Assembly: GCA_006226595.1 (NCBI GenBank)
Contig: SBGP01000101.1
Span: 1 to 64,000, forward strand
DNA length: 64,000 nt
Direction of reading: 5' to 3'
From: Deltaproteobacteria bacterium
GTDB lineage: Bacteria > Myxococcota_A > UBA796 > GCA-2862545
Below the pieces are notes generated by a model, which made no database searches, had not been told where the DNA came from, and saw nothing but the letters and a program-made list of their open reading frames with translations. This document shows positions 1-64,000 of this stretch, one piece after another (within the stretch, counting starts at the first letter, position 1; each line of letters begins with the position of its first letter). The position numbers and the translations under genes are program-made.

Positions 1-251
1 ACAACGGCGCGGGCAACGGCGGACGTGGCGGCAACGGCGCGGACGGCGGCGATGGTGGCGGCGGCGCGGGTGCCGCGGGCGGCCTCAGCGTCGGTATCTT
101 CGTGGAGTCCGGCTCGTCGGTCACGCAGAGCGGAAACACCTTCGACCTCGGCGCTGCCGGCAGCGGCGGTCTCGGCGGTCTGAGCGGCGCGGGCGTGCGT
201 GCGGCGAACGGCGAGAGTGGCATTCAGTCGAACGTGTACACGATGCCCTGA
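1..251 (+). CDS. C-terminal part of a Gly-rich surface or secreted protein (5' end outside the window)
   Basis: The frame opens at base 3 and runs 82 codons to a TGA at 249-251; the start lies outside the window. The first 30 residues are almost entirely Gly, Asn, Ala and Asp (NGxGGxG-type repeats). They are followed by a short segment (SVGIFVESGSSVTQSGNTF) like one rung of a right-handed parallel beta-helix, where Asn and Gly turns alternate with small hydrophobic residues. Such Gly-rich plus beta-helix proteins are common cell-surface proteins in Myxococcota. The function cannot be told from the fragment. The reading frame is clear and is closed by a good terminator. Confidence 0.7.
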   Translation, partial: NGAGNGGRGGNGADGGDGGGGAGAAGGLSVGIFVESGSSVTQSGNTFDLGAAGSGGLGGLSGAGVRAANGESGIQSNVYTMP

Positions 252-263
252 CCGGCTCGTCGG

Positions 264-308
264 CGAGGGGGTGCAGCTTGTTTCGGCGGGCCGCACCCCT
301 CTTTTTTT
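264..308 (+). terminator. Rho-independent terminator of the Gly-rich protein gene
   Basis: GGGGTGC at 268-274 pairs with GCACCCC at 293-299 and is followed by seven T at 302-308. It sits 17 bases after the stop codon. It is the only textbook intrinsic terminator I found in the window. Confidence 0.75.
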
Positions 309-461
309 GTCCGAAAGCGAAGGTCCTTCCGGGGTCGGGGAGACGTGGCCGGGTCGGGTGCTTTTCAGGTAAACGAACGACTGTTACGCTAGCCGCCAAC
401 GTCTCTCGACCCGGACTCCTCCCGTGTTTCTTCGACTCGAGCGCGCCCTTTGGAGGGCGCG

Positions 462-1427
462 GTGGTGAGCTACGAACTCGACGCCGTGCTGGGCCGCGGG
501 GGCTCCGGCGTGGTGTACGCCGGGCGCAAGTGCGGGCCGGGCGAGTTCGTCAAGCCGGTAGCGGTGAAGCTGCTTCGCGAAGAGCAGGCGACGCCCGAGC
601 TCATCGCCATGCTGCGCGACGAAGCTCGCGTGCTGGGCCTGACGCGTGACCGGGCGCTGGTGTCCGCCGAGCCGCCGATTCGCGTCGACGACTCGTGGGC
701 CGTGATCATGGAGCTCATCGACGGGGTGAGCACCGAGCGGTTGCTCGCCGACCTGGGGCCGCTGCCGCCATGCGTCGTGCTCTCCGTGGTCGGTGAGGTC
801 GCCCGCTGCCTCGATGCCATCTACCAGCAGCCGACGCCCACCGGTGAACCGCTGCGGCTCGTGCACCGCGACGTGAAGCCCGCGAACATCGTGCTCACCG
901 CTACCGGTGTCGTGAAGCTGTTCGACCTGGGCATGGCCGTGGCGTGCCTCGATCCGAGCACGGGCGCCCCACTGCCGGGTAGGCGCGACTACATGCCTCC
1001 GGAGCGTGTGCGCGGCTACGAGGGGCCCGAGGGTGACGTGTATGCGCTGGGTGCGACCATGCGTCGACTCGCGACGGGGGATGTGCCTCTGGGCTTTGGG
1101 GAGTGGCGCTGCGCCACCCGCGACGACCAGGACGCGATGCCCGAGCTGCTCGCGCTCTCCGAGGACTGCCAGCGGCATGATCGCACCGATCGACCGTCGA
1201 TGCGCGAGCTCGAGCGCCACTGTCAGCGCTTGCTGCATCGATTCGACGCGCCCCCACTGCACGACTGGTGCGAGAAGCACGTGCCCACGCTGGCCTCCTC
1301 CACCATGGAGCCGGTTCGAGCGACTCTATCGTGCGTCGACCCTCGGCAGGGCCGGTACACGCTGCTTCGGGATGGCGAGCGCTCCGCTGCCGGGCCGTGG
1401 TGGCGCCGGTGGCTCGCCGCTCGCTGA
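462..1427 (+). CDS. Cytoplasmic eukaryote-type Ser/Thr protein kinase
   Basis: A 321-residue protein that is essentially only a kinase domain. Visible motifs are the Gly-rich loop GRGGSGVVYAG (about residues 11-21), the ATP-binding lysine in VAVKLL, the catalytic loop HRDVKPAN (about 135-142), DLG in place of DFG, and an MPPE segment replacing APE. No transmembrane segment or sensor domain follows, so it is probably a soluble kinase that phosphorylates Ser/Thr on partner proteins. The start is uncertain: GTG 462 or GTG 465 lies 5-8 bases after GGAGG (452-456), while the upstream TTG at 450 overlaps that ribosome-binding site. It stands alone between the terminator at 264-308 and the next gene. 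Substrates are unknown. Confidence 0.85.
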   Translation: MVSYELDAVLGRGGSGVVYAGRKCGPGEFVKPVAVKLLREEQATPELIAMLRDEARVLGLTRDRALVSAEPPIRVDDSWAVIMELIDGVSTERLLADLGPLPPCVVLSVVGEVARCLDAIYQQPTPTGEPLRLVHRDVKPANIVLTATGVVKLFDLGMAVACLDPSTGAPLPGRRDYMPPERVRGYEGPEGDVYALGATMRRLATGDVPLGFGEWRCATRDDQDAMPELLALSEDCQRHDRTDRPSMRELERHCQRLLHRFDAPPLHDWCEKHVPTLASSTMEPVRATLSCVDPRQGRYTLLRDGERSAAGPWWRRWLAAR

Positions 1428-1481
1428 GATTGGCCAGTCGGCCGTTCAGGGGATACGACCACGGGCCTCAGAGGCAAGCCG

Positions 1482-2357
1482 ATGCTGGTCGTCACCCACA
1501 ATGGCCCTTTTCACGCAGATGATGTGCTCGCGTACGGGCTGATCCGCGCCTTCGTCGACGAGACGGCCGAGGTCGTCCGCAGCCGCAGCCCGGAAGACTG
1601 GGCGCGCGCCGACATCGTCATCGACGTGGGCGGCGTGTACGCACCGGATCAGGGGCGCTTCGACCATCACCAGGCCAGCTACCAGGGGCCCTTGTCCTCG
1701 GCGGGCATGGTCGTGCGCTGGCTCGCCGCCGATGGGCACATCTCCGAGCTCGTGCGCGACGCGCTGCAGCGGCAGGTCGTGGACTACGTGGACGAGGTCG
1801 ACAACGGGCGACTGCAGCCGCAGTCGGGCGTGCCGTGCTTCGCGAACCAGGTCCAGGCCTTCAACCACGGCAACCAGACCCTCGAGGACTTCGACGCCGC
1901 CTTCGTCGAGGCCGCCGAGTTCGCGCGTCGCTTCGTGAAGGGCATTGCCGCCGGCATCGAGGCCATTCAGGCCGCCCGGTCTAAGGTCGAGGCTGCGATG
2001 GACGCGGCGGTTGCCAGCGGCAGCAACGTCCTCGAGCTCGAGTGCTACTGCAAGTGGAAGCCGGCCTACTTCGAGCTCGGTGGTGCCGACCATCCGACCG
2101 AGTACGCGCTGTACCCGGGCATGGACGGCAAGTGGCACGTGCTCGCGATTCCGCCGGGCTTTGGCGACTTCGCCCAGAAGCGCAGCCTGCCCGAGGAGTG
2201 GGCGGGGCTCACCGGATCGTCCCTCGAGAAGGCGACCGGCATCGAGGGCGCGAAGTTCTGCCACAAGAACCGGTTCATCGCGGTGTTCATGACCCGTGAA
2301 GGCGCGCTCGAAGCGCTCGAGCGTACCGACCGCCGCTGGCGCAAGCAGCTCGCCTAG
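1482..2357 (+). CDS. MYG1/UPF0160-family metal-dependent hydrolase
   Basis: 291 residues. The N-terminus THNGPFHADDVLA carries the His/Asp metal-site signature of the MYG1 family, followed by DIVIDVGG and FDHHQ. In eukaryotes MYG1 is a 3'-5' RNA exonuclease of DHH-like fold; bacterial members are annotated as metal-dependent protein hydrolases without a settled role. Length is slightly short of the usual 300-350 residues. AGAGG lies 7 bases before the ATG. It ends 3 bases from the convergent recX stop. The family assignment is firm; the substrate is not. Confidence 0.85.
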   Translation: MLVVTHNGPFHADDVLAYGLIRAFVDETAEVVRSRSPEDWARADIVIDVGGVYAPDQGRFDHHQASYQGPLSSAGMVVRWLAADGHISELVRDALQRQVVDYVDEVDNGRLQPQSGVPCFANQVQAFNHGNQTLEDFDAAFVEAAEFARRFVKGIAAGIEAIQAARSKVEAAMDAAVASGSNVLELECYCKWKPAYFELGGADHPTEYALYPGMDGKWHVLAIPPGFGDFAQKRSLPEEWAGLTGSSLEKATGIEGAKFCHKNRFIAVFMTREGALEALERTDRRWRKQLA

Positions 2358-2360
2358 CGG

Positions 2361-2915
2361 CTAGCGGGTCGAGAACACGAGCTCCTCGAGCTCGTCCCGG
2401 TCCATCTCCAGCGCCTGCCGGGCGATGTCGTAGCCGAAGCCCTGTCGAGCGAGCTTCGCCAGGTCCTTTCGGTCGCGGTCCGGATCGCGTCCGTCGCGGA
2501 ACGGTCCGAGCCGGCGGCGGCGGACGTAGCGGCACGCGGCGAGGAGCTCGCCGACGCCGAGCTCCTCTTCGACCTCGGCCAGCGCCCGGGCCACCATGGC
2601 GGGCTCGGCGCCCTTGGCCCGCAGCTTGGCCTTGACGGCGCGCTCGGAGTCGCCCCGTCGCCGGAGGCTGCCGACACGGCCCCGGACGTAGAGCCAGTCG
2701 TCGAGGATGCGCGCGGCTTCGAGCTTGTCGAGCACTGCGTCGACGTGGGCCAGGGCCTCGTCACGGTCGCCCCCGTGCTCGGCGAGCCCCCGGTTCACCC
2801 GCTCGACGAGCTTGCGTCTGAGGTGGGCGCGGGTCGTGAACCAGCGCTCCAGGTACCAGATGGCGACGCGCTCCAGGTACGCAGCGGTCGGCTTCCTCGG
2901 TGGACGGCGGGACAT
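2361..2915 (-). CDS. recX: RecX family regulatory protein
   Basis: 184 residues, three-helix repeats rich in Leu and Arg. Recognisable RecX features are AAYLERVAIWYLERWFTT near the N-terminus, the central helix block around LDDWLYVRGRVGSLRRRG, and the closing repeat with RQGFGYDIARQAL. RecX binds RecA filaments and usually limits recombinase activity. recA is not adjacent here. I placed the start at ATG 2915 because the longer frame upstream is Arg-rich and unlike RecX. No ribosome-binding site precedes this ATG, but TTACCT lies 7 bases upstream, suggesting a leaderless message. Moderate-to-good confidence in the family. Confidence 0.75.
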   Translation of the reverse strand: MSRRPPRKPTAAYLERVAIWYLERWFTTRAHLRRKLVERVNRGLAEHGGDRDEALAHVDAVLDKLEAARILDDWLYVRGRVGSLRRRGDSERAVKAKLRAKGAEPAMVARALAEVEEELGVGELLAACRYVRRRRLGPFRDGRDPDRDRKDLAKLARQGFGYDIARQALEMDRDELEELVFSTR

Positions 2916-2989
2916 GGTCGGCAGGTAACTCGCGCGGGCGCGCACGACGCGAAGCCGCGCGAGCCGGGCGACCCGGTTATGCGCGCGCC

Positions 2990-3411
2990 GTGAGTCCCTT
3001 CGTCCTGACCCTGACCTCTCGCATGCCGACTGCGGCAGATGCCGACGTGGTGCGCGCGACCTTCGAGGACACGGCGACGTGGCCGGCATGGTGCGGCCCC
3101 GTGGTCGAGGTGCTGCACGCGCCGGAGCGCTGGGAGCAGGGGGCGCGGCTCGCGTATCGCCTGCAGAGTCTGGTGACCGTCACCTTCGACGTCACCCTCG
3201 ACCGGGTCGATGCCCGCTCGATCTGCTGGTCGTCGACCAAGGGCCCGATCACCGGCACGCGTACCTTCACCTTCGAGGACGGCGCGGTGGTCGACGAGAA
3301 GCGCTTCGAGAGCTGGCTTCCCGTGGCCCTGTTCTACCCCCGGCCCCCGATCCGCCGAATGTCCGAGCGCTGGCTCGCGGATCTGGTCGCCGAAGCCGAG
3401 CGGAGGACGCT

Positions 3412-3415
<4 letters not shown>
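2990..3415 (+). CDS. SRPBCC (START/polyketide cyclase-like) family protein
   Basis: 141 residues. The pattern TFEDTATWPAWCGPVVEVLHAPERWEQGARLAYRL is typical of SRPBCC ligand-binding folds, in which the first strand is followed by a W-P-W-type helix; a beta-sheet with charged turns and a C-terminal amphipathic helix follow. The ligand is unknown. I chose GTG 2990, since upstream sequence is low-complexity Arg-rich. TTATGC lies 7 bases before the GTG and there is no ribosome-binding site. Its TGA overlaps the GTG of the ABC-F gene (GTGA, 3412-3415), so the two are probably translationally coupled. Confidence 0.75.
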
Positions 3416-5268
<1,853 letters not shown>

Positions 5269-5290
5269 CCGCGACGCCGCGGAGACCGCG

Positions 5291-6889
5291 CTAGCGGCCC
5301 GCCTTCTTCATCGCCTGACCCAGGAAGTGGTCGATGCCCGGCAGGTCCTCGTCGAGGGCGCGGGCGCGACCGAGGTCGTCGACGGCCTTGTTGTACTCCT
5401 TGGTCTTCATGTGGGCGAGACCGCGGCGGTAGTAGGCCATCGGGTGGCGCGGATCGAGGCGCAGCGCGATGTCGAGGTAGTTGATCGCCTTGGAGTAGTC
5501 CTTGCGGTGGCTGTACAGCTCACCCATGAGGACCTGCGGCTCGGCGCTGTTCGGGAAGATCTCCTCGGCGAGCAGGAAGTCGCTGACCGCGCGGGAGTAG
5601 TCGCCCATGTCCATGTAGATGCGGCCGCGCTGCAGGCGAACTTCGCCGTTGCGGGCGTCGCCGTCGAGGGCATCGGTGAAGCTCAGGGCGGCGGCTTCGA
5701 GGCCACCCTCGGAGAGCTCGTGCTTGGCGCGGTCGATGAAGCCCTGGATGACCTCGGGGCTCGGGCCGGGCGGCGGGGCGTACGCCTTGGGCTTCGGCTC
5801 GGGCTCGGGCTCGGGCTCCGAGGCAGGCGCCTCCTCCTCCTCTTCGTACTCCTCGTACTCGTCTTCCTCGAGGTTGACGGCGAAGCCGCCCTCGCTGTCG
5901 AAGTCGTAGTCGTCCTCGTCGGGCGCGGCTTCGACGGCGATCTCCTCGTCCTCCTCGGGGGCCATGACCCTGGGGCCGCCCTCGGCGCCGAGCTGGATCG
6001 CGGCGGCTCCGGGGCGCTCGGACGCGGCGCGGACCTGCGGCGTGGCCGCGGCGGCGCGCTGCTCGTAGAAGCGCTCCATCGGGGTCTCGTCGGTGTCCTC
6101 GTCGTGCGGAAGCTCCTCGACCTCGTCGATCTCCTCGACCTCGTCGAGTTCCTCGAGGGGCTCGGGCTCGAGCTCCTCGGGGGCCACGAGGTCGAAGTGG
6201 TCGTCCTCGATGCCTGGGATCGAGGCCGTGGGGGCCGGCTCGGGCTCTTCGAGTGCCTGGAGCATCTCGCGGGCGCGACCGGCGTCCATCACCTGGGTGG
6301 ACTCCTCTTCGTCGTCGTCGCCCCAGTCCACGGGGATGGCGCCCCGCGTGAACAGCTGGGTCGCGTCGTCTTCGGTGTCGTCCACCGGCCCGAAGTTGCC
6401 ATCGAGAGGCTGCATGCCCTGGGGCTGGGTGTCGATGGGCTCGAGGGCGACGGGCTCGACGTCGACCGGCTCGGGCTCGAGCTCGACGGGGTCGAGGTCC
6501 ACGGGCTCGATGTCGACCGGCTCGGGCTCGAGCTCGACGGGATCGAGGTCCACGGGCTCGACATCCACCGGCTCGGGCTCCACCTCGACCGCCTGCGGAC
6601 GCGCCGCGGGCGGAGCCGGCGTGCGGGCGGGAGCCGCTCCCCCACCGGTGGGTACGCCGATCACGGCGAGCAGGTCGTCGTCGGAGGCGGTGACAGCGGA
6701 CTTGGCATCGAGGACCGAGCTCGAGAACCCGCTGCGATGCAGCAGATCGTTGGCCCGGTCGATGGCACCGAGACGAATGGCGAGGCCATCGTCGAAGCCC
6801 AGGGTGAGTCCGAAAACGGCATCGAGCTGGGCATGGGCGGTGTCGAGGACCGCCCGCAGCTCGGCGACTGCGCGGCGCGCATCACTCAC
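5291..6889 (-). CDS. TPR-repeat protein with long acidic low-complexity region
   Basis: 532 residues. An N-terminal helical segment (about 1-80) precedes a Pro/Val/Glu/Asp-rich repeat region, then a very acidic stretch to about residue 370, then three to four tetratricopeptide repeats (for example AEPQVLMGELYSHRKDYSKAINYLDIALRLDP and the YYRRGLAHMKTKEYNKA segment). TPRs mediate protein-protein binding. There is no signal peptide or membrane segment, so it is probably cytoplasmic. The start ATG overlaps the stop of the upstream coiled-coil gene (ATGA at 6886-6889), so the two are translated together. The function is unknown; an adaptor or scaffold role is inferred. Confidence 0.85.
   Translation of the reverse strand: MSDARRAVAELRAVLDTAHAQLDAVFGLTLGFDDGLAIRLGAIDRANDLLHRSGFSSSVLDAKSAVTASDDDLLAVIGVPTGGGAAPARTPAPPAARPQAVEVEPEPVDVEPVDLDPVELEPEPVDIEPVDLDPVELEPEPVDVEPVALEPIDTQPQGMQPLDGNFGPVDDTEDDATQLFTRGAIPVDWGDDDEEESTQVMDAGRAREMLQALEEPEPAPTASIPGIEDDHFDLVAPEELEPEPLEELDEVEEIDEVEELPHDEDTDETPMERFYEQRAAAATPQVRAASERPGAAAIQLGAEGGPRVMAPEEDEEIAVEAAPDEDDYDFDSEGGFAVNLEEDEYEEYEEEEEAPASEPEPEPEPKPKAYAPPPGPSPEVIQGFIDRAKHELSEGGLEAAALSFTDALDGDARNGEVRLQRGRIYMDMGDYSRAVSDFLLAEEIFPNSAEPQVLMGELYSHRKDYSKAINYLDIALRLDPRHPMAYYRRGLAHMKTKEYNKAVDDLGRARALDEDLPGIDHFLGQAMKKAGR
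6466..6590 (-). repeat. 51-bp tandem repeat inside the TPR-protein gene
   Basis: About two and a half copies of a 51-bp unit start at 6466, 6517 and 6568. Each encodes 17 residues of the form EPEPVDVEPVDLDPVEL. Copies differ at only a few bases. The unit is a multiple of three, so gain or loss of a copy keeps the frame and alters only linker length. Confidence 0.8.
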
Positions 6890-7260
6890 GAGGACCTCCG
6901 TCGTCCGCTCTTGATGCCAGCCGCGAGGCGCTCGAGGCTGGTGAGGAGTGCGTCCTGATGCTCGGCTGCCGCGGCGGCGCGCGCCTCGGCGAAGCGCACG
7001 ATGTCGTCCGATGCCCCGCGGGCCTCGAGCTGCAGCATCGCCGCGGTCACCGCGTCGGCTTCGGCCACGGCGGACTCGAGCTCACGGGTGATCGTCAGGA
7101 AGGCGCGCACGGTGGCGACGAGCTCGGTGCTCGGGTTCTGGATCGTCGAGAACTGCGCACCGTCGGACAGCTCGCCGACCATGCGATCGGTGCGCCTTCC
7201 GATGGTGGCGGCGACTTCCTCGGTGAGCGACGCGATGCGCTCAGCAGCGGAACCGGACAT
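6886..7260 (-). CDS. Small helical (coiled-coil) protein of unknown function
   Basis: 124 residues, almost entirely predicted helix with Ala, Glu and Leu heptad-like spacing and a basic tail (GRRRSS). Not recognised. It resembles helical segments of signalling coiled coils (ELESAVAEADAVTAAMLQLEARG) but lacks a named domain. Start ATG 7260 is chosen because it follows a GGGAG-like site and because upstream sequence is unlike a protein. Its stop overlaps the ATG of the TPR protein (ATGA), so the two products are probably partners. The gene is divergent from the sigma-54 activator at 7477. Confidence 0.65.
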   Translation of the reverse strand: MSGSAAERIASLTEEVAATIGRRTDRMVGELSDGAQFSTIQNPSTELVATVRAFLTITRELESAVAEADAVTAAMLQLEARGASDDIVRFAEARAAAAAEHQDALLTSLERLAAGIKSGRRRSS

Positions 7261-7463
7261 GAAGGGACTCCCCCAGCCGGGTAGGCCCCCGGCATCGTGC
7301 CGGGACCGTACCACCGCCGGAAATTGCAGGTCAACGCGCGCGCCCACGGGGGGTTCGCCCCCTCGCGAAGCGTCGGCGATCGGGCGGTCGCTTCGAGGAG
7401 CGGGGGATCGCCGCACGCCGATTCACGGCGGCGACGGGTCCCTGGATCTGGCCGTCTGTCTGC

Positions 7464-7476
7464 TATCCTCCGCGCC
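7464..7476 (+). promoter_or_regulatory. -10-like element directly before GTG 7477 (candidate leaderless promoter)
   Basis: TATCCT at 7464-7469, preceded by TG one base upstream, then seven bases and the GTG. No Shine-Dalgarno sequence fits in the gap. No convincing -35 element is visible. Confidence 0.45.
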
Positions 7477-8463
7477 GTGGAATTCATCGGCGAGAGCCCG
7501 TCCGTTCGCACCCTCCGGGAGCGTCTGAAGGCGGTGGCGACCACCCCGCTTCCCGTGTTGCTGATCGGCGAGACCGGCACCGGAAAGGAGGTCGCGGCGC
7601 GCGTGCTCCACGACCAGAGTGGACGCACGGGTGCCTTCGTGCCCGTCGACTGCGCGGCGATCTCGCCGACCCTGGTCGAGAGCGAGCTGTTCGGGCACGA
7701 GCGCGGCGCGTTCACCGGCGCAGATCGGCGGCGCGATGGTCTGATCGCCGCGGCGCGCGGCGGCACCTTCTTCCTCGACGAAGTGGCCGAGCTGCCGCTC
7801 GACGTGCAGACCCGCCTGCTGCGCCTGCTCCAGGAGGGCACCTTCCGTCCGGTCGGCGGCCAGGCCCAGCAGGAAGCCGACATTCGCGTGGTGGCCGCCA
7901 CGTGGAAGGACCTCACCCAGGAGGTCGCCGAGGGGCGCTTTCGGCGCGACCTCTACCACCGCCTCGGTGTCGTGGAGCTGCGCCTGCCCGCACTTCGCGA
8001 CCGCCCGGAAGACGTGCCCATCTTGCTCGACCACTTCCTGCAGCAGGAGTGCAGTCGCATCGGGCGTCGCGTGCCGCGCCTCGATCCCGCGGTGCGCGCA
8101 CACCTCAAGCGCTGGCCGTGGCCCGGAAACGTGCGCGAGTTGCGCAACGTCGCGCACTATGTCGCGGCGCTCGCCCAGGGAGCCCGCGTCGGCATCGAGG
8201 GTCTGCCTCCCCAGCTCCGCGGGCCCGTGCCCGATCTTCCCGGTCTGTCCGGCGGGGAAGGGGACGCGCCTCCGCTGCGCACCGACCTGCCGTACCTCGA
8301 GGCCCGGCGCATGTGGCTCGACGCCTTCCAGCTTCGCTACGTGGAGCAGCTGCTCGCCGAGCACGATGGCAACATCTCGCGCGCGGCGCGGGCCGCGGAG
8401 ATGGACCGACGCTCGATCCAGCGCATCCTCCAGCGGCTCAAGGACCTCGCCACCGAGACGTGA
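7477..8463 (+). CDS. Sigma-54-dependent transcriptional activator without a sensory domain
   Basis: 328 residues. The AAA+ domain fills most of the protein: GETGTGKE Walker A (about 30-37), the sigma-54-contacting GAFTGA loop, FFLDEVAELP Walker B, and the R-finger region FRRDLYHRLG. A C-terminal Fis-type helix-turn-helix is present (NISRAARAAEMDRRSIQRILQRL). There is no receiver, GAF, PAS or FHA domain in front, so activity must be set by a partner protein or by expression level, as in PspF. Start GTG 7477 is placed where AAA+ homology begins. The divergent coiled-coil/TPR operon is a possible target or partner. Confidence 0.88.
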   Translation: MEFIGESPSVRTLRERLKAVATTPLPVLLIGETGTGKEVAARVLHDQSGRTGAFVPVDCAAISPTLVESELFGHERGAFTGADRRRDGLIAAARGGTFFLDEVAELPLDVQTRLLRLLQEGTFRPVGGQAQQEADIRVVAATWKDLTQEVAEGRFRRDLYHRLGVVELRLPALRDRPEDVPILLDHFLQQECSRIGRRVPRLDPAVRAHLKRWPWPGNVRELRNVAHYVAALAQGARVGIEGLPPQLRGPVPDLPGLSGGEGDAPPLRTDLPYLEARRMWLDAFQLRYVEQLLAEHDGNISRAARAAEMDRRSIQRILQRLKDLATET

Positions 8464-8522
8464 GAGAGGGCATCGTCGGTCGGGGCGATGCCAGCTTGCC
8501 GCGAGGGCGATAAGCCGGCCGG

Positions 8523-9512
8523 ATGCCTGCACTGAACCATCCGAGCATCCTCCTCCTCGACGCCCTCGCCGACGAGCTCGACGGCACCTGGATCGCCGCC
8601 CACGATGACGGCCGCGTCGCCCGTGCGCTTGCCGATCGCGGCGCCGAGGTCCACCGCTACCACCGCTACGTGGACGGCGACGGCCCCGCGAGCGCCATGC
8701 CGCCCCAGGTCCAGGCCGATCGCGTCACGCTGTCGCTGCCCCGCGGGCGCCCCGCCTTCGCTTTCGCGCTCGAGAGCCTCGCGTCTCGCATGGCGCCCGG
8801 CGCGCGGCTGTACGTCTACGGTGCGAACGACGCGGGCGTGAAGTCGGCCCACAAGGCGCTCGAGCCCTGGTTCGACGACGTCGAGAAGCTCGATGCGCGC
8901 AAGCACGGCCGCCTGCTCGGCGCGGTGCGGACCGATGCGCCGGCGCGCGGCAGCCTCGAGGAGTACGCCGAGCACGCCACCCTGGCGCTGCCCGGCGGCG
9001 ACGTGTCGTTCACGCACTACCCGGGGCTGTTCAACAAGGGCGCGCTCGACGAGGGCACGGAGCTTCTCCTCGGTGCGCTCGACAAGATCGAACGCCCGGT
9101 GCGCAAGGCCCTGGACTTCGCGTGCGGCATGGGTGTCATCGCCGCGAACGTGCACCAGCGCTGGCCTGACGCCGAGATTCACGCCCTCGACGCCGACGCC
9201 CTCGCGGTGGAGGCCACCCGCCAGGTACTGCCCGAGGCGCGCGTGGTGCTCTCCGACAGCTACAGCGGGCTGTCGCAGATCGACGGCGCCGGTCGCTACG
9301 ACCTGATCGTGTCGAACCCGCCCCTCCACAGCGGCACCAGCCTCGACCTGCGGGTACTCCAGGAGCTCGTCACCCAGGCCGGACAGTGGCTGCACCGCAA
9401 GGGCACGCTCGCGCTCGTGGTGCAGCGCCAGCGGCCGCTGCCCGATCTGCCGGGCAAGCAGGCGCGGCTGCTCGCCGACGACGGTCGCTACCGGGTGTGG
9501 GCGCTCTCCTGA
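8523..9512 (+). CDS. RsmC-like class I SAM-dependent methyltransferase (16S rRNA guanine-N2 type)
   Basis: 329 residues with the RsmC layout: a degenerate N-terminal methyltransferase-like half (about 1-160) and an active C-terminal MTS half. The SAM site is LDFACGMGVIAANV, the acidic residue LDADA follows, and the catalytic NPPLHSG motif matches the NPPFH of RsmC/RlmG enzymes. RsmC methylates G1207 of 16S rRNA. The related RlmG has a similar layout, so target identity is not certain. No clear ribosome-binding site precedes the ATG; TAAGCC lies 6 bases upstream. Confidence 0.8.
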   Translation: MPALNHPSILLLDALADELDGTWIAAHDDGRVARALADRGAEVHRYHRYVDGDGPASAMPPQVQADRVTLSLPRGRPAFAFALESLASRMAPGARLYVYGANDAGVKSAHKALEPWFDDVEKLDARKHGRLLGAVRTDAPARGSLEEYAEHATLALPGGDVSFTHYPGLFNKGALDEGTELLLGALDKIERPVRKALDFACGMGVIAANVHQRWPDAEIHALDADALAVEATRQVLPEARVVLSDSYSGLSQIDGAGRYDLIVSNPPLHSGTSLDLRVLQELVTQAGQWLHRKGTLALVVQRQRPLPDLPGKQARLLADDGRYRVWALS

Positions 9513-9518
9513 CGGGCT

Positions 9519-9571
9519 GCTGAAAGAGTCGGACCGAGCGGGTCCAGAACGCCAGGGGACCGTCCTTCAGC
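9519..9571. terminator. Weak hairpin between convergent genes
   Basis: GCTGAA (9519-9524) can pair with TTCAGC (9566-9571), enclosing GGACC/GGTCC (9531-9535 with 9541-9545). It lacks a T run on either strand. It fills most of the 65-base convergent gap. Speculative. Confidence 0.28.
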
Positions 9572-9577
9572 CTGCCG

Positions 9578-9955
9578 CTAGACCTTGCTGCGGCCGATCG
9601 GGCGCCAGCGCCCCGACGGCAAGTGCGTGCCACCGCGCTGCTCCGGGTCGCGCATCACGTAGACCCAGGCGGGAATGCGTACCAGGCCGACCACCGCGGT
9701 GCGGACCTCGCGCTGGTAGAGCCCCTCGTCCACGCCCTCGTAGGCGTCGAGGATGCGGAAGATCGCCTCGTCGGTGAGCTCGACCAGCTCGCCGTGCACC
9801 TCGCCGACCGCGTCCGTGCGCAAGGCCGGGTAGCCCGCCGGCATGCGCCACAGCGAGCCGCGCATGGTGGCGGGACGACGGGGCAGGTGACCGATCAGCC
9901 CGCCCTGTCCGCCCTTCTCCATGAGGGTGCCGTACACGAACAGCGGCCGCGTCAC
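9578..9955 (-). CDS. Gamma-glutamylcyclotransferase family (AIG2-like) protein
   Basis: 125 residues. FVYGTLMEKGGQ at the N-terminus is the substrate-binding YGTL loop of the GGCT fold, and the acidic catalytic residue lies in LDAYEGVDEGLYQR. Family members cyclise gamma-glutamyl groups from glutathione-derived peptides or gamma-glutamylamines. The small size fits the single-domain AIG2/GGACT branch. It is translationally coupled (ATGA, 9952-9955) to the upstream winged-helix protein, an unusual partner. The exact substrate is unknown. Confidence 0.85.
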   Translation of the reverse strand: MTRPLFVYGTLMEKGGQGGLIGHLPRRPATMRGSLWRMPAGYPALRTDAVGEVHGELVELTDEAIFRILDAYEGVDEGLYQREVRTAVVGLVRIPAWVYVMRDPEQRGGTHLPSGRWRPIGRSKV

Positions 9956-11583
9956 AGGTCCTCCACCGGCTCCACCGCCGCGATCCAGCTGGCCATGGCC
10001 TCGACCATCGGCTCGAGGCGCGTGGCGAGCTCCATCTCCTCGGCCTCGCGGCGCAGCTGACCGAAGAAGCCCTCGGCGAGGACCACATGGTCACCGGTAT
10101 GCGTGATCATGCCGATGGTCTCGAGCACGTCGAGCAGGCGCGCCGCTTCCATGCCGCCGGTCCGGCGACGCGACGGCAGCCAGCCGCGCGAGAGGGCGAA
10201 GGCGTCGAAGACCTTGAGGAAGCCGCCGAGCGACTGGCGCTTGCGGCGCACGACCCAGCCGCCGTGCCACATCGACAGCGACACGGGCAAGGCCTGACGG
10301 CGGTGCAGCAGCAGCATCGCGATGAGCATGGTGACGTAGGGCGAGGACGCGAGCAGGCGCAGACGCAGGCTGCGGGTGTCGGGCACGCTACGGGGCAGGG
10401 TCTCGCCGGGGGCGAGCAGTCCGCCGTGTACGGAGACGGCGCGGTGGGCGAGGTCGGGCACGCCGACGACCGCGCCGGTGCGGGCCTTGCGCAGCAGGCT
10501 GTTGATCAGCGACACGCCGCCGGAGAGCTGCACGAGGGAGGGGGGCAGGGCGACGATCAGCCCCTCCTGCTCCCAGCGATCGACGAAGCATCCCTCCCGG
10601 CGTCGCAGGGGTTCCTCGCCGGGGACGGCGACGGGGAAGCTCGCGAGCGAGCGGTCCATGAGCACGCGGTCGAGCTCGCGATCGATGTCCTCGGGCGGCA
10701 CTTCGCGGCCGAACAGGCGCTTGTCCCAGGCGCGGTAGCGCGCGACCTCCGGCGGAGGCGGGGAGAGCGGGTCCTCGGTGCGGGCGATGACCCAGCGCCG
10801 GTAGCCGGTGTCCGAGAGCAGGACCGACGCGGTGGACTCGGCGATGTCGCGGCGGAGGATGGCACCGGGCGAGACGATGAGCTGCTCGTCGTGGCGCAGA
10901 GCATCGCCCCGGCTCATCGCGAGGTCGACGTAGCCACCGAGCGGGGCCTCGGTCGCGCCGGCGTGGTCGAGCAGAGCGCGGACCTGCGGCAGGCGGAGCT
11001 CGCCGTAGTCGAGCAGGGCGCCGAGCACGAAGCGGTACACGTCCGGGTCGTACTCCGCGGTCGAGCTGCCGAGCGGGGCCGGGGCGTCGACCAGGCGCGG
11101 GGTCGACACGAAGGGCAGGCCAAGCTGGCGGTCTTCGTCATTGCGACGGGCGCGCTTGCCAATGGCCGGCGAGATCAGGCTGCGCACCGCCGACGCCCGT
11201 CGGCGCACCGTGGTCGGTGCGAGCTCGGGCTCCTCGCGCCCCACGAGGAACTCCACGTCCGCAAGCTCGGGAAAGCGGCCGCCCGAGCGACCGAGGAGCT
11301 CGATGACGAAGGGATGGGCGCGCACCACGCGGGCGTACACCCGGCCTCGTGCGCTCCCGGCGTACACGTACTCCACCCCGTCGCTCGTCAGCGACAGCTC
11401 GCCGTCTTCTTCGGCGAGTCCCAGCCACAGCGCGGCCTGCACGTAGTAGCGCACGGTCCGAGACTCGAGGCCGAGGGCCTCGGTCAGGGCCCGCGGCGAA
11501 CGCACCCCGCTCGCGACGAGCTCGAGGAGGCGCGCGAGCAGCTCCGGGCTGTTGGCGTTGGGGATGCGGTGGCGCGTCTCCAT
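9952..11583 (-). CDS. Large winged-helix protein of unknown function
   Basis: 543 residues, no signal peptide. The N-terminal 70 residues look like a winged helix: ELLARLLELVASGVRSPRALTEALG followed by ESRTVRYYVQAALWLGLAEED and a wing (GELSLTSDGVEYVYAG). The central region includes a basic stretch (RRRASAVRSL) and a second helical domain; the C-terminus (GFLKVFDAFALSRG to GMITHTGDHVVLAEGFF) again resembles a winged helix. Similar N-termini occur in AAA-associated or replication-type bacterial proteins, but I cannot name the family. A DNA-binding role is inferred. It is the first gene of a pair with the GGCT gene. Confidence 0.7.
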   Translation of the reverse strand: METRHRIPNANSPELLARLLELVASGVRSPRALTEALGLESRTVRYYVQAALWLGLAEEDGELSLTSDGVEYVYAGSARGRVYARVVRAHPFVIELLGRSGGRFPELADVEFLVGREEPELAPTTVRRRASAVRSLISPAIGKRARRNDEDRQLGLPFVSTPRLVDAPAPLGSSTAEYDPDVYRFVLGALLDYGELRLPQVRALLDHAGATEAPLGGYVDLAMSRGDALRHDEQLIVSPGAILRRDIAESTASVLLSDTGYRRWVIARTEDPLSPPPPEVARYRAWDKRLFGREVPPEDIDRELDRVLMDRSLASFPVAVPGEEPLRRREGCFVDRWEQEGLIVALPPSLVQLSGGVSLINSLLRKARTGAVVGVPDLAHRAVSVHGGLLAPGETLPRSVPDTRSLRLRLLASSPYVTMLIAMLLLHRRQALPVSLSMWHGGWVVRRKRQSLGGFLKVFDAFALSRGWLPSRRRTGGMEAARLLDVLETIGMITHTGDHVVLAEGFFGQLRREAEEMELATRLEPMVEAMASWIAAVEPVEDL

Positions 11584-11604
11584 GGCCGCGGAGGGTAACC
11601 CGAG

Positions 11605-12696
11605 TCAGGCGCCCTGGCGGGGAGAGGTGAGCATCGCGAGCAGGATGGCGTCGCCGATGCGGCCTCCCGTCAGGAAGTGGCGGCCTCCGGGTGTGGGCAG
11701 TCCGAAGAGCATGGCGGTGCGAGACAGGCGTCGCAAGCGGGCTTTCTCGCCATGGGTGCGCGCGCTGGCGAGGGCGAAGCCGGTGGCGGACACGCCGACG
11801 CCGAGTACGACGGGACCCGAGTCGATGTCGCCCCAGCCGGTGGTGCCAGGCGGGTACTCGCGCATCGCCGAGAAGCCGAGCACGGTGCGCTCGCCGAGTT
11901 CTCCGTGCGCGCGAGACAGCCGCCGCGACAGCGCGGGGTCCACCCACGCCATCCACGCGGCGGTGAACGCGGTGCCCGAGCCCCGCGGGTGGTCGATGGG
12001 GTCGCCGTTCCGGGGGTGCAGCGCCTGGACGACCCAGCCGGTCTCCGGTTCCACCGCGGCGGCCTCGAAGCGGTCGACCCATGCGGAGAGCGCGGCGGGA
12101 GGCGGCTCTCCGTGACAGCGCGCGTGGGTGGCGATGGCGGCGGCGACGGTCGCGAGGTCCGCCGGGTACACCTCGCCTGGATAGGTCTGGAAGCGGTGGA
12201 TGGGCGCCTCGAGCCCCGCGGTGAGGCGTGCGACGAGGGCATCGTGCGCAGTCGGGGAAGCCGAGTGACCTCGAGCCAGGCAGTCCACGCCGAGCGCGAG
12301 TCCGACGTAGCCGAGGTACGCGTGGGTCGCCGGGTCCTCGCCGGGTGGTCCACCCCACGCCTCGCGCCCGAAGCGCTGGGCCTCGGGGGTGAGGAGCCAC
12401 GCGAGGCAGGCGTCGCGCGCGTCCCGCGACGTCTCCTCGGTCTCGGGTTGGGCGAGGGCGACCTGGGAGAGGCCGATGACCGCCATTTGGCAGGTGACGA
12501 GGTCCCACTCACCGTCGAAGCGTGCGCTGCCGGTCCCGATGCCGGCGTCTCCCGCCCGGTCGCGCACCGCGTCGGCCACGCCCTCGGCGAGTGCGAGGAC
12601 CGTCGCCGTGTCGCTGCGCACCCACGCGTGCGACAGGCGGTCCGCGCGCCAGATCAGCGCGGCGAGCGCGAGGGCGAAGAGCAGGCGTCGACGCAT
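11605..12696 (-). CDS. Membrane-anchored or secreted protein of unknown function, possible alpha/alpha-toroid
   Basis: 363 residues. The N-terminus MRRRLLFALALAALIWRA is a signal peptide or signal anchor. The rest is helical with repeated small-residue and aromatic motifs (YPGEVYPADLATVAAAIATH, PRGSGTAFTAAWMAWV, DIDSGPVVLGVGVSATGFALAS). This recalls (alpha/alpha) toroid enzymes such as the linalool dehydratase-isomerase fold; that is a pattern impression, not a firm assignment. Start ATG 12696 has a strong GGTGGAGGTGCC upstream. It is divergent from the exported protein at 12917. Function unknown. Confidence 0.7.
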   Translation of the reverse strand: MRRRLLFALALAALIWRADRLSHAWVRSDTATVLALAEGVADAVRDRAGDAGIGTGSARFDGEWDLVTCQMAVIGLSQVALAQPETEETSRDARDACLAWLLTPEAQRFGREAWGGPPGEDPATHAYLGYVGLALGVDCLARGHSASPTAHDALVARLTAGLEAPIHRFQTYPGEVYPADLATVAAAIATHARCHGEPPPAALSAWVDRFEAAAVEPETGWVVQALHPRNGDPIDHPRGSGTAFTAAWMAWVDPALSRRLSRAHGELGERTVLGFSAMREYPPGTTGWGDIDSGPVVLGVGVSATGFALASARTHGEKARLRRLSRTAMLFGLPTPGGRHFLTGGRIGDAILLAMLTSPRQGA

Positions 12697-12916
12697 GGCA
12701 CCTCCACCTACTCCTTCACCGCGCTTCGTGCAGTTCTCGTGGGTCGAGCGTGGAGGGGATGAGGCGAGAAGAGGCGTCGGGATGCGGAGTTCTCTTCGCG
12801 TCCGGCGGGTTGCGGTGGTATCGGTGGCCCGATGGGCTCGTCGCGTCACCTCGCATGGCCCGACCCCGCCCTCGACCGGCTCGACCGCCCATCCGTCTGG
12901 CTCTCGGAGCTCCCGC

Positions 12917-14071
12917 TTGCGCTCTCTCCTTCGCGTCCTCTTCGCCCTGTTCCTCGGACTCTCCACCGCGCACGCCCAGGAAGCGCCCGAGGCTCCCGTC
13001 CTGCCGCTGCTCGCCGAGCCCGGCGGTGCCGAAGCGCTCGCCATGCTCGTCGACGTGCCGTGGGAGGAGCTCGGCGACGGCGAGGCCAAGGACTTCCCCA
13101 AGCTCAACGCGCACTGGTCGCGGGTGTCGAGCGCGTTCTTCGCGTACTCCACCGCGATGGCGCAGGGACAGCCGGTCATGCGCGAGTGGTCGGTGGTCGC
13201 GCCCCGCATGCTCCACCTCGGCGGCCTGCTCGCGACCTCTGGCGATGCGCTGGTGAGCGCGCTGCCCGAGTCCGACAGCACCCGGGCCAAGCGCGCCGCG
13301 GGTGTGGAGCAGATCCGCGGCGGTATCACCAAGATGACGCAGGGCGCGCTGATCGTGCTCGTCGAGATGCCGGCCCAGGTCCGCACGCCGTACGTGAAGG
13401 ACCTCGCCGAGGCGCTTCCCTCGGTGCTCGCCGCGATTCCGCCGGCGGAAGCCGCCGCACTCCGGGCGCAGGCTCGTGGCGCCGGCGCGCTGCTTCCCGA
13501 GGCCGAGGCGATGCAGCTCGAGACCGCCGCGGGACAGCTCGGCGCCGACCTTCCGGCCCCTCCGCTGGTCGAGGGGGCGCCCGATCGGCTGCTCGTCGCC
13601 CAGACCGCCGCCGGGTGGCCGGGTCCGCTGCCCAAGGAGTGGAGCGACCAGCTGCTCACCGCGAACTGGGACCGCCACGCGACCGACGTCAACGCCCACA
13701 AGGCCGATGCCTTTGCCCTGCTCGTTGGCGGGCACGCGTGGCTCACCGCCCTCGGCGAACAGCGCGTGGACACGCTCGATACGGTGGCCATGCTCGTCGA
13801 CGGGGGCCTGCGCGCGGGGGTCGGCGCACTCACCGCCGACGTCGGGCTCGCGGACCGCAAGGTGTTCGCCGCCAGCTTGTCCGAGCTCGCGGTGCGGGCG
13901 ACGGCCGTGGCCGCCCACTACAGCCCCAAGGACCGAGCGCCCCTCGCGGACGTGCTCTCCGCGCGCGTGCCCGGGCTGATCGGTGCGCTGACGGATGCCG
14001 AGGCCGAGGAGCTGCGCACCAACCTGCGCGCGGTGGCCGACAAGAAGCTGATCAAGGCCCTCGCGCTGTAG
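12917..14071 (+). CDS. Exported helical protein of unknown function
   Basis: 384 residues. TTG 12917 is taken as start: it lies 7 bases after GGAG (12906-12909) and opens directly into a signal peptide, MRSLLRVLFALFLGLSTAHA, with cleavage before QE. The mature protein is Ala/Leu-rich and almost wholly helical, with no cysteine pair, metal motif or repeat that I recognise. It ends 6 bases from the stop of the convergent TetR gene. Expected in the periplasm or outside the cell. No family recognised. Confidence 0.72.
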   Translation: MRSLLRVLFALFLGLSTAHAQEAPEAPVLPLLAEPGGAEALAMLVDVPWEELGDGEAKDFPKLNAHWSRVSSAFFAYSTAMAQGQPVMREWSVVAPRMLHLGGLLATSGDALVSALPESDSTRAKRAAGVEQIRGGITKMTQGALIVLVEMPAQVRTPYVKDLAEALPSVLAAIPPAEAAALRAQARGAGALLPEAEAMQLETAAGQLGADLPAPPLVEGAPDRLLVAQTAAGWPGPLPKEWSDQLLTANWDRHATDVNAHKADAFALLVGGHAWLTALGEQRVDTLDTVAMLVDGGLRAGVGALTADVGLADRKVFAASLSELAVRATAVAAHYSPKDRAPLADVLSARVPGLIGALTDAEAEELRTNLRAVADKKLIKALAL

Positions 14072-14077
14072 CGCGCC

Positions 14078-14641
14078 TCAGGCGGCCTGCACGCTCGCCA
14101 GCGTGCGGCGGGCGATGTCTCTGAGCTGCTCGTGGCTGGCGCCCGAGCGGCTCATCACCGACATGCCCTGGAGCGCGTTGCACAAGTACAGCGCGGTGGA
14201 GGCCACGTCCTGGTCGGGGATGTCGCCAGTGGCAATGGCCCGGGTGAGTGCTTGCTCGAAGCCCTCGCGTAGCTGGGTGAGGTGCGCGGCGATGCGCCCC
14301 TGCACGTCGGCGTCGTCCTCGTTGCCGAGCTCGACGATGGTGTTCACGAAGAAGCACGAGCGCTGCTCGGGGTCGAAGGGCCCGCCGCCGCCAAAGGACT
14401 GCACGATCTCGGCCCAGCCCGCGTCCTCGGCCTCGACCGGCGGGCGCCGCTGCGCGTAGCGGTCGAGTGCGCTCAGGAACAGGGCTCGCTTGTCGCCGAA
14501 GGTGTTGTAGAGGCTCTTGCGGCCGATCCCCAGGCCCTCCTCGAGATCGGCGAGCGAGGTGTGGCGATAGCCCCGGGTCCAGAACACGCGAAGCGCGTCT
14601 CCGAGGGCATTGGCGGGATCGAAGTTCTTTGCGCGTGCCAA
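14078..14641 (-). CDS. TetR/AcrR family transcriptional repressor
   Basis: 187 residues. The N-terminal helix-turn-helix is clear: ALGDALRVFWTRGYRHTSLADLEEGLGIGRKSLYNTFGDKRALF (read in pieces), the standard TetR pattern ending in Y-x-x-F-x-x-K. The C-terminal ligand domain is divergent, as usual. TTG 14641 is chosen because GGAG precedes it by 5 bases and the upstream extension is unlike TetR N-termini. It is divergent from the MBL-fold hydrolase, and two palindromic operator candidates lie between them. It most likely represses both genes and releases on binding a small molecule. Confidence 0.88.
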   Translation of the reverse strand: MARAKNFDPANALGDALRVFWTRGYRHTSLADLEEGLGIGRKSLYNTFGDKRALFLSALDRYAQRRPPVEAEDAGWAEIVQSFGGGGPFDPEQRSCFFVNTIVELGNEDDADVQGRIAAHLTQLREGFEQALTRAIATGDIPDQDVASTALYLCNALQGMSVMSRSGASHEQLRDIARRTLASVQAA

Positions 14642-14665
14642 GGGGGCTCCACGGCTCGGGTGGCA

Positions 14666-14687
14666 TTTTGCACTGATCGATGTAATA
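14666..14687. promoter_or_regulatory. Operator candidate 1 for the TetR repressor
   Basis: The 22-bp element contains an imperfect palindrome, TTGCACTGATCGATGTAA (14668-14685). It differs from operator 2 at three of 22 positions. It lies closest to the tetR start and would block its transcription. Confidence 0.6.
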
Positions 14688-14699
14688 ACCGGTGGCACG

Positions 14700-14721
14700 T
14701 TTTACACCGATCGTTGTAATA
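14700..14721. promoter_or_regulatory. Operator candidate 2 for the TetR repressor
   Basis: Contains TTACACCGATCGTTGTAA (14702-14719), a palindrome with one mismatched pair. It is a direct copy of operator 1, 34 bp away. It lies between the hydrolase start and operator 1, where the hydrolase promoter is expected. Confidence 0.65.
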
Positions 14722-14743
14722 CGTCGACAACCCAGGAGTCCTC

Positions 14744-15739
14744 ATGACCGCGCACCTCTCCAAGTTCCTCGCCGCGCTGACCGCCGTGCTCGCGCTGTGG
14801 GTCGTCGTGCTGATCACGCCGGCCCGCGACTTCCTCGCGCTGACGGGCATGCTGAACCTCCCGGTTCCCGCGCACGCCGCTGTCGCGCCGGTCCCGGACC
14901 AGGGCTACCGCCTCGAGGCGGTGGGGGACGGCGTGTACTTCCTCAACGGGTGGTCGCACAACACCCTGTTCGTGGTCACCGACGAGGGTGTGGTCGCGGT
15001 GGACGCGCCGCCGTCAATCGGTGGCGCCTACCTCGACGCCATCCGCGAGGTGACCGACAAGCCCGTGACCCACGTGATCTACTCGCACAGCCACGGGGAT
15101 CACATCGACAGCGCGAACCAGTTCGCGGGAGCCACGTTCATCGCCCATGCGGAGACGGCCGCGGTGCTCGCCGCGAAGCACGACCCGTCGCGACCCCTCC
15201 CGACGGTGACCTTCGAGGACCACTACACGCTCGAGCTCGGCGGCAAGGTCATCGAGCTCGCGTACCACGGGCCCGCGCACAGCCCCGGCAACATCGCGAT
15301 CTACCTGCCGCAGGACAAGGTGCTCGCCGCCATCGACATCGCGTTCCCGAAGTGGGTGCCCATCCACGAGTTCGCCATCGCCGAGGACATCGACGCTTAC
15401 TACGCGATGTACGACGAGCTGCTCGCCTACGACTTCGACGCGTACATCGGCGGTCACCTGGACCTCGGCACCCGCGCCGACGTCGTCGACCAGCGCGATT
15501 ACGCGCGCGACATCCGCACCGCCGCTCGCGAGGCCTTCGCGTCGCTGGACGTGACCCAGCTCGGCAAGCGCGCGGCGGGCTCGCCGAACACCTGGGTCAC
15601 GGTGAACTTCGGCCTGAACCGCATGGCCGGCTTGTGTGAGGACCAGGTGGTCGACGCCTGGGGCGGCAAGCTGGCGGGGACCGACGTGTTCACCCATAGC
15701 CACTGCAAGCGCATGGTGTTCCACGCGATGACCGAGTGA
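14744..15739 (+). CDS. Exported metallo-beta-lactamase-fold hydrolase
   Basis: 331 residues. An N-terminal hydrophobic segment (ALTAVLALWVVVLIT, about residues 11-25) acts as signal peptide or anchor. The zinc site HSHGDHID (about residues 113-120) is the HxHxDH motif; a further His occurs in HGPAHSPGN and in GGHLDLG. The fold hydrolyses varied substrates (lactams, thioesters, lactones, sulfates); the substrate is not evident. AGGAG lies before the ATG. Control by the divergent TetR regulator suggests an inducible role, for example detoxification of the TetR ligand. Confidence 0.88.
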   Translation: MTAHLSKFLAALTAVLALWVVVLITPARDFLALTGMLNLPVPAHAAVAPVPDQGYRLEAVGDGVYFLNGWSHNTLFVVTDEGVVAVDAPPSIGGAYLDAIREVTDKPVTHVIYSHSHGDHIDSANQFAGATFIAHAETAAVLAAKHDPSRPLPTVTFEDHYTLELGGKVIELAYHGPAHSPGNIAIYLPQDKVLAAIDIAFPKWVPIHEFAIAEDIDAYYAMYDELLAYDFDAYIGGHLDLGTRADVVDQRDYARDIRTAAREAFASLDVTQLGKRAAGSPNTWVTVNFGLNRMAGLCEDQVVDAWGGKLAGTDVFTHSHCKRMVFHAMTE

Positions 15740-15803
15740 TGGGCGTCGAGGGCGCTTGACCCCGCGCCCGGCGTGCACAGCTTGCCTTCTACCGGGAGGT
15801 CCC

Positions 15804-17024
15804 GTGGCACCACGGGTCATCATTGTCGGTGGGGGCTTCGCCGGTCTCGCAGCCGCGCGCACCCTTGCCCGAGCGCCCGTCGACATCACCCTGATCGACC
15901 GGCACAACCACCACCTCTTCCAGCCCCTGCTGTACCAGGTGGCTACCGCGGCCCTCGCGCCGGGCGACATCTCGGCGCCGATCCGCTCGATCCTCGCCGG
16001 GCAGGAGAACCTGTCGGTGCGCATGGGCGAGGTGAGCCGGATCGACCCCGGGGCGCGGCAGGTGTGGCTCGGTGACCAGGCGCTGTCCTACGACTTCCTC
16101 GTGCTGGCCACGGGCGCGACCCACGCGTACTTCGGGCACGACGAGTGGGCGGAGCGCGCGCCGGGTCTGAAGACCATCGGCGATGCGCTCGCCATCCGAC
16201 GACGCATCCTCACCGCCTTCGAGAAGGCCGAGTGGGCGGAGCCCGCGGAGCGTGAGCGCCTGCTGACCTTCGCGGTGGTCGGTGCGGGCCCCACGGGGGT
16301 CGAGCTCGCGGGAGCGATCGCGGAGATCGCGATGCACACCCTGAAGCGCGACTTCCGCCACGTGGACACCAAGCGCGCCCGGGTGCTGCTCGTCGAGGCC
16401 TCGGACAAGGTGCTCGGCGTGTATCCCGAGAACCTTCGGGCCAAGGCCCTGCGTCAGCTCGAGGAGCTCGGCGTCGAGGTCCGCCTCGGGCGGCCGGTCA
16501 CCGACATCGACGACACCGGGCTCACGATCGGCGAGGAGCGCATCGAGGCCGCGACGGTGCTGTGGGCCGCTGGCGTGGCGGCGTCGCCCCTCGGCGAAGG
16601 CGTGGGAGAGCGCGACCGGGCCGGCCGCGTGAAGGTGCTCCCCGATCTGTCGGTGGAGGGTCATCCGGAGGTGTTCGTCGTCGGCGACCTCGCCCACGTG
16701 CCCCGCGGAGAAGGCACGGTGCCCGGTGTCGCACCCGCGGCGACCCAGATGGGCGAGCACGCCGCGCACAACCTGCGTGCGACCCTCGACGGCAAGCCAC
16801 GCACCGCGTTCGTCTACAAGGACAAGGGCTCGATGGCCACCATTGGACGGTCCAGGGCGATTGCGTGGATTGGCCGCCTGCAGGTCGGCGGCTTCACCGC
16901 GTGGCTGCTGTGGGTGTTCGTGCACCTCATGTTCCTCGTCGGTCACCGCAACCGGCTCGTGGTGCTGCTCACCTGGGCCTGGCAGTGGTTCACGTGGAAG
17001 CGCGCGATGCGACTGATCTGGTAG
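15804..17024 (+). CDS. ndh: Type II NADH dehydrogenase (NDH-2)
   Basis: 406 residues. It begins at GTG 15804, five bases after GGGAGG, with the FAD-binding GGGFAGLAAARTL; the NAD-binding site is VVGAGPTGVELAGAIAE (about residues 165-181), and the quinone/FAD region contains VFVVGDLAH. The C-terminal amphipathic segment with FTAWLLWVFVHLMFLVGH and a Trp-rich end matches the membrane-docking region of NDH-2. The enzyme passes electrons from NADH to quinone without proton pumping. It lies 64 bases after the hydrolase and may be read through from it. Confidence 0.9.
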   Translation: MAPRVIIVGGGFAGLAAARTLARAPVDITLIDRHNHHLFQPLLYQVATAALAPGDISAPIRSILAGQENLSVRMGEVSRIDPGARQVWLGDQALSYDFLVLATGATHAYFGHDEWAERAPGLKTIGDALAIRRRILTAFEKAEWAEPAERERLLTFAVVGAGPTGVELAGAIAEIAMHTLKRDFRHVDTKRARVLLVEASDKVLGVYPENLRAKALRQLEELGVEVRLGRPVTDIDDTGLTIGEERIEAATVLWAAGVAASPLGEGVGERDRAGRVKVLPDLSVEGHPEVFVVGDLAHVPRGEGTVPGVAPAATQMGEHAAHNLRATLDGKPRTAFVYKDKGSMATIGRSRAIAWIGRLQVGGFTAWLLWVFVHLMFLVGHRNRLVVLLTWAWQWFTWKRAMRLIW

Positions 17025-17025
17025 C

Positions 17026-18453
17026 TCAGTTCGGTGTGAACGTGAGGGTCACGTAGGGACCCTTACCGAACATCGCCATCGGCGGGGCAATGACCGCCAC
17101 GCATTGCTCCTTGGTCGACCAGCCGACGACCGTGTCGGTCACGCCGTTGGCGTCGGTGGACCGGGAGTTGGTCATGTTCAGGTCGCGCTTCTCGAAGGCC
17201 TTGGTGTACTTCGCGACGAGCTCCTCGTGGTCGAGGCTCGAGCCCGCGGCGTAGCTGACGACGTAGGTCTTCGAGCCCGCGGACTCGTTGATCATGCCGG
17301 TGATGATGTTCGCGTCCTTGGGCACGTCGAAGGGAAAGCCGTCGGGCACGTCGGCCTTTGGGCGGTAGCTGACCATGGTCGCCGGACCGGGCGCGGGGGC
17401 GGCGATGGTCACCGGGGTGGCGCTCGGCGCGCGGCTGACCGCGAAGATCACGCCGGCCGCGGCGATGATCACGACCGCGAGGGCAGCCATGAGCACGCCA
17501 CCACCGAGCAGTCCGGCACCGACGAGTGCGACGCCGCGTCCGCCTCCACCCTTCGGCGGTGGTGGGGTCGGCGGGCGGGTCGTCACCGGTCGCGTCGACG
17601 GCGGCAGCTGGTAGGTGTCGCCGGGTGAGCGCGCCGTCTTCAGCACCGTCACGAAGGCCTCGAGGTCCGAGAGTCGCACGGTGGGCTCGGGCTCGGTGGC
17701 CTGGCGCACGAGCTCCCGAACCTCCTGGGGCGCGGTGTCGCCCGGGTCGAGCGGCTCGCTCTGGAGCTTCTGGCCCATGATCTGGACGATGGCCTGCTTC
17801 TGGCTCGTCGTCGGGTCCTCGGGAAAGGCCTCCTGCCCGGTCAGTGCCTCCCACAGCACGAGACCGAGGGCGTAGATGTCGGCGCGGTGGTCGGGGGACT
17901 GGCCCTGGAACACCTCGGGCGGCATGTACGCGACGGTGCCGGGCACGGCGCCGGCACGGGTGAGCTTGGTGCCGCCGTCCTGGACGGCGATGCCGAAGTC
18001 GAGGAGCTTGCCGCTGCCGTCGGCGCACAGCCAGATGTTCTGGGGCTTGATGTCGCGGTGGACCACGCCCATGCGGTGGGCGGCGAGCAGGCCAGAGCCG
18101 AGCTGCTCGAACAGCGTCGCGGCTTCCTGCCAGGTGAGGGGACCACGCTCGAGGCGGTCCTTGAGCTCCTCGCCCTCTAGGTACTCCATGGCCATGTACA
18201 GCAGGCCGCGCTCGGTGTCCTCGCCGCCGCCGAGTACGCGGACGACGGCCGGGTGCTGCACGCTGGCGACGAGCTCGACCTCGCGGACGAAGCGCTTGCG
18301 TGCATCGCCGAGGGAGTGCGGCTTGAGGACCTTGACCGCCGCGCGTACGCGCGTCGAGAGCACGTTGTGCGCGAGGTACACCGCACCCATGCCGCCCTCG
18401 CCGAGGGTCTTGTCGACGATCCAGTCGCCGATGCGGTCGCCTTCCGAGAGCAC
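17026..18453 (-). CDS. Transmembrane eukaryote-type Ser/Thr protein kinase
   Basis: 475 residues. Kinase domain at about 1-270: GEGGMGAVYLA, AAVKVLK, HRDIKPQNIWL, DFG, MPPE. A Pro/Thr-rich juxtamembrane region (PPTPPPPKGGGG) precedes one transmembrane helix (about 308-340) and an outside domain of about 130 residues containing a Lys- and Asp-rich sequence and one Cys. The outer domain is not PASTA; its ligand is unknown. GTG 18453 is preceded by GGAGGTGCC. The kinase probably senses an envelope signal and phosphorylates cytoplasmic targets. FHA- and PP2C-containing partners occur elsewhere in the window. Confidence 0.9.
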   Translation of the reverse strand: MLSEGDRIGDWIVDKTLGEGGMGAVYLAHNVLSTRVRAAVKVLKPHSLGDARKRFVREVELVASVQHPAVVRVLGGGEDTERGLLYMAMEYLEGEELKDRLERGPLTWQEAATLFEQLGSGLLAAHRMGVVHRDIKPQNIWLCADGSGKLLDFGIAVQDGGTKLTRAGAVPGTVAYMPPEVFQGQSPDHRADIYALGLVLWEALTGQEAFPEDPTTSQKQAIVQIMGQKLQSEPLDPGDTAPQEVRELVRQATEPEPTVRLSDLEAFVTVLKTARSPGDTYQLPPSTRPVTTRPPTPPPPKGGGGRGVALVGAGLLGGGVLMAALAVVIIAAAGVIFAVSRAPSATPVTIAAPAPGPATMVSYRPKADVPDGFPFDVPKDANIITGMINESAGSKTYVVSYAAGSSLDHEELVAKYTKAFEKRDLNMTNSRSTDANGVTDTVVGWSTKEQCVAVIAPPMAMFGKGPYVTLTFTPN

Positions 18454-18508
18454 GGCACCTCCGGGGGGAGCCTACCCCAATCCGCCGCGTGGAGGGCGGG
18501 CCCCGGAG

Positions 18509-20236
18509 CTACTCGTGGAGCACGACCTGGAGTGCGCCCGAGCTGTACTCTCCGCCGGAGATCGTGCCGCCGACGTTGGACCGGTAGGTGGCGGCAACCT
18601 CGTACTCGCCGGGTCCCAGCCACAGCAGCGCGCGGCCGTTGTTGCCGAAGTAGGTCGTGTTGCCCGAGATGTCGGCAGCCTGCGCGACGTGGGTGTCGCT
18701 GGGCGTGGTCGCATTCGTCTGCCGCCAGCGCAGCCCGCTGACCATGTGGCCGCTGGCCGAGAGCACGCCGGAGATGTGGTAGCTCGCGTCGACCAGGGTG
18801 CGCGTCTTCAGGGTGAAGCTCGCCACGAGTCCGGGCACGTCCACCTTCGGCGTGGCGTTGGCCGAGGTCAGGGTGGCGGAGGTGACCTCGTACACCAGGG
18901 TGCGTGGCGCGGGGGTGTCGTTGCCCGACATGGCGATCTGGCCGTCGCGAAGCACGAACTGGGTGTCGATGGCCGAGAGCGCGTTCGAGTCGGCCTCGCC
19001 GGAGTACAGCTCGAGTCCGCTGCCCGGACCGTTGCCGCAGATGCCCGCGAGCACGTAGGCACCGCGGTGGCGGAAGATCTGGTCGTTGCCGAAGCGGGAG
19101 GCGCTGGCGCCGCAGCGAAGCAGCTCGTCGTACAGGGTGACGCCATCGGCGTTGGCATCGGAGAGGCGGTTGGTACGCGGCTCGTCGTACGTGGTGACGA
19201 GGATGAGGCTCTCGCGGCCGAGCGGCTCGAGCACCGCCGCCATGAGATCGGCGTTGGCCGCGGAGCCGTACACGTCGAAGTTGCCGGAGTAGGTGACGTC
19301 GCCGGTGGACCGCTGGATGACGACGAGTCCGTAGGAACGGGTGGTCGTGTGGACCCGGGCCCCGTCGATCCACACGCCACGGGATGCGCCCGCGTTGTTG
19401 CCGCTGCTCGCGAGGCGGATGGTGTGCGCGTAGCTTGCGGGGGCGACCGCGCTTCCCGCCGCGGCCAGGGCGCTGGTCAGCTCTGCCGGCGTGTCGTAGG
19501 CCACGTCGCGGGCGTAGCCCTCGACCGTGGACTGGGAGAGCACGTCGTCACCGTCGTCGAGACCACTGGGACGTCCGGTGATGTCGGTCCACGCGGGTGC
19601 GTAGCTCGTGGGGAGGTAGATGCTGTCGAGGTCGGTGCGCAGCTCGGTGAGCGTGTCGTACGCCACCCCGCGCGCGAAGCCCTCGACCTCGGCCTGGGAG
19701 AGCACGTCGTCGCCGTCGTCGAGACCTGCCGGTCGGTTCGTGAGGTCGGTCCAGTCCGGGACGTAGGTGTCGGGCAGACACACGGCGAGGGCGGCCTGCT
19801 CGATGTCGGAGACGAGCGGGACCTGGGCCTGGATCTCGGACAGCGTCGCGCCGCCGAGGGTGTTCGCGTCCGCGGCGTGCGCTGCGTGGGCCGCATAGGG
19901 CACGTGGTCCATCGGTACGAGCGGCATGGGGCTGTCGCCCGAGACCTGGATGCCAAGGTGCACTGCGCCGTAGGTCTTGAAGGTGTCGAGATCGAGGGGG
20001 ATGGTGCCGCCGCCGAGCTCGGTGGCGAAGCGCCCGTCGACGACATCGATCGTGATGGTGTCCGTCCACAGCGAGGTGGTGCCGCCGCCGTCCGCGTACA
20101 GCGTGAACGTGACGTCCACCGCGCCGTCGACCACGGCCCCGGTGCTGTCGGTGAGCACACCCTGGACCGGAATGAAGCCGGGTGCGGCCAGGGCGATCTG
20201 CGGGAGCAGCAGGGCGAGAGACAGAGCGGTGCGCAT
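18509..20236 (-). CDS. Large secreted protein with tail-fibre-like repeats
   Basis: 575 residues. Signal peptide MRTALSLALLLPQIALA, then a beta-rich N-terminal domain (FIPVQGVLTDSTGAVVDG, VDVTFTLYADGG). I recall the FIPVQGxLTD opening from other myxobacterial secreted proteins. Two repeats of about 50 residues follow, each with W-T-D-(I/L)-T-x-R-P-(A/S)-G-L-D-D-G-D-D-V-L-S-Q, the style of trimeric phage tail fibres and adhesins. The C-terminal 330 residues are beta-rich with a Cys/Gly segment and jelly-roll-like strands. An adhesive or matrix role is inferred. CTGGAG precedes the ATG and TATGAT lies about 27 bases upstream. Confidence 0.78.
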   Translation of the reverse strand: MRTALSLALLLPQIALAAPGFIPVQGVLTDSTGAVVDGAVDVTFTLYADGGGTTSLWTDTITIDVVDGRFATELGGGTIPLDLDTFKTYGAVHLGIQVSGDSPMPLVPMDHVPYAAHAAHAADANTLGGATLSEIQAQVPLVSDIEQAALAVCLPDTYVPDWTDLTNRPAGLDDGDDVLSQAEVEGFARGVAYDTLTELRTDLDSIYLPTSYAPAWTDITGRPSGLDDGDDVLSQSTVEGYARDVAYDTPAELTSALAAAGSAVAPASYAHTIRLASSGNNAGASRGVWIDGARVHTTTRSYGLVVIQRSTGDVTYSGNFDVYGSAANADLMAAVLEPLGRESLILVTTYDEPRTNRLSDANADGVTLYDELLRCGASASRFGNDQIFRHRGAYVLAGICGNGPGSGLELYSGEADSNALSAIDTQFVLRDGQIAMSGNDTPAPRTLVYEVTSATLTSANATPKVDVPGLVASFTLKTRTLVDASYHISGVLSASGHMVSGLRWRQTNATTPSDTHVAQAADISGNTTYFGNNGRALLWLGPGEYEVAATYRSNVGGTISGGEYSSGALQVVLHE

Positions 20237-20587
20237 CGGGACTCCAGGAAGACCCTGGCATCATACGAGTTGCCAACCCGATGTCATCCGCTCCGTGCGC
20301 CCGGGCGCACACCGGGCTGATCCGCGAACCGGCGGGCGGTGGACCCTCCGAGTGCGGACATCCCCACATCGGCGGCGGCGGGTCGTCTCGGGTCGCCGTA
20401 GCATGCAAGCTCGGGGTGGTTGGACGCGCGGGCCGACATCCACGGTGAGGAGGGGACGGCGCGGAGCCCGAGGCCCGTGCTCATGAGCGCTGGGGGCTGG
20501 CGAGCGCGTGGCCACCGCCGACGTGAACGGACCGTCGCTGGAAGGGCAGCGAGGAGTCCTGTACATTCACGGGCCGGAGGCTCCCCC
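20237..20587. other. Divergent intergenic region without a gene
   Basis: About 350 bases between the secreted protein and the FHA activator. TATGAT on the minus strand close to the 20236 start and TACATT at 20562-20567 on the plus strand are plausible -10 elements. Short Arg-rich frames cross it but none looks like protein. I see no RNA structure or repeat. Confidence 0.5.
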
Positions 20588-21939
<1,352 letters not shown>

Positions 21940-21943
<4 letters not shown>

Positions 21944-22857
21944 GCCTGCACATCCGTACGCCGCTGGTCCAGAGCCAGGGGCTGTCTCAGCACGCCGGGC
22001 ACGAGGTGTGGCTCAAGTTCGAGTCCGCCCAGCCGTCGGCCTCGTTCAAGCTGCGCGGCATGGGCCGCATCGCCGAGAAGGCGCTCGAAGAGGGTGCCGA
22101 GCGGCTGATCACCTCCTCTGGGGGCAACGCGGGGCTCGCCGTGGCCTATGCGGGGCGCCAGCTGCGCATGCCCGTGGTGGTCGTCGTGCCCCGGCGGACC
22201 TCGGCGCTCATGCGCGACCGCATCGCCGCCGAGGGAGCCGAGGTCCTCGTGCACGGCGAGGTGTGGGACGACGCGCATGCGCACGCCATCGCGCTCGCCG
22301 AAGAGGGCGGCTTCCTCGTGCACCCCTTCGACCACCCGTACGTATGGGAAGGCAACGCCTCGCTGATCCACGAGGTGCACGGCGCGATGCCCAAGCCCGG
22401 CAGCATCCTCGTCAGCGTCGGCGGCGGCGGGCTGTTGCTCGGTGTGCTCCAGGGCCTCCGCGATGTCGGCTGGGACGACGTGCCCGTGCTCGCGGTCGAG
22501 ACCCACGGCGCCGCTTCGCTCGGCGCGGCGATGAAGGCCGGCGAGCTTGTCACCCTCCCGGACATCGCATCGGTGGCGCTCACCCTGGGCGCGAAGACCG
22601 TCGCCTCCGAGGCGTTGCGCCAGGGCCTCGCCCATCCGGTGACGCCCATCCAGGTCACCGATACCGCCGCGGTCACCGCCGTGGAGCGCTTCCTCGACGA
22701 CCACCGCGTGCTCGTCGAGCCCGCATGCGGGGCGTCGCTGTCCCTGCTCTATGATCGGCACGCCGCCCTGCAGGGGCCGGTCCTCGCCGTGGTCTGCGGC
22801 GGTGCGGCCGCGACGCTCGATGCGCTGGCCGGCTGGAGAAAGGATGCGCGCGACTGA
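21940..22857 (+). CDS. PLP-dependent serine/threonine dehydratase-type enzyme
   Basis: 305 residues, fold type II. The PLP lysine lies in SASFKLRGM (about residue 34), the substrate/phosphate loops in SSGGNAGLA and SVGGGGLLLG. It resembles L-serine dehydratase/serine racemase enzymes of the eukaryotic SDH type, which deaminate serine or threonine to pyruvate or 2-oxobutyrate. There is no regulatory ACT domain. The start overlaps the stop of the FHA activator (ATGA, 21940-21943). The 3' end overlaps the next gene by 14 bases. The family is firm, the amino acid specificity is not. Confidence 0.87.
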
Positions 22858-23902
22858 GGCCTGTCTGTTGTTCCTGATCGCCTGCGGGGGCACCGAAGAA
22901 CCCGAGGACGAACCCCAGGAGGTCGGCCAGGACGGTCGCTACGCCGTCACGACCCAGGGCTTTCAGGTCACGGACGCCGCCCGCACGCGGGAGCTCAGCA
23001 TGCGGCTGTACGCGCCCACCGATGCGGCGCCCGCCTCGCTGACGCTGCCCGACCTGGTCGACGTGGACCAACGCGACGCGCTGGCTCCCCTGGTGTCGGC
23101 GGCCCCCTCGGGATGTCCGACCGCGAGCTTCGCGATGGCCGCGGACGCGCCCGTGCTCGAGGGCACCTGGCCCTTGCTCGTGTACTCGCACTGCCACGAG
23201 TGCCTCGGGGTGTCCGGGGCGAGCGTGGCCCGGCGCATGGCGTCGCACGGCTACGCGGTCCTCACCGTGGACCACGCCGGAAACACGCTGTGGAACAAGC
23301 TCGACGGGGATGGCATCGACCTCGACGTCGCGGGGCTCGATCTGCGCGAGGCGGACATCGCGTTCGCCCTGGACGTCGCGCTCGCCGGCGACCTCGGCCT
23401 CGACGTGGATGCCGACGTGATCGGCGTCGTCGGCCACTCCTACGGCGGGGCGACCGCGGCGCGGATGGGCCAGAACGACGCCCGGGTGAAGGCCTTCGTC
23501 AGCATGGCCGCACCGCTCGTCAACCCGCTCATGCAGGGGGTCGAGCCCGCCAACCTCTCGGTTCCGGTGGGCATGCTCCTCGCGGTCGAGGACAACTCGA
23601 TCACCGAGGTCGGCAACACGCTCATGCGCGATCAGTTCGACGAGCTGCCCGGTCCCGCGAGCAAGCTCGAGGTCGAGGACGCCGGTCACTGGAGCTTCTC
23701 GGACCTGACGGGTGTGCACGCGGACTTCATGCCCGGCTGCGGCGAGGACGAGCGCCAGACCAACGGCGAGCTGTTCACCTATCTCGATGCGGGACAGGGA
23801 CGGGCCGTAGCCATGGACTTCACCGAGGCCTTCTTCCGCTGGCACCTCGGGGGTGAGGCGGTGGCCGAGGAGTGGCTGTCGGAGCGGGCCGAGCGGCGCT
23901 AG
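22844..23902 (+). CDS. Lipoprotein alpha/beta hydrolase (PAF-acetylhydrolase-like)
   Basis: 352 residues. The short N-terminus ATEACLLFLIAC followed by GG is a lipoprotein signal with lipobox LIAC. The nucleophile elbow GHSYGG occurs at about residue 200, preceded by WPLLVYSHCHEC (oxyanion strand) and followed by an acidic/His pair near DAGHWSF. The pattern fits dienelactone hydrolase/PAF-AH-like esterases. It acts at the cell envelope on an unknown ester. GGAG precedes ATG 22844. It overlaps the dehydratase gene, so it belongs to the same operon. Confidence 0.83.
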   Translation: MRATEACLLFLIACGGTEEPEDEPQEVGQDGRYAVTTQGFQVTDAARTRELSMRLYAPTDAAPASLTLPDLVDVDQRDALAPLVSAAPSGCPTASFAMAADAPVLEGTWPLLVYSHCHECLGVSGASVARRMASHGYAVLTVDHAGNTLWNKLDGDGIDLDVAGLDLREADIAFALDVALAGDLGLDVDADVIGVVGHSYGGATAARMGQNDARVKAFVSMAAPLVNPLMQGVEPANLSVPVGMLLAVEDNSITEVGNTLMRDQFDELPGPASKLEVEDAGHWSFSDLTGVHADFMPGCGEDERQTNGELFTYLDAGQGRAVAMDFTEAFFRWHLGGEAVAEEWLSERAERR

Positions 23903-23938
23903 CCCAGACGCGCGGCTGGCGGCCTGGCGGTCCACGGC

Positions 23939-23978
23939 GGGCTGCTCGGAGCCCGATGTGTGGCCGTCGTTCGACGGG
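23939..23978. terminator. Possible hairpins between convergent genes
   Basis: GGGCT/AGCCC (23939-23943 with 23950-23954) and CCGTC/GACGG around 23964-23977 could form hairpins in the 126-base convergent gap. No T run follows on either strand. Weak. Confidence 0.28.
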
Positions 23979-24028
23979 GCAAGCTGCGCGACTTGCTAGC
24001 CGTGAGCGTCCGCGGGTGTCGCCGAGAA

Positions 24029-24493
24029 CTACTGGATCTCGTGGCAGGTCCGGCAGCTCACGCCCCCGAACATCGAGACCTGGGAGTCGATGAGCGTCGC
24101 GAACTCCGGCTCGACGACCTCTTCCATGAACGTCGCGATGGCGCGGATGTCCGGGTCGGTGGACTGGGTGGGCCAGTCGGCCTGGGACAGGGCAGGGGGC
24201 CCGTCCGGATGCGGCATCGTCCCGTAGTCGCTGACGTTGGTGTTCTCGCCGTGGCAGGTGCCGCAGTCGAAGGTGTCGGCGTAGGTCGGGTCGAACTCGG
24301 TGAACAGCTCGATCATGCGCGGCTTGACCCGGTGGGTCATCCACGAGTGCTTCTCTTCGGGCGTCTTGTCGGGCCAGGGCACGTCCGCCCCGATGAGACC
24401 GGCCTCTTCACCGCCGGTGTCCGCGGTCTCGTCGGTGGGCTCGGGGTCGGCGCCGCATGCGGCGAGGGCCAGCGTGAGCCACAAGGCGCGCAT
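24029..24493 (-). CDS. Di-haem c-type cytochrome lipoprotein
   Basis: 154 residues. Lipoprotein signal MRALWLTLALAAC (lipobox LAAC), then a Thr/Asp/Glu-rich linker. Two haem-binding motifs are visible: CGTCH (about residues 77-81) and CRTCH near the C-terminus. Between them lie an Asp/Glu-rich region and a helix (IRAIATFMEEVV). It is anchored on the outer face of a membrane and should carry electrons. It begins inside the stop of dsbD (TGATG around 24493), so the pair is co-translated. DsbD-type proteins can keep apocytochrome CxxCH thiols reduced, which fits this arrangement. Confidence 0.85.
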   Translation of the reverse strand: MRALWLTLALAACGADPEPTDETADTGGEEAGLIGADVPWPDKTPEEKHSWMTHRVKPRMIELFTEFDPTYADTFDCGTCHGENTNVSDYGTMPHPDGPPALSQADWPTQSTDPDIRAIATFMEEVVEPEFATLIDSQVSMFGGVSCRTCHEIQ

Positions 24494-26829
24494 CAGCACT
24501 CTTCGCCAAAGGAGCCGATGACCCGGTCGGTGGTGAGCACCTCGGGAAGCGGCACGGGCTCGCCGTTCGCTGGAATCATCAGGTAGAAGGGCACGCCGGC
24601 GCGGCCGTAGCGCTTGAGCCACTCGGTGATCACCGGGTCCTTGCGGGTCCAGTCGGCCTTGAGGGGCACGATGCCGCACTTGGCCATCGCGTCGCGCACG
24701 GGCTCGGTGTCGAGGATGCCCTTCTCGTTGGCCTTGCAGGTGAGGCACCAGTCGGCGGTGAAGTCGACGAACACGGGCTTGTCGGTGAGGGCGGCGACGC
24801 GCTCCTCGGTGAACTTCTGCCACGGGATCTCGTCGTCGAACGAGAGGTCGGCGGACACCGAGCCGTCGTCGCACTCGGCGACATCGGAGTACTCGAGCTC
24901 GAGGAAGCCCCAGCCGCCGAGCAGGATGACCGCGAGTCCCGCGGTCGCCACGCTCGCCTGGCGCTGACCGCTGGCACCCAGTCCGGCGAAGTGGCCGAAC
25001 ATCCAGCACGCGAAGCCGACGAAGGTCAGGAACGCGAGGTATCCGATGGCGCCGTCGGTGCCGACCTGGGCGGCGAGCACGTCGACGAGCCACACCGTGG
25101 TGCCGAGCAGGGTGAAGCCCATGATCTGCTTGAAGGTCTCCATCCACGCGCCTGGCTGCGGCATCAGCCGGAACAGGGCTGGCACGAAGGCCACCGCGAG
25201 GAAGGGCAGGGCGAGGCCGAAGCCGATGACCAGGAAGAACAGCAGGATCACTGCGGCGTTCTGCGCGAAGGCGAAGCCGACGGCCGGACCGAGGAACGGA
25301 GCGGTGCAGGGGGTCGCGAGCAGGGTCGCGAACACGCCGTTGAAGAAGTCGCCCGCGAGGCCCTCCTTCTCGGCGGCCTCTCCGGCGGCGCTCGCGCCGA
25401 AGGCAGGCACCTCGAACACGCCGAACATCGACAGGGCGAAGGCGAAGATCACGGCGCCGAGCACGGCGACGTAGGTCGGCGACTGGAACTGGAAGCCCCA
25501 GCCGACCGCGCCGGCCGAGGCCTTGAGGGCGAGCACCGCGATGGCCAGCGAGCCGAAGGAGACGAGGATGCCCGCGGTGTACGCGAGACCGCTCTTCTTC
25601 TGGTCGGCGGGCGTGGCGTCCGCGTGGCTCACGAGCCCGAAGAGCTTCAGGGTGAGCACCGGCAGTACGCACGGCATCAGGTTGAGCAGCAGGCCGCCGA
25701 GGAAGGCCATGCCGAGCATCGAGAACAGGTTGCCCGCGGGTGCGGCGGGGGCCTCCGCGGCCTCGCTGCCACCGCCATCCGCGGCCGGCGGCGTGCCGTC
25801 CTTGCCCTCGGCCAGCGACCAGATCGGCGAGGTACTCGCGGTGACCTCGGCGCCTTCCTTCTCCCACGGCAGCGAGAAGGTGACCTCGCTCGCGACGGGC
25901 TGGCCGTTGACCTTGAACTGGAACAGGCCGCCGATCTTCGCGTCGGTCGGCAGGGGCTCGGGCTCGTAGGCCTCGCCCTCGATGATGCCGATCAGGCCGC
26001 CGTTCTCGAGCTGGACGATCTGGGTGTCGAGCAGCATCCAGTCGAAGCTGGACGAGGCGGTGAACGCGGGCCACGGGCCGTGCTCGGTGTCGAACTCGAC
26101 CTTGGCGTCGCCGATGGGCGTGATCATCACCGCGGCCTTGAACGTGTCGTAGGGCCGCACGGCGTCGTTCGACAGGGCGAACTCGACCGCGACCTCGTCG
26201 ACCTCGGTGATCGGCCGGGGCAGCTGCTGCTCGTAGTGGTCGAACAGCTCGGTGAACGCGTTGGCCTCGCGCTTGTCGCCCACCGTCAGCGGGAAGCTCA
26301 GCTCGCCGACCTCACCGGGAATGCACTGTTCGCGGCATACCAGCCAGTTCGCGGACGCCCCGATCGGGTGCGTGCCGGCGGCCATGTCGGCGGGCAGCGT
26401 GAGCTCCGCCATGAGCAGGACCTCGTCCTCGTAGCCGAACGAGATCATGTCGGACTGATCGAAGCGCTGCGGGACCGGGTACGCGTAGTCGCTGACCGTC
26501 ACGCCGTCGGGCAGCTCCCAGGTGATCTCGGTGGGCAGGCCGATCATGCCGCCCCACCACCGGTAGTAGGTGTGCCACTCCTCGTCCTGGGTCAGGTGCA
26601 GGCCGATGCGCACCGTGTCGCCGGGACGTGCGCTGTCGTGGTCGACGAGCAGCTTGGCGGCGACCTGATGCGGCTTTCCGTCCTGGTTCTGCGGGCGCTC
26701 CGCAGCGGTCTCGGCCAGCCGACCGAAGTCCACGTCCGGGGGCGCGGGTGGCTTCGGCGAAGCGCTGCCGCTGGCGAGGGCCGGAGCGGCGAGAAACAGG
26801 CTGGCGAACAGGGCTGCGAAGCGGGTCAT
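24493..26829 (-). CDS. dsbD: DsbD-type thiol:disulfide interchange protein (ScsB-like)
   Basis: 778 residues. Signal peptide MTRFAALFASLFLAAPALA, then a large periplasmic region (about 30-370) like the DsbD_2/DsbC-corrector domains, with one Cys pair (VCREQC). About eight membrane helices follow, including MPCVLPVLTLKLFGLV and TPCTAPFLGPAVGF with the two transfer cysteines. The C-terminal thioredoxin domain has DFTADWCLTCK. It moves reducing power from cytoplasmic thioredoxin to the periplasm. The length and large N-terminal region resemble ScsB more than E. coli DsbD. On the minus strand TAATTT (plus AAATTA, 26861-26866) may be its -10. Coupled to the cytochrome gene. Confidence 0.92.
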   Translation of the reverse strand: MTRFAALFASLFLAAPALASGSASPKPPAPPDVDFGRLAETAAERPQNQDGKPHQVAAKLLVDHDSARPGDTVRIGLHLTQDEEWHTYYRWWGGMIGLPTEITWELPDGVTVSDYAYPVPQRFDQSDMISFGYEDEVLLMAELTLPADMAAGTHPIGASANWLVCREQCIPGEVGELSFPLTVGDKREANAFTELFDHYEQQLPRPITEVDEVAVEFALSNDAVRPYDTFKAAVMITPIGDAKVEFDTEHGPWPAFTASSSFDWMLLDTQIVQLENGGLIGIIEGEAYEPEPLPTDAKIGGLFQFKVNGQPVASEVTFSLPWEKEGAEVTASTSPIWSLAEGKDGTPPAADGGGSEAAEAPAAPAGNLFSMLGMAFLGGLLLNLMPCVLPVLTLKLFGLVSHADATPADQKKSGLAYTAGILVSFGSLAIAVLALKASAGAVGWGFQFQSPTYVAVLGAVIFAFALSMFGVFEVPAFGASAAGEAAEKEGLAGDFFNGVFATLLATPCTAPFLGPAVGFAFAQNAAVILLFFLVIGFGLALPFLAVAFVPALFRLMPQPGAWMETFKQIMGFTLLGTTVWLVDVLAAQVGTDGAIGYLAFLTFVGFACWMFGHFAGLGASGQRQASVATAGLAVILLGGWGFLELEYSDVAECDDGSVSADLSFDDEIPWQKFTEERVAALTDKPVFVDFTADWCLTCKANEKGILDTEPVRDAMAKCGIVPLKADWTRKDPVITEWLKRYGRAGVPFYLMIPANGEPVPLPEVLTTDRVIGSFGEEC

Positions 26830-27049
26830 CGGGAGATCCTGCTGGAGGGCTCGGCGGCGAAAATTAGCCGAACCAGGCTGGATTCGCAGCCCTCAGTTGG
26901 TAGCAAGTTGTCAGCCGTGGTCTGCGTCTGGCCGCTTCGCGTTTCCACACGGGTGTGCGAACAACCCCGAGACCCGGCAGCCAATCGGGCGTTCGCGGTG
27001 GTATACGTGGGCTTCACGCGGCGGCTCCCACGTCGCCGAGAGGTGCGCC

Positions 27050-28726
27050 CTGACTGTCCTTTCCCTGATGTTCGCGCTGCTCACGGCCTCTGCTCAGCAG
27101 ACGGTGCCGCCCGGCACGACCCTCGACGATGCGGCGGCCGTGCAGCTGTCCAAGGACGGCCTCGCGTCGGTGGGCGGTGCGCTGGGGGTGCTCGTGCCCT
27201 CGCCGGTCGCCGTGGATCCAATCACGCAGAGCGGCGGCTTCAGCTGCCTCAACTACGACCTGTCGATCACCAACATGATGGTCGACGTCGAGGTCACCGG
27301 CGCGCGGCTGATTCCGAAGCCGTCGAACAGCGAGACCCGCGCCGAGATCGACCTCGAGATCGACCTGCTCGTCGCGATCAACGACGTGACCAACAAGTTC
27401 GACCTCGACTACGAGATCTTGTGCGGCACGGGCAGCTGCCCTGGCTACATCATGCCGTTTCCGGTCACGGTGACCGGCCCGGTCACGCTGACCATCGTCG
27501 ACGACGGCACGGGCAGCGGCGAGACCGCGCTCGACGCGACCATCGGCGAGCTCGCCGTCGACAACGGACTCACCGGCCCGCACATCGAGCTCGACTGCGG
27601 CATCGACACCTTCGAGGACCGGCTCAACCAGGTCGGTCTGTCGTTCTTCGACCTGATCATTGGCGCGCTCGATCCCGTGCTCCAGGGCATGATCCAGGAC
27701 CAGGTCGGCGACCTCGAGCAGCAGATCTCCGACGCGCTGGCCGCGGCCAGCGTCGACCAGACCATCGACCTGCAGGGCATCAGCCTTCACGTGCGGCTCT
27801 ACCCGGGCTCCGCGACCTCCACGAACGACGGCCTGCAGCTTGGCCTGGACGGCTACATGGTCGCCGATCCGCCGAGCGACTGCGTGCCCGACGAGCCCAG
27901 CGGCTCGAAGTTCTCCGACTCCGAGGCACTGCCGCCGCTGTCCGCGATGGGCAGCTCGCACGCCGCGCTCCAGCTCTCGGACGACGTCGCGAACCAGGGC
28001 CTGTACGGCGTGTGGGAGGGCGGCCTCCTCTGCTTCGAGCTCGGCGATGGTGCCGACTCGAGCCTCGACATCGGCCTGCCCCTGAACAGCTCGCTGCTCG
28101 GGCTCATCGGCGGCGAGGAGCTCGGTGAGCTGTTCCCCGACGACGGTCCGCTGGAGATCCGCACCAACCCGCGGCTTCCGCCCGAGGTGAACTACGACGG
28201 TGGCCACGACATCGTGCTCGAGGTGCGTGGGCTCGACATCAACTTCTATGCGGAGCTCGACGGTCGCATGGCGCGTCCGCTCGGCATCACCGTCGAGGCG
28301 GACGCCGGTATCGACGTGCTCTTCGACAACACGACCGGCGTCGCGTCGGTGGACCTCGCGCTCGGCCCGGACGAGATCCGCGGCGAGGCGACGATGATCG
28401 AGGTCGCGCCCGCCGCCAAGGAGACCGCCGAGAACAACTTCGCGGGCCTGCTCGAGACCCTGCTCGACCAGTTCCTCGGCGATGCGCTGACCGGGCTGTC
28501 TTTCGGACTGCCGAACATGGATGGCCTCGGCATCACCGACCTCACCCTCGGCGGCAGCGCCGGTGGCGAGTGGCTCACCGGCGACGCTCAGCTCGGTCAG
28601 GTCACCTACGAGAGCGGCGGCTGCGACCAGGGCTGCTCGGGTGGCGGCGGCAGCGGCTGCAACACCAGCGGCACGATGCCCTGGCTGTTCGCGCTCATTC
28701 TGCCGGTTCTTCGTCGGCGTCGATGA
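27050..28726 (+). CDS. Secreted protein with a MYXO-CTERM-like C-terminal anchor
   Basis: About 558 residues. I take CTG 27050 as start: it lies 5 bases after GAGAGG and gives the signal peptide TVLSLMFALLTASAQ. The only nearby in-frame ATG (27068) would remove the front of the signal. TATACG (27002-27007) may be the -10. The body alternates beta strands with a long amphipathic helix (LDPVLQGMIQDQVGDLEQQISDALAAA), somewhat like lipid-binding BPI/TULIP proteins, which is only an impression. The end is a Cys/Gly-rich stretch (CDQGCSGGGGSGC), a hydrophobic helix (MPWLFALILPVL) and RRRR: the layout of MYXO-CTERM sorting tags. Function unknown. Confidence 0.72.
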   Translation: MTVLSLMFALLTASAQQTVPPGTTLDDAAAVQLSKDGLASVGGALGVLVPSPVAVDPITQSGGFSCLNYDLSITNMMVDVEVTGARLIPKPSNSETRAEIDLEIDLLVAINDVTNKFDLDYEILCGTGSCPGYIMPFPVTVTGPVTLTIVDDGTGSGETALDATIGELAVDNGLTGPHIELDCGIDTFEDRLNQVGLSFFDLIIGALDPVLQGMIQDQVGDLEQQISDALAAASVDQTIDLQGISLHVRLYPGSATSTNDGLQLGLDGYMVADPPSDCVPDEPSGSKFSDSEALPPLSAMGSSHAALQLSDDVANQGLYGVWEGGLLCFELGDGADSSLDIGLPLNSSLLGLIGGEELGELFPDDGPLEIRTNPRLPPEVNYDGGHDIVLEVRGLDINFYAELDGRMARPLGITVEADAGIDVLFDNTTGVASVDLALGPDEIRGEATMIEVAPAAKETAENNFAGLLETLLDQFLGDALTGLSFGLPNMDGLGITDLTLGGSAGGEWLTGDAQLGQVTYESGGCDQGCSGGGGSGCNTSGTMPWLFALILPVLRRRR

Positions 28727-29456
28727 CCTCGGGGCGAGGCGGGAAGTAGCGGAGCTGCATCCCGATCTGCCAGGTGCGCTCGCCGTCGGCCCACGCGTCG
28801 ATGGGCAGCTGCGCGAGCGCGTCGATGCTCCACGCACCGAGATCCGCGCGCACGAACGGGCGGGCGGTGAACGCGGATGGATCGATCAGCGCTTCGGCCT
28901 CCAGGCCGAGAGACAGCGGTCCCGCGATCGGGTGCACATACGCGAGGGCGACCTCGAACTGCGGCATCGGGAAGAACACCGCGCCCCACTCCGGACCCTG
29001 GCGGAAGCCCGCGGCGATGCGCCACGTCAGCGGACGCCCCGGGAATGCCGCGCCCTCGCCGACGACGAGCATCTCGACCCCGGGGATGGTGTCGCGGGCC
29101 AGCGAGCCCCACACGTGCACGCGCAGGTTGCGGGGTTGAGGCACCGCGAGCTCGATGCCCACCGAGACCGGTGCCCGCTTGCCGCCCATCCACCACCGCG
29201 CGCCGAAGCGCCACTGGCCGAGCCCGACGTCGCGCCAACCGCCGCCCCAGCCGACGACCACGGGCAGCTCTATGTCGATTCCCCAGGGGTAGGGGTGGGT
29301 CTGCAGGCGCAGGGTGGACTGGTGGATGTGCAGGTCGTCCTCGGGGAACTCGACCATCACGTGGCGCACGCCGGCCATCGTGGTCGGCACGCCGGGGGCG
29401 ACGCGGATGCCGCCGGGGCTCGCGGCGAGGGCCGCGGCGAAGAGGAACGCGATCAC
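28695..29456 (-). CDS. Secreted, beta-rich (possible outer-membrane) protein of unknown function
   Basis: 253 residues. GTG 29456 opens a signal peptide VIAFLFAAALAASPGG. The mature part is made of alternating strands with aromatic ends (WGIDIELPVVVGWGGGW, QWRFGARWWMGG, FEVALAYVHPIAG), as in small beta-barrels. It starts inside the stop of the upstream membrane protein gene (GTGA, 29453-29456). Its last 32 bases lie antisense to the last codons of the convergent 27050 gene, including that gene's Arg tail. No family recognised. Confidence 0.7.
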   Translation of the reverse strand: MIAFLFAAALAASPGGIRVAPGVPTTMAGVRHVMVEFPEDDLHIHQSTLRLQTHPYPWGIDIELPVVVGWGGGWRDVGLGQWRFGARWWMGGKRAPVSVGIELAVPQPRNLRVHVWGSLARDTIPGVEMLVVGEGAAFPGRPLTWRIAAGFRQGPEWGAVFFPMPQFEVALAYVHPIAGPLSLGLEAEALIDPSAFTARPFVRADLGAWSIDALAQLPIDAWADGERTWQIGMQLRYFPPRPEVIDADEEPAE

Positions 29457-30316
29457 AGCGACGTGTCCGCGGTGTCGGCCGTGTCGCCGACGCCCTCGTC
29501 TTCCCAGCACTGACGCAGCTCACCGAGGACCTGCGCCTCGCGGCAGTCGCGGGCGTTCCGGATCGGCTCCAGGGTCGAGGTCGGCAGGGTGGTGAAGTGG
29601 CTGATGCCGACGTCGCCGAAGCTGATCCAGGTGGTGTTGGACCCGGGCGGCTCGATCTCGGAGATCACGAAGGTGTAGGTGGCGCTGGGCTCGAGTCCAC
29701 CCACCGGACACACCTTCACGCCGTCGGCGAACAGCAGCGGGACCTCGACGCCGTCGGCGTCGAACAGGTGCACACTCGGCGGCAGGGCAGGGTGGTCGCC
29801 TGGCGGGGTGTCGCGACCCCAGCGCAGCATCAGGGGCTCGTTCGGGTCCAGGGTCTCGCCGTCGAGTGGGTAGCGCGTGTCCGGACACCAGTCCCAGCTC
29901 GTCGCGACGCAGGCCAGCGCCGCGAAGGGCAGGGCCACGGGAATGCGCGGGGTGGGCCGCCAGGCGAGCGGCACGAGGGCCAGCGCGGGCAGCGCGGCCA
30001 GGTCGGTGAGGTCGGGCGTGTGCCGTCCGCCGAGCCAGCCAGCCACCGTGTCGCCGAGCGCGGGCCACACCTGCAGTCCGATGAAGAACAGGCCGATCAC
30101 GCCGATGCCGAGCCTCTTTGCGGCGAGCTCGGGCACTCGCGCATACGACAGCAGCGCGGCGAGCACGACGGGGGCGACGACCAGGAACGCGAGGTCCGAG
30201 AGCTTGCCGGTCAGCGCGCTCGGCCACCACACCTTGAGCACGTGGTCGTTCACGACCAGCAGCATCGTCATCGCCAGAGACCACGGGTGGGATGGCCCCG
30301 ACCGCACGCTGTTCAA
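29453..30316 (-). CDS. Multi-pass membrane protein with an exported C-terminal domain
   Basis: 287 residues. Four or five hydrophobic segments in the first 150 residues (WSLAMTMLLVVNDHVLKV, LAFLVVAPVVLAALLSYA, LGIGVIGLFFIGLQVW, LAALPALALVPLAW, VALPFAALACVATSW). A beta-sandwich-like domain of about 110 residues follows (LEPSATYTFVISEIEPPG) with four Cys, ending in a Thr/Asp tail. The start is TTG 30316, with GGAGG four bases upstream on the minus strand; an ATG at about residue 16 is the alternative. First gene of a two-gene operon with 28695. Function unknown. Confidence 0.7.
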   Translation of the reverse strand: MNSVRSGPSHPWSLAMTMLLVVNDHVLKVWWPSALTGKLSDLAFLVVAPVVLAALLSYARVPELAAKRLGIGVIGLFFIGLQVWPALGDTVAGWLGGRHTPDLTDLAALPALALVPLAWRPTPRIPVALPFAALACVATSWDWCPDTRYPLDGETLDPNEPLMLRWGRDTPPGDHPALPPSVHLFDADGVEVPLLFADGVKVCPVGGLEPSATYTFVISEIEPPGSNTTWISFGDVGISHFTTLPTSTLEPIRNARDCREAQVLGELRQCWEDEGVGDTADTADTSL

Positions 30317-30392
30317 CTGTCCTCCCCAGTGCCCATCCTGTTCTTAGCGTACCGGGTGAGCGGTTGTCAGCACGAGTGCCCTCGGCCGGGGC

Positions 30393-30404
30393 TATAGTCC
30401 GCGC
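30393..30404 (+). promoter_or_regulatory. -10-like element directly before ATG 30405 (candidate leaderless promoter)
   Basis: TATAGT (30393-30398), then six bases and the ATG. This is close to the TATAAT consensus, and the expected transcription start falls on the A of the ATG. No ribosome-binding site is present. Confidence 0.55.
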
Positions 30405-31568
30405 ATGTGGTGGTTCCTGCTCAGCCTGGCCCTCGCCCAAACCCCCGCGGAAGGCGAGGCGACACCGGTCGAATCCGAGATACCGTCGGCACCTGCCGAG
30501 GGTCTGCCGTCGTCCGAGACCGAGGCTGCCGTGCCCGAGGCCTCGCCGGACGAGGCTCCCGCCGAGCCCACGCCCGAGGCCGAGGTGCCGGTCGACGCCG
30601 CCGAGACCGAGGCGGCGGTTCCCTCCGAGACCGAGTCCGGCGATGAGGCCGCACCTGCCTCGGCGATCGAGCCGACTGGCGAGGGTACCGAGGACGCGAT
30701 GCCCCCGGACCTGCTCTCCGAGGAGACGCCGGAAGTGCCCGTGCTCCTCCCGGAGGACGAGTCCGAGCCCCGGGTGCCTCCGCACGACCGCGACCACGAA
30801 GCCGAGATGGCCGACGGCCTGTACCGCGAGGCGCTGGAGGCCTGGGAATGGGGCCGCTGGCAGGATGCCTACGAGCTCGCCAGCCGCGCGTTGACCTACA
30901 ACCCCGACGACGAGCCTGCCAAGCTGCTCCAGGGCTTTGCGCTCTCCCGTCTGGGTGACTGGGAGGAAGGTCTCGCCGTGGTCCGTCCGCTGCAGGACAG
31001 CGGCGAGGTCGGTGCCCACGCGCGCTTCTGGGTGCGCCGGCATGACCGTCGCTGGACCCGCTCGGACTACGCCCTGTCCTTCTCGGCGCTGTTGAGGAAC
31101 GACCGCGACACCGACTTTCCCGTGTGGAAGTCCGGCATCGGCGTGTCCCTCGACGTTCCGGTCGTTCCGCGCGAGCGGTTCGACGACGGTCCCAACTACG
31201 AGCGCCAGTGGCTGCACAACGTGACGGTTCGCGTCGATGCGACCACGCCCATCCACCACCGCGACCTGCTCGGCCTCTACGGCGTCGGGCTCGGGGCGGT
31301 GCCCGTGTACCACCTGCGCATGCGTACCTGGTCGCTGCACGGCGGCGTCGGGCCGTTGCTGCACTTCGGCTATGGCGAGAGCTGGGCGGGTCGCTTCTGG
31401 GGCGTGTTCCCCGGCGTTCGCGGCACCGTCGGACTCGGGGCCCGCATGTCGCGCCGCACCGGGATGCGCCTGCAGATGGACTATGACCTGCTCGTCGGTG
31501 CACGCCGCTTCCTCGAAGGCGTGTCCCACGGGCCCGTGCTCCGCTGGAGCTATGTGGTGTTCCTGTGA
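30405..31568 (+). CDS. Exported protein: acidic Pro/Ala/Glu region, TPR-like segment, C-terminal beta domain
   Basis: 387 residues. Signal peptide MWWFLLSLALA. Residues 12-130 are a low-complexity Pro/Ala/Glu/Thr region. A helical pair follows (LYREALEAWEWGRWQDAYELASRALTYNPDDEPAKLL in pieces), a recognisable TPR. The last 200 residues are beta strands with aromatic ends (SDYALSFSALLRND, GLGAVPVYHLRM, VLRWSYVVFL), suggesting an outer-membrane barrel or barrel-like domain with a terminal aromatic. Its stop overlaps the next start (GTGA, 31565-31568). An envelope role is inferred; no named family. Confidence 0.75.
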   Translation: MWWFLLSLALAQTPAEGEATPVESEIPSAPAEGLPSSETEAAVPEASPDEAPAEPTPEAEVPVDAAETEAAVPSETESGDEAAPASAIEPTGEGTEDAMPPDLLSEETPEVPVLLPEDESEPRVPPHDRDHEAEMADGLYREALEAWEWGRWQDAYELASRALTYNPDDEPAKLLQGFALSRLGDWEEGLAVVRPLQDSGEVGAHARFWVRRHDRRWTRSDYALSFSALLRNDRDTDFPVWKSGIGVSLDVPVVPRERFDDGPNYERQWLHNVTVRVDATTPIHHRDLLGLYGVGLGAVPVYHLRMRTWSLHGGVGPLLHFGYGESWAGRFWGVFPGVRGTVGLGARMSRRTGMRLQMDYDLLVGARRFLEGVSHGPVLRWSYVVFL

Positions 31569-31912
31569 TCGTGCTGCTCCTGTCTCTGGCCCTCGCGGGC
31601 GACGCGGCCCCCGAATGGGGGGTGCCGACCACCAGCCCCGACGTGCCGCTGATCTGGGTCGATGTGCCGGATGGCACCGAGGATGCCGATGAAGACGGGC
31701 TTCCCGATCCGTTCGTCATCGATCGGCGCCGCAACATGGACACCTCGGGCGAGGTGAGCCGCGAGCCGCTCACGCGGCGCAACCCGCGAACCGGCCGGCT
31801 GATGATGTACAAGCGACCTTCGATGGCCGTGCGGGTGACCCTCGCGAGCGTCGGCGTCGTGGCGGTGTACGCGACAGCTGCGGGTGTCGCGGCGCTCGGC
31901 GGCGGCCTGTAG
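31565..31912 (+). CDS. Small membrane-anchored exported protein
   Basis: 115 residues. GTG start within the preceding stop. Signal peptide VIVLLLSLALA, then a short Pro/Asp-rich segment, a basic patch (RRNPRTGRLMMYKRP) and a C-terminal hydrophobic helix (VTLASVGVVAVYATAAGVAAL). It probably associates with the product of the upstream gene in the envelope. It ends 3 bases from the stop of the convergent GNAT gene. Not recognised. Confidence 0.65.
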   Translation: MIVLLLSLALAGDAAPEWGVPTTSPDVPLIWVDVPDGTEDADEDGLPDPFVIDRRRNMDTSGEVSREPLTRRNPRTGRLMMYKRPSMAVRVTLASVGVVAVYATAAGVAALGGGL

Positions 31913-31915
31913 GCG

Positions 31916-32674
31916 CTACGAGACCGGGCGCGACAGCTCGGTGAGCCAGGTGACGTGCCGGAAGTCGAGGCCGCGGTACAGGGCCTCCCCTGGGGAGTCG
32001 ATGTCGGCGACCAGGTAGATCACGCCCATCGCGTGCGCCCGGTACGAGCCGACCGCGGCCAGCACCAGCGCCTGGCCACGTCCCTGGCGGCGGTGGTCCT
32101 CGTGGACGAACACGTTCTGCAGCCGGGCTTCGCGGCTGTCCCAGACCACCGACGTCGTGCCGATCAGCTCGTCGCCGTCGAAGGCGCCCCAGAGCACGGC
32201 GCGCTCGGCGTCGCGCGCGGCCCACAGCTGGTTCAGGTACCAGCGCGTGTAGCTCTCGGTGTCCGGGTCGCGGTCCGGCATCGAGCGCATCGACAGCGCG
32301 AACAGGCCGGCTGCATCGGCCTCGGAGAGAGGGCGGAGCGCGTCGGTCGGCGGGGTCGGGTCCTCCCACATGTCGTGCATCATCACCCGCAGCGTCCGCA
32401 GCTCCGCGCCGTCAGGGACCTCCACGGGCGTGGGCAGGCGGTGTTCCCAGACGAGGAACGCCCGTCCGATGTCTTGCGCGCCGTACGCCTCGTCCCAGCG
32501 TGCAAACCAGGCGGCCGGATCGGTCGGTGGGTCGTCGAGGACCAGCCGGTGCCCGTACCAGAAGTGGCGGCAGTCCGGCGTGTCGCAGCGCACATGGTCG
32601 TCGGCCTCGAGGTAGCGGGAACCGCGCAGGACCATGGCGTCGGTGCGGCAGGCGGGGAGGGTGCGGGACTTCAT
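31916..32674 (-). CDS. GNAT family N-acetyltransferase
   Basis: 252 residues. The acetyl-CoA loop of motif A is VFVHEDHRRQGRGQALV (about residues 200-216), followed by motif B (AMGVIYLVADIDSPGEALYRGLDF). The N-terminal 140 residues contain CDTPDC and HFWYGHRLVLDD and form a second, degenerate GNAT-like half, as in tandem GNAT proteins. The acceptor is unknown. ATG 32674 has no Shine-Dalgarno; TAGCCT on the minus strand ends 6 bases before it. Only 23 bases separate it from the divergent gene at 32698. Confidence 0.85.
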   Translation of the reverse strand: MKSRTLPACRTDAMVLRGSRYLEADDHVRCDTPDCRHFWYGHRLVLDDPPTDPAAWFARWDEAYGAQDIGRAFLVWEHRLPTPVEVPDGAELRTLRVMMHDMWEDPTPPTDALRPLSEADAAGLFALSMRSMPDRDPDTESYTRWYLNQLWAARDAERAVLWGAFDGDELIGTTSVVWDSREARLQNVFVHEDHRRQGRGQALVLAAVGSYRAHAMGVIYLVADIDSPGEALYRGLDFRHVTWLTELSRPVS

Positions 32675-32697
32675 GTGGGTAGGCTATCAGGGGCCTC
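32675..32697. promoter_or_regulatory. 23-bp divergent region with overlapping -10 elements for two leaderless genes
   Basis: TAGGCTATCA spans 32680-32689. On the minus strand TAGCCT (32686 down to 32681) is followed by 6 bases and the GNAT ATG. On the plus strand TAGGCT (32680-32685) or TATCAG (32685-32690) precedes ATG 32698 by 12 or 7 bases. Neither gene has room for a ribosome-binding site of normal quality. Confidence 0.5.
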
Positions 32698-33474
32698 ATG
32701 CGCGTCGTCACCACCACCTGCTCGAACACCGAGATCGTGTGCGCCCTGGGCTGTGCCCACATGCTCGTCGGCGTGGACGAACACTCCGACTTTCCCGAGG
32801 AGGTCGTGTCGCGCCTGCCGCGCGTGGGGCCCGATCTGGGCATCGATCCGGACAAGGTCGCCGCCCTCGAGCCCGACCTGGTCATCGCGTCGTACACGGT
32901 GCCGGGCCACGAGCAGGTCGTGGACGGGCTGATCGCGAAGGGCCTGCGCGTGTTCGCGCCCGAGCCCGTGAGCCTCGCGGACGTGTACCGCGACGTGCGG
33001 GACATCGCGGAGCTCCTCGGGGTTCCGGAGCGCGGCGAGGCGCTCGCCGCCGAGATGGAGGCGACCATCGAGGGCGAGGCGGCGCCAGATCCGAACGGTC
33101 CGCGGGTGCTGGTCGAGTGGTGGCCCAAGCCGGTCATCGTGCCGGGTCGCGACTCGTGGGTGACCCAGCTGCTCGAGAAGGCGGGCGGTGTGAACCCACT
33201 CGCCCACGAGGCGGTGAAGTCCCGGCCGATCACCGACGACGAGGCCGTCGCCATGTCTCCCGAGGCGGTGGTGATCAGCTGGTGCGGTGTGCCGTTCCAC
33301 CGCTACCGCGAGGATGTCGTCACCCGCCGCGAGGCGTGGGCGAACACGCCGGCCCTGCAGGCGGGCCAGGTCCACCGGGTGCCCGAGGCGTTCATGGGGC
33401 GGCCCGGACCGCGACTCGTCGATGGCTTCCGGGCGCTCAAGGCCGTGGTCGAGGCGGCCCGCCAGGCGCGCTAG
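32698..33474 (+). CDS. Cobalamin-binding-type (BtuF-like) substrate-binding protein lacking a signal peptide
   Basis: 258 residues. It has the class III periplasmic-binding-protein layout of BtuF/FhuD: RVVTTTCSNTEIVCALGCAHMLVGVDEHSDFP at the start (in pieces), ALEPDLVIASYTVPG, a long connecting helix, and a C-terminal domain with VVISWCGVPFHRY and the NTPAL...VHRVP strand. These bind cobalamin or siderophore-type ligands for ABC import. No signal peptide or lipobox exists, and no permease or ATPase is near, so the protein is probably cytoplasmic. The start is fixed by homology from residue 2. It ends in a CTAG shared with the sulfotransferase gene. Confidence 0.82.
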   Translation: MRVVTTTCSNTEIVCALGCAHMLVGVDEHSDFPEEVVSRLPRVGPDLGIDPDKVAALEPDLVIASYTVPGHEQVVDGLIAKGLRVFAPEPVSLADVYRDVRDIAELLGVPERGEALAAEMEATIEGEAAPDPNGPRVLVEWWPKPVIVPGRDSWVTQLLEKAGGVNPLAHEAVKSRPITDDEAVAMSPEAVVISWCGVPFHRYREDVVTRREAWANTPALQAGQVHRVPEAFMGRPGPRLVDGFRALKAVVEAARQAR

Positions 33475-34295
33475 CGGGGCTGGGCATCCCGCTGCCGGTC
33501 GCGGGAGAGGACCCCGAACCGGGCCTCCATGTCGGCGTGGATGGCGTTCATCTCGTCGACGAGCTCGGCGGAGAGGGGCCGATCCTCGTGGCAGGTCGCG
33601 TACAGCGCGTCCATCGCGGCGATGGTGCGTGCGTCGACCGCGCACGTGCCCGGCTCCGGCGTGTCGTGCTGGGTGCGGGTGGAGGGCTGGACCGCGGCCA
33701 CCGCCGACGCCACGTCCCCGCCGCCGAGCCAGCGGAACACCCGCTGGATCTCGCGCTCCGGGTCGGCGAGCACGCGGTGGTAGGTCACCCAGTGGAAGGG
33801 GTACCGGCGCGTCGCCACATCGCGGATCATGTCGTAGTGCTCGAACCACCACTCGACCTCGGCCGGGTAGTTCGGGCGCATCGCGCGGGCGCGCTCGAGG
33901 CGGGCCTCCGCGTCGGGTTGCTCGCGGAGCCAGGCCTCTTCCATCGCGTACAGGCGGTTCACGCTGGCGACGTACTCGCGCCAGGGCCGCATCGTCGCGA
34001 TGACGTGCGACACGAAGCCGAACTCGGTGCGCACCAGGCCCGGCACGAACACCTTCACCGCGTGGCGCGCGACCTTGTCCGGGTGCAGGAACTCGCCGGT
34101 CTGCGGGTGCGGGTTGGTCGCGTAGAACACGCCCTGACGGAACGCGCTCTCCCAGAACCCGTGCGGGTTCGCGTCGCGAATCGAGTCGCCCCAGGTCGAG
34201 CTGAAGTCCTTGCCGATGATCGGAAAGCCGCCCGCCCTGAGGATCTGCATCCACATGGACGTGCCGGAGCGCTTGGTACCGGTGACGAGGATCAT
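33471..34295 (-). CDS. Sulfotransferase family protein
   Basis: 274 residues. The 5'-PSB loop VTGTKRSGTSMWMQIL (residues 4-19) is the PAPS phosphate-binding site of sulfotransferases; the 3'-PSB region is around IATMRPWREYVASVNRLY. No signal peptide. Such enzymes move sulfate from PAPS to carbohydrate, lipid or small-molecule hydroxyls; the acceptor is unknown. The TAG shares the palindrome CTAG (33471-33474) with the convergent gene. Upstream TAGGCC lies 6 bases before the ATG and no ribosome-binding site is seen. Confidence 0.82.
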   Translation of the reverse strand: MILVTGTKRSGTSMWMQILRAGGFPIIGKDFSSTWGDSIRDANPHGFWESAFRQGVFYATNPHPQTGEFLHPDKVARHAVKVFVPGLVRTEFGFVSHVIATMRPWREYVASVNRLYAMEEAWLREQPDAEARLERARAMRPNYPAEVEWWFEHYDMIRDVATRRYPFHWVTYHRVLADPEREIQRVFRWLGGGDVASAVAAVQPSTRTQHDTPEPGTCAVDARTIAAMDALYATCHEDRPLSAELVDEMNAIHADMEARFGVLSRDRQRDAQPR

Positions 34296-34385
34296 GGCGG
34301 CGGCCTATCTCGCGGGGTGGGGGAGGGCTCGAAAGCGCTCGGCGCCGCGCGTGGGGGCGGCTATAGCTCCGACTCGGGAGGGCCC

Positions 34386-34919
34386 GTGGTCCCACGCAGC
34401 TATGCCATCTCGCTCGGCGCCGGCCTGTTGCTCTCGGCGTGCACCGGAGACGAACCCGTCGACGACAGCGGCGAGGACACCGGAACCGAACCCGGCGACA
34501 CGGGTGACACCGGCGATACGGGCGAGTCCCCGACGGACGTGGAGCTGTTGGGCAGCTGGGAGGTCCGCGCGACCAGCTACACCACCGCCGATGGCACCGA
34601 GACGTACACCTTCCCGTACTCGTTCGAGGCCAACGGCTACACCTACACGTACAGCGCGAGCCTGCTCGCCGAGAGCGACATGCGCGGCGTGCTCGGGTTC
34701 ACCGAGAGCTACGACATCAACGGCAAGACCGGCTCGTACACCTACGAGAGCCCGTTCACCTGGACCCGCCTGGCGAGCCGCAGCTTCTCGATCGCCTTCG
34801 ACGCGGGCGACTTCGCCGCATTGACCTGCGACATCGATGCGGCCGACGACGACGCGATGATCTGTGCGGGTGTGGACGATCAGCAGACCGAGGTCACGCT
34901 GGAGCTCGTGCGTCCGTAG
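34386..34919 (+). CDS. Lipoprotein of unknown function (Thr/Gly/Asp linker, beta-rich domain)
   Basis: 177 residues. GTG 34386 follows GGGAGG (34377-34382). The signal ends in LLLSAC with TG after the Cys, a clear lipobox. A Gly/Asp/Thr linker (TGDTGDTGDTGE) leads to a beta-rich domain of about 120 residues with repeated Y-T-Y and T-W-T motifs, like lipocalin- or START-type lipoprotein domains that start with LLGSWEV. TATAGC (34362-34367) may be the -10. Two Cys near the C-terminus (LTCDIDAADDDAMICAG) may pair. Function unknown. Confidence 0.75.
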   Translation: MVPRSYAISLGAGLLLSACTGDEPVDDSGEDTGTEPGDTGDTGDTGESPTDVELLGSWEVRATSYTTADGTETYTFPYSFEANGYTYTYSASLLAESDMRGVLGFTESYDINGKTGSYTYESPFTWTRLASRSFSIAFDAGDFAALTCDIDAADDDAMICAGVDDQQTEVTLELVRP

Positions 34920-34986
34920 CCTGTCGTCGTCAATCGGCGCGGGACGGGCTAGATGCGCGGTCGAACCTCCGTCGGTGGAGGGAGTC

Positions 34987-35832
<846 letters not shown>

Positions 35833-36339
35833 CTACAGCACGCGCGCGAGCAGAGCGACGGCCTCTTCGGCGGTGTCGAAGCCGTACACGGGCTCGTCGC
35901 GCCGGTCGTCGAGGGGCGCGTCCGCGAGGCGTCCGCTCCATCCCGGTCCTCGCAGCGCGAGCACGGGACGTCCGAGGGCCCAGGCGAGGGCGAGCTCGGA
36001 CAGGGTACCGGCGCGGCCCCCGATGCCGATGGCGGCGTCGGCCTGAGCGATGAGTCCGTTGCGCAGGTGGCCCAGTCCCGTGGGAATCGCGATGTCGACG
36101 AAGGCATTGGCCTGCCCCGGATCGATGCCGGGCAGGATGCCGATGACGTCGCCGCCGGTGGCGTGGGCGGAGGCTCGCGCCCCTCGGGCCACGGCGCGCA
36201 TCACGCCGCCGCGTCCGCCGCACACGATGCGGTAGCCGGCGTCGACCAGAGCGGTGCCCAGCGCCTCGGCCAGGGCGAGGCGCGGGTCGTCGTCGTTCAG
36301 GCTGGCGTCGCCGCACACGGCGATGGTGGCGCGTCGCAC
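35833..36339 (-). CDS. LOG/TIGR00725-type nucleotide-binding Rossmann protein
   Basis: 168 residues. Visible motifs are IAVCGDAS at the first strand, CGGRGGVM, and GGRAGTLSELALAW, the signature of the lysine-decarboxylase-like (LOG) superfamily and the TIGR00725/MoCo carrier subgroup (GGxGTxxE here GGRAGTLSE). LOG enzymes release cytokinin-type bases from nucleotide monophosphates; MoCo carrier proteins bind cofactor. The short length fits the carrier-like branch. GGGGAGGTGCC precedes GTG 36339. Role uncertain. Confidence 0.82.
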   Translation of the reverse strand: MRRATIAVCGDASLNDDDPRLALAEALGTALVDAGYRIVCGGRGGVMRAVARGARASAHATGGDVIGILPGIDPGQANAFVDIAIPTGLGHLRNGLIAQADAAIGIGGRAGTLSELALAWALGRPVLALRGPGWSGRLADAPLDDRRDEPVYGFDTAEEAVALLARVL

Positions 36340-36412
36340 GGCACCTCCCCGGGGGATGTAGCTGGTTGCGGCGCCGTGGGCCGAGCGAGATAGACCGCCG
36401 GCAGGAGGCAGC

Positions 36413-36964
36413 GTGGCCGACCCCCATCACGTACCCGAGCTCGACGGCTTCGACCGCGGAACCGTGGGCCTGTACCGCGCGGGGCTCGTCGGCCAGGCGG
36501 TGCTGCTCGTCGTGGGCGGGGTGCGAATCGACGCGCCCGAAGCCCCGGTGATCTGGGCGGCCTACGCGGGCTGCGTGGCCCTCACGGCGCTCAACATGCA
36601 CCTGTACATGAAGAGCTTCCGCTGGGTCATCTCTGGCGCGGCATGGCTGGGACTGGTGCTCCAGGTCGCGGCGAGCGCCGCCCCCGATGTGCCCGCCCAC
36701 TGGCTGTGGCACACGGGCCTCGGCTTCTTGTTCGTGGCGAGCAGCGCGTGGGCCCTCAAGGAGCGCTTCTGCTTTCGGGTGCCGGGCATGCGCTTCGTCC
36801 CGTTGATGCTCGCCGCCTCGCTCGTGCCCATCTTCGCGGGCCAGCCGCATCCGTTCGGACCGCTGATCGCGATCGCAGGGCTGTTGTTCGCAGTACTCGC
36901 CGTGGCCAAGCTGCGCATGCCGCTGCACTTCGACGTCGGCGACAAGTCCAAGTACCAGGTCTAG
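36413..36964 (+). CDS. DUF2301 family membrane protein
   Basis: 183 residues with five to six hydrophobic helices. The ALNMHLYMKSFRW segment, the helix WLWHTGLGFLFVASSAWALKERFCFRVPG and the end IAGLLFAVLAVAKLRMP match the DUF2301 integral membrane family, of unknown function, widespread in bacteria and cyanobacteria. GTG 36413 has AGGAGG four bases upstream. It is convergent with hsp20, with a hairpin in between. Confidence 0.8.
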   Translation: MADPHHVPELDGFDRGTVGLYRAGLVGQAVLLVVGGVRIDAPEAPVIWAAYAGCVALTALNMHLYMKSFRWVISGAAWLGLVLQVAASAAPDVPAHWLWHTGLGFLFVASSAWALKERFCFRVPGMRFVPLMLAASLVPIFAGQPHPFGPLIAIAGLLFAVLAVAKLRMPLHFDVGDKSKYQV

Positions 36965-36971
36965 GCGCGCG

Positions 36972-37003
36972 AAGGGCCCGCCTCCGGAGGGAAGCGAGCC
37001 CTT
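36972..37003. terminator. Hairpin between DUF2301 and hsp20
   Basis: AAGGGC (36972-36977) pairs with GCCCTT (36998-37003), enclosing CCTCCGGAGG. It sits in a 57-base convergent gap. No clear T run on either strand; it may still stop transcription both ways. Confidence 0.42.
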
Positions 37004-37021
37004 GTGTCCCATGAGGAGACA

Positions 37022-37471
37022 CTACTTCGCGGCGACGGCCTCCTCTCGGGTACCGATCTCGATGCGGCGAGGCTTGAGAGCCTCGGGAATCACCCGCTGG
37101 AGCTGCACGTGGAGCAGCCCATCGACGAGGTCCGCATCGACCACGGCGATGTGGTCGGCGAGGGTGAAGCGTCGCTCGAAGCTGCGTCCGGCGATGCCGC
37201 GATGCAGGTACACGACGTTCTCGTCCTCCTCCTCGGTGCGGCTGGCCTTCACGGTGAGCACGCGGTCCTCGAGGGTGATGTCGAGGTCGTCGCGCGAGAA
37301 GCCGGCCACCGCGAGGGTGATGCGGTAGTCGTTCTCACCGGTCTTGGTGATGTTGTACGGCGGGTACTGAGCGGCCTGGCGCTCCAGCTCCATCGCGGTG
37401 TTCATCACGTGGGAGACGCGGTCGAAGCCGACCGACGTACGGAAGAGCGGGGTGAGATCGAAGCGAGCCAT
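37022..37471 (-). CDS. Small heat-shock protein (Hsp20/IbpA family)
   Basis: 149 residues. Alpha-crystallin domain with YPPYNITKTGENDYRITLAVAGFSRDDLDITLEDRVLTV (in pieces) and the end region GLLHVQLQRVIPEALKPRRIEI. The conserved A-x-V-x-x-G-L pattern is present as ADLVDGLLHVQLQR. It binds unfolding proteins and holds them for refolding chaperones. AGGAGG lies five bases before ATG 37471. Upstream DNA has a TTGACC on the minus strand, but I cannot call a sigma-32 promoter. Confidence 0.9.
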   Translation of the reverse strand: MARFDLTPLFRTSVGFDRVSHVMNTAMELERQAAQYPPYNITKTGENDYRITLAVAGFSRDDLDITLEDRVLTVKASRTEEEDENVVYLHRGIAGRSFERRFTLADHIAVVDADLVDGLLHVQLQRVIPEALKPRRIEIGTREEAVAAK

Positions 37472-37608
37472 GTGTTCCTCCTGAAAGCGAACGGCAGGTT
37501 GAGTTGTCCGACCCATGACACTCGGCATCGGACAGGGACACAACAAGCACGGCTTTCAGGCGGTCAAGCGCTGTGGGTTGTCGACAAATGTCACCTGTCG
37601 GACGCTCG

Positions 37609-38199
37609 TCAGCCGTCGCGCTGGCTCTCGCCGCGCAGCGCTCTCAGGTGCGTCGGCACGTCGGCCTCGCTGCCCGCCACGGCCTCCCGCGCGCGGGTGA
37701 TGCGGCTGCGCAGGACCTCTCCAGCGGCCAGTCCACAGGAGAGCACCTCCTCGATCACGCCCTCGCGCGTGTGCACGAGCAGGGCCTGACGCGACATGCT
37801 GCGCGCCTGCACCTCAATGGATTGGATGTCCGAGAGGAAGAGGCGTCGCGTGCTTCCGGGTGTCTCGATCTCGAGGCGGGTACCGGTGAGCTTTACGGTC
37901 ACTCGGGTGGGCCGCAGCCACCACAGGTCGAGCGGCAGCGCGAGCCCGACCCACACAGGCGCGCCGATCAGCATGTAGCGCCACACGAGCACGTTCTCGT
38001 TGACCAGCCACCACTCCAGCGATTCCCAGAGGGTGGCGAGCTGCAGGGCGACCGCCCACAGGGTCAGCGGTCCGACGATGAGCACCCACGACACGAACAG
38101 CTGCACCACGCGCGCCTCGGGGCCGAGCGCGGTGTTGCCGAAGCGCCAGGTGACGCCGGTCGAGTCCTGGGCGACCTCGAAGCGGGCGAGCTCGTCCAT
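37609..38199 (-). CDS. Membrane protein with PH-like cytoplasmic domain, unknown function
   Basis: 196 residues. Two hydrophobic segments (VVQLFVSWVLIVGPLTLWAVAL, VLVWRYMLIGAPVWVGLALPL) at about residues 30-100, then a beta-rich domain (VTVKLTGTRLEIETPG, RRLFLSDIQSIEV, ALLVHTREGVIEEVL) like the PH-domain-like sheets of bacterial membrane proteins. Start ATG 38199 follows the upstream coiled-coil gene by three bases, so they form an operon. Function unknown. Confidence 0.7.
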   Translation of the reverse strand: MDELARFEVAQDSTGVTWRFGNTALGPEARVVQLFVSWVLIVGPLTLWAVALQLATLWESLEWWLVNENVLVWRYMLIGAPVWVGLALPLDLWWLRPTRVTVKLTGTRLEIETPGSTRRLFLSDIQSIEVQARSMSRQALLVHTREGVIEEVLSCGLAAGEVLRSRITRAREAVAGSEADVPTHLRALRGESQRDG

Positions 38200-38202
38200 C
38201 GC

Positions 38203-39015
38203 CTACTCGAGGTCGGCGAAGTCCATAGCTTCGGGCAGCGTCGGGTCGCAGAGCAGGACGTACCAGTCGCGGGTGACCTTGTTGTCCTGGTCCAGGTACT
38301 CGGCGTACGCGGGCAGGGTCTCGTCACGCTCGGCCATGCGCACCGAAGGAACCGCCTGACCGCTGCGCACGCAGTGGTCGAACTTCTCCTTCATGTCGTC
38401 GGCCAGGAACTCGTCGATGGTCTCGCGGCAGCGGCCCAGCTTGCGGCGGTTGCCGCGATCGCAGATGTCGATCTTGGCGGTGCCGACGAAGGACTTCCAC
38501 TTGTGGAGCAGCGCGTCCTCGCGCGCGAGGCGGGTGCGCTTCTTCTGGACCACGAGCTCTTCCTTGGTCTCGGAGAGCTCGATCTCGAGCACCGCCTTCT
38601 CTTCGACGGCCTTGGCCAGCGCGATGCGCAGGGCATCGAGCTCGGCGCGAGCGTCTTCGAGCTCGGAGGCCATCGCGGCGCCGCGGGAAGCGCGACGCTT
38701 CATCTCGGCCTCCATCTCGGCGACCTGGGCTTCCTTGTCGGCGACGCGCTTCTCGAGCGTCGACACCTTGGCTTCGGCCTCGTCGAGGTTCTCGGCGGCC
38801 TCGGCGATCAGGGGGCCACACGCCTCGGCGAGCTCTTCGGCGGTGAGGTCACGAGGCACGACGACCTCGACCTCTTCGGGGGCCATGAGCGCCCACACGG
38901 CGACGGCTCCGGCGATGAGTCCGACCAGGAACACGACGAGGGCCGTGGCCACGGGCACCGCGATATTGCCCGAGGTGGAGACCTCTTCGGTCTGATCGTC
39001 AAACTCTTCCGACAC
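38203..39015 (-). CDS. Single-pass membrane coiled-coil protein of unknown function
   Basis: 270 residues. An acidic cytoplasmic N-terminus (MSEEFDDQTEE), one transmembrane helix (VPVATALVVFLVGLIAGAVAVWAL, about 20-43), then a long Glu/Ala/Lys coiled coil (about 60-160) and a Cys-containing C-terminal domain (IDICDRGNRRKLGRC, FDHCVRSG, YVLLCDP) with four cysteines that could pair outside the cytoplasm. GGGAGG precedes the start. First gene of an operon with 37609. No family recognised. Confidence 0.7.
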   Translation of the reverse strand: MSEEFDDQTEEVSTSGNIAVPVATALVVFLVGLIAGAVAVWALMAPEEVEVVVPRDLTAEELAEACGPLIAEAAENLDEAEAKVSTLEKRVADKEAQVAEMEAEMKRRASRGAAMASELEDARAELDALRIALAKAVEEKAVLEIELSETKEELVVQKKRTRLAREDALLHKWKSFVGTAKIDICDRGNRRKLGRCRETIDEFLADDMKEKFDHCVRSGQAVPSVRMAERDETLPAYAEYLDQDNKVTRDWYVLLCDPTLPEAMDFADLE

Positions 39016-39100
39016 CTGACCTCCCGGCTGTCAGCGCACGCGCGGCGCGGAGAATGGCCCATGCATAGCACTGTGCAGGGCCGGATCCGTCTGGCCGATG

Positions 39101-40576
39101 TCAGAAGCCGCCGAGAACTGCTTCTTCCGGCGTAATCCACTCCACGGCGATGCCCTTCTCGGCCAGCGGGCCCTCGAGCTGCGCCCGATCGCCGACGACC
39201 ACCCACAGGCGGGCAGCGTCGGTACCGAGCCACTCGGCGGCGACACGCTGGGTCTCGGCGATGGGGATCTCCGAGAGCGACGCGAGACGCTCGCGCGCCT
39301 CGGCGGCGGTCTCCTCGTCGTCGAGAAGGCCGGAGTACAGGTTGCTACCGGTGCTCGCGGTCAGGCGGGTGCGGTTCCAGCCCTGGACGCGCTCGCGCAC
39401 GGCAGCGCCGATCTCGCCCTCGGTGACGCCGCTCTCGGCGAGCTTCGCGAGCTCGTTCTCGATCTCGGTCATCGCCGCGGCGACGTTCTCGACCTTCACG
39501 TCGACACCGATGTCCCAGATGCCGGCGGAGCGGCCGGAGGACAGGCGGCTGCCCGACCCGTAGGTGAAGCCCTTGTCCTCGCGGAGGTTGGAGTTCAGGC
39601 GGGACAGGAAGTGGCCACCGAGCGCGAAGTCGACGAGCTTGGCGGTGTCGCGGTCGGCATGATCGAAGCGCGGACCGGCCATACGCAGGCGCAGAGCGGC
39701 CTGCTCGCCAGGCATGTCCACGGCGACGATGCGGCTCTCGGTGAGGCCGTCGTAGGACGGGGCGTACTTGCGCTCGCCCGGCGCGCCGAGGTCACCGAGC
39801 ATGGCGGTGAGCGGCGCCTCGACGTCGGCCCAGGTCACGTCGCCGACGACGAGCACGTCGATCGGTCCCGCGTGCCACACCTTGTCGTTGCGCTCCGAGA
39901 GCTCGCTCGGCTTGATCAGCTTGAGCTCGGCGAGGTCGCGGCGGGCACCGTAGGGGTGGTCCTCCGGGAACCACGCGTAGGAGCGGGCCTGCGACGCGAG
40001 GGTGCCGAGGTCCGAGGCGGCGATGTACTGCCAGTAGAACGCGGACTCGCGGCGGTAGCGCTTGGTCTCCTTGCCCGGGTAGGCCGGGTTGCGGAGCGTG
40101 TCGGCGAGCAGGTCGAGCCCGACCTCGAGGTCGACCCGCGGGACCTCCATGTACAGCGACTGGTCGTGCACGCCGGTGGACGTGGAGAACACCGACAGGT
40201 CGTGCATCGCGGAGAGCAGCTCGATGGCCTCGGGATCGCGGCTGTCGGTGGCGACGTCCATGAGCTCGCCGGCAGCCCGGCCCGGCCAGGTTGGCCAGCC
40301 ATCGACGTCGAGGGTGCCTCGCCAGGTCATGACGGCGATCTCGACCTTGCGCACGCCCTCGAGCGGCACGAGGTGCACGGTGACGGCGTCACCGATCGCG
40401 TGGACCTCGGGCTCGGCGAGCTCGAGGGGCTCGGCGAGCTCCACGGCCGGACGCTGGCTGCGGTCCGGACCGGTGGGAGCCTCGGCCTCGGTGGTCTCCT
40501 CGGCGGGCGTGGCCTCGGCGGTGGCCTCGGCGGGCTCCTGGGCGAGGGCGAACGACAGGGAAAGCAGCGTGATCAT
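39101..40576 (-). CDS. M16 metallopeptidase-family protein lacking the zinc site (partner subunit)
   Basis: 491 residues. Signal peptide MITLLSLSFALA, a Glu/Ala/Thr-rich stretch, then two M16 (insulinase/mitochondrial processing) domains. There is no HxxEH, but the LSRLNSNLREDKGFTYGSG segment carries the N-x-x-L-R-E-x-x-G-x-x-Y substrate-binding motif. Such proteins pair with an active M16 to form a heterodimer. It starts inside the stop of the active M16 gene (ATGA, 40573-40576), supporting a two-subunit enzyme in the periplasm. Confidence 0.88.
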   Translation of the reverse strand: MITLLSLSFALAQEPAEATAEATPAEETTEAEAPTGPDRSQRPAVELAEPLELAEPEVHAIGDAVTVHLVPLEGVRKVEIAVMTWRGTLDVDGWPTWPGRAAGELMDVATDSRDPEAIELLSAMHDLSVFSTSTGVHDQSLYMEVPRVDLEVGLDLLADTLRNPAYPGKETKRYRRESAFYWQYIAASDLGTLASQARSYAWFPEDHPYGARRDLAELKLIKPSELSERNDKVWHAGPIDVLVVGDVTWADVEAPLTAMLGDLGAPGERKYAPSYDGLTESRIVAVDMPGEQAALRLRMAGPRFDHADRDTAKLVDFALGGHFLSRLNSNLREDKGFTYGSGSRLSSGRSAGIWDIGVDVKVENVAAAMTEIENELAKLAESGVTEGEIGAAVRERVQGWNRTRLTASTGSNLYSGLLDDEETAAEARERLASLSEIPIAETQRVAAEWLGTDAARLWVVVGDRAQLEGPLAEKGIAVEWITPEEAVLGGF

Positions 40577-41934
40577 GGCAGCTCCACGGGCACGGCGCCC
40601 TCGAGAGCACCGCCGTCCCCGGGGGGCACGACGGACAGGGTGATGCGCGTGTCGTCCACGAGGTAGGTCTCGGCCACGCGCACGAGGTCCGCGGAGGTCA
40701 CCGCGTCGATCTGCGTCCACAGCTCCGGCACGCACTGGGGCTTGCCGGTGTGACGCATGCACTCGGCGATCTGCTCGGCGCGGTCCTCGGGCGACTCCAT
40801 CATCGACTCGAGGTAGGCGCGGATGCTGCGCTTCGCGCGGTCGATCTCGGCTTCGGTCGGCGGGTTGCTCGACAGCTGCGCCACGGTCTTGTCGATGACC
40901 TTCTCGATCTTGGCCAGCTTCGGCTTCGCGGTCGACGCGGCGATCATGAAACGGCCATCGACGTCGTAGAACCACGCGAACGCGGTGGCGTCGGTCGTCA
41001 GCGGCTTGTCGTAGTACAGCGCGTCCTCGACGCGGGTGCCGCGACCGCCGGACATCACCCAGGACAGGACCTCGAGGGCGGGCATGTCAGCGTGGTTGAG
41101 GTTCGGCACGGGCCACGCGACGTACAGCGAGCGATCCTGCACGTCGTCCTCGATCACGCCGTTGGCGACGACCATCGGGTAGGACTCGGCCTCGCCCTTG
41201 CCGGGGGTGCCGTTGTCGAGCCAGGCGCGCTCGGCCTCGCCCCGGGCCGGGACGTCGCTGAACCAGTGCTCCACCTTGGCGAGCGCCTCGGCCTCGTCGA
41301 AGTTGCCGACGAGCACGAGGGTCGCGTTCTCGGGGCGGTACCAGCGAGACCAGAACGACTTCACCGCGTCGATCTTGAAGCCCTCGACGTCGGCGACCGT
41401 GCCGATGACCGGGTGGTGGTAGGGGTGCTCCGGGCTGTAGCCGAGGCGGCTGAGCGCATCGAAGTCGCGGCCGTTCGGGCGGGCGTAGCCCTCGGCGCGC
41501 TCCTGGAGGACGACCTTGATCTGGTTGTCGAGGTTGTCCTGATCGAGGCCCGCATCGAGGAAGCCCATGCGATCCGACTCGAGGAACAGGGCCAGGTCGA
41601 GCGCACCCGACGGGAAGGCCATGTGGTACGCGGTCTGGTCCTCGCTGGTGAAGGCGTTGTTCCAGCCGCCGGCCTCGGTGAGCCAGGTGTCGAAGGCGTT
41701 GGTCGGCACATTCGCCGAGCCCTCGAACATCAGGTGCTCGAAGAGGTGCGCGCAGCCGAGCTCGCCTGGGAGCTCGTCACGGGCGCCGACCCCGTAGTGC
41801 AGGTGCAGCGCGACGGTGTCGCTGCGACGGTCTTCCTCGATGACGACGGTCAGGCCGTTGTCGAGGGTGTGGACACTAGCCGTGGTCGCCAGCGGGTCGG
41901 CGGCAAGCGCGGCGAGGGACAACAGCGTGAGCAT
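40573..41934 (-). CDS. M16 family zinc metallopeptidase (catalytic subunit)
   Basis: 453 residues. Short signal peptide MLTLLSLAALAA, then the zinc motif HLFEH (about residues 67-71) and the downstream Glu within EDQTAYHM. A second M16 domain spans about 220-440. The zinc-site mate of the 39101 protein. M16 enzymes degrade peptides in a closed chamber formed by two halves. GGAGAGG precedes the ATG. Substrate unknown; a peptide-scavenging or protein-processing role is inferred. Confidence 0.92.
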   Translation of the reverse strand: MLTLLSLAALAADPLATTASVHTLDNGLTVVIEEDRRSDTVALHLHYGVGARDELPGELGCAHLFEHLMFEGSANVPTNAFDTWLTEAGGWNNAFTSEDQTAYHMAFPSGALDLALFLESDRMGFLDAGLDQDNLDNQIKVVLQERAEGYARPNGRDFDALSRLGYSPEHPYHHPVIGTVADVEGFKIDAVKSFWSRWYRPENATLVLVGNFDEAEALAKVEHWFSDVPARGEAERAWLDNGTPGKGEAESYPMVVANGVIEDDVQDRSLYVAWPVPNLNHADMPALEVLSWVMSGGRGTRVEDALYYDKPLTTDATAFAWFYDVDGRFMIAASTAKPKLAKIEKVIDKTVAQLSSNPPTEAEIDRAKRSIRAYLESMMESPEDRAEQIAECMRHTGKPQCVPELWTQIDAVTSADLVRVAETYLVDDTRITLSVVPPGDGGALEGAVPVELP

Positions 41935-42018
41935 GGCCTCTCCGGTCGACCCGGAAGCGGTGTGCCGCCGGGCCGAGCGGACCTAACCCGTGCTCGTCGG
42001 GCTGAGTGTCTCCACGTG

Positions 42019-42666
42019 TCAGGGAAGGGTCTTGCCCTTGCTGTCGGAGGGCTCGAACTCGCCATTGGCGTACTTCGCCTGGTTCTCGGCGAGCTTGTCG
42101 AACATCTGCTCCATCACCGTGTTCATGTACGGGGTCTCGCGCACACGGGCCTCGAGCTCTGCCTGCTGGGCCGCGAGCTCGTCGAAGTTGATCGACTCGC
42201 CGTCGAGGCGCAGGCTCCGGACCTCGCCAATCATGCCGTCGACCTCGCCGATCAGCTCCTCGGGCGCGTTCAGCGTGTTGAGCTGGCGCTTGACCTCGGT
42301 CCACGGCGCCAGGGAGTGAGCGGCCCACGTGGACTCGGCGTTGTTGCGCTTGCCGAGCAGTGCGGACTTCTTCGGCTTCTGGCCGAGGGTCTGCAGCGGC
42401 ACGAAGGTGTTCAGGGACGGGTCGGAGGCGCCGCCGATCGTGTCGCCTTCACCGGCGACCGCCACGTTCCCGTCGGCCACGGGGGCGCTCGGACCAGCGC
42501 CGATGCGCACGACTTCTTCGGAGCCGCCGGTGGCGACCATGGGCTTGTCGGTGAGGATCTCACGCTCGACCACGTCGCCGCCGGTGTCGGGACGACCGAT
42601 CACGAGGACCGCGAGCACGATTGCGAACAGGGAGGCGCCACCGATCAGGGGAATGCGCTTGTCCAT
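42019..42666 (-). CDS. Membrane-anchored protein of unknown function
   Basis: 215 residues. An N-terminal anchor (IPLIGGASLFAIVLAVLVIG, about 5-24), a Gly/Val-rich exported stretch, and a helical C-terminal half (ELIGEVDGMIGEVRSLRLDG, ELAAQQAELEARVRETPYMNTVMEQMFDKLAENQAKY). Coupled to the upstream GSDH-type gene by TGATG at 42664-42668. It may hold or present the dehydrogenase at the membrane; that is inference. No family recognised. Confidence 0.68.
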   Translation of the reverse strand: MDKRIPLIGGASLFAIVLAVLVIGRPDTGGDVVEREILTDKPMVATGGSEEVVRIGAGPSAPVADGNVAVAGEGDTIGGASDPSLNTFVPLQTLGQKPKKSALLGKRNNAESTWAAHSLAPWTEVKRQLNTLNAPEELIGEVDGMIGEVRSLRLDGESINFDELAAQQAELEARVRETPYMNTVMEQMFDKLAENQAKYANGEFEPSDSKGKTLP

Positions 42667-43901
42667 CAGTTCACCGCCTTTACAGAGAGGATTCGTCCCC
42701 CGAAGTCGCCGATCAGGGCGTTGCCGTCGGGGTCGGTGGCGAAGGCCACCGGGAGGATGGGCCAGCGGCCCAGGGCCAGCGCGGGGCCGGCGTCGGCGCC
42801 AGGCGCCTCGGGAAGGGTGATTGCCCACAAGCGGGCACTACCGAAATCGCCGAACAGATAGCGTCCTTTCAGCTCGGGGACCGCTGTCCCAGTCACGACG
42901 ACACCTCCGGTAACAGAGACGCCCTCGTCGCGTCCGTATTCATAGACGGGGTCGACGAGGCCCGCGGTGGGGCAGTCCTCGCTGTCCGGCGGGAAGCAGT
43001 GACGGCCTTCGCGCGCGTTCCACCCGAGGTTCGCGCCCGCAGGGACCAGGTCGATCTCTTCCCACGTGTTCTGACCGACGTCGGCGACGACGAGGCGCCC
43101 GTCCGGCGCGAAGGTGTAGCGCCACGGGTTGCGCAGTCCGATGGCGAAGGCCTCGTCGGCGATCGCGGGCTGATCGAGGAACGGGTTGTCGGCGGGGATG
43201 CCGTAGCCCTTGCCCTCGGGCACGTCGTCGACGTCGAGGCGCAGCATCGAGCCCAGCAGGCTCGCGCCGTTCTGGCCATGGCCCATCGGATCGTCCTTGA
43301 GGCCGCCGTCGCCGAAGCCCACGTACAGCATGCCGTCGGGACCGAAGGCGAGCTGCCCGGCGTTGTGGTTCTGGTAGGGCTGCTCGACCTCGAGGACCGT
43401 GCGCACCTCGCGCGCCGTGTCCCCCTCGCGCACCCACTCGGCGACGCGAGTCACCTCGGGAGACACACCCGACGGGGTGTAGTTCACGAAGAAGCGGCCG
43501 TTCTCGGCGTGGTTCGGATGGAAGGCCAGCCCGAGCAGGCCCTGCTCGCTGACCGTGACGACCTCGACCTCGAACAGCGGCTTGCGGTCTCCGGACTCGA
43601 GATCGACTAGCCAGGCGGCGCCGCGCTTCTCGAGCACCGCGTAGCGGTTCGGCTCGCCGGGGACGGGCTGGATGTCGGTGAGCTGCCGAAAGCCCTCGGC
43701 GACGGGAACCAGCGCCACCTCGAGGCGCTCTCGGCCCTCGTCCTTGCCGGAAAAGGATGCATTCAGCGCGCCGGTGCGCACTTCGGGTTCCTTGTCGAGA
43801 ACCTGCACGGCCAGTCTCTGGACGCCCCTGCAGTTCGGCAGCACGGCGACGACGCCGATGGCGAGCACGAGCACGACGCTCAGTCGGCTGATGCGGCTCA
43901 C
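42666..43901 (-). CDS. GSDH/PQQ-dependent sugar dehydrogenase-family protein
   Basis: 411 residues. N-terminal anchor/signal (LSVVLVLAIGVVAVLPNC; the Cys could be a lipobox end). The beta-propeller shows the family strands EQGLLGLAFHPNHAENGRFFVNYT, NHNAGQLAFGPDGMLYVGFGDGG, LRNPWRYTFAPDGRLVVADVGQNTWEEIDL and GRYLFGDFGSARLWAI (all in pieces). Such enzymes oxidise sugars at the periplasm with PQQ and calcium. PQQ genes are not in the window, so cofactor use is unproven. The start is a GTG with no clear ribosome-binding site. Confidence 0.85.
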   Translation of the reverse strand: MSRISRLSVVLVLAIGVVAVLPNCRGVQRLAVQVLDKEPEVRTGALNASFSGKDEGRERLEVALVPVAEGFRQLTDIQPVPGEPNRYAVLEKRGAAWLVDLESGDRKPLFEVEVVTVSEQGLLGLAFHPNHAENGRFFVNYTPSGVSPEVTRVAEWVREGDTAREVRTVLEVEQPYQNHNAGQLAFGPDGMLYVGFGDGGLKDDPMGHGQNGASLLGSMLRLDVDDVPEGKGYGIPADNPFLDQPAIADEAFAIGLRNPWRYTFAPDGRLVVADVGQNTWEEIDLVPAGANLGWNAREGRHCFPPDSEDCPTAGLVDPVYEYGRDEGVSVTGGVVVTGTAVPELKGRYLFGDFGSARLWAITLPEAPGADAGPALALGRWPILPVAFATDPDGNALIGDFGGRILSVKAVN

Positions 43902-44241
43902 GCCGGCACCACGAGATCAGCGAGGGGGTTGCAGCGCACGACGTCCTCCGAGATGACAGGTGCAGTCATCCTATTCGGTCCGACAGTTCGTGCGTGTTCG
44001 AGGTTCATGGAGTCCCTGGAGTGATGCGCTGGGCTGATCGACGTCGATGCGCGCCAGTTCTTCGAGCGTTCGCGTGACCTCCGCGTGTCCCGCTTTGGCC
44101 GCCGTGCGTGCGGGATGACGGGGAAGAGACGATTGCGCGGTGCTTCACGAAGTTGCGCCCTTGTGCGAAGATTGCCCAGCCCTGGTCCGGAAACGGTCCT
44201 GTTCCCAGCCCGCTGTGTCGGGCACTTCCGGGTGTCGACCC
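43902..44241. other. Gap without a gene before the PP2C gene
   Basis: About 340 bases between the divergent GSDH and PP2C genes. A short frame running into the PP2C gene from 44140 encodes Cys-rich sequence that does not look like an N-terminus. I see no clear promoter, RNA structure or repeat. Confidence 0.45.
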
Positions 44242-45741
44242 TTGAAGCTCGCTCTCATCGCCCTCATCGTCATCCTGGCCATCGCCGTCGTCGCGTGGCT
44301 CGTGCTCTCCGGCCAGGAGCCTCCGGCGCCCCAAGCGACCAAGCCCAAGCCGGCCCCACGGCCCGCGCCACAGCCGCCGCACGAGGGCGACGAAGAGGTC
44401 ACCATCCTCTCGTTCAAGCCGATCATGCTCGACGATCTGGCGACGGACGAGTGGACGGACTCCGGCGTCGAGCTCGACGCGGACCTCGGCTCGGTACGTC
44501 CGGTGCTCCACGACCCCGGCGCCGCGGACGACGAGCCCAGTGCGGTCACGCCGCTGCTGCTCGTGAGCGCGGTGGGCAATACGCACCGCGGACGACGCCG
44601 CAAGAACAACGAGGACAGCTTCCTCGTGCTCGAGTCGCAGCACCTGTTCGTCGTCGCCGACGGCATGGGCGGGTACGCGGGCGGCGAGGTCGCGAGTCGA
44701 CTCGCGGTCGAGACCATCGAGCGCGCGTTCGTCGAGAACCGCTTCGTGGGCGGCGCTCAGGACACGGCCAAGGATGGCGCCCAGCTCGCGGCGGCCGTCC
44801 AGATGGCCAACCGCTCGATCTGGGATGAGGCCGTGGCCAACCCGGCGCTTGCCGGCATGGGTACCACTGTGTGTGCGGCTCGCTTCGCGCCGCGCAAGGA
44901 GCGCGTGTACATCGCGCACGTCGGTGACAGCCGCTGCTACCGCTTCCGCGACAACAAGCTCGAGCAGATCACCCGCGACCACACGCTGCGTGAAGAGGGC
45001 GTCACCGGCCCGATGGGCCACCAGCTCACCCGCGCCGTCGGCATCGGTCCGTCGGTCGAGGTCGACCTGGTCCTCGTCGAGCCCATGCTCGGCGATCACT
45101 ACCTGCTGTGCTCCGACGGCCTCACCAAGATGGTGCCGGAAGAGGAGATCGGCGAGATCATGCGCTCGTGCTCGCGCGCCAGCGTGGCGGTCGAGGCGCT
45201 CGTCAACCGGGCCAACCAGCTCGGCGGCAAGGACAACATCACGGTCATCGTGGTGACGGTGAAGTCGCCCAGCGACTTCGAGGACGAGTCCAACGCCGCG
45301 GATACGACGATTCCCGCCGACGTGACCCCGTCCCCGGACGAGCTGCCGACGGTCGAGGATGCGCCGAACCCGGTGGTGTCCGAGGTCTTCGAGGAGCCGA
45401 CCGAGGATCCGGCGCCCGCCGACGAGCCGACGGAAGAGCCCGCGGCCGAGGAAGCGCCCGCCGACGAGCCGACGGAAGAGCCCGCCGCGGAGGAGCCTGC
45501 GGCCGAGGAGGCACCCGCCGAGGAGCCCGCGGCCGAGGAGGCACCCGCCGAGGAGCCTGCGGCCGAGGAGCCCGCGGCCGAGCCGAAGTCGTTCCCGGTG
45601 CTCGACGGCAGCGTGGCCGACCTCAAGGCAGCGCTCGAGACGGGTACGCTCGACGGCGACCTCGATGGTCTGCTCGAGGCCGAGAAGGCCGGCAAGAACC
45701 GAAAGACCGCCATCGCGGCCATCGAGGACCGCAAGGGCTAG
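44242..45741 (+). CDS. Membrane-anchored PP2C Ser/Thr phosphatase with acidic repeat tail
   Basis: 499 residues. TTG 44242 is preferred because it opens straight into a membrane anchor, LKLALIALIVILAIAVVAWLVLS. A Pro-rich linker and the PP2C domain (about 110-350) follow: RGRRRKNNEDSF, VVADGMGGYAGGEVAS, HVGDSRCYRF, CSDGLTKMV, GGKDNITVI. These give the metal-binding Asp/Gly residues. Then comes a long Glu/Ala/Pro repeat (EEPAAEEAPADEP-type), and a short C-terminal domain (VADLKAALETGTLDGDLDGLLEAEKAGKNRKTAIAAIE in pieces). It removes phosphate from Ser/Thr targets of the kinases. The membrane anchor and the C-terminal domain are unusual for bacterial Stp enzymes. Confidence 0.88.
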   Translation: MKLALIALIVILAIAVVAWLVLSGQEPPAPQATKPKPAPRPAPQPPHEGDEEVTILSFKPIMLDDLATDEWTDSGVELDADLGSVRPVLHDPGAADDEPSAVTPLLLVSAVGNTHRGRRRKNNEDSFLVLESQHLFVVADGMGGYAGGEVASRLAVETIERAFVENRFVGGAQDTAKDGAQLAAAVQMANRSIWDEAVANPALAGMGTTVCAARFAPRKERVYIAHVGDSRCYRFRDNKLEQITRDHTLREEGVTGPMGHQLTRAVGIGPSVEVDLVLVEPMLGDHYLLCSDGLTKMVPEEEIGEIMRSCSRASVAVEALVNRANQLGGKDNITVIVVTVKSPSDFEDESNAADTTIPADVTPSPDELPTVEDAPNPVVSEVFEEPTEDPAPADEPTEEPAAEEAPADEPTEEPAAEEPAAEEAPAEEPAAEEAPAEEPAAEEPAAEPKSFPVLDGSVADLKAALETGTLDGDLDGLLEAEKAGKNRKTAIAAIEDRKG

Positions 45742-45762
45742 CCCCCGCGGACCTGCGACGAC

Positions 45763-45789
45763 ACGGGGCCTCCACTGCGGAGGCCCTGT
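45763..45789. terminator. Strong hairpin between convergent PP2C and RCC1-repeat genes
   Basis: GGGCCTCC (45766-45773) pairs perfectly with GGAGGCCC (45779-45786) over a 5-base loop; the stem extends to 45763-45789 with a G-T pair. It fills the 52-base convergent gap. No T run follows on either strand, so efficiency is uncertain. Confidence 0.6.
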
Positions 45790-45793
45790 CTGC

Positions 45794-47113
45794 TCAGCGG
45801 TACTGGACCGTGCCCTGGCTCTGCGGCGTGTTCTCGTAGCCGACATCCGTGGTCGCGGCGTAGCCGAGCTTGCCGTGCTCGCCGCTGCCCCAGCACATCA
45901 CGTCACCCTGGGTGCCGAGCAGCGCGCAGTTGTGCAGCAGCTGGCCGGCCAGAGCGGTGGCGTTCGCGCCGAGTGGCACGTCCGGCGTGTTCACGGCGAC
46001 GCGCTCGCTGCCGACCTCGCCCTTGCCGAGCACGCCGTTGTGGTGCTGGCCCCAGCACTTCACGTTGCCGGAGGCGAGCAGCGCGCAGGAGTAGTGGATG
46101 CCCAGGGCCATGTCGACGACGGCCTCGCCGAAGTCGTGGGTGGGTCCGAGGGTGGGGTCCTCGACGATCTCGGCGACGCCGAAGTGCTCCATGCCCGCCT
46201 CGGGGTTGGGGCGGCCGAGCTCGAAGTCCATGCCGTCGCCCCAGCAGCGCAGGCCGCCGGAGGAGAGCTGGGCGCAGGTGTGCGCGGTACCGGCCCACAC
46301 GTCGTCGACGGCTTCGCCGAGCGGATCGCCGGCCGAGGCGGGGGTCTCGTTGTCGCCGACGAAGGTCGAGGAGTCGCCGTGTCCGCTGGCCGGCCCTTCG
46401 CCCCAGCAGCGCAGGCTGTCGTCGGTGAGCACGGCGCAAGCGTGGACCTGACCGACCGCGATGCGGCGGGCGGCGCCACCGAGCTCGATGGGCTCGAGGC
46501 CCGCGACGGTCTCGTCGTCGCCGATGGTGCCGATGGCGTAGCCCTGGCCCAGCCAGCCGCCGTAGTCCTGGCCCCAGCACTTCACGCCGCCGTCGGTGAG
46601 GCGGGCGCAGGTGTACATGCCGCCGGCCTCGATCTCCGCCACCGGGCCGCCGAGATCGAGCGTGCCCACGTCCGAGGGCAGGTTGGTGAGCCCGATCTCG
46701 TCGGTGTTGCCGTACCCGAGCTGGCCGTTGTCGCCCATGCCCCAGCACTTCACCTCGCCATCGACGGTGAGCGCGCACGTGTGCAGGTTGCCCATCGCGA
46801 CGTCCACCACCTGGGCGCCGACATCGACGAGCGCCGCGCCCTGCGGGATCTCGTTGTCGCCGATGGGCGCGTTGTCCCCGTGACCGAGCTGGCCGACGTG
46901 GTTTCGTCCCCAGCAGTACAGGTTGCCGTCGCTGGTGTGCACGCAGGTGTGATCGCCCGACGCGTCGATGCCGAAGCCGAGGGCCGGGGGATCGGTCTCG
47001 AACCCGCTGTCGGTCGCACCGGTGTCGCCATCGGGGTCGTCGTTGTCGTTGCCGGGGGTCGACCCGTTGCACGCCAGGGTGGCGAGCGCGAAGAGCAGGG
47101 GGACAGCGCGCAT
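45794..47113 (-). CDS. RCC1-repeat lipoprotein
   Basis: 439 residues. Lipoprotein signal MRAVPLLFALATLAC, a Asp/Asn/Gly linker, then seven RCC1-type blades. Each carries the pattern H-T/S-C-A-L...G-x-(V/L)-x-C-W-G, with the Cys pair conserved in every blade (for example HTCVHTSDGNLYCWG, HTCALTVDGEVKCWG, YSCALLASGNVKCWG). The beta-propeller probably binds a partner or ligand outside the cell. GGAG precedes the ATG; TATGCT on the minus strand (plus AGCATA, 47135-47140) may be its -10. Such proteins are abundant in myxobacteria; function unknown. Confidence 0.85.
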   Translation of the reverse strand: MRAVPLLFALATLACNGSTPGNDNDDPDGDTGATDSGFETDPPALGFGIDASGDHTCVHTSDGNLYCWGRNHVGQLGHGDNAPIGDNEIPQGAALVDVGAQVVDVAMGNLHTCALTVDGEVKCWGMGDNGQLGYGNTDEIGLTNLPSDVGTLDLGGPVAEIEAGGMYTCARLTDGGVKCWGQDYGGWLGQGYAIGTIGDDETVAGLEPIELGGAARRIAVGQVHACAVLTDDSLRCWGEGPASGHGDSSTFVGDNETPASAGDPLGEAVDDVWAGTAHTCAQLSSGGLRCWGDGMDFELGRPNPEAGMEHFGVAEIVEDPTLGPTHDFGEAVVDMALGIHYSCALLASGNVKCWGQHHNGVLGKGEVGSERVAVNTPDVPLGANATALAGQLLHNCALLGTQGDVMCWGSGEHGKLGYAATTDVGYENTPQSQGTVQYR

Positions 47114-47179
47114 GTGAGCTCCGGAAGGGGAGGCAGCATACCTCGATCCGAGGCCCGCTCCGTGCGAGAATGGCGCGGC

Positions 47180-48130
47180 ATGCGCGTCGACCCGGCAAAG
47201 ACCTTCGTCATCTTGAATCCCACCGCTGGCGGGGGACGGGTCGGGCGTCGTCAAGAGGCGATCGAGCGCGCGATTCGCGACAAGCTCGGTGACGTCACCG
47301 TGCTCACCACCGAGCGCCGCGGGCATGGCATCAAGCTTGCCGAGCGCGCCATCTGGGACGGGGCCGAGCTGTTGCTCTCGGTCGGCGGCGACGGCACCCA
47401 CAGCGAAGTCGTCGCCGGGGTGTTCCGCGACAAGGACGCTCAGCGGCGCGTCACCGTGGGTCTGCTGCCGATGGGGACCGGCGGCGACTTCCAGCGTCTG
47501 CTCGCCGTGCGCGGCAGCATGGCCGACTACCTCGAGCTCGTGAAGAGCTCCGAACCCCACATGATCGACGTCGGGCTCGTGCACTACGTCGACCCTCTCG
47601 GCGAGGAGCGCACCCGCGTGTTCCTCAACGAATGCTCGGTCGGCATGTCCGCAGAGGTGTGTCGGCGGGTGGCCGAGAGCCAGAAGCGGCTCGGATCGGC
47701 GACCTACTTCATCGAGAGCTTTCGCGCTCAGGGACGGCATCAGCCGCCGACCGTGCGGGTGCTCGTCGACGGGCAACCGGTCGGCGACTTCGCGATGAAC
47801 AGCGTGATGATCAGCAATGGCCAGTACGCGGGCGGCGGCATGCACTTCGCGCCCCGTGCACGCCTCACCGATGGACTGCTGGACATCACCGTGATCGAGC
47901 ACGCCGGCTTCCTGAGCATGGCGACCTTCTCGCCCGCCCTGTACATGGGATCCGCGGGCGGGCACCGCCTCGTCCACAGCTTCCGGGGATTTGCGGTCGA
48001 GGTCCAGGGGTTGACCGAGGGCGACGCCGCCGTCGAGGCCGATGGCGAGTATCTGGGACGTGCACCGCTGCGTGCACACGTCGTCCCCAACGGAATTCGG
48101 CTATTGGGAGTTCGCGAGGACGCACTGTGA
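47180..48130 (+). CDS. Diacylglycerol kinase-family (DgkB/YegS-like) lipid kinase
   Basis: 316 residues. KTFVILNPTAGGGRVGRR at the start and SVGGDGTHSEVVAG (GGDGT motif) identify the DAGK catalytic domain; LPMGTGGDFQRLL follows in place of the usual GTxNDF. The C-terminal domain has TDGLLDITVIEHAG and EADGEYLG. It phosphorylates diacylglycerol, ceramide or related lipids. The start ATG 47180 is within the homologous region; GAGAAT ends 8 bases upstream. It overlaps the next gene by GTGA (48127-48130). The asparagine of GTGND is Gly here (GTGGD), a mild departure. Confidence 0.88.
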   Translation: MRVDPAKTFVILNPTAGGGRVGRRQEAIERAIRDKLGDVTVLTTERRGHGIKLAERAIWDGAELLLSVGGDGTHSEVVAGVFRDKDAQRRVTVGLLPMGTGGDFQRLLAVRGSMADYLELVKSSEPHMIDVGLVHYVDPLGEERTRVFLNECSVGMSAEVCRRVAESQKRLGSATYFIESFRAQGRHQPPTVRVLVDGQPVGDFAMNSVMISNGQYAGGGMHFAPRARLTDGLLDITVIEHAGFLSMATFSPALYMGSAGGHRLVHSFRGFAVEVQGLTEGDAAVEADGEYLGRAPLRAHVVPNGIRLLGVREDAL

Positions 48131-48882
48131 ACCTACTTCTGACCCTGCTCATCGCGTCGGCGACCGCCGACGAGCTTCAGCCGACCGAGCCCGAGCCCGT
48201 GCTGTGGGCGGGTCGCATGGCGGTGTTCGGCGAGCGCAAGCTGCCGTTCATCGGCACCGTCGAGTTCCGCAACGACAACTACACGCTCGCCGAGGTCGTC
48301 GAGACCGAGAACGGCTACGCGCTGCAGCAGCGGGTGTGCAAGGTCGCGTTCGAGAAGGTCGCCGGCGCTCAGGCGAGCATGGACGAGAAGGGGCCGCGGG
48401 CCATGCCGGTCGCCGAGCCCGTGTTCGTCCGCGGCGAGGCTGGCTACGCCGCGCAGCCGTGGCCCAGCGGCTGGGATGCCTCCGACCACGACGCCGACGG
48501 CTTCCCCGGCATCGCCGTGCGCGTGTCAGCGCCGCTGTGCGGCGGCACCATGCACTTCGCTTCGGACGCGAGCACCATTGCGGTCGCCCAGCCGCATCAT
48601 GGCGGGCTCAAGGGCCTCGCGACGATTCGCGTCTCGCAGCAGGTCCACAAGGTCCAGGGTGCGTGTCTGGCGCTCGTCACCAAGGACGTGACCCAGGATC
48701 TGCGCGGCCAGTTCGTGTACCTGCCGGTCCCGGCGGACACGACCTGCGACTCCGTGCCGGACGAGGCGTGGCCCGACCCCACGACCCTCGACCTCACCGC
48801 GCTGAGCGCGCCTTCGCTCCCGCATCCCGATGACGAGGAACAGGCCGCGGCCGGCGGTTCACCCGGACCCTCCACGCCGTGA
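48127..48882 (+). CDS. Exported protein of unknown function
   Basis: 251 residues. GTG start inside the previous stop, opening the signal peptide VNLLLTLLIASATA. The mature part is beta-rich with Cys at VCKVAF, LCGGTMHF, ACLALVT and TCDSV, which may form disulfides, and an SDHDADGFPGIAV segment that looks like a calcium-loop (D-x-D-x-D-G). A C-terminal Pro/Glu tail follows. It is translated with the lipid kinase and with a downstream membrane protein. No family recognised. Confidence 0.7.
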   Translation: MNLLLTLLIASATADELQPTEPEPVLWAGRMAVFGERKLPFIGTVEFRNDNYTLAEVVETENGYALQQRVCKVAFEKVAGAQASMDEKGPRAMPVAEPVFVRGEAGYAAQPWPSGWDASDHDADGFPGIAVRVSAPLCGGTMHFASDASTIAVAQPHHGGLKGLATIRVSQQVHKVQGACLALVTKDVTQDLRGQFVYLPVPADTTCDSVPDEAWPDPTTLDLTALSAPSLPHPDDEEQAAAGGSPGPSTP

Positions 48883-49355
48883 GCGGCGACGACGAGTTCG
48901 CGCCCCCGGTCGAGGCTGCTCCGGTCACCGAGGATGGCGATGACGTCGGAGAGATCCGCGTCCCGCCGATCCTTCCACTCGCGGCCTTCGTCGCGCTGGT
49001 CTCGGCGCTGTTCACACTGGCCGCGGGCATCCAGGGTCTGGTGGCCATCGAGTACAGCCCGTGGGGCTGGCTGCAGTACGGTCCCTACCTGTACACGCTG
49101 TTTGGCCTCGCCGGGCTCGCCTTCGGCGGTCAGGTGTACACCGGCCGTGTGCTCGGCGCGGCGCTGGCGCTGCTGAACCTGCTCGCGTCAGCGGGGTTCG
49201 CGGCGCTGTGGTCGCTCTACCACCTGTACTACGGCGCCATCGTCCCGCTGCCGCTGTTCGCGGCCGCCATCGCCGGACTGGCGGCGCTGCTCGTCGGCAT
49301 CGCCATGCCTTCGTGCATTCGCCTCTCGTCGCAGCGCGCGCGGCTGTACGCCTAG
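48879..49355 (+). CDS. Four-helix membrane protein of unknown function
   Basis: 158 residues. GTG start within the previous stop (GTGA, 48879-48882). An acidic N-terminus, then four hydrophobic helices (LAAFVALVSALFTLAAGI, YLYTLFGLAGLAFGG, VLGAALALLNLLASAGFAAL, LFAAAIAGLAALLVGIAM). Third gene of the lipid-kinase operon. Its TAG shares CTAG with the convergent DUF1571 gene (49352-49355). Not recognised. Confidence 0.7.
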   Translation: MSGDDEFAPPVEAAPVTEDGDDVGEIRVPPILPLAAFVALVSALFTLAAGIQGLVAIEYSPWGWLQYGPYLYTLFGLAGLAFGGQVYTGRVLGAALALLNLLASAGFAALWSLYHLYYGAIVPLPLFAAAIAGLAALLVGIAMPSCIRLSSQRARLYA

Positions 49356-50077
49356 AGCCCGTAGGTGTCCGGGTCGAAGTCCTGGTCGGAGAGCCCGGGA
49401 TTGATCTTGAAGTCGACGTAGTCGTACTGCTCGACCAGCCGCATCTCGCCATCCTCGTGGTCCCAGATGCGCATGCTGTTCACCATGTTCGTCTTCGGGT
49501 TCACGCACATGCGGACCTTGGTCGCGTAGAAGCTCTTGTCCTCCTCCTTGGGGAGGACGGCCTCCCAGCACTGCGAGCTCTCGCCGCGCACGTCCGTCGT
49601 GCCGAGGTCGGTGACGTTGGGCTTGAACGTCGGGCTGTCGTTCACCTTGAGCGCGTCGCGGGTGATCTTCTCGATGAGCACGGTCGGCGGCAGCTCACGG
49701 ATGTTGTGGCGGTTGCCGCGCATGGCGAGGCTGCCGTTCGGGTCGAGGCTCATCACCGGGATGAAGCGACCAGGGTCGACCCGAAACTTTCCGTTGTTCC
49801 AGTCCGGGCCCTTCCACAGCACCATGCGACCGGCGTTGGGGCCGTCGACGAAGTGCAGGTAGGCGTCCTCGGGCTGGCGGAACTTGACCTCCATCACCGA
49901 CCACGAGCCCTGACCGCCATCGACCCACTCGCGCTTGTGCATCGTGAACGTGGCGTCGGTGAGGTTCTCGGCCACCGAGTTCATCGCGCGCAGGGCGTCC
50001 GCGAAGCTCTGGGCCGCGGCGTCGTCAGCGGTCGGGGGAACGGCGAGGGCGGCGCCGAGCAGGGCGGTGATGAGCAT
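49352..50077 (-). CDS. DUF1571 / outer-membrane lipoprotein-sorting-type protein (LolA-like fold)
   Basis: 241 residues. Signal peptide MLITALLGAALA. The body matches the DUF1571 pattern: ATFTMHKREWVDG, VKFRQPEDAYLHFVDGPNAGRMVLWKG, a Pro-rich SLDPNGSLAMRGNRHNI and two Cys (SSQCWEAV, KVRMCVNP). The fold is half-barrel like LolA/LolB and may carry lipid or lipoprotein. GGAG precedes the ATG. Location periplasmic. Ligand unknown. Confidence 0.85.
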   Translation of the reverse strand: MLITALLGAALAVPPTADDAAAQSFADALRAMNSVAENLTDATFTMHKREWVDGGQGSWSVMEVKFRQPEDAYLHFVDGPNAGRMVLWKGPDWNNGKFRVDPGRFIPVMSLDPNGSLAMRGNRHNIRELPPTVLIEKITRDALKVNDSPTFKPNVTDLGTTDVRGESSQCWEAVLPKEEDKSFYATKVRMCVNPKTNMVNSMRIWDHEDGEMRLVEQYDYVDFKINPGLSDQDFDPDTYGL

Positions 50078-50150
50078 GGCAACTCCGTGGGGGCACAGTC
50101 TTTCATCAACGGAGCCCGTTTCGCCAACCCCCGTTCGTCTTGGTGTGTTC

Positions 50151-50969
50151 CTAGGGGCGGCGGTGGCCGCTACTCGGTTCGTCGAGCACGAGGGAGCGGC
50201 TCAGGTGGGCGCGGTAGCGGTCCCGGCAGCTGGCGCACAGCGTGAGGTGGGTCTGCATCGCCGCGCGCTGATCGAGTCTGGCCTCACCGCGGACCATCAG
50301 GCGAATGTCGGCATCGACGAGGTGCTCGCGGTTCTCGAACAGCGCCAGGGTGCGCGCCTGACGTGGATTGCTCGGCGTGAGCCTGGGGGGCGCGAGGTCG
50401 AGCAGCTCACGGACGCACTTCGCGAAGGCCTTGAGGTCGATGGGCTTGCTGCACACCTTGATCGCGCCGAGGGCCTGGCACTCGAGGCGAACGAGCGGGT
50501 CCGTCGCGGAGCCCGCGATGACGATGGTCGGGATCAGGTGGTGCTGGGCGAGCAGGTCGCGGCCGTCCTCGAGATCGAGCTCCAGGTCGAGCAGGATCAG
50601 CGAGCAGTGCTGCTCATCGAGGGTCAGGCGGGCGTCGGTGAGGTTGGCCACGTACCGGGTCCGGCAGCCCAGGTCGCGCAGCGCGGCACAGTGCCGGCGA
50701 CCGACCACCGGGTCGTCTTCGACGACGAGGGCGAGCGGGGCGTCGTTGGTCTCGAGCTCGACGATCAGCCGCCGCAGGGCGGGCAGTCGCTCGGGTTCCT
50801 CGGCGTCGAGCACGTCGCGGGCCAGGTCTCCCGCTGGACCGGGCTCTCGGGCCAGGGCGCGGACGAGGCGCGTCATCCGCGTGTCGGCTTCCTGGTCTCG
50901 ACTCTCCAGCCGTGGCAACAGGCCGTGCAACGCGCGGAGGGTAGCAAGTCGTCGGTCACCAGGCTTCAT
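50151..50969 (-). CDS. Response regulator with N-terminal helical and C-terminal Cys/His tail
   Basis: 272 residues. A helical N-terminal region (about 1-70) precedes a receiver domain: LALVVEDDPVVGRR (acidic pocket), phosphoacceptor Asp in ILLDLELDLEDGRDLL (about residue 130), the conserved Lys in VCSKPIDLKAF. There is no output helix-turn-helix; the last 70 residues end in MQTHLTLCASCRDRYRAHL, a H-x3-C-x2-C pattern like anti-sigma zinc fingers. It may relay phosphorylation to a protein partner. ATG 50969 is chosen (GTG 50978 is the other option); TAGTGT lies 5 bases before it. Confidence 0.8.
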   Translation of the reverse strand: MKPGDRRLATLRALHGLLPRLESRDQEADTRMTRLVRALAREPGPAGDLARDVLDAEEPERLPALRRLIVELETNDAPLALVVEDDPVVGRRHCAALRDLGCRTRYVANLTDARLTLDEQHCSLILLDLELDLEDGRDLLAQHHLIPTIVIAGSATDPLVRLECQALGAIKVCSKPIDLKAFAKCVRELLDLAPPRLTPSNPRQARTLALFENREHLVDADIRLMVRGEARLDQRAAMQTHLTLCASCRDRYRAHLSRSLVLDEPSSGHRRP

Positions 50970-50980
50970 GCGGCACACTA
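50970..50980 (-). promoter_or_regulatory. -10-like element directly before ATG 50969 (candidate leaderless promoter)
   Basis: On the minus strand TAGTGT spans 50980 down to 50975, followed by five bases and the ATG. No Shine-Dalgarno sequence. GGC precedes the TA, as at several other starts in the window. Confidence 0.45.
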
Positions 50981-51005
50981 GCCGGGTCGCGACGCGGTTG
51001 TCCTG

Positions 51006-51617
51006 TCACGAACCCGACGTTTGTGTGACCTCGACCACCGTCAGCGATGGATGCGCTTCCACGGCGGCTCGGACCTCGGCGGTCCACGCGTCACCCAGCG
51101 TCTGCGGATCCGGGGGCGGGGGAGGCGCTGGCACGAAGCGCGCACTCACGGCGCCGGCCAGCACGCCGAGGAAGGGTGCGGCCATGACCGCGAGGATGGT
51201 GCCGGTGGTCTCGATCAACGGCGTGAGCACGGCCCAGATCGCGAACGCGCCGAATGCGGCACCGTGGAAGGCGGCGAGCACGATCAGCTGTCCGCGGCGG
51301 CGGGCCTCGGGGCTCATCGCGGGCGCGGACACATCCGTCTCGACGCTCCACTCCTGTTCGCCCTTCTCGTCGTCGGCCCACACCGCACGCAGCGTGAAGC
51401 CCTGGGTGCGCTGGTCCTCGATGTACGACGCACGCGCACCGACACCGCGCTGGCCGGCGACGCCCTCCATGTCCCAGCCCTTGCGCGAGGACATCGCCTC
51501 CAGGAACGGCAGGTCCGGACGCAGCGCGGCCGCGATCTCGCGCGTGACCGTGCGCACGTGACCCTGGATGGCGCCGGGGTCCTGCTCGGTCGAGGCGATG
51601 CGGACGAACAGGGTCAT
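51006..51617 (-). CDS. Membrane protein of unknown function coupled to alr
   Basis: 203 residues. The first 100 residues are cytoplasmic, beta/helix mixed (FVRIASTEQDPGAIQGHVRTV, TQGFTLRAVWADDEKGEQEWSVET). Two hydrophobic helices follow (LIVLAAFHGAAFGAFAIWAVL, TILAVMAAPFLGVLAGAVSA), then a Pro-rich tail with a short helical end. The start overlaps the alr stop (ATGA, 51614-51617). Not recognised; the pairing with alr is not known to me from other genomes. Confidence 0.68.
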   Translation of the reverse strand: MTLFVRIASTEQDPGAIQGHVRTVTREIAAALRPDLPFLEAMSSRKGWDMEGVAGQRGVGARASYIEDQRTQGFTLRAVWADDEKGEQEWSVETDVSAPAMSPEARRRGQLIVLAAFHGAAFGAFAIWAVLTPLIETTGTILAVMAAPFLGVLAGAVSARFVPAPPPPPDPQTLGDAWTAEVRAAVEAHPSLTVVEVTQTSGS

Positions 51618-52762
51618 GGGTCTCCCACGTACACGCGGGGCACGCGTGTGTTGATGCCGGTGAGGATCTCGTACGGGATGGTGCCCGCCCATGCGGCGAG
51701 CTCCTCGACCGTGAGTCGGTTCGCGCCATCGCCGCCGAGCAGCAGTACCTCGTCGCCGTTGTAGGCGCTGTCCCACTCGATGTTGACCATCACCTGGTCC
51801 ATGCAGATGCGGCCGACCACGGGGTAGCGCTTGCCGTGGAGCAGCACCTCCGCGGAGCCGCTCATCCGGCGGGGATAGCCGTCGCCGTAGCCCACGGGCA
51901 CGGTCACGACGCGCACCAGGTGGTCGCTCTCCCAGGTCGAGCCGTAGGACACGGGGTGTCCGGGCTTGACGACCTTGAAGTACACCACCCGGCTGTGCCA
52001 GGTCAGCGCCGGCTCGACGGGCACGGTGTGGGGCACGTGCTCGGAGGGGTACACGCCGTAGAGCAGGATGCCCGGCCGCACGAGGTCGAGGTGGGACTCG
52101 GGAAGCCGGGCGACGGCGGCCGAGTTGGCCATGTGGCGCATCGGGGTCGGCAGGCTGCGCTTGTCGTAGAAGGACAGCACTTCCTCGAAGCGCTCGAGCT
52201 GCAGGCGGGCGTGTGCGAGGTCGGGCTCGTCGGCGTTCGCGAAGTGCGAGAAGATGCCCTCGACCTCGACGTGGGTGTCGCGAAGGCTCGCCTCGAGCAG
52301 CGACTCGGCGCTGTAGTAGTGGACGCCGATGCGCTCCATGCCGGTGTCGATCTTCAGGTGCACCTTGGCGCGCTTGCCGGCGGCCGCCGCGCACTGCTCG
52401 ATGGCATCGAGCTTGTCGAGGGAGCTCGCCGCGAGGGTGAGGTCGTGCTCGATGAACTTCGGGATCTGGTCGCCGAGGATGCCGCCGAGCACGAGGATGG
52501 GGGTGTCGACCCCCGCGCGCCGAAGGCGGATGCCTTCCTCGAGGTACGCAACGCCGAGGTACGGCGCGCCGAGCTCGGCCATCAGCTGGCCTACGCGAAC
52601 CAGGCCGTGGCCGTAGGCGTTCGCCTTGAGGATGGGCATCACCGGACGCCCCGCGTGCGCGGCGATGGCCCGGTAGTTCGCGGCGAGCCGGCCGAGGTCC
52701 ACGCTCAGGTGGGTCGGGCGGAGCACGTCCTCGTCGATGGTGGCTTCGTGGAGTGGCGTCAC
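51614..52762 (-). CDS. alr: Alanine racemase
   Basis: 382 residues. The PLP lysine lies in LKANAYGHG (about residue 47), and the catalytic tyrosine region is VGYGDGYPRRMSG. VRPGILLYGVYPS and ICMDQVMVNI are further family motifs. It interconverts L- and D-alanine, supplying D-Ala for peptidoglycan. Normal length. GTG 52762 has AGGAG seven bases upstream. Translated with the small membrane protein downstream. Confidence 0.94.
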   Translation of the reverse strand: MTPLHEATIDEDVLRPTHLSVDLGRLAANYRAIAAHAGRPVMPILKANAYGHGLVRVGQLMAELGAPYLGVAYLEEGIRLRRAGVDTPILVLGGILGDQIPKFIEHDLTLAASSLDKLDAIEQCAAAAGKRAKVHLKIDTGMERIGVHYYSAESLLEASLRDTHVEVEGIFSHFANADEPDLAHARLQLERFEEVLSFYDKRSLPTPMRHMANSAAVARLPESHLDLVRPGILLYGVYPSEHVPHTVPVEPALTWHSRVVYFKVVKPGHPVSYGSTWESDHLVRVVTVPVGYGDGYPRRMSGSAEVLLHGKRYPVVGRICMDQVMVNIEWDSAYNGDEVLLLGGDGANRLTVEELAAWAGTIPYEILTGINTRVPRVYVGDP

Positions 52763-52865
52763 CGCCGGCTCCTAACCCGCCGGAAGGGCGGCGGAACGGG
52801 GACGTGGCGACACGCTGCACCGCCGGCGTCGGGCGGTGGTACCGTGCGGTCAGCGGGAGGTGTCC

Positions 52866-53840
52866 ATGCGTTTCTCCTTGGTGCTGGCGAGCTGCCTGGT
52901 ATGGCCTGGCCTCATGGCGTGTACCGATGGCGGTGAAGAGGACAGCGGCGCAGAGACCGACACCGACACCGACACCGATGCGGACGCGGACACCGATGCG
53001 GACGCGGATACCGACGCCGACGCCGACACGGATGCGGACGCGGATACCGACGCCGACGCCGACACGGATGCGGACGCGGATACCGACGCGGACGCGGATA
53101 CCGACGCGGACGCGGATACGGACGCGGACGCGGACACGGATGCCGATGCCGACACGGACACCGACACCGACACGGACACGGACACGGACACGGACACCGA
53201 CACCGACGCGGACACCGATACCGACACGAATCCCTCGTGTCCCGACACGCGCACGCTGTACTTCACCGCCGAGGCGGTCACCATCGCCGGCACGCCGTTC
53301 GCGACGGTGAGCAATGACGGCGTGACCATCGTCGCCGCCGACGACCGACTCAACGCGGTCACCGGCAGCATCACCTGGGACATGTGCACGCCGGATACCG
53401 ATACCTTCGGGACCACGGACGACGGCAAGTACGACCACTCGGGCGGCTACGTCTCGGGCTTCACCTGGAACATGGTGACCGACGACACCACGGACAACGA
53501 CCTCACCGTGGTCGGCAGCGGCAACGCCGTGGTCAAGGTCGAGAACGCGGGTAGCGGCTTCGACACCTTTGCCTTCAACGACGGTCCGCAGATCGGCGAC
53601 GGCAGCATCGTGCGCACCCTGCAGGTGAACGGCAGCCTCACCAACTACCCGGATGCCGACGTGGTCCTGCGGATCGCGGGTACCGGCGTGCGCGTGACCA
53701 CCGACGATCTGCCGACCAACGACCCGTTCCCATGGCCGAACGGCGACCCGACGACGTTCAACCTCGACGACGGCGTGCGACTCTCCGACGGCGGCGGCTC
53801 GATCTCCCTGGGATCGGTCGTGTGGAGCACCACCCCCTGA
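52866..53840 (+). CDS. Thr/Asp/Ala-repeat surface lipoprotein
   Basis: 324 residues. Lipoprotein signal [19 protein letters not shown] with lipobox LMAC. Residues about 30-121 are a pure run of T-D and A-D dipeptides (TDTDADAD-type), strongly acidic and likely extended and calcium-binding. The C-terminal 200 residues are a beta-rich domain ([55 protein letters not shown]) of jelly-roll type with one Cys. The repeat acts as a spacer that lifts the domain off the membrane. GGGAGG precedes the ATG. Such DT-repeat lipoproteins are typical of Myxococcota. Confidence 0.85.
52955..53229 (+). repeat. Hexanucleotide-based tandem repeat coding Thr-Asp/Ala-Asp
   Basis: About 275 bases of 6-base units (ACC/ACG-GAC, GCG-GAC), organised in the middle as an 18-base higher-order unit (T-D-A-D-A-D). 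Units are multiples of three, so slippage changes length without a frameshift. The minus strand is also open in all the repeat, which explains overlapping antisense frames. Confidence 0.88.
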
Positions 53841-54691
53841 GCGGGGACATCCTCGGTCGGCACCTCCTCGCCCTGTTCGGCAGCGCGATGGCCGCGCTCG
53901 CCGTGTCCATCGTCCTGTGGCTCGTCGGCTTCGTGCTCGTCGAGCTCAACCGCGAGCCCCTCGGCATGGTCGTCGCCGTGCTCTACGCGCCGTTCGCGAG
54001 CGTGGCGGTGGTGGCGCTGCTCGCGTGGGCCAGTGGCTATCGGCTCGCACCGGCGCTGGGCCTGATGATCCTGTACCCGGCGCGGGCGATGGTCCTCTTC
54101 GGACTCGAAGGCGACGTCGCCGTGGCCCTGGCCGCACAGGGACCCCTGGCCGTCGTCGAGTGGGGCCTCGGGGTCGTCGCGGTGCTCCTCGCCGCCTCCC
54201 CGCTGGCGGCCATCGAGCGACCGTCTCCGGAATCGGGCGCGGAGGGATGGCTACGAACGCTGGCTCCCCTGGCGATGAGCTTCGTCGGTACCGCCGTACT
54301 CGTGGGCGTGCTCTCGGTCTTCGGGTGGGGGCTCGTCGAGATCGAGCTGCACGAGCTGCTCGAAGACGTCACGCACATCGACGAGGGCGCGTGGATCCCG
54401 GTCATCGGCCTGTTTCTCTACGGGATCGCGTTTGCGGGCCTGCTCGCGGCGAGCGTTCCGCGCGGCGCGCTGCCGGGGGCGTGGCTGGGTGCGGTGAGCG
54501 GCGCGCTGGTCGTCGGTGTCGTGGCCATGGCGGTCTACGACGGCCGACGCCCGCTGATGCTCCTGTGGGCCGGCGTGCCGGCGATGGCGGCCGGCGTGCT
54601 CGCCCTGCCGCCGGTGATCTCCGGCAGCATCGTGCGCTGGTTGTGGCGCCTCTCCGCCGTCGACCTGGAGGAGCCGGCCGAGCCCGTCTAG
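53822..54691 (+). CDS. Multi-pass membrane protein of unknown function
   Basis: About 289 residues with seven to eight hydrophobic helices (LLALFGSAMAALAVSIVLWLV, VAVLYAPFASVAVVALLAWA and others) and a Glu/His-rich loop (EIELHELLEDVTHID). GTG 53822 overlaps the end of the repeat lipoprotein; a CTG at 53837 inside the stop is the alternative start. No transporter signature is recognised. Its TAG shares CTAG with the convergent bestrophin gene (54688-54691). Confidence 0.68.
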   Translation: MEHHPLSGDILGRHLLALFGSAMAALAVSIVLWLVGFVLVELNREPLGMVVAVLYAPFASVAVVALLAWASGYRLAPALGLMILYPARAMVLFGLEGDVAVALAAQGPLAVVEWGLGVVAVLLAASPLAAIERPSPESGAEGWLRTLAPLAMSFVGTAVLVGVLSVFGWGLVEIELHELLEDVTHIDEGAWIPVIGLFLYGIAFAGLLAASVPRGALPGAWLGAVSGALVVGVVAMAVYDGRRPLMLLWAGVPAMAAGVLALPPVISGSIVRWLWRLSAVDLEEPAEPV

Positions 54692-55602
54692 AGCAGGATG
54701 CCGCCGACCGGGGCGACCTTGTCGGGGATGGGGTCGCCGATCCGCGCCTTCAGGTCGCGCTCGATGGTGCGGGCCAGCGCTGCGAGTGGCAGGTCGTTCG
54801 GGTCGGTCTCGAACGGGTCCTCGATCTGCGTGCCGACGGCATCCAGGCCGAGGAACGCGAAGGACACGATGAGCACGACCACCGGGGTCAGCCAGTGGAT
54901 CTCGCCCACCAGCCCGAAGGGTAGCGACAGGCAGTACAGCGCGACGATGCGGTGCGTGAGCACGGTGTAGCTGATCGGCACCGGCGTGTTCTTGATGCGC
55001 TCGCAGCCACCCTGGATGTCCGAGAGGCGGGCGACGCCCTTCATCAGCGCGATGTAGCGGTACTCGCCGAGGCGACCGGCCTTGAACTCGCGGGTGTAGG
55101 CCTCGCCCAGGTGCATCAGGTAGGCGTCGGGCACGTTGGGCTCCGGCTTGAGTGCGTCGACCTCGTCGCGCGGCACGAAGTCGGCCAGGGCCTCGAAGCT
55201 CGCCTCGGTCCGCAGGTGGGCCTTCAGCGCGTAGGGGAAGCCGGCGATACGCCGCACCAGCGCCTGTCCCTGCGCTTCGTCCAGGTCCATGAACTGCAGC
55301 GAGTCACGCGCCTGGATGCGGCTCTGGTTGATGAGTGCGCCCCACAGCTTGCGGGCTTCCCACCAGCGGTCGTAGCAGGCGTTGTTCCGGAACCCGAGGA
55401 AGATCGACAGCGCCAGGCCCATCAGCGAGAAGGGGATGAGCGTGACCGACGCGGCCTCGGGCATGCCGATGACCTCGTTGAGGTAGGTCACGCCGGACGC
55501 GATGCCGCCGATCCCGAGCAGCCAGGGCCAGATCTGGGAGATGGCGGTGCCGCGCAGCAGGAGCGCGGTCCCGGGAAAGGAGCGGGTGGGGCGGACGAGC
55601 AT
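54688..55602 (-). CDS. Bestrophin-family anion channel protein
   Basis: 304 residues. The bestrophin signature FRNNACYDRWWEARKLWG (about residues 72-89) follows the first two helices, and IEDPFETDPNDLPL (about 260-273) gives the EDPF motif. Four membrane helices in two pairs frame a cytoplasmic domain. Members form pentameric ion channels; prokaryotic ones conduct cations or anions. Start ATG 55602, near residue 1 of homologues. Specificity not predictable. Confidence 0.9.
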   Translation of the reverse strand: MLVRPTRSFPGTALLLRGTAISQIWPWLLGIGGIASGVTYLNEVIGMPEAASVTLIPFSLMGLALSIFLGFRNNACYDRWWEARKLWGALINQSRIQARDSLQFMDLDEAQGQALVRRIAGFPYALKAHLRTEASFEALADFVPRDEVDALKPEPNVPDAYLMHLGEAYTREFKAGRLGEYRYIALMKGVARLSDIQGGCERIKNTPVPISYTVLTHRIVALYCLSLPFGLVGEIHWLTPVVVLIVSFAFLGLDAVGTQIEDPFETDPNDLPLAALARTIERDLKARIGDPIPDKVAPVGGILL

Positions 55603-55650
55603 CGGTTCCCTCGCAAGGCGGCAAGGTTAACCGACGCAGCGATCGCGAAC

Positions 55651-56196
55651 CTATTTTCCGATGTGCTCGGGCTTGAGGGCGGGGACCTCTCCCGACCAGA
55701 TCGAGCGCGTGAGCATCTCTTCGATCATCTCGGGCGCTCCCAGCTCGCCATGCGTCGACGGCGGTCCGGTGAACACCGCGACCATGTAGCGGCCGCCGAC
55801 CACGCGTGCGGCGACCTCGATCGGCACGGTCACGCCCATCATGCCGGCTTCCAGCGTGGCGCGGCGACCGCCCTCGCCGAAGTCGACGCGCGTGGTCTCG
55901 GAGGCCGAGCCAATCGCCATCTCCTTGGAGAGGCGGGACACGCGGTCGTCGATGATCGCGTCGGTCGTCCGCTCGCCGGCATCGCCCCACTGGAGCATGA
56001 CGACGGGCGACAAGCGGCTCTGGCTGTGGCGAACCTCGGCCACGCCGCCGTTGTCGTCGGACTCACCGGTCGCGATCAGCCACCCCTTGGGCACGGCGAG
56101 CATCGCCTCGGCGTGGTCGAAGCGGCCGAGCTCGGGCCGTCCCGCAAGGGCGGGCGTGGAGCCGAGCAGGCCCATCAGGAGTGCGGCTGCTTTCAT
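55651..56196 (-). CDS. Exported protein of unknown function
   Basis: 181 residues. Signal peptide MKAAALLMGLLGSTPALA. The mature domain is mixed alpha/beta (FDHAEAMLAVPKGWLIATGES, RLSPVVMLQWGDAGERTTDAIIDDRV, RRATLEAGMMGVTVPIEVAARVVGGRYMVAVFTG in pieces), resembling small periplasmic domains of the DUF1795/PsbP-like type with GWL and Y-x-V-x-F strands. The call is tentative. AGGA precedes ATG 56196; TACACT on the minus strand about 45 bases upstream may be the -10. Confidence 0.66.
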   Translation of the reverse strand: MKAAALLMGLLGSTPALAGRPELGRFDHAEAMLAVPKGWLIATGESDDNGGVAEVRHSQSRLSPVVMLQWGDAGERTTDAIIDDRVSRLSKEMAIGSASETTRVDFGEGGRRATLEAGMMGVTVPIEVAARVVGGRYMVAVFTGPPSTHGELGAPEMIEEMLTRSIWSGEVPALKPEHIGK

Positions 56197-56251
56197 GAGG
56201 TCCTCGGTGCGCGAACCCGCGGGTCCGCGTGCGTAGTCCGAGTGTACCCCG

Positions 56252-57334
56252 TCAGGGCTCTCCGCCGAGCCAGCCACGGCGGCGGAAGTAGACCATCATG
56301 GCCACCGCGGTGACGGCCATCACGCTGAGCAGGGTGATGTAGCCGTAGCGGAAGCCCAGCTCCGGCAGGTTGTACGGCGAGGCGGTGTCGAAGTTCATGC
56401 CGTAGATGCCCGCGAGGAACGACAGCGGCATGAAGATCGTGCCGACGAGGGTGAGCATGCTCATCACCTCGTTCGTGCGGAAGCTGACCACGGTCATGTA
56501 CGCCTCGGAGAGGCCGGAGACCTGGTCGCGCTGGGACTCGACGAGATCGAGCACGCGCAGGGCGTGGTCGTAGACGTCACGGAGGTAGACCTGCACGTCC
56601 GTGGAGAAGAAGGGCAGGTCGGAGTTCTGCAGGCGCTGGAGCACGTCGCGGGCCGGCCACAGGTTGCGCCGAAGCAGGATGTGGGCGCGTCGAGCCGTGC
56701 GAATGCGCGTGTGCAGCGACCGCGTGGGCCGCTCGTCCACCTCTTCCTCGAAGTCGTCGAGGAGGTCGGAGAACTCCTGGATCACCGGGAAGTAGCCGTC
56801 GACCAGCGCGTCGATCAGCGCGTAGCCGAGGTAGTCGGGTCCGCCCTGGACCATCGCGGGTCGACGGTCGCGGATACGCTTGCGCACGGGCTCGAAGGGG
56901 TCGCCGATGCGCTCCTGCACGGTGAGTACGAAGTCCGGACCGACGAACAGGCTGATCTGCTCGTGATCGAGCTTCTCACCGACCTTGCCCCACGTGAGCG
57001 AGCGCAGGACGATGTAGGTCGACTCGGGCCAGGCCTCGACCTTGGGGCGCTGGTTGGTGTTGACCACGTCCTCGAGCGCGAGCTTGTGGAGCTTGAACAC
57101 CTCGGCGACCTTGCGGAGCACGGCCTCGTCGCCCAGGCCGTTGATGTTCAGCCACAGCACGGGCCAGCGACCGCGCAGGCCCTCGAGCACCGAGATGTCC
57201 TCGACCGTGCCTTCTTCGAGCTCGTCGGGACCGAAGCCCATGAAGTGCACGACCGGTGGCGGCGCCTCCGGATCGATGAGCAGGGTGCCCGGCGGAAGGC
57301 CGATCGGTGCGGACTTGCGGCGGCGGCGGCTCAT
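56252..57334 (-). CDS. corA: CorA family Mg2+/Co2+ transporter
   Basis: 360 residues. The large N-terminal cytoplasmic domain (about 1-290) ends in the long pore-lining helix (SQRDQVSGLSEAYMTVVSFRTNEVMSMLTLVGTIFMPLSFLAGIYGMNF in pieces). The YGMNF signature (GMN motif) is present, and the second helix ends in a basic tail (FRRRGWLGG). Forms a pentameric magnesium channel. The start overlaps the mscS stop (ATGA, 57331-57334). Confidence 0.93.
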   Translation of the reverse strand: MSRRRRKSAPIGLPPGTLLIDPEAPPPVVHFMGFGPDELEEGTVEDISVLEGLRGRWPVLWLNINGLGDEAVLRKVAEVFKLHKLALEDVVNTNQRPKVEAWPESTYIVLRSLTWGKVGEKLDHEQISLFVGPDFVLTVQERIGDPFEPVRKRIRDRRPAMVQGGPDYLGYALIDALVDGYFPVIQEFSDLLDDFEEEVDERPTRSLHTRIRTARRAHILLRRNLWPARDVLQRLQNSDLPFFSTDVQVYLRDVYDHALRVLDLVESQRDQVSGLSEAYMTVVSFRTNEVMSMLTLVGTIFMPLSFLAGIYGMNFDTASPYNLPELGFRYGYITLLSVMAVTAVAMMVYFRRRGWLGGEP

Positions 57335-58485
57335 GACTTGCCTCCCATGGCCTGGACGACCTCGGGGTCGAGGTGCACATCGAGCTGCGGAAAGGCGATC
57401 ACGATGCCCTCGTCGCGAAATGCCCGCCAGATGGCGTGTCGCAGGTCGCTGGCCAGGGTCGGCTCGACCCACGGATGCGACGTCCACACGCTGACCTCGA
57501 AGTCGATGCTCGAGGCGCCGAAGCCCGTGAGCAGGATGCGCGGTGGATGTCCGGGGTCGCGAGGCTCGAAGGTCTCGGCGAGACGCTTGAGGACGGCGAA
57601 CACCTTGTCGAGGTCAGAGCTGTAGGCCACCCCGACGGGCACGCGCACGCGGTGCACGCGATCGAGCAGCGTGAGGTTGGCGACGGTGCTCTGGGCCAGC
57701 GTGCCGTTCGGCACGATCAGGTCTTCGTTGTCGCGCGTGCGCACGACCGTGGACCGGATGCCCATACGCTGGACCTTCACCACCTGGCCCTCGACGACGA
57801 GGATGTCGCCGGGCTTGATCGCGCGCTCGATGAGCACGATCACGCCGCTCACGAAGTTCTGCGCGATGTTCTGCATCGCGAAGCCGATGCCGACCGCGAA
57901 CACGGCGCCGGCGGCGAACAGACCCGAGAGGTTGATGCCCGCGGTGTGCAGCGCGATGCCGACGCCGCTCATCAACACGACGTAGTGCACCAGCCGGTCG
58001 ATGATCGCGAAGCGTCCGCGGCGGTCCTCGTCGGTGAGGTGGCGTTCGGCGCCCTCGCGCAGGCGCTCGCGCATGAACGCGCTCGCCCAGTACGAGCCGA
58101 CGACGATCGCGGCGACGGCGATGAGCGTCGCGAGGCTGATGTTCGTCTCGCCGATCGGGAACAGGGGCGTGTTGAACATGTGCCACACGTAGGCGGCGAG
58201 CACGTCGAGGAGGATGATGCGGGCCACCGCCAGGCCGCCCGCGAAGCCCATCACCCAGCCGCTGATGCGCAAGGCGCTTCGAGCCATGCCGGCGAGCACG
58301 GGCTCCTTGCCGCTCACCGGGGGCGAACGGCGTGTGACCCACCGCTCCCCGAGCGCCGCGAGCGCACGGACGAGAAGGGTGAAGGCGATGAGCAACAACA
58401 CCTGGCCCGCGCTGATCGAGGTGCCGGCGAGGGTCACGCTCGCCTGGAGCGCGGGGATCTGATGAAGGAGGTCGAGCGGATGCAC
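57331..58485 (-). CDS. MscS-family mechanosensitive channel
   Basis: 384 residues. An N-terminal hydrophobic helix and two more, then the pore helix with Gly/Ala pattern (GLFAAGAVFAVGIGFAMQNIAQNFVSGVIVLIERAI in pieces) and the beta domain start KPGDILVVEGQVVKVQRMGIRSTVVRT. Ends in the alpha/beta C-terminal domain. It opens under membrane tension to release solutes. GTG 58485 has TAGAAT six bases upstream and no ribosome-binding site. First gene of an mscS-corA operon, an ion/osmotic pair. Confidence 0.92.
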   Translation of the reverse strand: MHPLDLLHQIPALQASVTLAGTSISAGQVLLLIAFTLLVRALAALGERWVTRRSPPVSGKEPVLAGMARSALRISGWVMGFAGGLAVARIILLDVLAAYVWHMFNTPLFPIGETNISLATLIAVAAIVVGSYWASAFMRERLREGAERHLTDEDRRGRFAIIDRLVHYVVLMSGVGIALHTAGINLSGLFAAGAVFAVGIGFAMQNIAQNFVSGVIVLIERAIKPGDILVVEGQVVKVQRMGIRSTVVRTRDNEDLIVPNGTLAQSTVANLTLLDRVHRVRVPVGVAYSSDLDKVFAVLKRLAETFEPRDPGHPPRILLTGFGASSIDFEVSVWTSHPWVEPTLASDLRHAIWRAFRDEGIVIAFPQLDVHLDPEVVQAMGGKS

Positions 58486-58498
58486 GGGCGGATTCTAC
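58486..58498 (-). promoter_or_regulatory. -10-like element directly before GTG 58485 (candidate leaderless promoter)
   Basis: TAGAAT on the minus strand at 58497 down to 58492, then six bases and the GTG. This is the clearest leaderless geometry in the window. No Shine-Dalgarno sequence exists in between. Confidence 0.55.
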
Positions 58499-58570
58499 GC
58501 CCAGGTCACCACCACCGCGAGCCCCCTCGGTGAGAGCCCCGTCAGGGATGGGGCAGGCGAGCGGCGAGGG

Positions 58571-58610
58571 GATAGAGATATAGACCAAGGCTATCGATAA
58601 GTCGGTATCT
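58571..58610. promoter_or_regulatory. AT-rich region with a palindrome, candidate OxyR-type site upstream of dps
   Basis: ATAG (58580-58583), seven bases, CTAT (58591-58594), the core of OxyR half-site pairs; GAT follows the CTAT as in OxyR sites. A second, poorer pair lies next to it. A short AT-rich patch in a GC-rich genome, 60-100 bases before dps, fits a regulated promoter. Confidence 0.38.
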
Positions 58611-58667
58611 TGATATTGGGATGCTCTCGGTCGGCGTGTTCTGAGAGAGGTGTAGCCAGGAGACATC

Positions 58668-59135
58668 ATGGACGTACACATCGGAATCGACGCCGCCGCT
58701 CGCGAGCACATCGCCCAGGGACTCGGCCGCGTGCTTGCCGACACCTACTCGCTCTACCTCGAGACCCACCGCTTCCACTGGAACGTGAAGGGGCCGCACT
58801 TCTCGGCCCTGCACCAGCTGTTCATGGAGCAGTACACGGAGCTGTGGACCGCGATGGACGACATCGCAGAGCGCATCCTCGCGCTGGGCTTCCCGGCGCC
58901 GGGCAGCCCGAAGGAGCTGTACGAGCTGTCCACCGTGCGCGCCGTCGACGAGCTTCCGGACGCGAACGGCATGCTGCTCGCGCTGCTCGCCGGCCACGAG
59001 ACGCTGGTCCGTACGATCCGCGCGGTCCTGCCGAGCGCGCAGGAGGCCGACGACGAGTCGAGCGCCTCGCTGCTCTCGGATCGGCTGGTCATCCACGAGA
59101 AGACCGCGTGGATGCTGCGCGCGATGCTGCAGTAG
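58668..59135 (+). CDS. dps: Dps-family DNA-protecting ferroxidase (miniferritin)
   Basis: 155 residues. Four-helix bundle with the conserved HRFHWNVKGPHF (iron-ligand His; about residues 34-45), the Asp/Glu of DDIAERILALG at the next helix, and an interhelix region with Pro/Gly (GFPAPGSPKEL). Dps oxidises Fe(II) with H2O2 in a dodecamer and shields DNA. AGGAG lies before the ATG. Upstream is the AT-rich palindromic region. Confidence 0.93.
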   Translation: MDVHIGIDAAAREHIAQGLGRVLADTYSLYLETHRFHWNVKGPHFSALHQLFMEQYTELWTAMDDIAERILALGFPAPGSPKELYELSTVRAVDELPDANGMLLALLAGHETLVRTIRAVLPSAQEADDESSASLLSDRLVIHEKTAWMLRAMLQ

Positions 59136-59163
59136 AGCCCGGTCGTGACCGGGCGCCCGCGAG

Positions 59164-59586
59164 CTACTCGGCCGTCTCGGCGGAGAGCACCTTGCCCTCG
59201 CCCTTGCCGATCGCCTTGCGGGCGACCTTCTCCGCGTCCTCGGCGTAGGGCGCCTCGACCTGGACCTCGACGGTCACGGTGAAGGTGCGCGGGCCGCGGT
59301 CCGCGTCGAAGTGCGCGGTGAGGTCGGCGTCGAGCTCGGCGTCCACCTTGCCCATCGCCATGCCCTGGCTGTGGATGCCGAAGACCTTGCGGGGCTGGAT
59401 GACGACGCCCGGCAGAATGGTGCCCTCGATGGCGATGCCCGCCACGTCACCGACCTCGTACACGTTGGTGAGGTTGGCGACGATGGTGCGCTCGCCCTGC
59501 TCGGGGCTCTCGAAGGTGTAGATGAAGAGCTGGTCGGTCTTCTCGTGAGCGGTCTTGGACGTCACCTTCATGGCGTAGACGGGCAT
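59164..59586 (-). CDS. Small protein with tRNA-binding/EMAPII-like OB-fold features
   Basis: 140 residues. The middle portion TIVANLTNVYEVGDVAGIAIEGTILPGVVIQPRKVFGIHSQGMAMG (read in pieces) resembles the second half of the tRNA-binding domain found at the MetRS C-terminus, in CsaA and Arc1p (R/K-xx-G-x-x-S-x-G-M). Flanking strands fit an OB fold; the C-terminus is Glu/Lys-rich. No full MetRS is fused. This may be a stand-alone RNA- or protein-binding protein, or a diverged relative. AGGAGG-like sequence (CGGAGG) lies four bases before ATG 59586. Confidence 0.6.
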   Translation of the reverse strand: MPVYAMKVTSKTAHEKTDQLFIYTFESPEQGERTIVANLTNVYEVGDVAGIAIEGTILPGVVIQPRKVFGIHSQGMAMGKVDAELDADLTAHFDADRGPRTFTVTVEVQVEAPYAEDAEKVARKAIGKGEGKVLSAETAE

Positions 59587-59627
59587 GGTTCCTCCGTGGG
59601 GGCCGCCGGGTAACCCGGGGAGGACGG

Positions 59628-60326
59628 CTACGCGACGGCCGCGGCGATGGCCTTGCGCTCGGCGGTGCCCTGTTCGCTCCAGTAGGGCTTGGCCACGAGC
59701 TGGTCGCGACCCAGTCCGCGCTCCCGAAACAGGGTGTGCAGTGCCTTCACCGTCTCGGCGCGCCCGGACAGCCACACGCGCACGTCGCCGTCGAGCGGCA
59801 CCTCGCGTGCATGGGCGAGGGCGAGGGCGCCGGGCTCGGTGCGGGCCTCCCCGATGTCGAGTCCCAGGGCATCGGCGGCATCCACGTCTTGTTCGGCGAG
59901 CTCGATCACGCCGTCGAGCAGCACGCCGCGAGGGAGGTGGTCCGCGAGGGCTCGCGCCAGGCCCAGAGCGGTCTCGTCTCCATAGAACAGCGCGCGGTCC
60001 GCCGGCGGCGGGGTCTCGCGCAGGCTGCGCACCGGGCCGACGAGCGCCACGGTCTCGCCGACCCGCGCGGAGGCGGCCCACCGTGCGGTCGGTCCGTTGC
60101 CGTGCAGGTGCATCGCGATGTCCAGGCGCCCCGTCTCGCCGTCGAAGTACGCGGGCGTGTAGCTCTTCGGCGGCCCGCCGGGCGCCGCGAGCTTCACCTT
60201 GTCGCCAGGGCTGAACGGGCGCCCGACGAGTCCGGGCGCGCGCAGGCCGAGCAACACCACGTGCGGCGAGAGCAGGCGGTGGAGGTCGACCTCGGCGTCG
60301 AAGGTCAGGGGGGTGGGGCGTGCCAT
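59628..60326 (-). CDS. Siderophore-interacting protein (FAD-binding, ViuB/SIP family)
   Basis: 232 residues. FAD-binding part with FSPGDKVKLAAPGGPPKSYTPAYFDGETGRLDIAMHLHGNGPTARWAASARVGETV (in pieces), the R-x-Y-T/S and H-GPA-type motifs of SIP (here KSYTPAYF and GNGPTARWA). The NADPH part has LFYGDETALGLARAL and a C-terminal YWSEQG like the YWRRG of SIPs. It reduces Fe(III)-siderophores in the cytoplasm. GAGGTG precedes ATG 60326; a palindrome overlaps this region. No siderophore biosynthesis genes are near. Confidence 0.85.
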   Translation of the reverse strand: MARPTPLTFDAEVDLHRLLSPHVVLLGLRAPGLVGRPFSPGDKVKLAAPGGPPKSYTPAYFDGETGRLDIAMHLHGNGPTARWAASARVGETVALVGPVRSLRETPPPADRALFYGDETALGLARALADHLPRGVLLDGVIELAEQDVDAADALGLDIGEARTEPGALALAHAREVPLDGDVRVWLSGRAETVKALHTLFRERGLGRDQLVAKPYWSEQGTAERKAIAAAVA

Positions 60327-60339
60327 GGCGGCACCTCAC

Positions 60340-60356
60340 TTGAAAGCTGTTTTCAA
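60340..60356. promoter_or_regulatory. Perfect inverted repeat TTGAAA-N5-TTTCAA upstream of the SIP gene
   Basis: 17 bp in all, starting 14 bases before the SIP start codon on the minus strand. Geometry and AT-rich arms suit a dimeric repressor site; an iron-responsive (Fur-type) factor is a natural candidate given the gene, but arms are shorter than a classic Fur box. Confidence 0.5.
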
Positions 60357-60477
60357 TAAGCTAGCCGCTCGCGACAGGTCGGCGAGCGCGAGCCCCCGCC
60401 ACGGAGTGTTCCGCGGAGATGGACGGTTCGATGCGACCGACAAGCGCCGCGGCACTGCGGCGGGTTAGACGTGCCGG

Positions 60478-62400
60478 ATGCCGCGCTTTCTTCCCATGAC
60501 GCCCGAAGAAGCCGGTGGCCAGCTGGACATCATCCTGGTCACCGGCGATGCCTATGTGGACCACCCGTCGTGGGGTGTCGCCGCCATTGGACGTTGGCTG
60601 GAGGCGCACGGCTACTCCGTCGGCATCCTCGCGCAACCCCAGCACGACGACACCGAGGCCTTCCGTGCCCTGGGCGAGCCGCGCCTGTTCTTCGGCGTCA
60701 CCGCCGGGAACATGGACACGATGGTCAACAAGTACACCGCGTCCAAGCGCCTGCGGAACAACGACGCCTACTCGCCGGGCGGCGAGGTCCCCGAGCGTCC
60801 GGACCGGTGCACCATCGGATACACGGCGCGCTGCCGGGCCGCGTACAAGGGCGTGCCCGTGGTCATCGGCGGCGTCGAGGCCAGCCTGCGCCGCCTGGTG
60901 CACTTCGACTTCTGGTCGAACAAGCTCCGTGGCTCCATCCTCCTCGACAGCAAGGCTGATCTCTGCGTGTTCGGCATGGGCGAGCTGCAGATCGTCGAGA
61001 TCGCCAAGCGCCTCGATGCGGGCCTCGGTCCCGAGGGCTGCCGCGACATCCCCGGCGTGGCCTACGCTCTCGGCGCCAAGGACGAGCCACCCGCCGAGTC
61101 CGAGGACGTGGTCTACCTGCCGTCGCTCGAAGCGTGCCGGGCGGACCGCCTCGCGTTCAACACCGTGACCAAGGTCATGTACCGCGAGTCGAACCCGCAC
61201 TGCGGGCGAACCATCGTCCAGGGCCACGGCAACCGCTGGGTCGTCCAGAACCCGCCGGCACGCCCGCTGACCACCGAGGAGATGGACCGGCTGCACGAGC
61301 TGCCGTACGCCTTCGCGCAGCATCCCTGCTATCGCCAGCCCATCCCCGCGCTGCAGAGCGTGGCCGGCTCGATCACCGTGAATCGTGGCTGCTCCGGTGG
61401 CTGCGCGTTCTGCGCGCTGACCATCCACCAGGGCAAGGACGTCACCTCGCGGTCGAGCGAGAGCGTGCTCAAGGAGCTCGACCAGATGCGCTCGCGGCCG
61501 GGCTTCAACGGCATCGTGACCGATCTCGGCGGGCCCACGGCCAACATGTTCCACATGGCGTGCACCTCCGAAGAAGCGAACAAGGTGTGCCGTCGCGTGA
61601 GCTGTCTGCACCCCAAGCGCTGCGTGCACTACGGCACCGATCACAAGCCTTACATCGACCTCCTCCGTAGGGCACGGACCATGGAGGGCGTGCGGAAGGT
61701 GTACGTGAACTCGGGCATTCGCTACGACCTCGCGTCGCTCGACGACGAGTTCGTCGAGGAGCTCGCTACGCACCACACGATGGGCCAGCTGTCCGTCGCC
61801 CCCGAGCACGCCAGCGACAACGCGCTCAAGCAGATGAAGAAGCCCGCCATCGGCTACTTCACGAGCTTCCTCGACCGGTTCAAGAATGCCGCGTCCGAGG
61901 CCGGCCAGAAGCTCTACGTCGTGCCGTACTTCCAGTGTGCGCACCCGGGCATCGGTCCCGACGAGTGCATCGAGCTCGCGCTGTACATGAAGGAGCAGCG
62001 GCTGCGTCCGCGCCAGGTCCAGATGTTCATGCCGACGCCGGCGACCATCGCGACCGCGGCCTTCTACACCGAGCGCGACCCGCTCACCGGCAAGCCGGTG
62101 ACCATCGCCAAGGACCCCAAGGAGCGCAGCCGTCAGCGTGCGCTGCTCTTCTACTGGAAGAAGGAGGAGTGGCCGCACGTGCGCGAGGCGCTCATCGCCT
62201 GGGGTCGGGAGGAGTACATCGGTCGCGGGCCGGGCACGCTGGTGCCGCCGGGACCTGCCTATGGCGCGTGGAGCAAGAAGCGCGGCGGTAAGAGCGGCGT
62301 GCGCTTCGACACGCACATGGGCATGCGGGTCGAGCGCGCGTCTCGCGACGAGGAGAGTGCCGAGACCTGGGAAGCCGTCGCCGAGCGTCGCACCGGTTGA
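60478..62400 (+). CDS. YgiQ family (UPF0313) radical SAM protein
   Basis: 640 residues. The N-terminus has the YgiQ-type DIILVTGDAYVDHPSWGVAAIGRWLE and the family motif VNKYTASKRLR. The radical SAM cluster motif is NRGCSGGCAFCALTIHQGK (CxxxCxxC, about residue 304-311). The C-terminal half includes LYVVPYFQCAHPGI and FMPTPATIATAAFYTERDP. YgiQ proteins bind a 4Fe-4S cluster and SAM; their reaction is not settled. TTAGAC lies 7 bases before ATG 60478. Length is normal for the family. Confidence 0.93.
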   Translation: MPRFLPMTPEEAGGQLDIILVTGDAYVDHPSWGVAAIGRWLEAHGYSVGILAQPQHDDTEAFRALGEPRLFFGVTAGNMDTMVNKYTASKRLRNNDAYSPGGEVPERPDRCTIGYTARCRAAYKGVPVVIGGVEASLRRLVHFDFWSNKLRGSILLDSKADLCVFGMGELQIVEIAKRLDAGLGPEGCRDIPGVAYALGAKDEPPAESEDVVYLPSLEACRADRLAFNTVTKVMYRESNPHCGRTIVQGHGNRWVVQNPPARPLTTEEMDRLHELPYAFAQHPCYRQPIPALQSVAGSITVNRGCSGGCAFCALTIHQGKDVTSRSSESVLKELDQMRSRPGFNGIVTDLGGPTANMFHMACTSEEANKVCRRVSCLHPKRCVHYGTDHKPYIDLLRRARTMEGVRKVYVNSGIRYDLASLDDEFVEELATHHTMGQLSVAPEHASDNALKQMKKPAIGYFTSFLDRFKNAASEAGQKLYVVPYFQCAHPGIGPDECIELALYMKEQRLRPRQVQMFMPTPATIATAAFYTERDPLTGKPVTIAKDPKERSRQRALLFYWKKEEWPHVREALIAWGREEYIGRGPGTLVPPGPAYGAWSKKRGGKSGVRFDTHMGMRVERASRDEESAETWEAVAERRTG

Positions 62401-62445
62401 CGGATTGACACGCGAGCGTCATAGGCCGCGTCTTCGATGAAGGGC

Positions 62446-62458
62446 TAGCTTCGACGGG
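62446..62458 (+). promoter_or_regulatory. -10-like element directly before ATG 62459 (candidate leaderless promoter)
   Basis: TAGCTT (62446-62451), preceded by GGC, then seven bases and the ATG. CGGGAT directly before the ATG does not form a good Shine-Dalgarno. Confidence 0.45.
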
Positions 62459-64000
62459 ATGAATTCGAAGCCCTTGCCGACCTCGGACTCCGTGCGCCGC
62501 GACGTGACGCGTCACCTGCCGCCGGCGCCGGTGGCGCGTCCGCTTCGCGAGGTGCTTGCCGCCGTGTTCGTGCTCGGCTTCGGGCTGTGGGCGGCCTGGC
62601 TCACCGTCACCGTGGCCGGGGAGCGAGCCCTGGTCGAGGAGCGCGTCGGCTGGCTCATCGAGGCGCGCCAGGTCGAGGGCTATGTCGAGGCCCGGGCGCC
62701 CGCGGCGGTTCCGGCGCTTCAGGACCTGCGCGGGGACCTGCTTCGGTCCAAGGCCAGCGATGCGCTCGTCGCGCCGCTGAACGACGCGCTCGTCGCGCTC
62801 GGCGACGGTCGACACGAGGAGGCCGAGGTCGCGCTCGGGCGGTTCATCGGCGCCGTGCGTGCCGACAACGGGCAGATCTCCACCCAGCTCGGGGCGCGCT
62901 GGAACGCGCTCACCGCCGTGGTCGGTATCGCGCTGTTGTTCGGGGCGGCCCTGGTGGCCGCGCTCGTCGCCGAGCAGCGCCGCCGGCGGGAGCTCGACCG
63001 GTGGCAGGTCGGCCTCGAGTCCGCGCTGATCGAGGTCCAGCAGGCTCGGGAGCGCGCGGAGGCGGCAGATCGACTCAAGACCCGCATGCTCGCCAACATG
63101 TCCCACGAGCTGCGCAGTCCGCTGACCGCGGTGAGCGGCATGATCGACCTCACCGTGGACCTCGTCGACGGACGAGCGGCCGAACAGCTCGAGGTCGCCG
63201 GACGCGCCGCCGGTCACCTGGCTCGGCTCGTCGACGATCTGCTCGACCTGTCGCGGCTCCAGGCCGGTGCGGTCAAGATCCAGGCCGAGCCCGTCGCACT
63301 GCGCACGCTGCTCCACGACCTGGTTCGCCTCTACGAGACCCGCGTCGACGCCGAGCACGTGCGCTTCGCCATCGAGGTCGACGAGAGGGTTCCTCCGGTG
63401 GTTCGGACCGACCCCGTGCGGCTGCGGCAGTTGCTCGAAGGCCTGCTCACGAACGCGATTCGCTACGCGCCGCACGGCACCGTGACCCTGGGGCTGGCGC
63501 AGCAGAAGGGGCGTCTGCGTTTCACCGTCGCCGACGAGGGCCCCGGCATTCCCGAGGAGGAGCACGAGCGCATCTTCCAGCCGTTCATCCAGGGCTCGGG
63601 TCGCGTCGATGCGCGCGTGGGTACCGGCCTCGGCCTGGCCATCGCCCGCGAAGTCGTGCTCGCCATGGGCGGACGGATCGGCGTCGACAGCCGCCCGGGC
63701 GCCGGTGCGACCTTCTGGTTCGAGCTTCCCGATCTCGGGGGCACCGAGACCCCGTCCGTGCGCGAGTTCTGGCCCGATGCCGTCCGGGTCTCCGGGCCCA
63801 TCCTCGTGGTCGACGACGACGCGGTGATCCGGCGGGTCAGTCGCGGATTGCTCGAACAACTGGGCTACACCGTTGTCGAGGCGAGCAGCGGCGACCAGGC
63901 CATCCACGCGTGGCAGGCGGAGAAACCCGCGGCCATCCTGATGGATTGGCACATGGATGGCATGGACGGGCTCGAAGCCTCCAGACGGATCCGGGCGCTG
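62459..64000 (+). CDS. Hybrid sensor histidine kinase with receiver domain (3' end outside the window)
   Basis: 514 residues visible, no stop. Two membrane helices (FVLGFGLWAAWLTVTVAG, about 37-55; AVVGIALLFGAALVAALVA, about 155-175) bracket a periplasmic helical sensor of about 100 residues. Then HisKA with MSHELRSPLTAV (His about 216), HATPase motifs NAIRYAP, DEGPGIP, GTGLGLAI, and a receiver domain starting LVVDDDAVIRR with phosphoacceptor Asp about 496 (MDWHMDGMDG). The frame reaches the window end inside the receiver domain. It autophosphorylates on sensing an envelope signal and relays to the receiver. No response regulator gene is nearby on this side. Confidence 0.92.
   Translation, partial: MNSKPLPTSDSVRRDVTRHLPPAPVARPLREVLAAVFVLGFGLWAAWLTVTVAGERALVEERVGWLIEARQVEGYVEARAPAAVPALQDLRGDLLRSKASDALVAPLNDALVALGDGRHEEAEVALGRFIGAVRADNGQISTQLGARWNALTAVVGIALLFGAALVAALVAEQRRRRELDRWQVGLESALIEVQQARERAEAADRLKTRMLANMSHELRSPLTAVSGMIDLTVDLVDGRAAEQLEVAGRAAGHLARLVDDLLDLSRLQAGAVKIQAEPVALRTLLHDLVRLYETRVDAEHVRFAIEVDERVPPVVRTDPVRLRQLLEGLLTNAIRYAPHGTVTLGLAQQKGRLRFTVADEGPGIPEEEHERIFQPFIQGSGRVDARVGTGLGLAIAREVVLAMGGRIGVDSRPGAGATFWFELPDLGGTETPSVREFWPDAVRVSGPILVVDDDAVIRRVSRGLLEQLGYTVVEASSGDQAIHAWQAEKPAAILMDWHMDGMDGLEASRRIRAL

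Follow-up and report, generated by a model that had tools for sequence, protein, structure and literature searches.

The 23-base gap that separates two divergent genes in the window (the 64,000-nucleotide stretch of DNA analysed here) is probably a minimal back-to-back pair of leaderless, housekeeping-sigma-type promoters, with TAGCCT-N6 facing left, TATCAG-N7 facing right and a TA step shared between them. On the minus strand, TAGCCT-N6 would start the mRNA of a GNAT-family acetyltransferase gene at its ATG; on the plus strand, TATCAG-N7 would start the mRNA of a Peripla_BP_2 gene at its ATG or within one base of it. The starts can lie only 23 bases apart because both messages probably begin at the start codon. 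The self-complementary TA step common to both −10 boxes would admit one polymerase at a time, in either orientation, and the low basal activity expected of −10-only promoters would probably leave the two genes expressed independently. The features are listed here by position in the window (the last is from elsewhere in the same genome).

31916..32674, minus strand: GNAT-family acetyltransferase gene, 252 aa, ATG at 32674 (PF00583, E = 9.9e-11)
32675..32697, no strand: divergent intergenic gap, GTGGGTAGGCTATCAGGGGCCTC, exactly 23 bases
32680..32685, plus strand: alternative −10 box TAGGCT within the pseudo-palindrome TAGGCTA, 12 nt from the ATG (good hexamer, rare spacing)
32681..32686, minus strand: predicted −10 box TAGCCT, 6 nt from the GNAT ATG (at the genome-wide TANNNT-N6 peak; TAGAGT at equal spacing in the congener G001)
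32685..32690, plus strand: probable weak −10 box TATCAG, 7 nt from the plus ATG (TANNNG is enriched at N5–7)
32698..33474, plus strand: Peripla_BP_2 (BtuF/TroA-like) gene, 258 aa, ATG at 32698 (PF01497, E = 4e-28)
C1:14967-14989, same genome: second 23-bp divergent gap, GTCGCGAGGCTATACCCTGCGGC, with TAGCCT-N6 on the left, TACCCT-N5 on the right and the boxes abutting

In the window sequence the reverse complement of ATG ends at 32674 and the opposing ATG begins at 32698, in exact agreement with the 23 bases counted in the first-pass annotation. That annotation allowed that homologues might place the true start codons further downstream. They do not; both proteins are conserved from residue 1 and both start codons are therefore probably right. 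The N-terminus of the GNAT protein (MKSRTLPACRT) is kept from M1 in both the congener G001 (63% identity) and G012 (40%). For the Peripla_BP_2 protein, most of the listed orthologues, which belong to isolates and MAGs named Myxococcales/Polyangia, Gammaproteobacteria and Planctomycetota, keep MRVVTTTCSNTEI from residue 1. Across genomes with these names the Peripla_BP_2 protein is conserved at 49–80% identity, and an SNTEI motif near its start is well conserved. The PF01497 match begins at residue 3, leaving no signal peptide ahead of the domain, so that the protein is apparently cytoplasmic, an unusual trait in a periplasmic binding protein. Its resemblance is to BtuF and helical-backbone metal receptors, but its score falls below the BtuF equivalog cut-off; ‘cobalamin-binding’ thus denotes a resemblance only.

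The promoter assignment draws on the spacing of TANNNT hexamers across the genome, where genes were called by codon usage on 1.85 Mb and later on 2.25 Mb (~31%) of the 7.23-Mb assembly. Of the 575 leading genes that lack a Shine-Dalgarno (SD) sequence, 45 have TANNNT at a spacer of 6 nt, 22 at 7 nt and 7 at 5 nt, with 0–4 genes at most other spacers; 74 SD-less leading genes have the motif at N5–7 as against 6 SD-led ones. The simple codon-based caller misplaces some starts (e.g. those of both G001 genes), an error that blurs the spacing peak and does not create it. A peak this sharp, 6 nt ahead of the start codons of SD-less genes, identifies leaderless promoters as a real class in this genome. 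Hexamers of the class are TASSCT-like, and on divergent sides TAGGCT (5/91) and TAGCCT (4/91) are the two commonest at leaderless spacing. By spacing, two promoter classes can be distinguished in the 2.25 Mb: the leaderless one (TANNNT 5–7 nt before the start, no SD) and a short-leader one with TANNNT about 15–22 nt before the start and GGAGG four nt before it. Geometrically, both −35 regions would fall within the opposite gene, as suggested earlier, but a −35 consensus was sought in the leaderless set and none is visible.

The left side of the gap fits this class well. The first T of TAGCCT lies 12 nt from the A of the GNAT ATG, matching the genome-wide TANNNT peak position and bearing out the first-pass assignment of this box at the leaderless distance, and the window sequence holds no SD for the GNAT gene. 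TAGCCT-N6-ATG is a typical member of the class, with a predicted transcript start at 32674.

The right side is less clear-cut, and two −10 candidates had been proposed for it. The first T of TATCAG lies 13 nt from the plus ATG and its last base is G, not the preferred and conserved T, which counts against the back-to-back leaderless arrangement. TANNNG is nevertheless enriched at N5–7, where it precedes 38 SD-less leading genes (16, 14 and 8 at the three spacers) against about 2 per position elsewhere. TAGGCT has the better hexamer, at a spacing that is hardly used: TANNNT at spacer 12 occurs in only 4/575 SD-less leading genes, the Peripla_BP_2 gene among them, and spacers N10–14 are nearly empty of TANNNT throughout the sampled DNA. 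TATCAG-N7 is therefore the better reading, its spacer of 7 falling in the used range in which TANNNG is enriched; if it is used, the Peripla_BP_2 transcript is predicted to start at about 32697–32698. The shared promoter core at leaderless distance is accordingly supported on the left and plausible on the right.

TAGCCT (32686–32681) and TATCAG (32685–32690) share the TA step 32685–32686, and with this pair the divergent start sites are predicted to lie 23–24 bp apart; if each start site lies at the optimal 7 bp from its −10, the predicted divergent spacing is 23, a common one in PMC12825309. A T at −18, looked for at each start as a mark of bidirectional promoters, is present on the plus side (32680, if the start is 32698) and absent on the minus side.

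Were TAGGCT used instead, the whole of TAGGCTA (32680–32686) would be common to the −10 candidates of both strands and the predicted starts, 32674 and about 32692, would be 18 bp apart, giving a symmetric bidirectional promoter with a right-hand leader of about 6 nt. TAGGCTA pairs −11A and −7T of the two strands reciprocally, 18 bp is the commonest spacing (PMC12825309, PMC10268837), and TAGGCT is, as noted, the commonest leaderless-spaced hexamer on divergent sides. We nevertheless regard this symmetric arrangement as unlikely, given the 4 SD-less leading genes with TANNNT 12 nt from the start against 45 at N6. The fully leaderless version, a symmetric 19-bp gap, also occurs nowhere in this genome; as a sequence pattern alone it is found at four places in 21 family genomes. 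Still less probable, to a degree that makes it distinctly doubtful, is that the gap holds the GNAT promoter only and that the Peripla_BP_2 promoter lies inside the GNAT gene. AGGGG, 4 bases ahead of the plus ATG, is a possible wobble match to an SD and the only SD candidate for this gene; AGGGG-N4-ATG corresponds in position to the genome-wide GGAGG-N4 peak, and could act as a weak SD if transcription began further upstream. No TANNNT, however, ends 15–22 nt upstream of the plus start, where the leadered promoters of this genome have theirs, and the sigma-70 two-hexamer and terminator scan of the gap region returned no match, promoter matches included.

The congener bears on both sides of the gap. 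G001 (JAGSGY010000127.1, MAG GY13CH_bin.7) is the single congener compared; the same-family relatives are MAGs named Myxococcales, Deltaproteobacteria or Proteobacteria, and among them only G001 has the divergent GNAT/Peripla_BP_2 pair. Its surroundings are partly those of the window, a TtcA-like gene following the pair in both; at 33471–34919 the window carries two genes more than G001 between the Peripla_BP_2 and TtcA-like genes, sulfotransferase-like and putative lipoprotein judging by their translations. The gap in G001 measures 43 bp and aligns poorly, whereas the flanking coding ends align well, so the 23-bp length, whose conservation had been put forward as a check, is not kept in this sister species. 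On the GNAT side G001 retains TAGAGT-N6-ATG, and the left leaderless promoter spacing is hence conserved. On its plus side a possible SD, GGAG, stands a short way ahead of the ATG, and N5–7 holds no TA box; the type of the right-hand promoter is therefore not conserved, which counts against a leaderless right side and would suit a Peripla_BP_2 promoter inside the GNAT gene. The −10 overlap is not conserved base by base, and the polymerase footprints in G001 would still overlap.

Among 319 divergent pairs in the 2.25 Mb, the shortest gaps are 17, 18, 23 and 23 bp, followed by 44 bp. The 17- and 18-bp gaps have a GTG start on one side and no −10 box, and of the divergent gaps below 44 bp only the two of 23 bp have TA boxes at leaderless spacing on each side. 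When 23-mers are drawn from divergent intergenic DNA, about 0.3% carry TANNNT (left) and TANNN[TG] (right) at N5–7; the back-to-back boxes are thus more than chance. The second 23-bp gap lies between class-I-glutamine-amidotransferase-like and D-cysteine-desulfhydrase-like genes (read from translations alone). A pattern search for the back-to-back geometry over the whole genome found 5 places, of which the two 23-bp gaps are the clear divergent gene pairs. The architecture recurs in this genome but is rare. Family-wide, most loci returned for the 23-bp pattern do not fall between divergent genes. Judged by codon score only, coding sequence flanks the pattern on either side at the two loci in this genome, at one locus each in G001, G011 and G020, and, doubtfully, at G000:C76. 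In G001, C146:1595-1623 (CATGGGCGCAGCGTATCAGGTGGTCTATG) is another candidate 23-bp back-to-back gap between two coding frames, and there too TATCAG stands on the right.

The first-pass annotation held that two polymerases could not occupy the gap together; the geometry implies as much, and PMC12825309 says the same of bidirectional promoters. Of the annotation's further proposals, mutually exclusive or co-regulated genes, the first does not gain support: in the five E. coli bidirectional promoters tested, basal transcription was too low for competition, and repression of the partner appeared once one direction was substantially activated (PMC12825309). By the same token, mutual exclusion of the GNAT and Peripla_BP_2 genes could arise only if one direction were strongly activated. 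We consider it very improbable that the gap is a regulated switch in which the promoter in use shuts off the other and the genes take mutually exclusive states. Overlapping −10 boxes that cannot take two polymerases would permit such a switch, but basal non-competition and the unconserved 23-bp gap in G001 argue against it, a search for known RNA families around the gap found none, and the functions of the two proteins offer no reason for one. Equally improbable is that selection has made the gap a toggle, with the one TA common to both boxes enforcing one-at-a-time use and so coupling the acetyltransferase to the signal-less BtuF-like protein. Under the back-to-back leaderless pair that we favour, the two genes would not be expected to compete.

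The gap shows how compactly two genes can pack when both use leaderless promoters, and the analysis provides computational evidence for the leaderless TANNNT class in this high-GC lineage. With both −10 boxes held in 23 bp, it would also offer a clean natural system for testing competition for polymerase between weak leaderless promoters.

Bidirectional promoters built on pseudo-symmetrical −10 elements are an established class (PMC12825309, PMC10268837; Warman, Grainger and colleagues). Their divergent start sites are most commonly 18 bp apart, with 10 and 23 bp also common, and opposing polymerases are unable to bind at once (PMC12825309). The gap resembles those of E. coli and other prokaryotes in that −10 boxes overlap or are shared across strands, two mRNA genes are served and the predicted spacing is 23–24 (or 18) bp. 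Unlike in the E. coli examples, both transcripts are predicted to be leaderless and the whole putative promoter would fit inside the 23 bp between start codons. Transcription of leaderless mRNAs from a TANNNT near the ORF is established for Deinococcus and has been predicted for further high-GC groups (PMC12340547, PMC3160421). In the leaderless class of this genome, as in the leaderless genes of Deinococcus-Thermus and Actinobacteria (PMC3160421, PMC12340547), the first T of TANNNT lies about 12 bp from the start, an SD is mostly absent and there is no −35 consensus; the present case differs in its high-GC lineage and in that the boxes form a divergent overlapping pair. The gap thus joins two known features, the bidirectional promoter and the leaderless TANNNT, and is probably a compact bidirectional promoter of a known kind.
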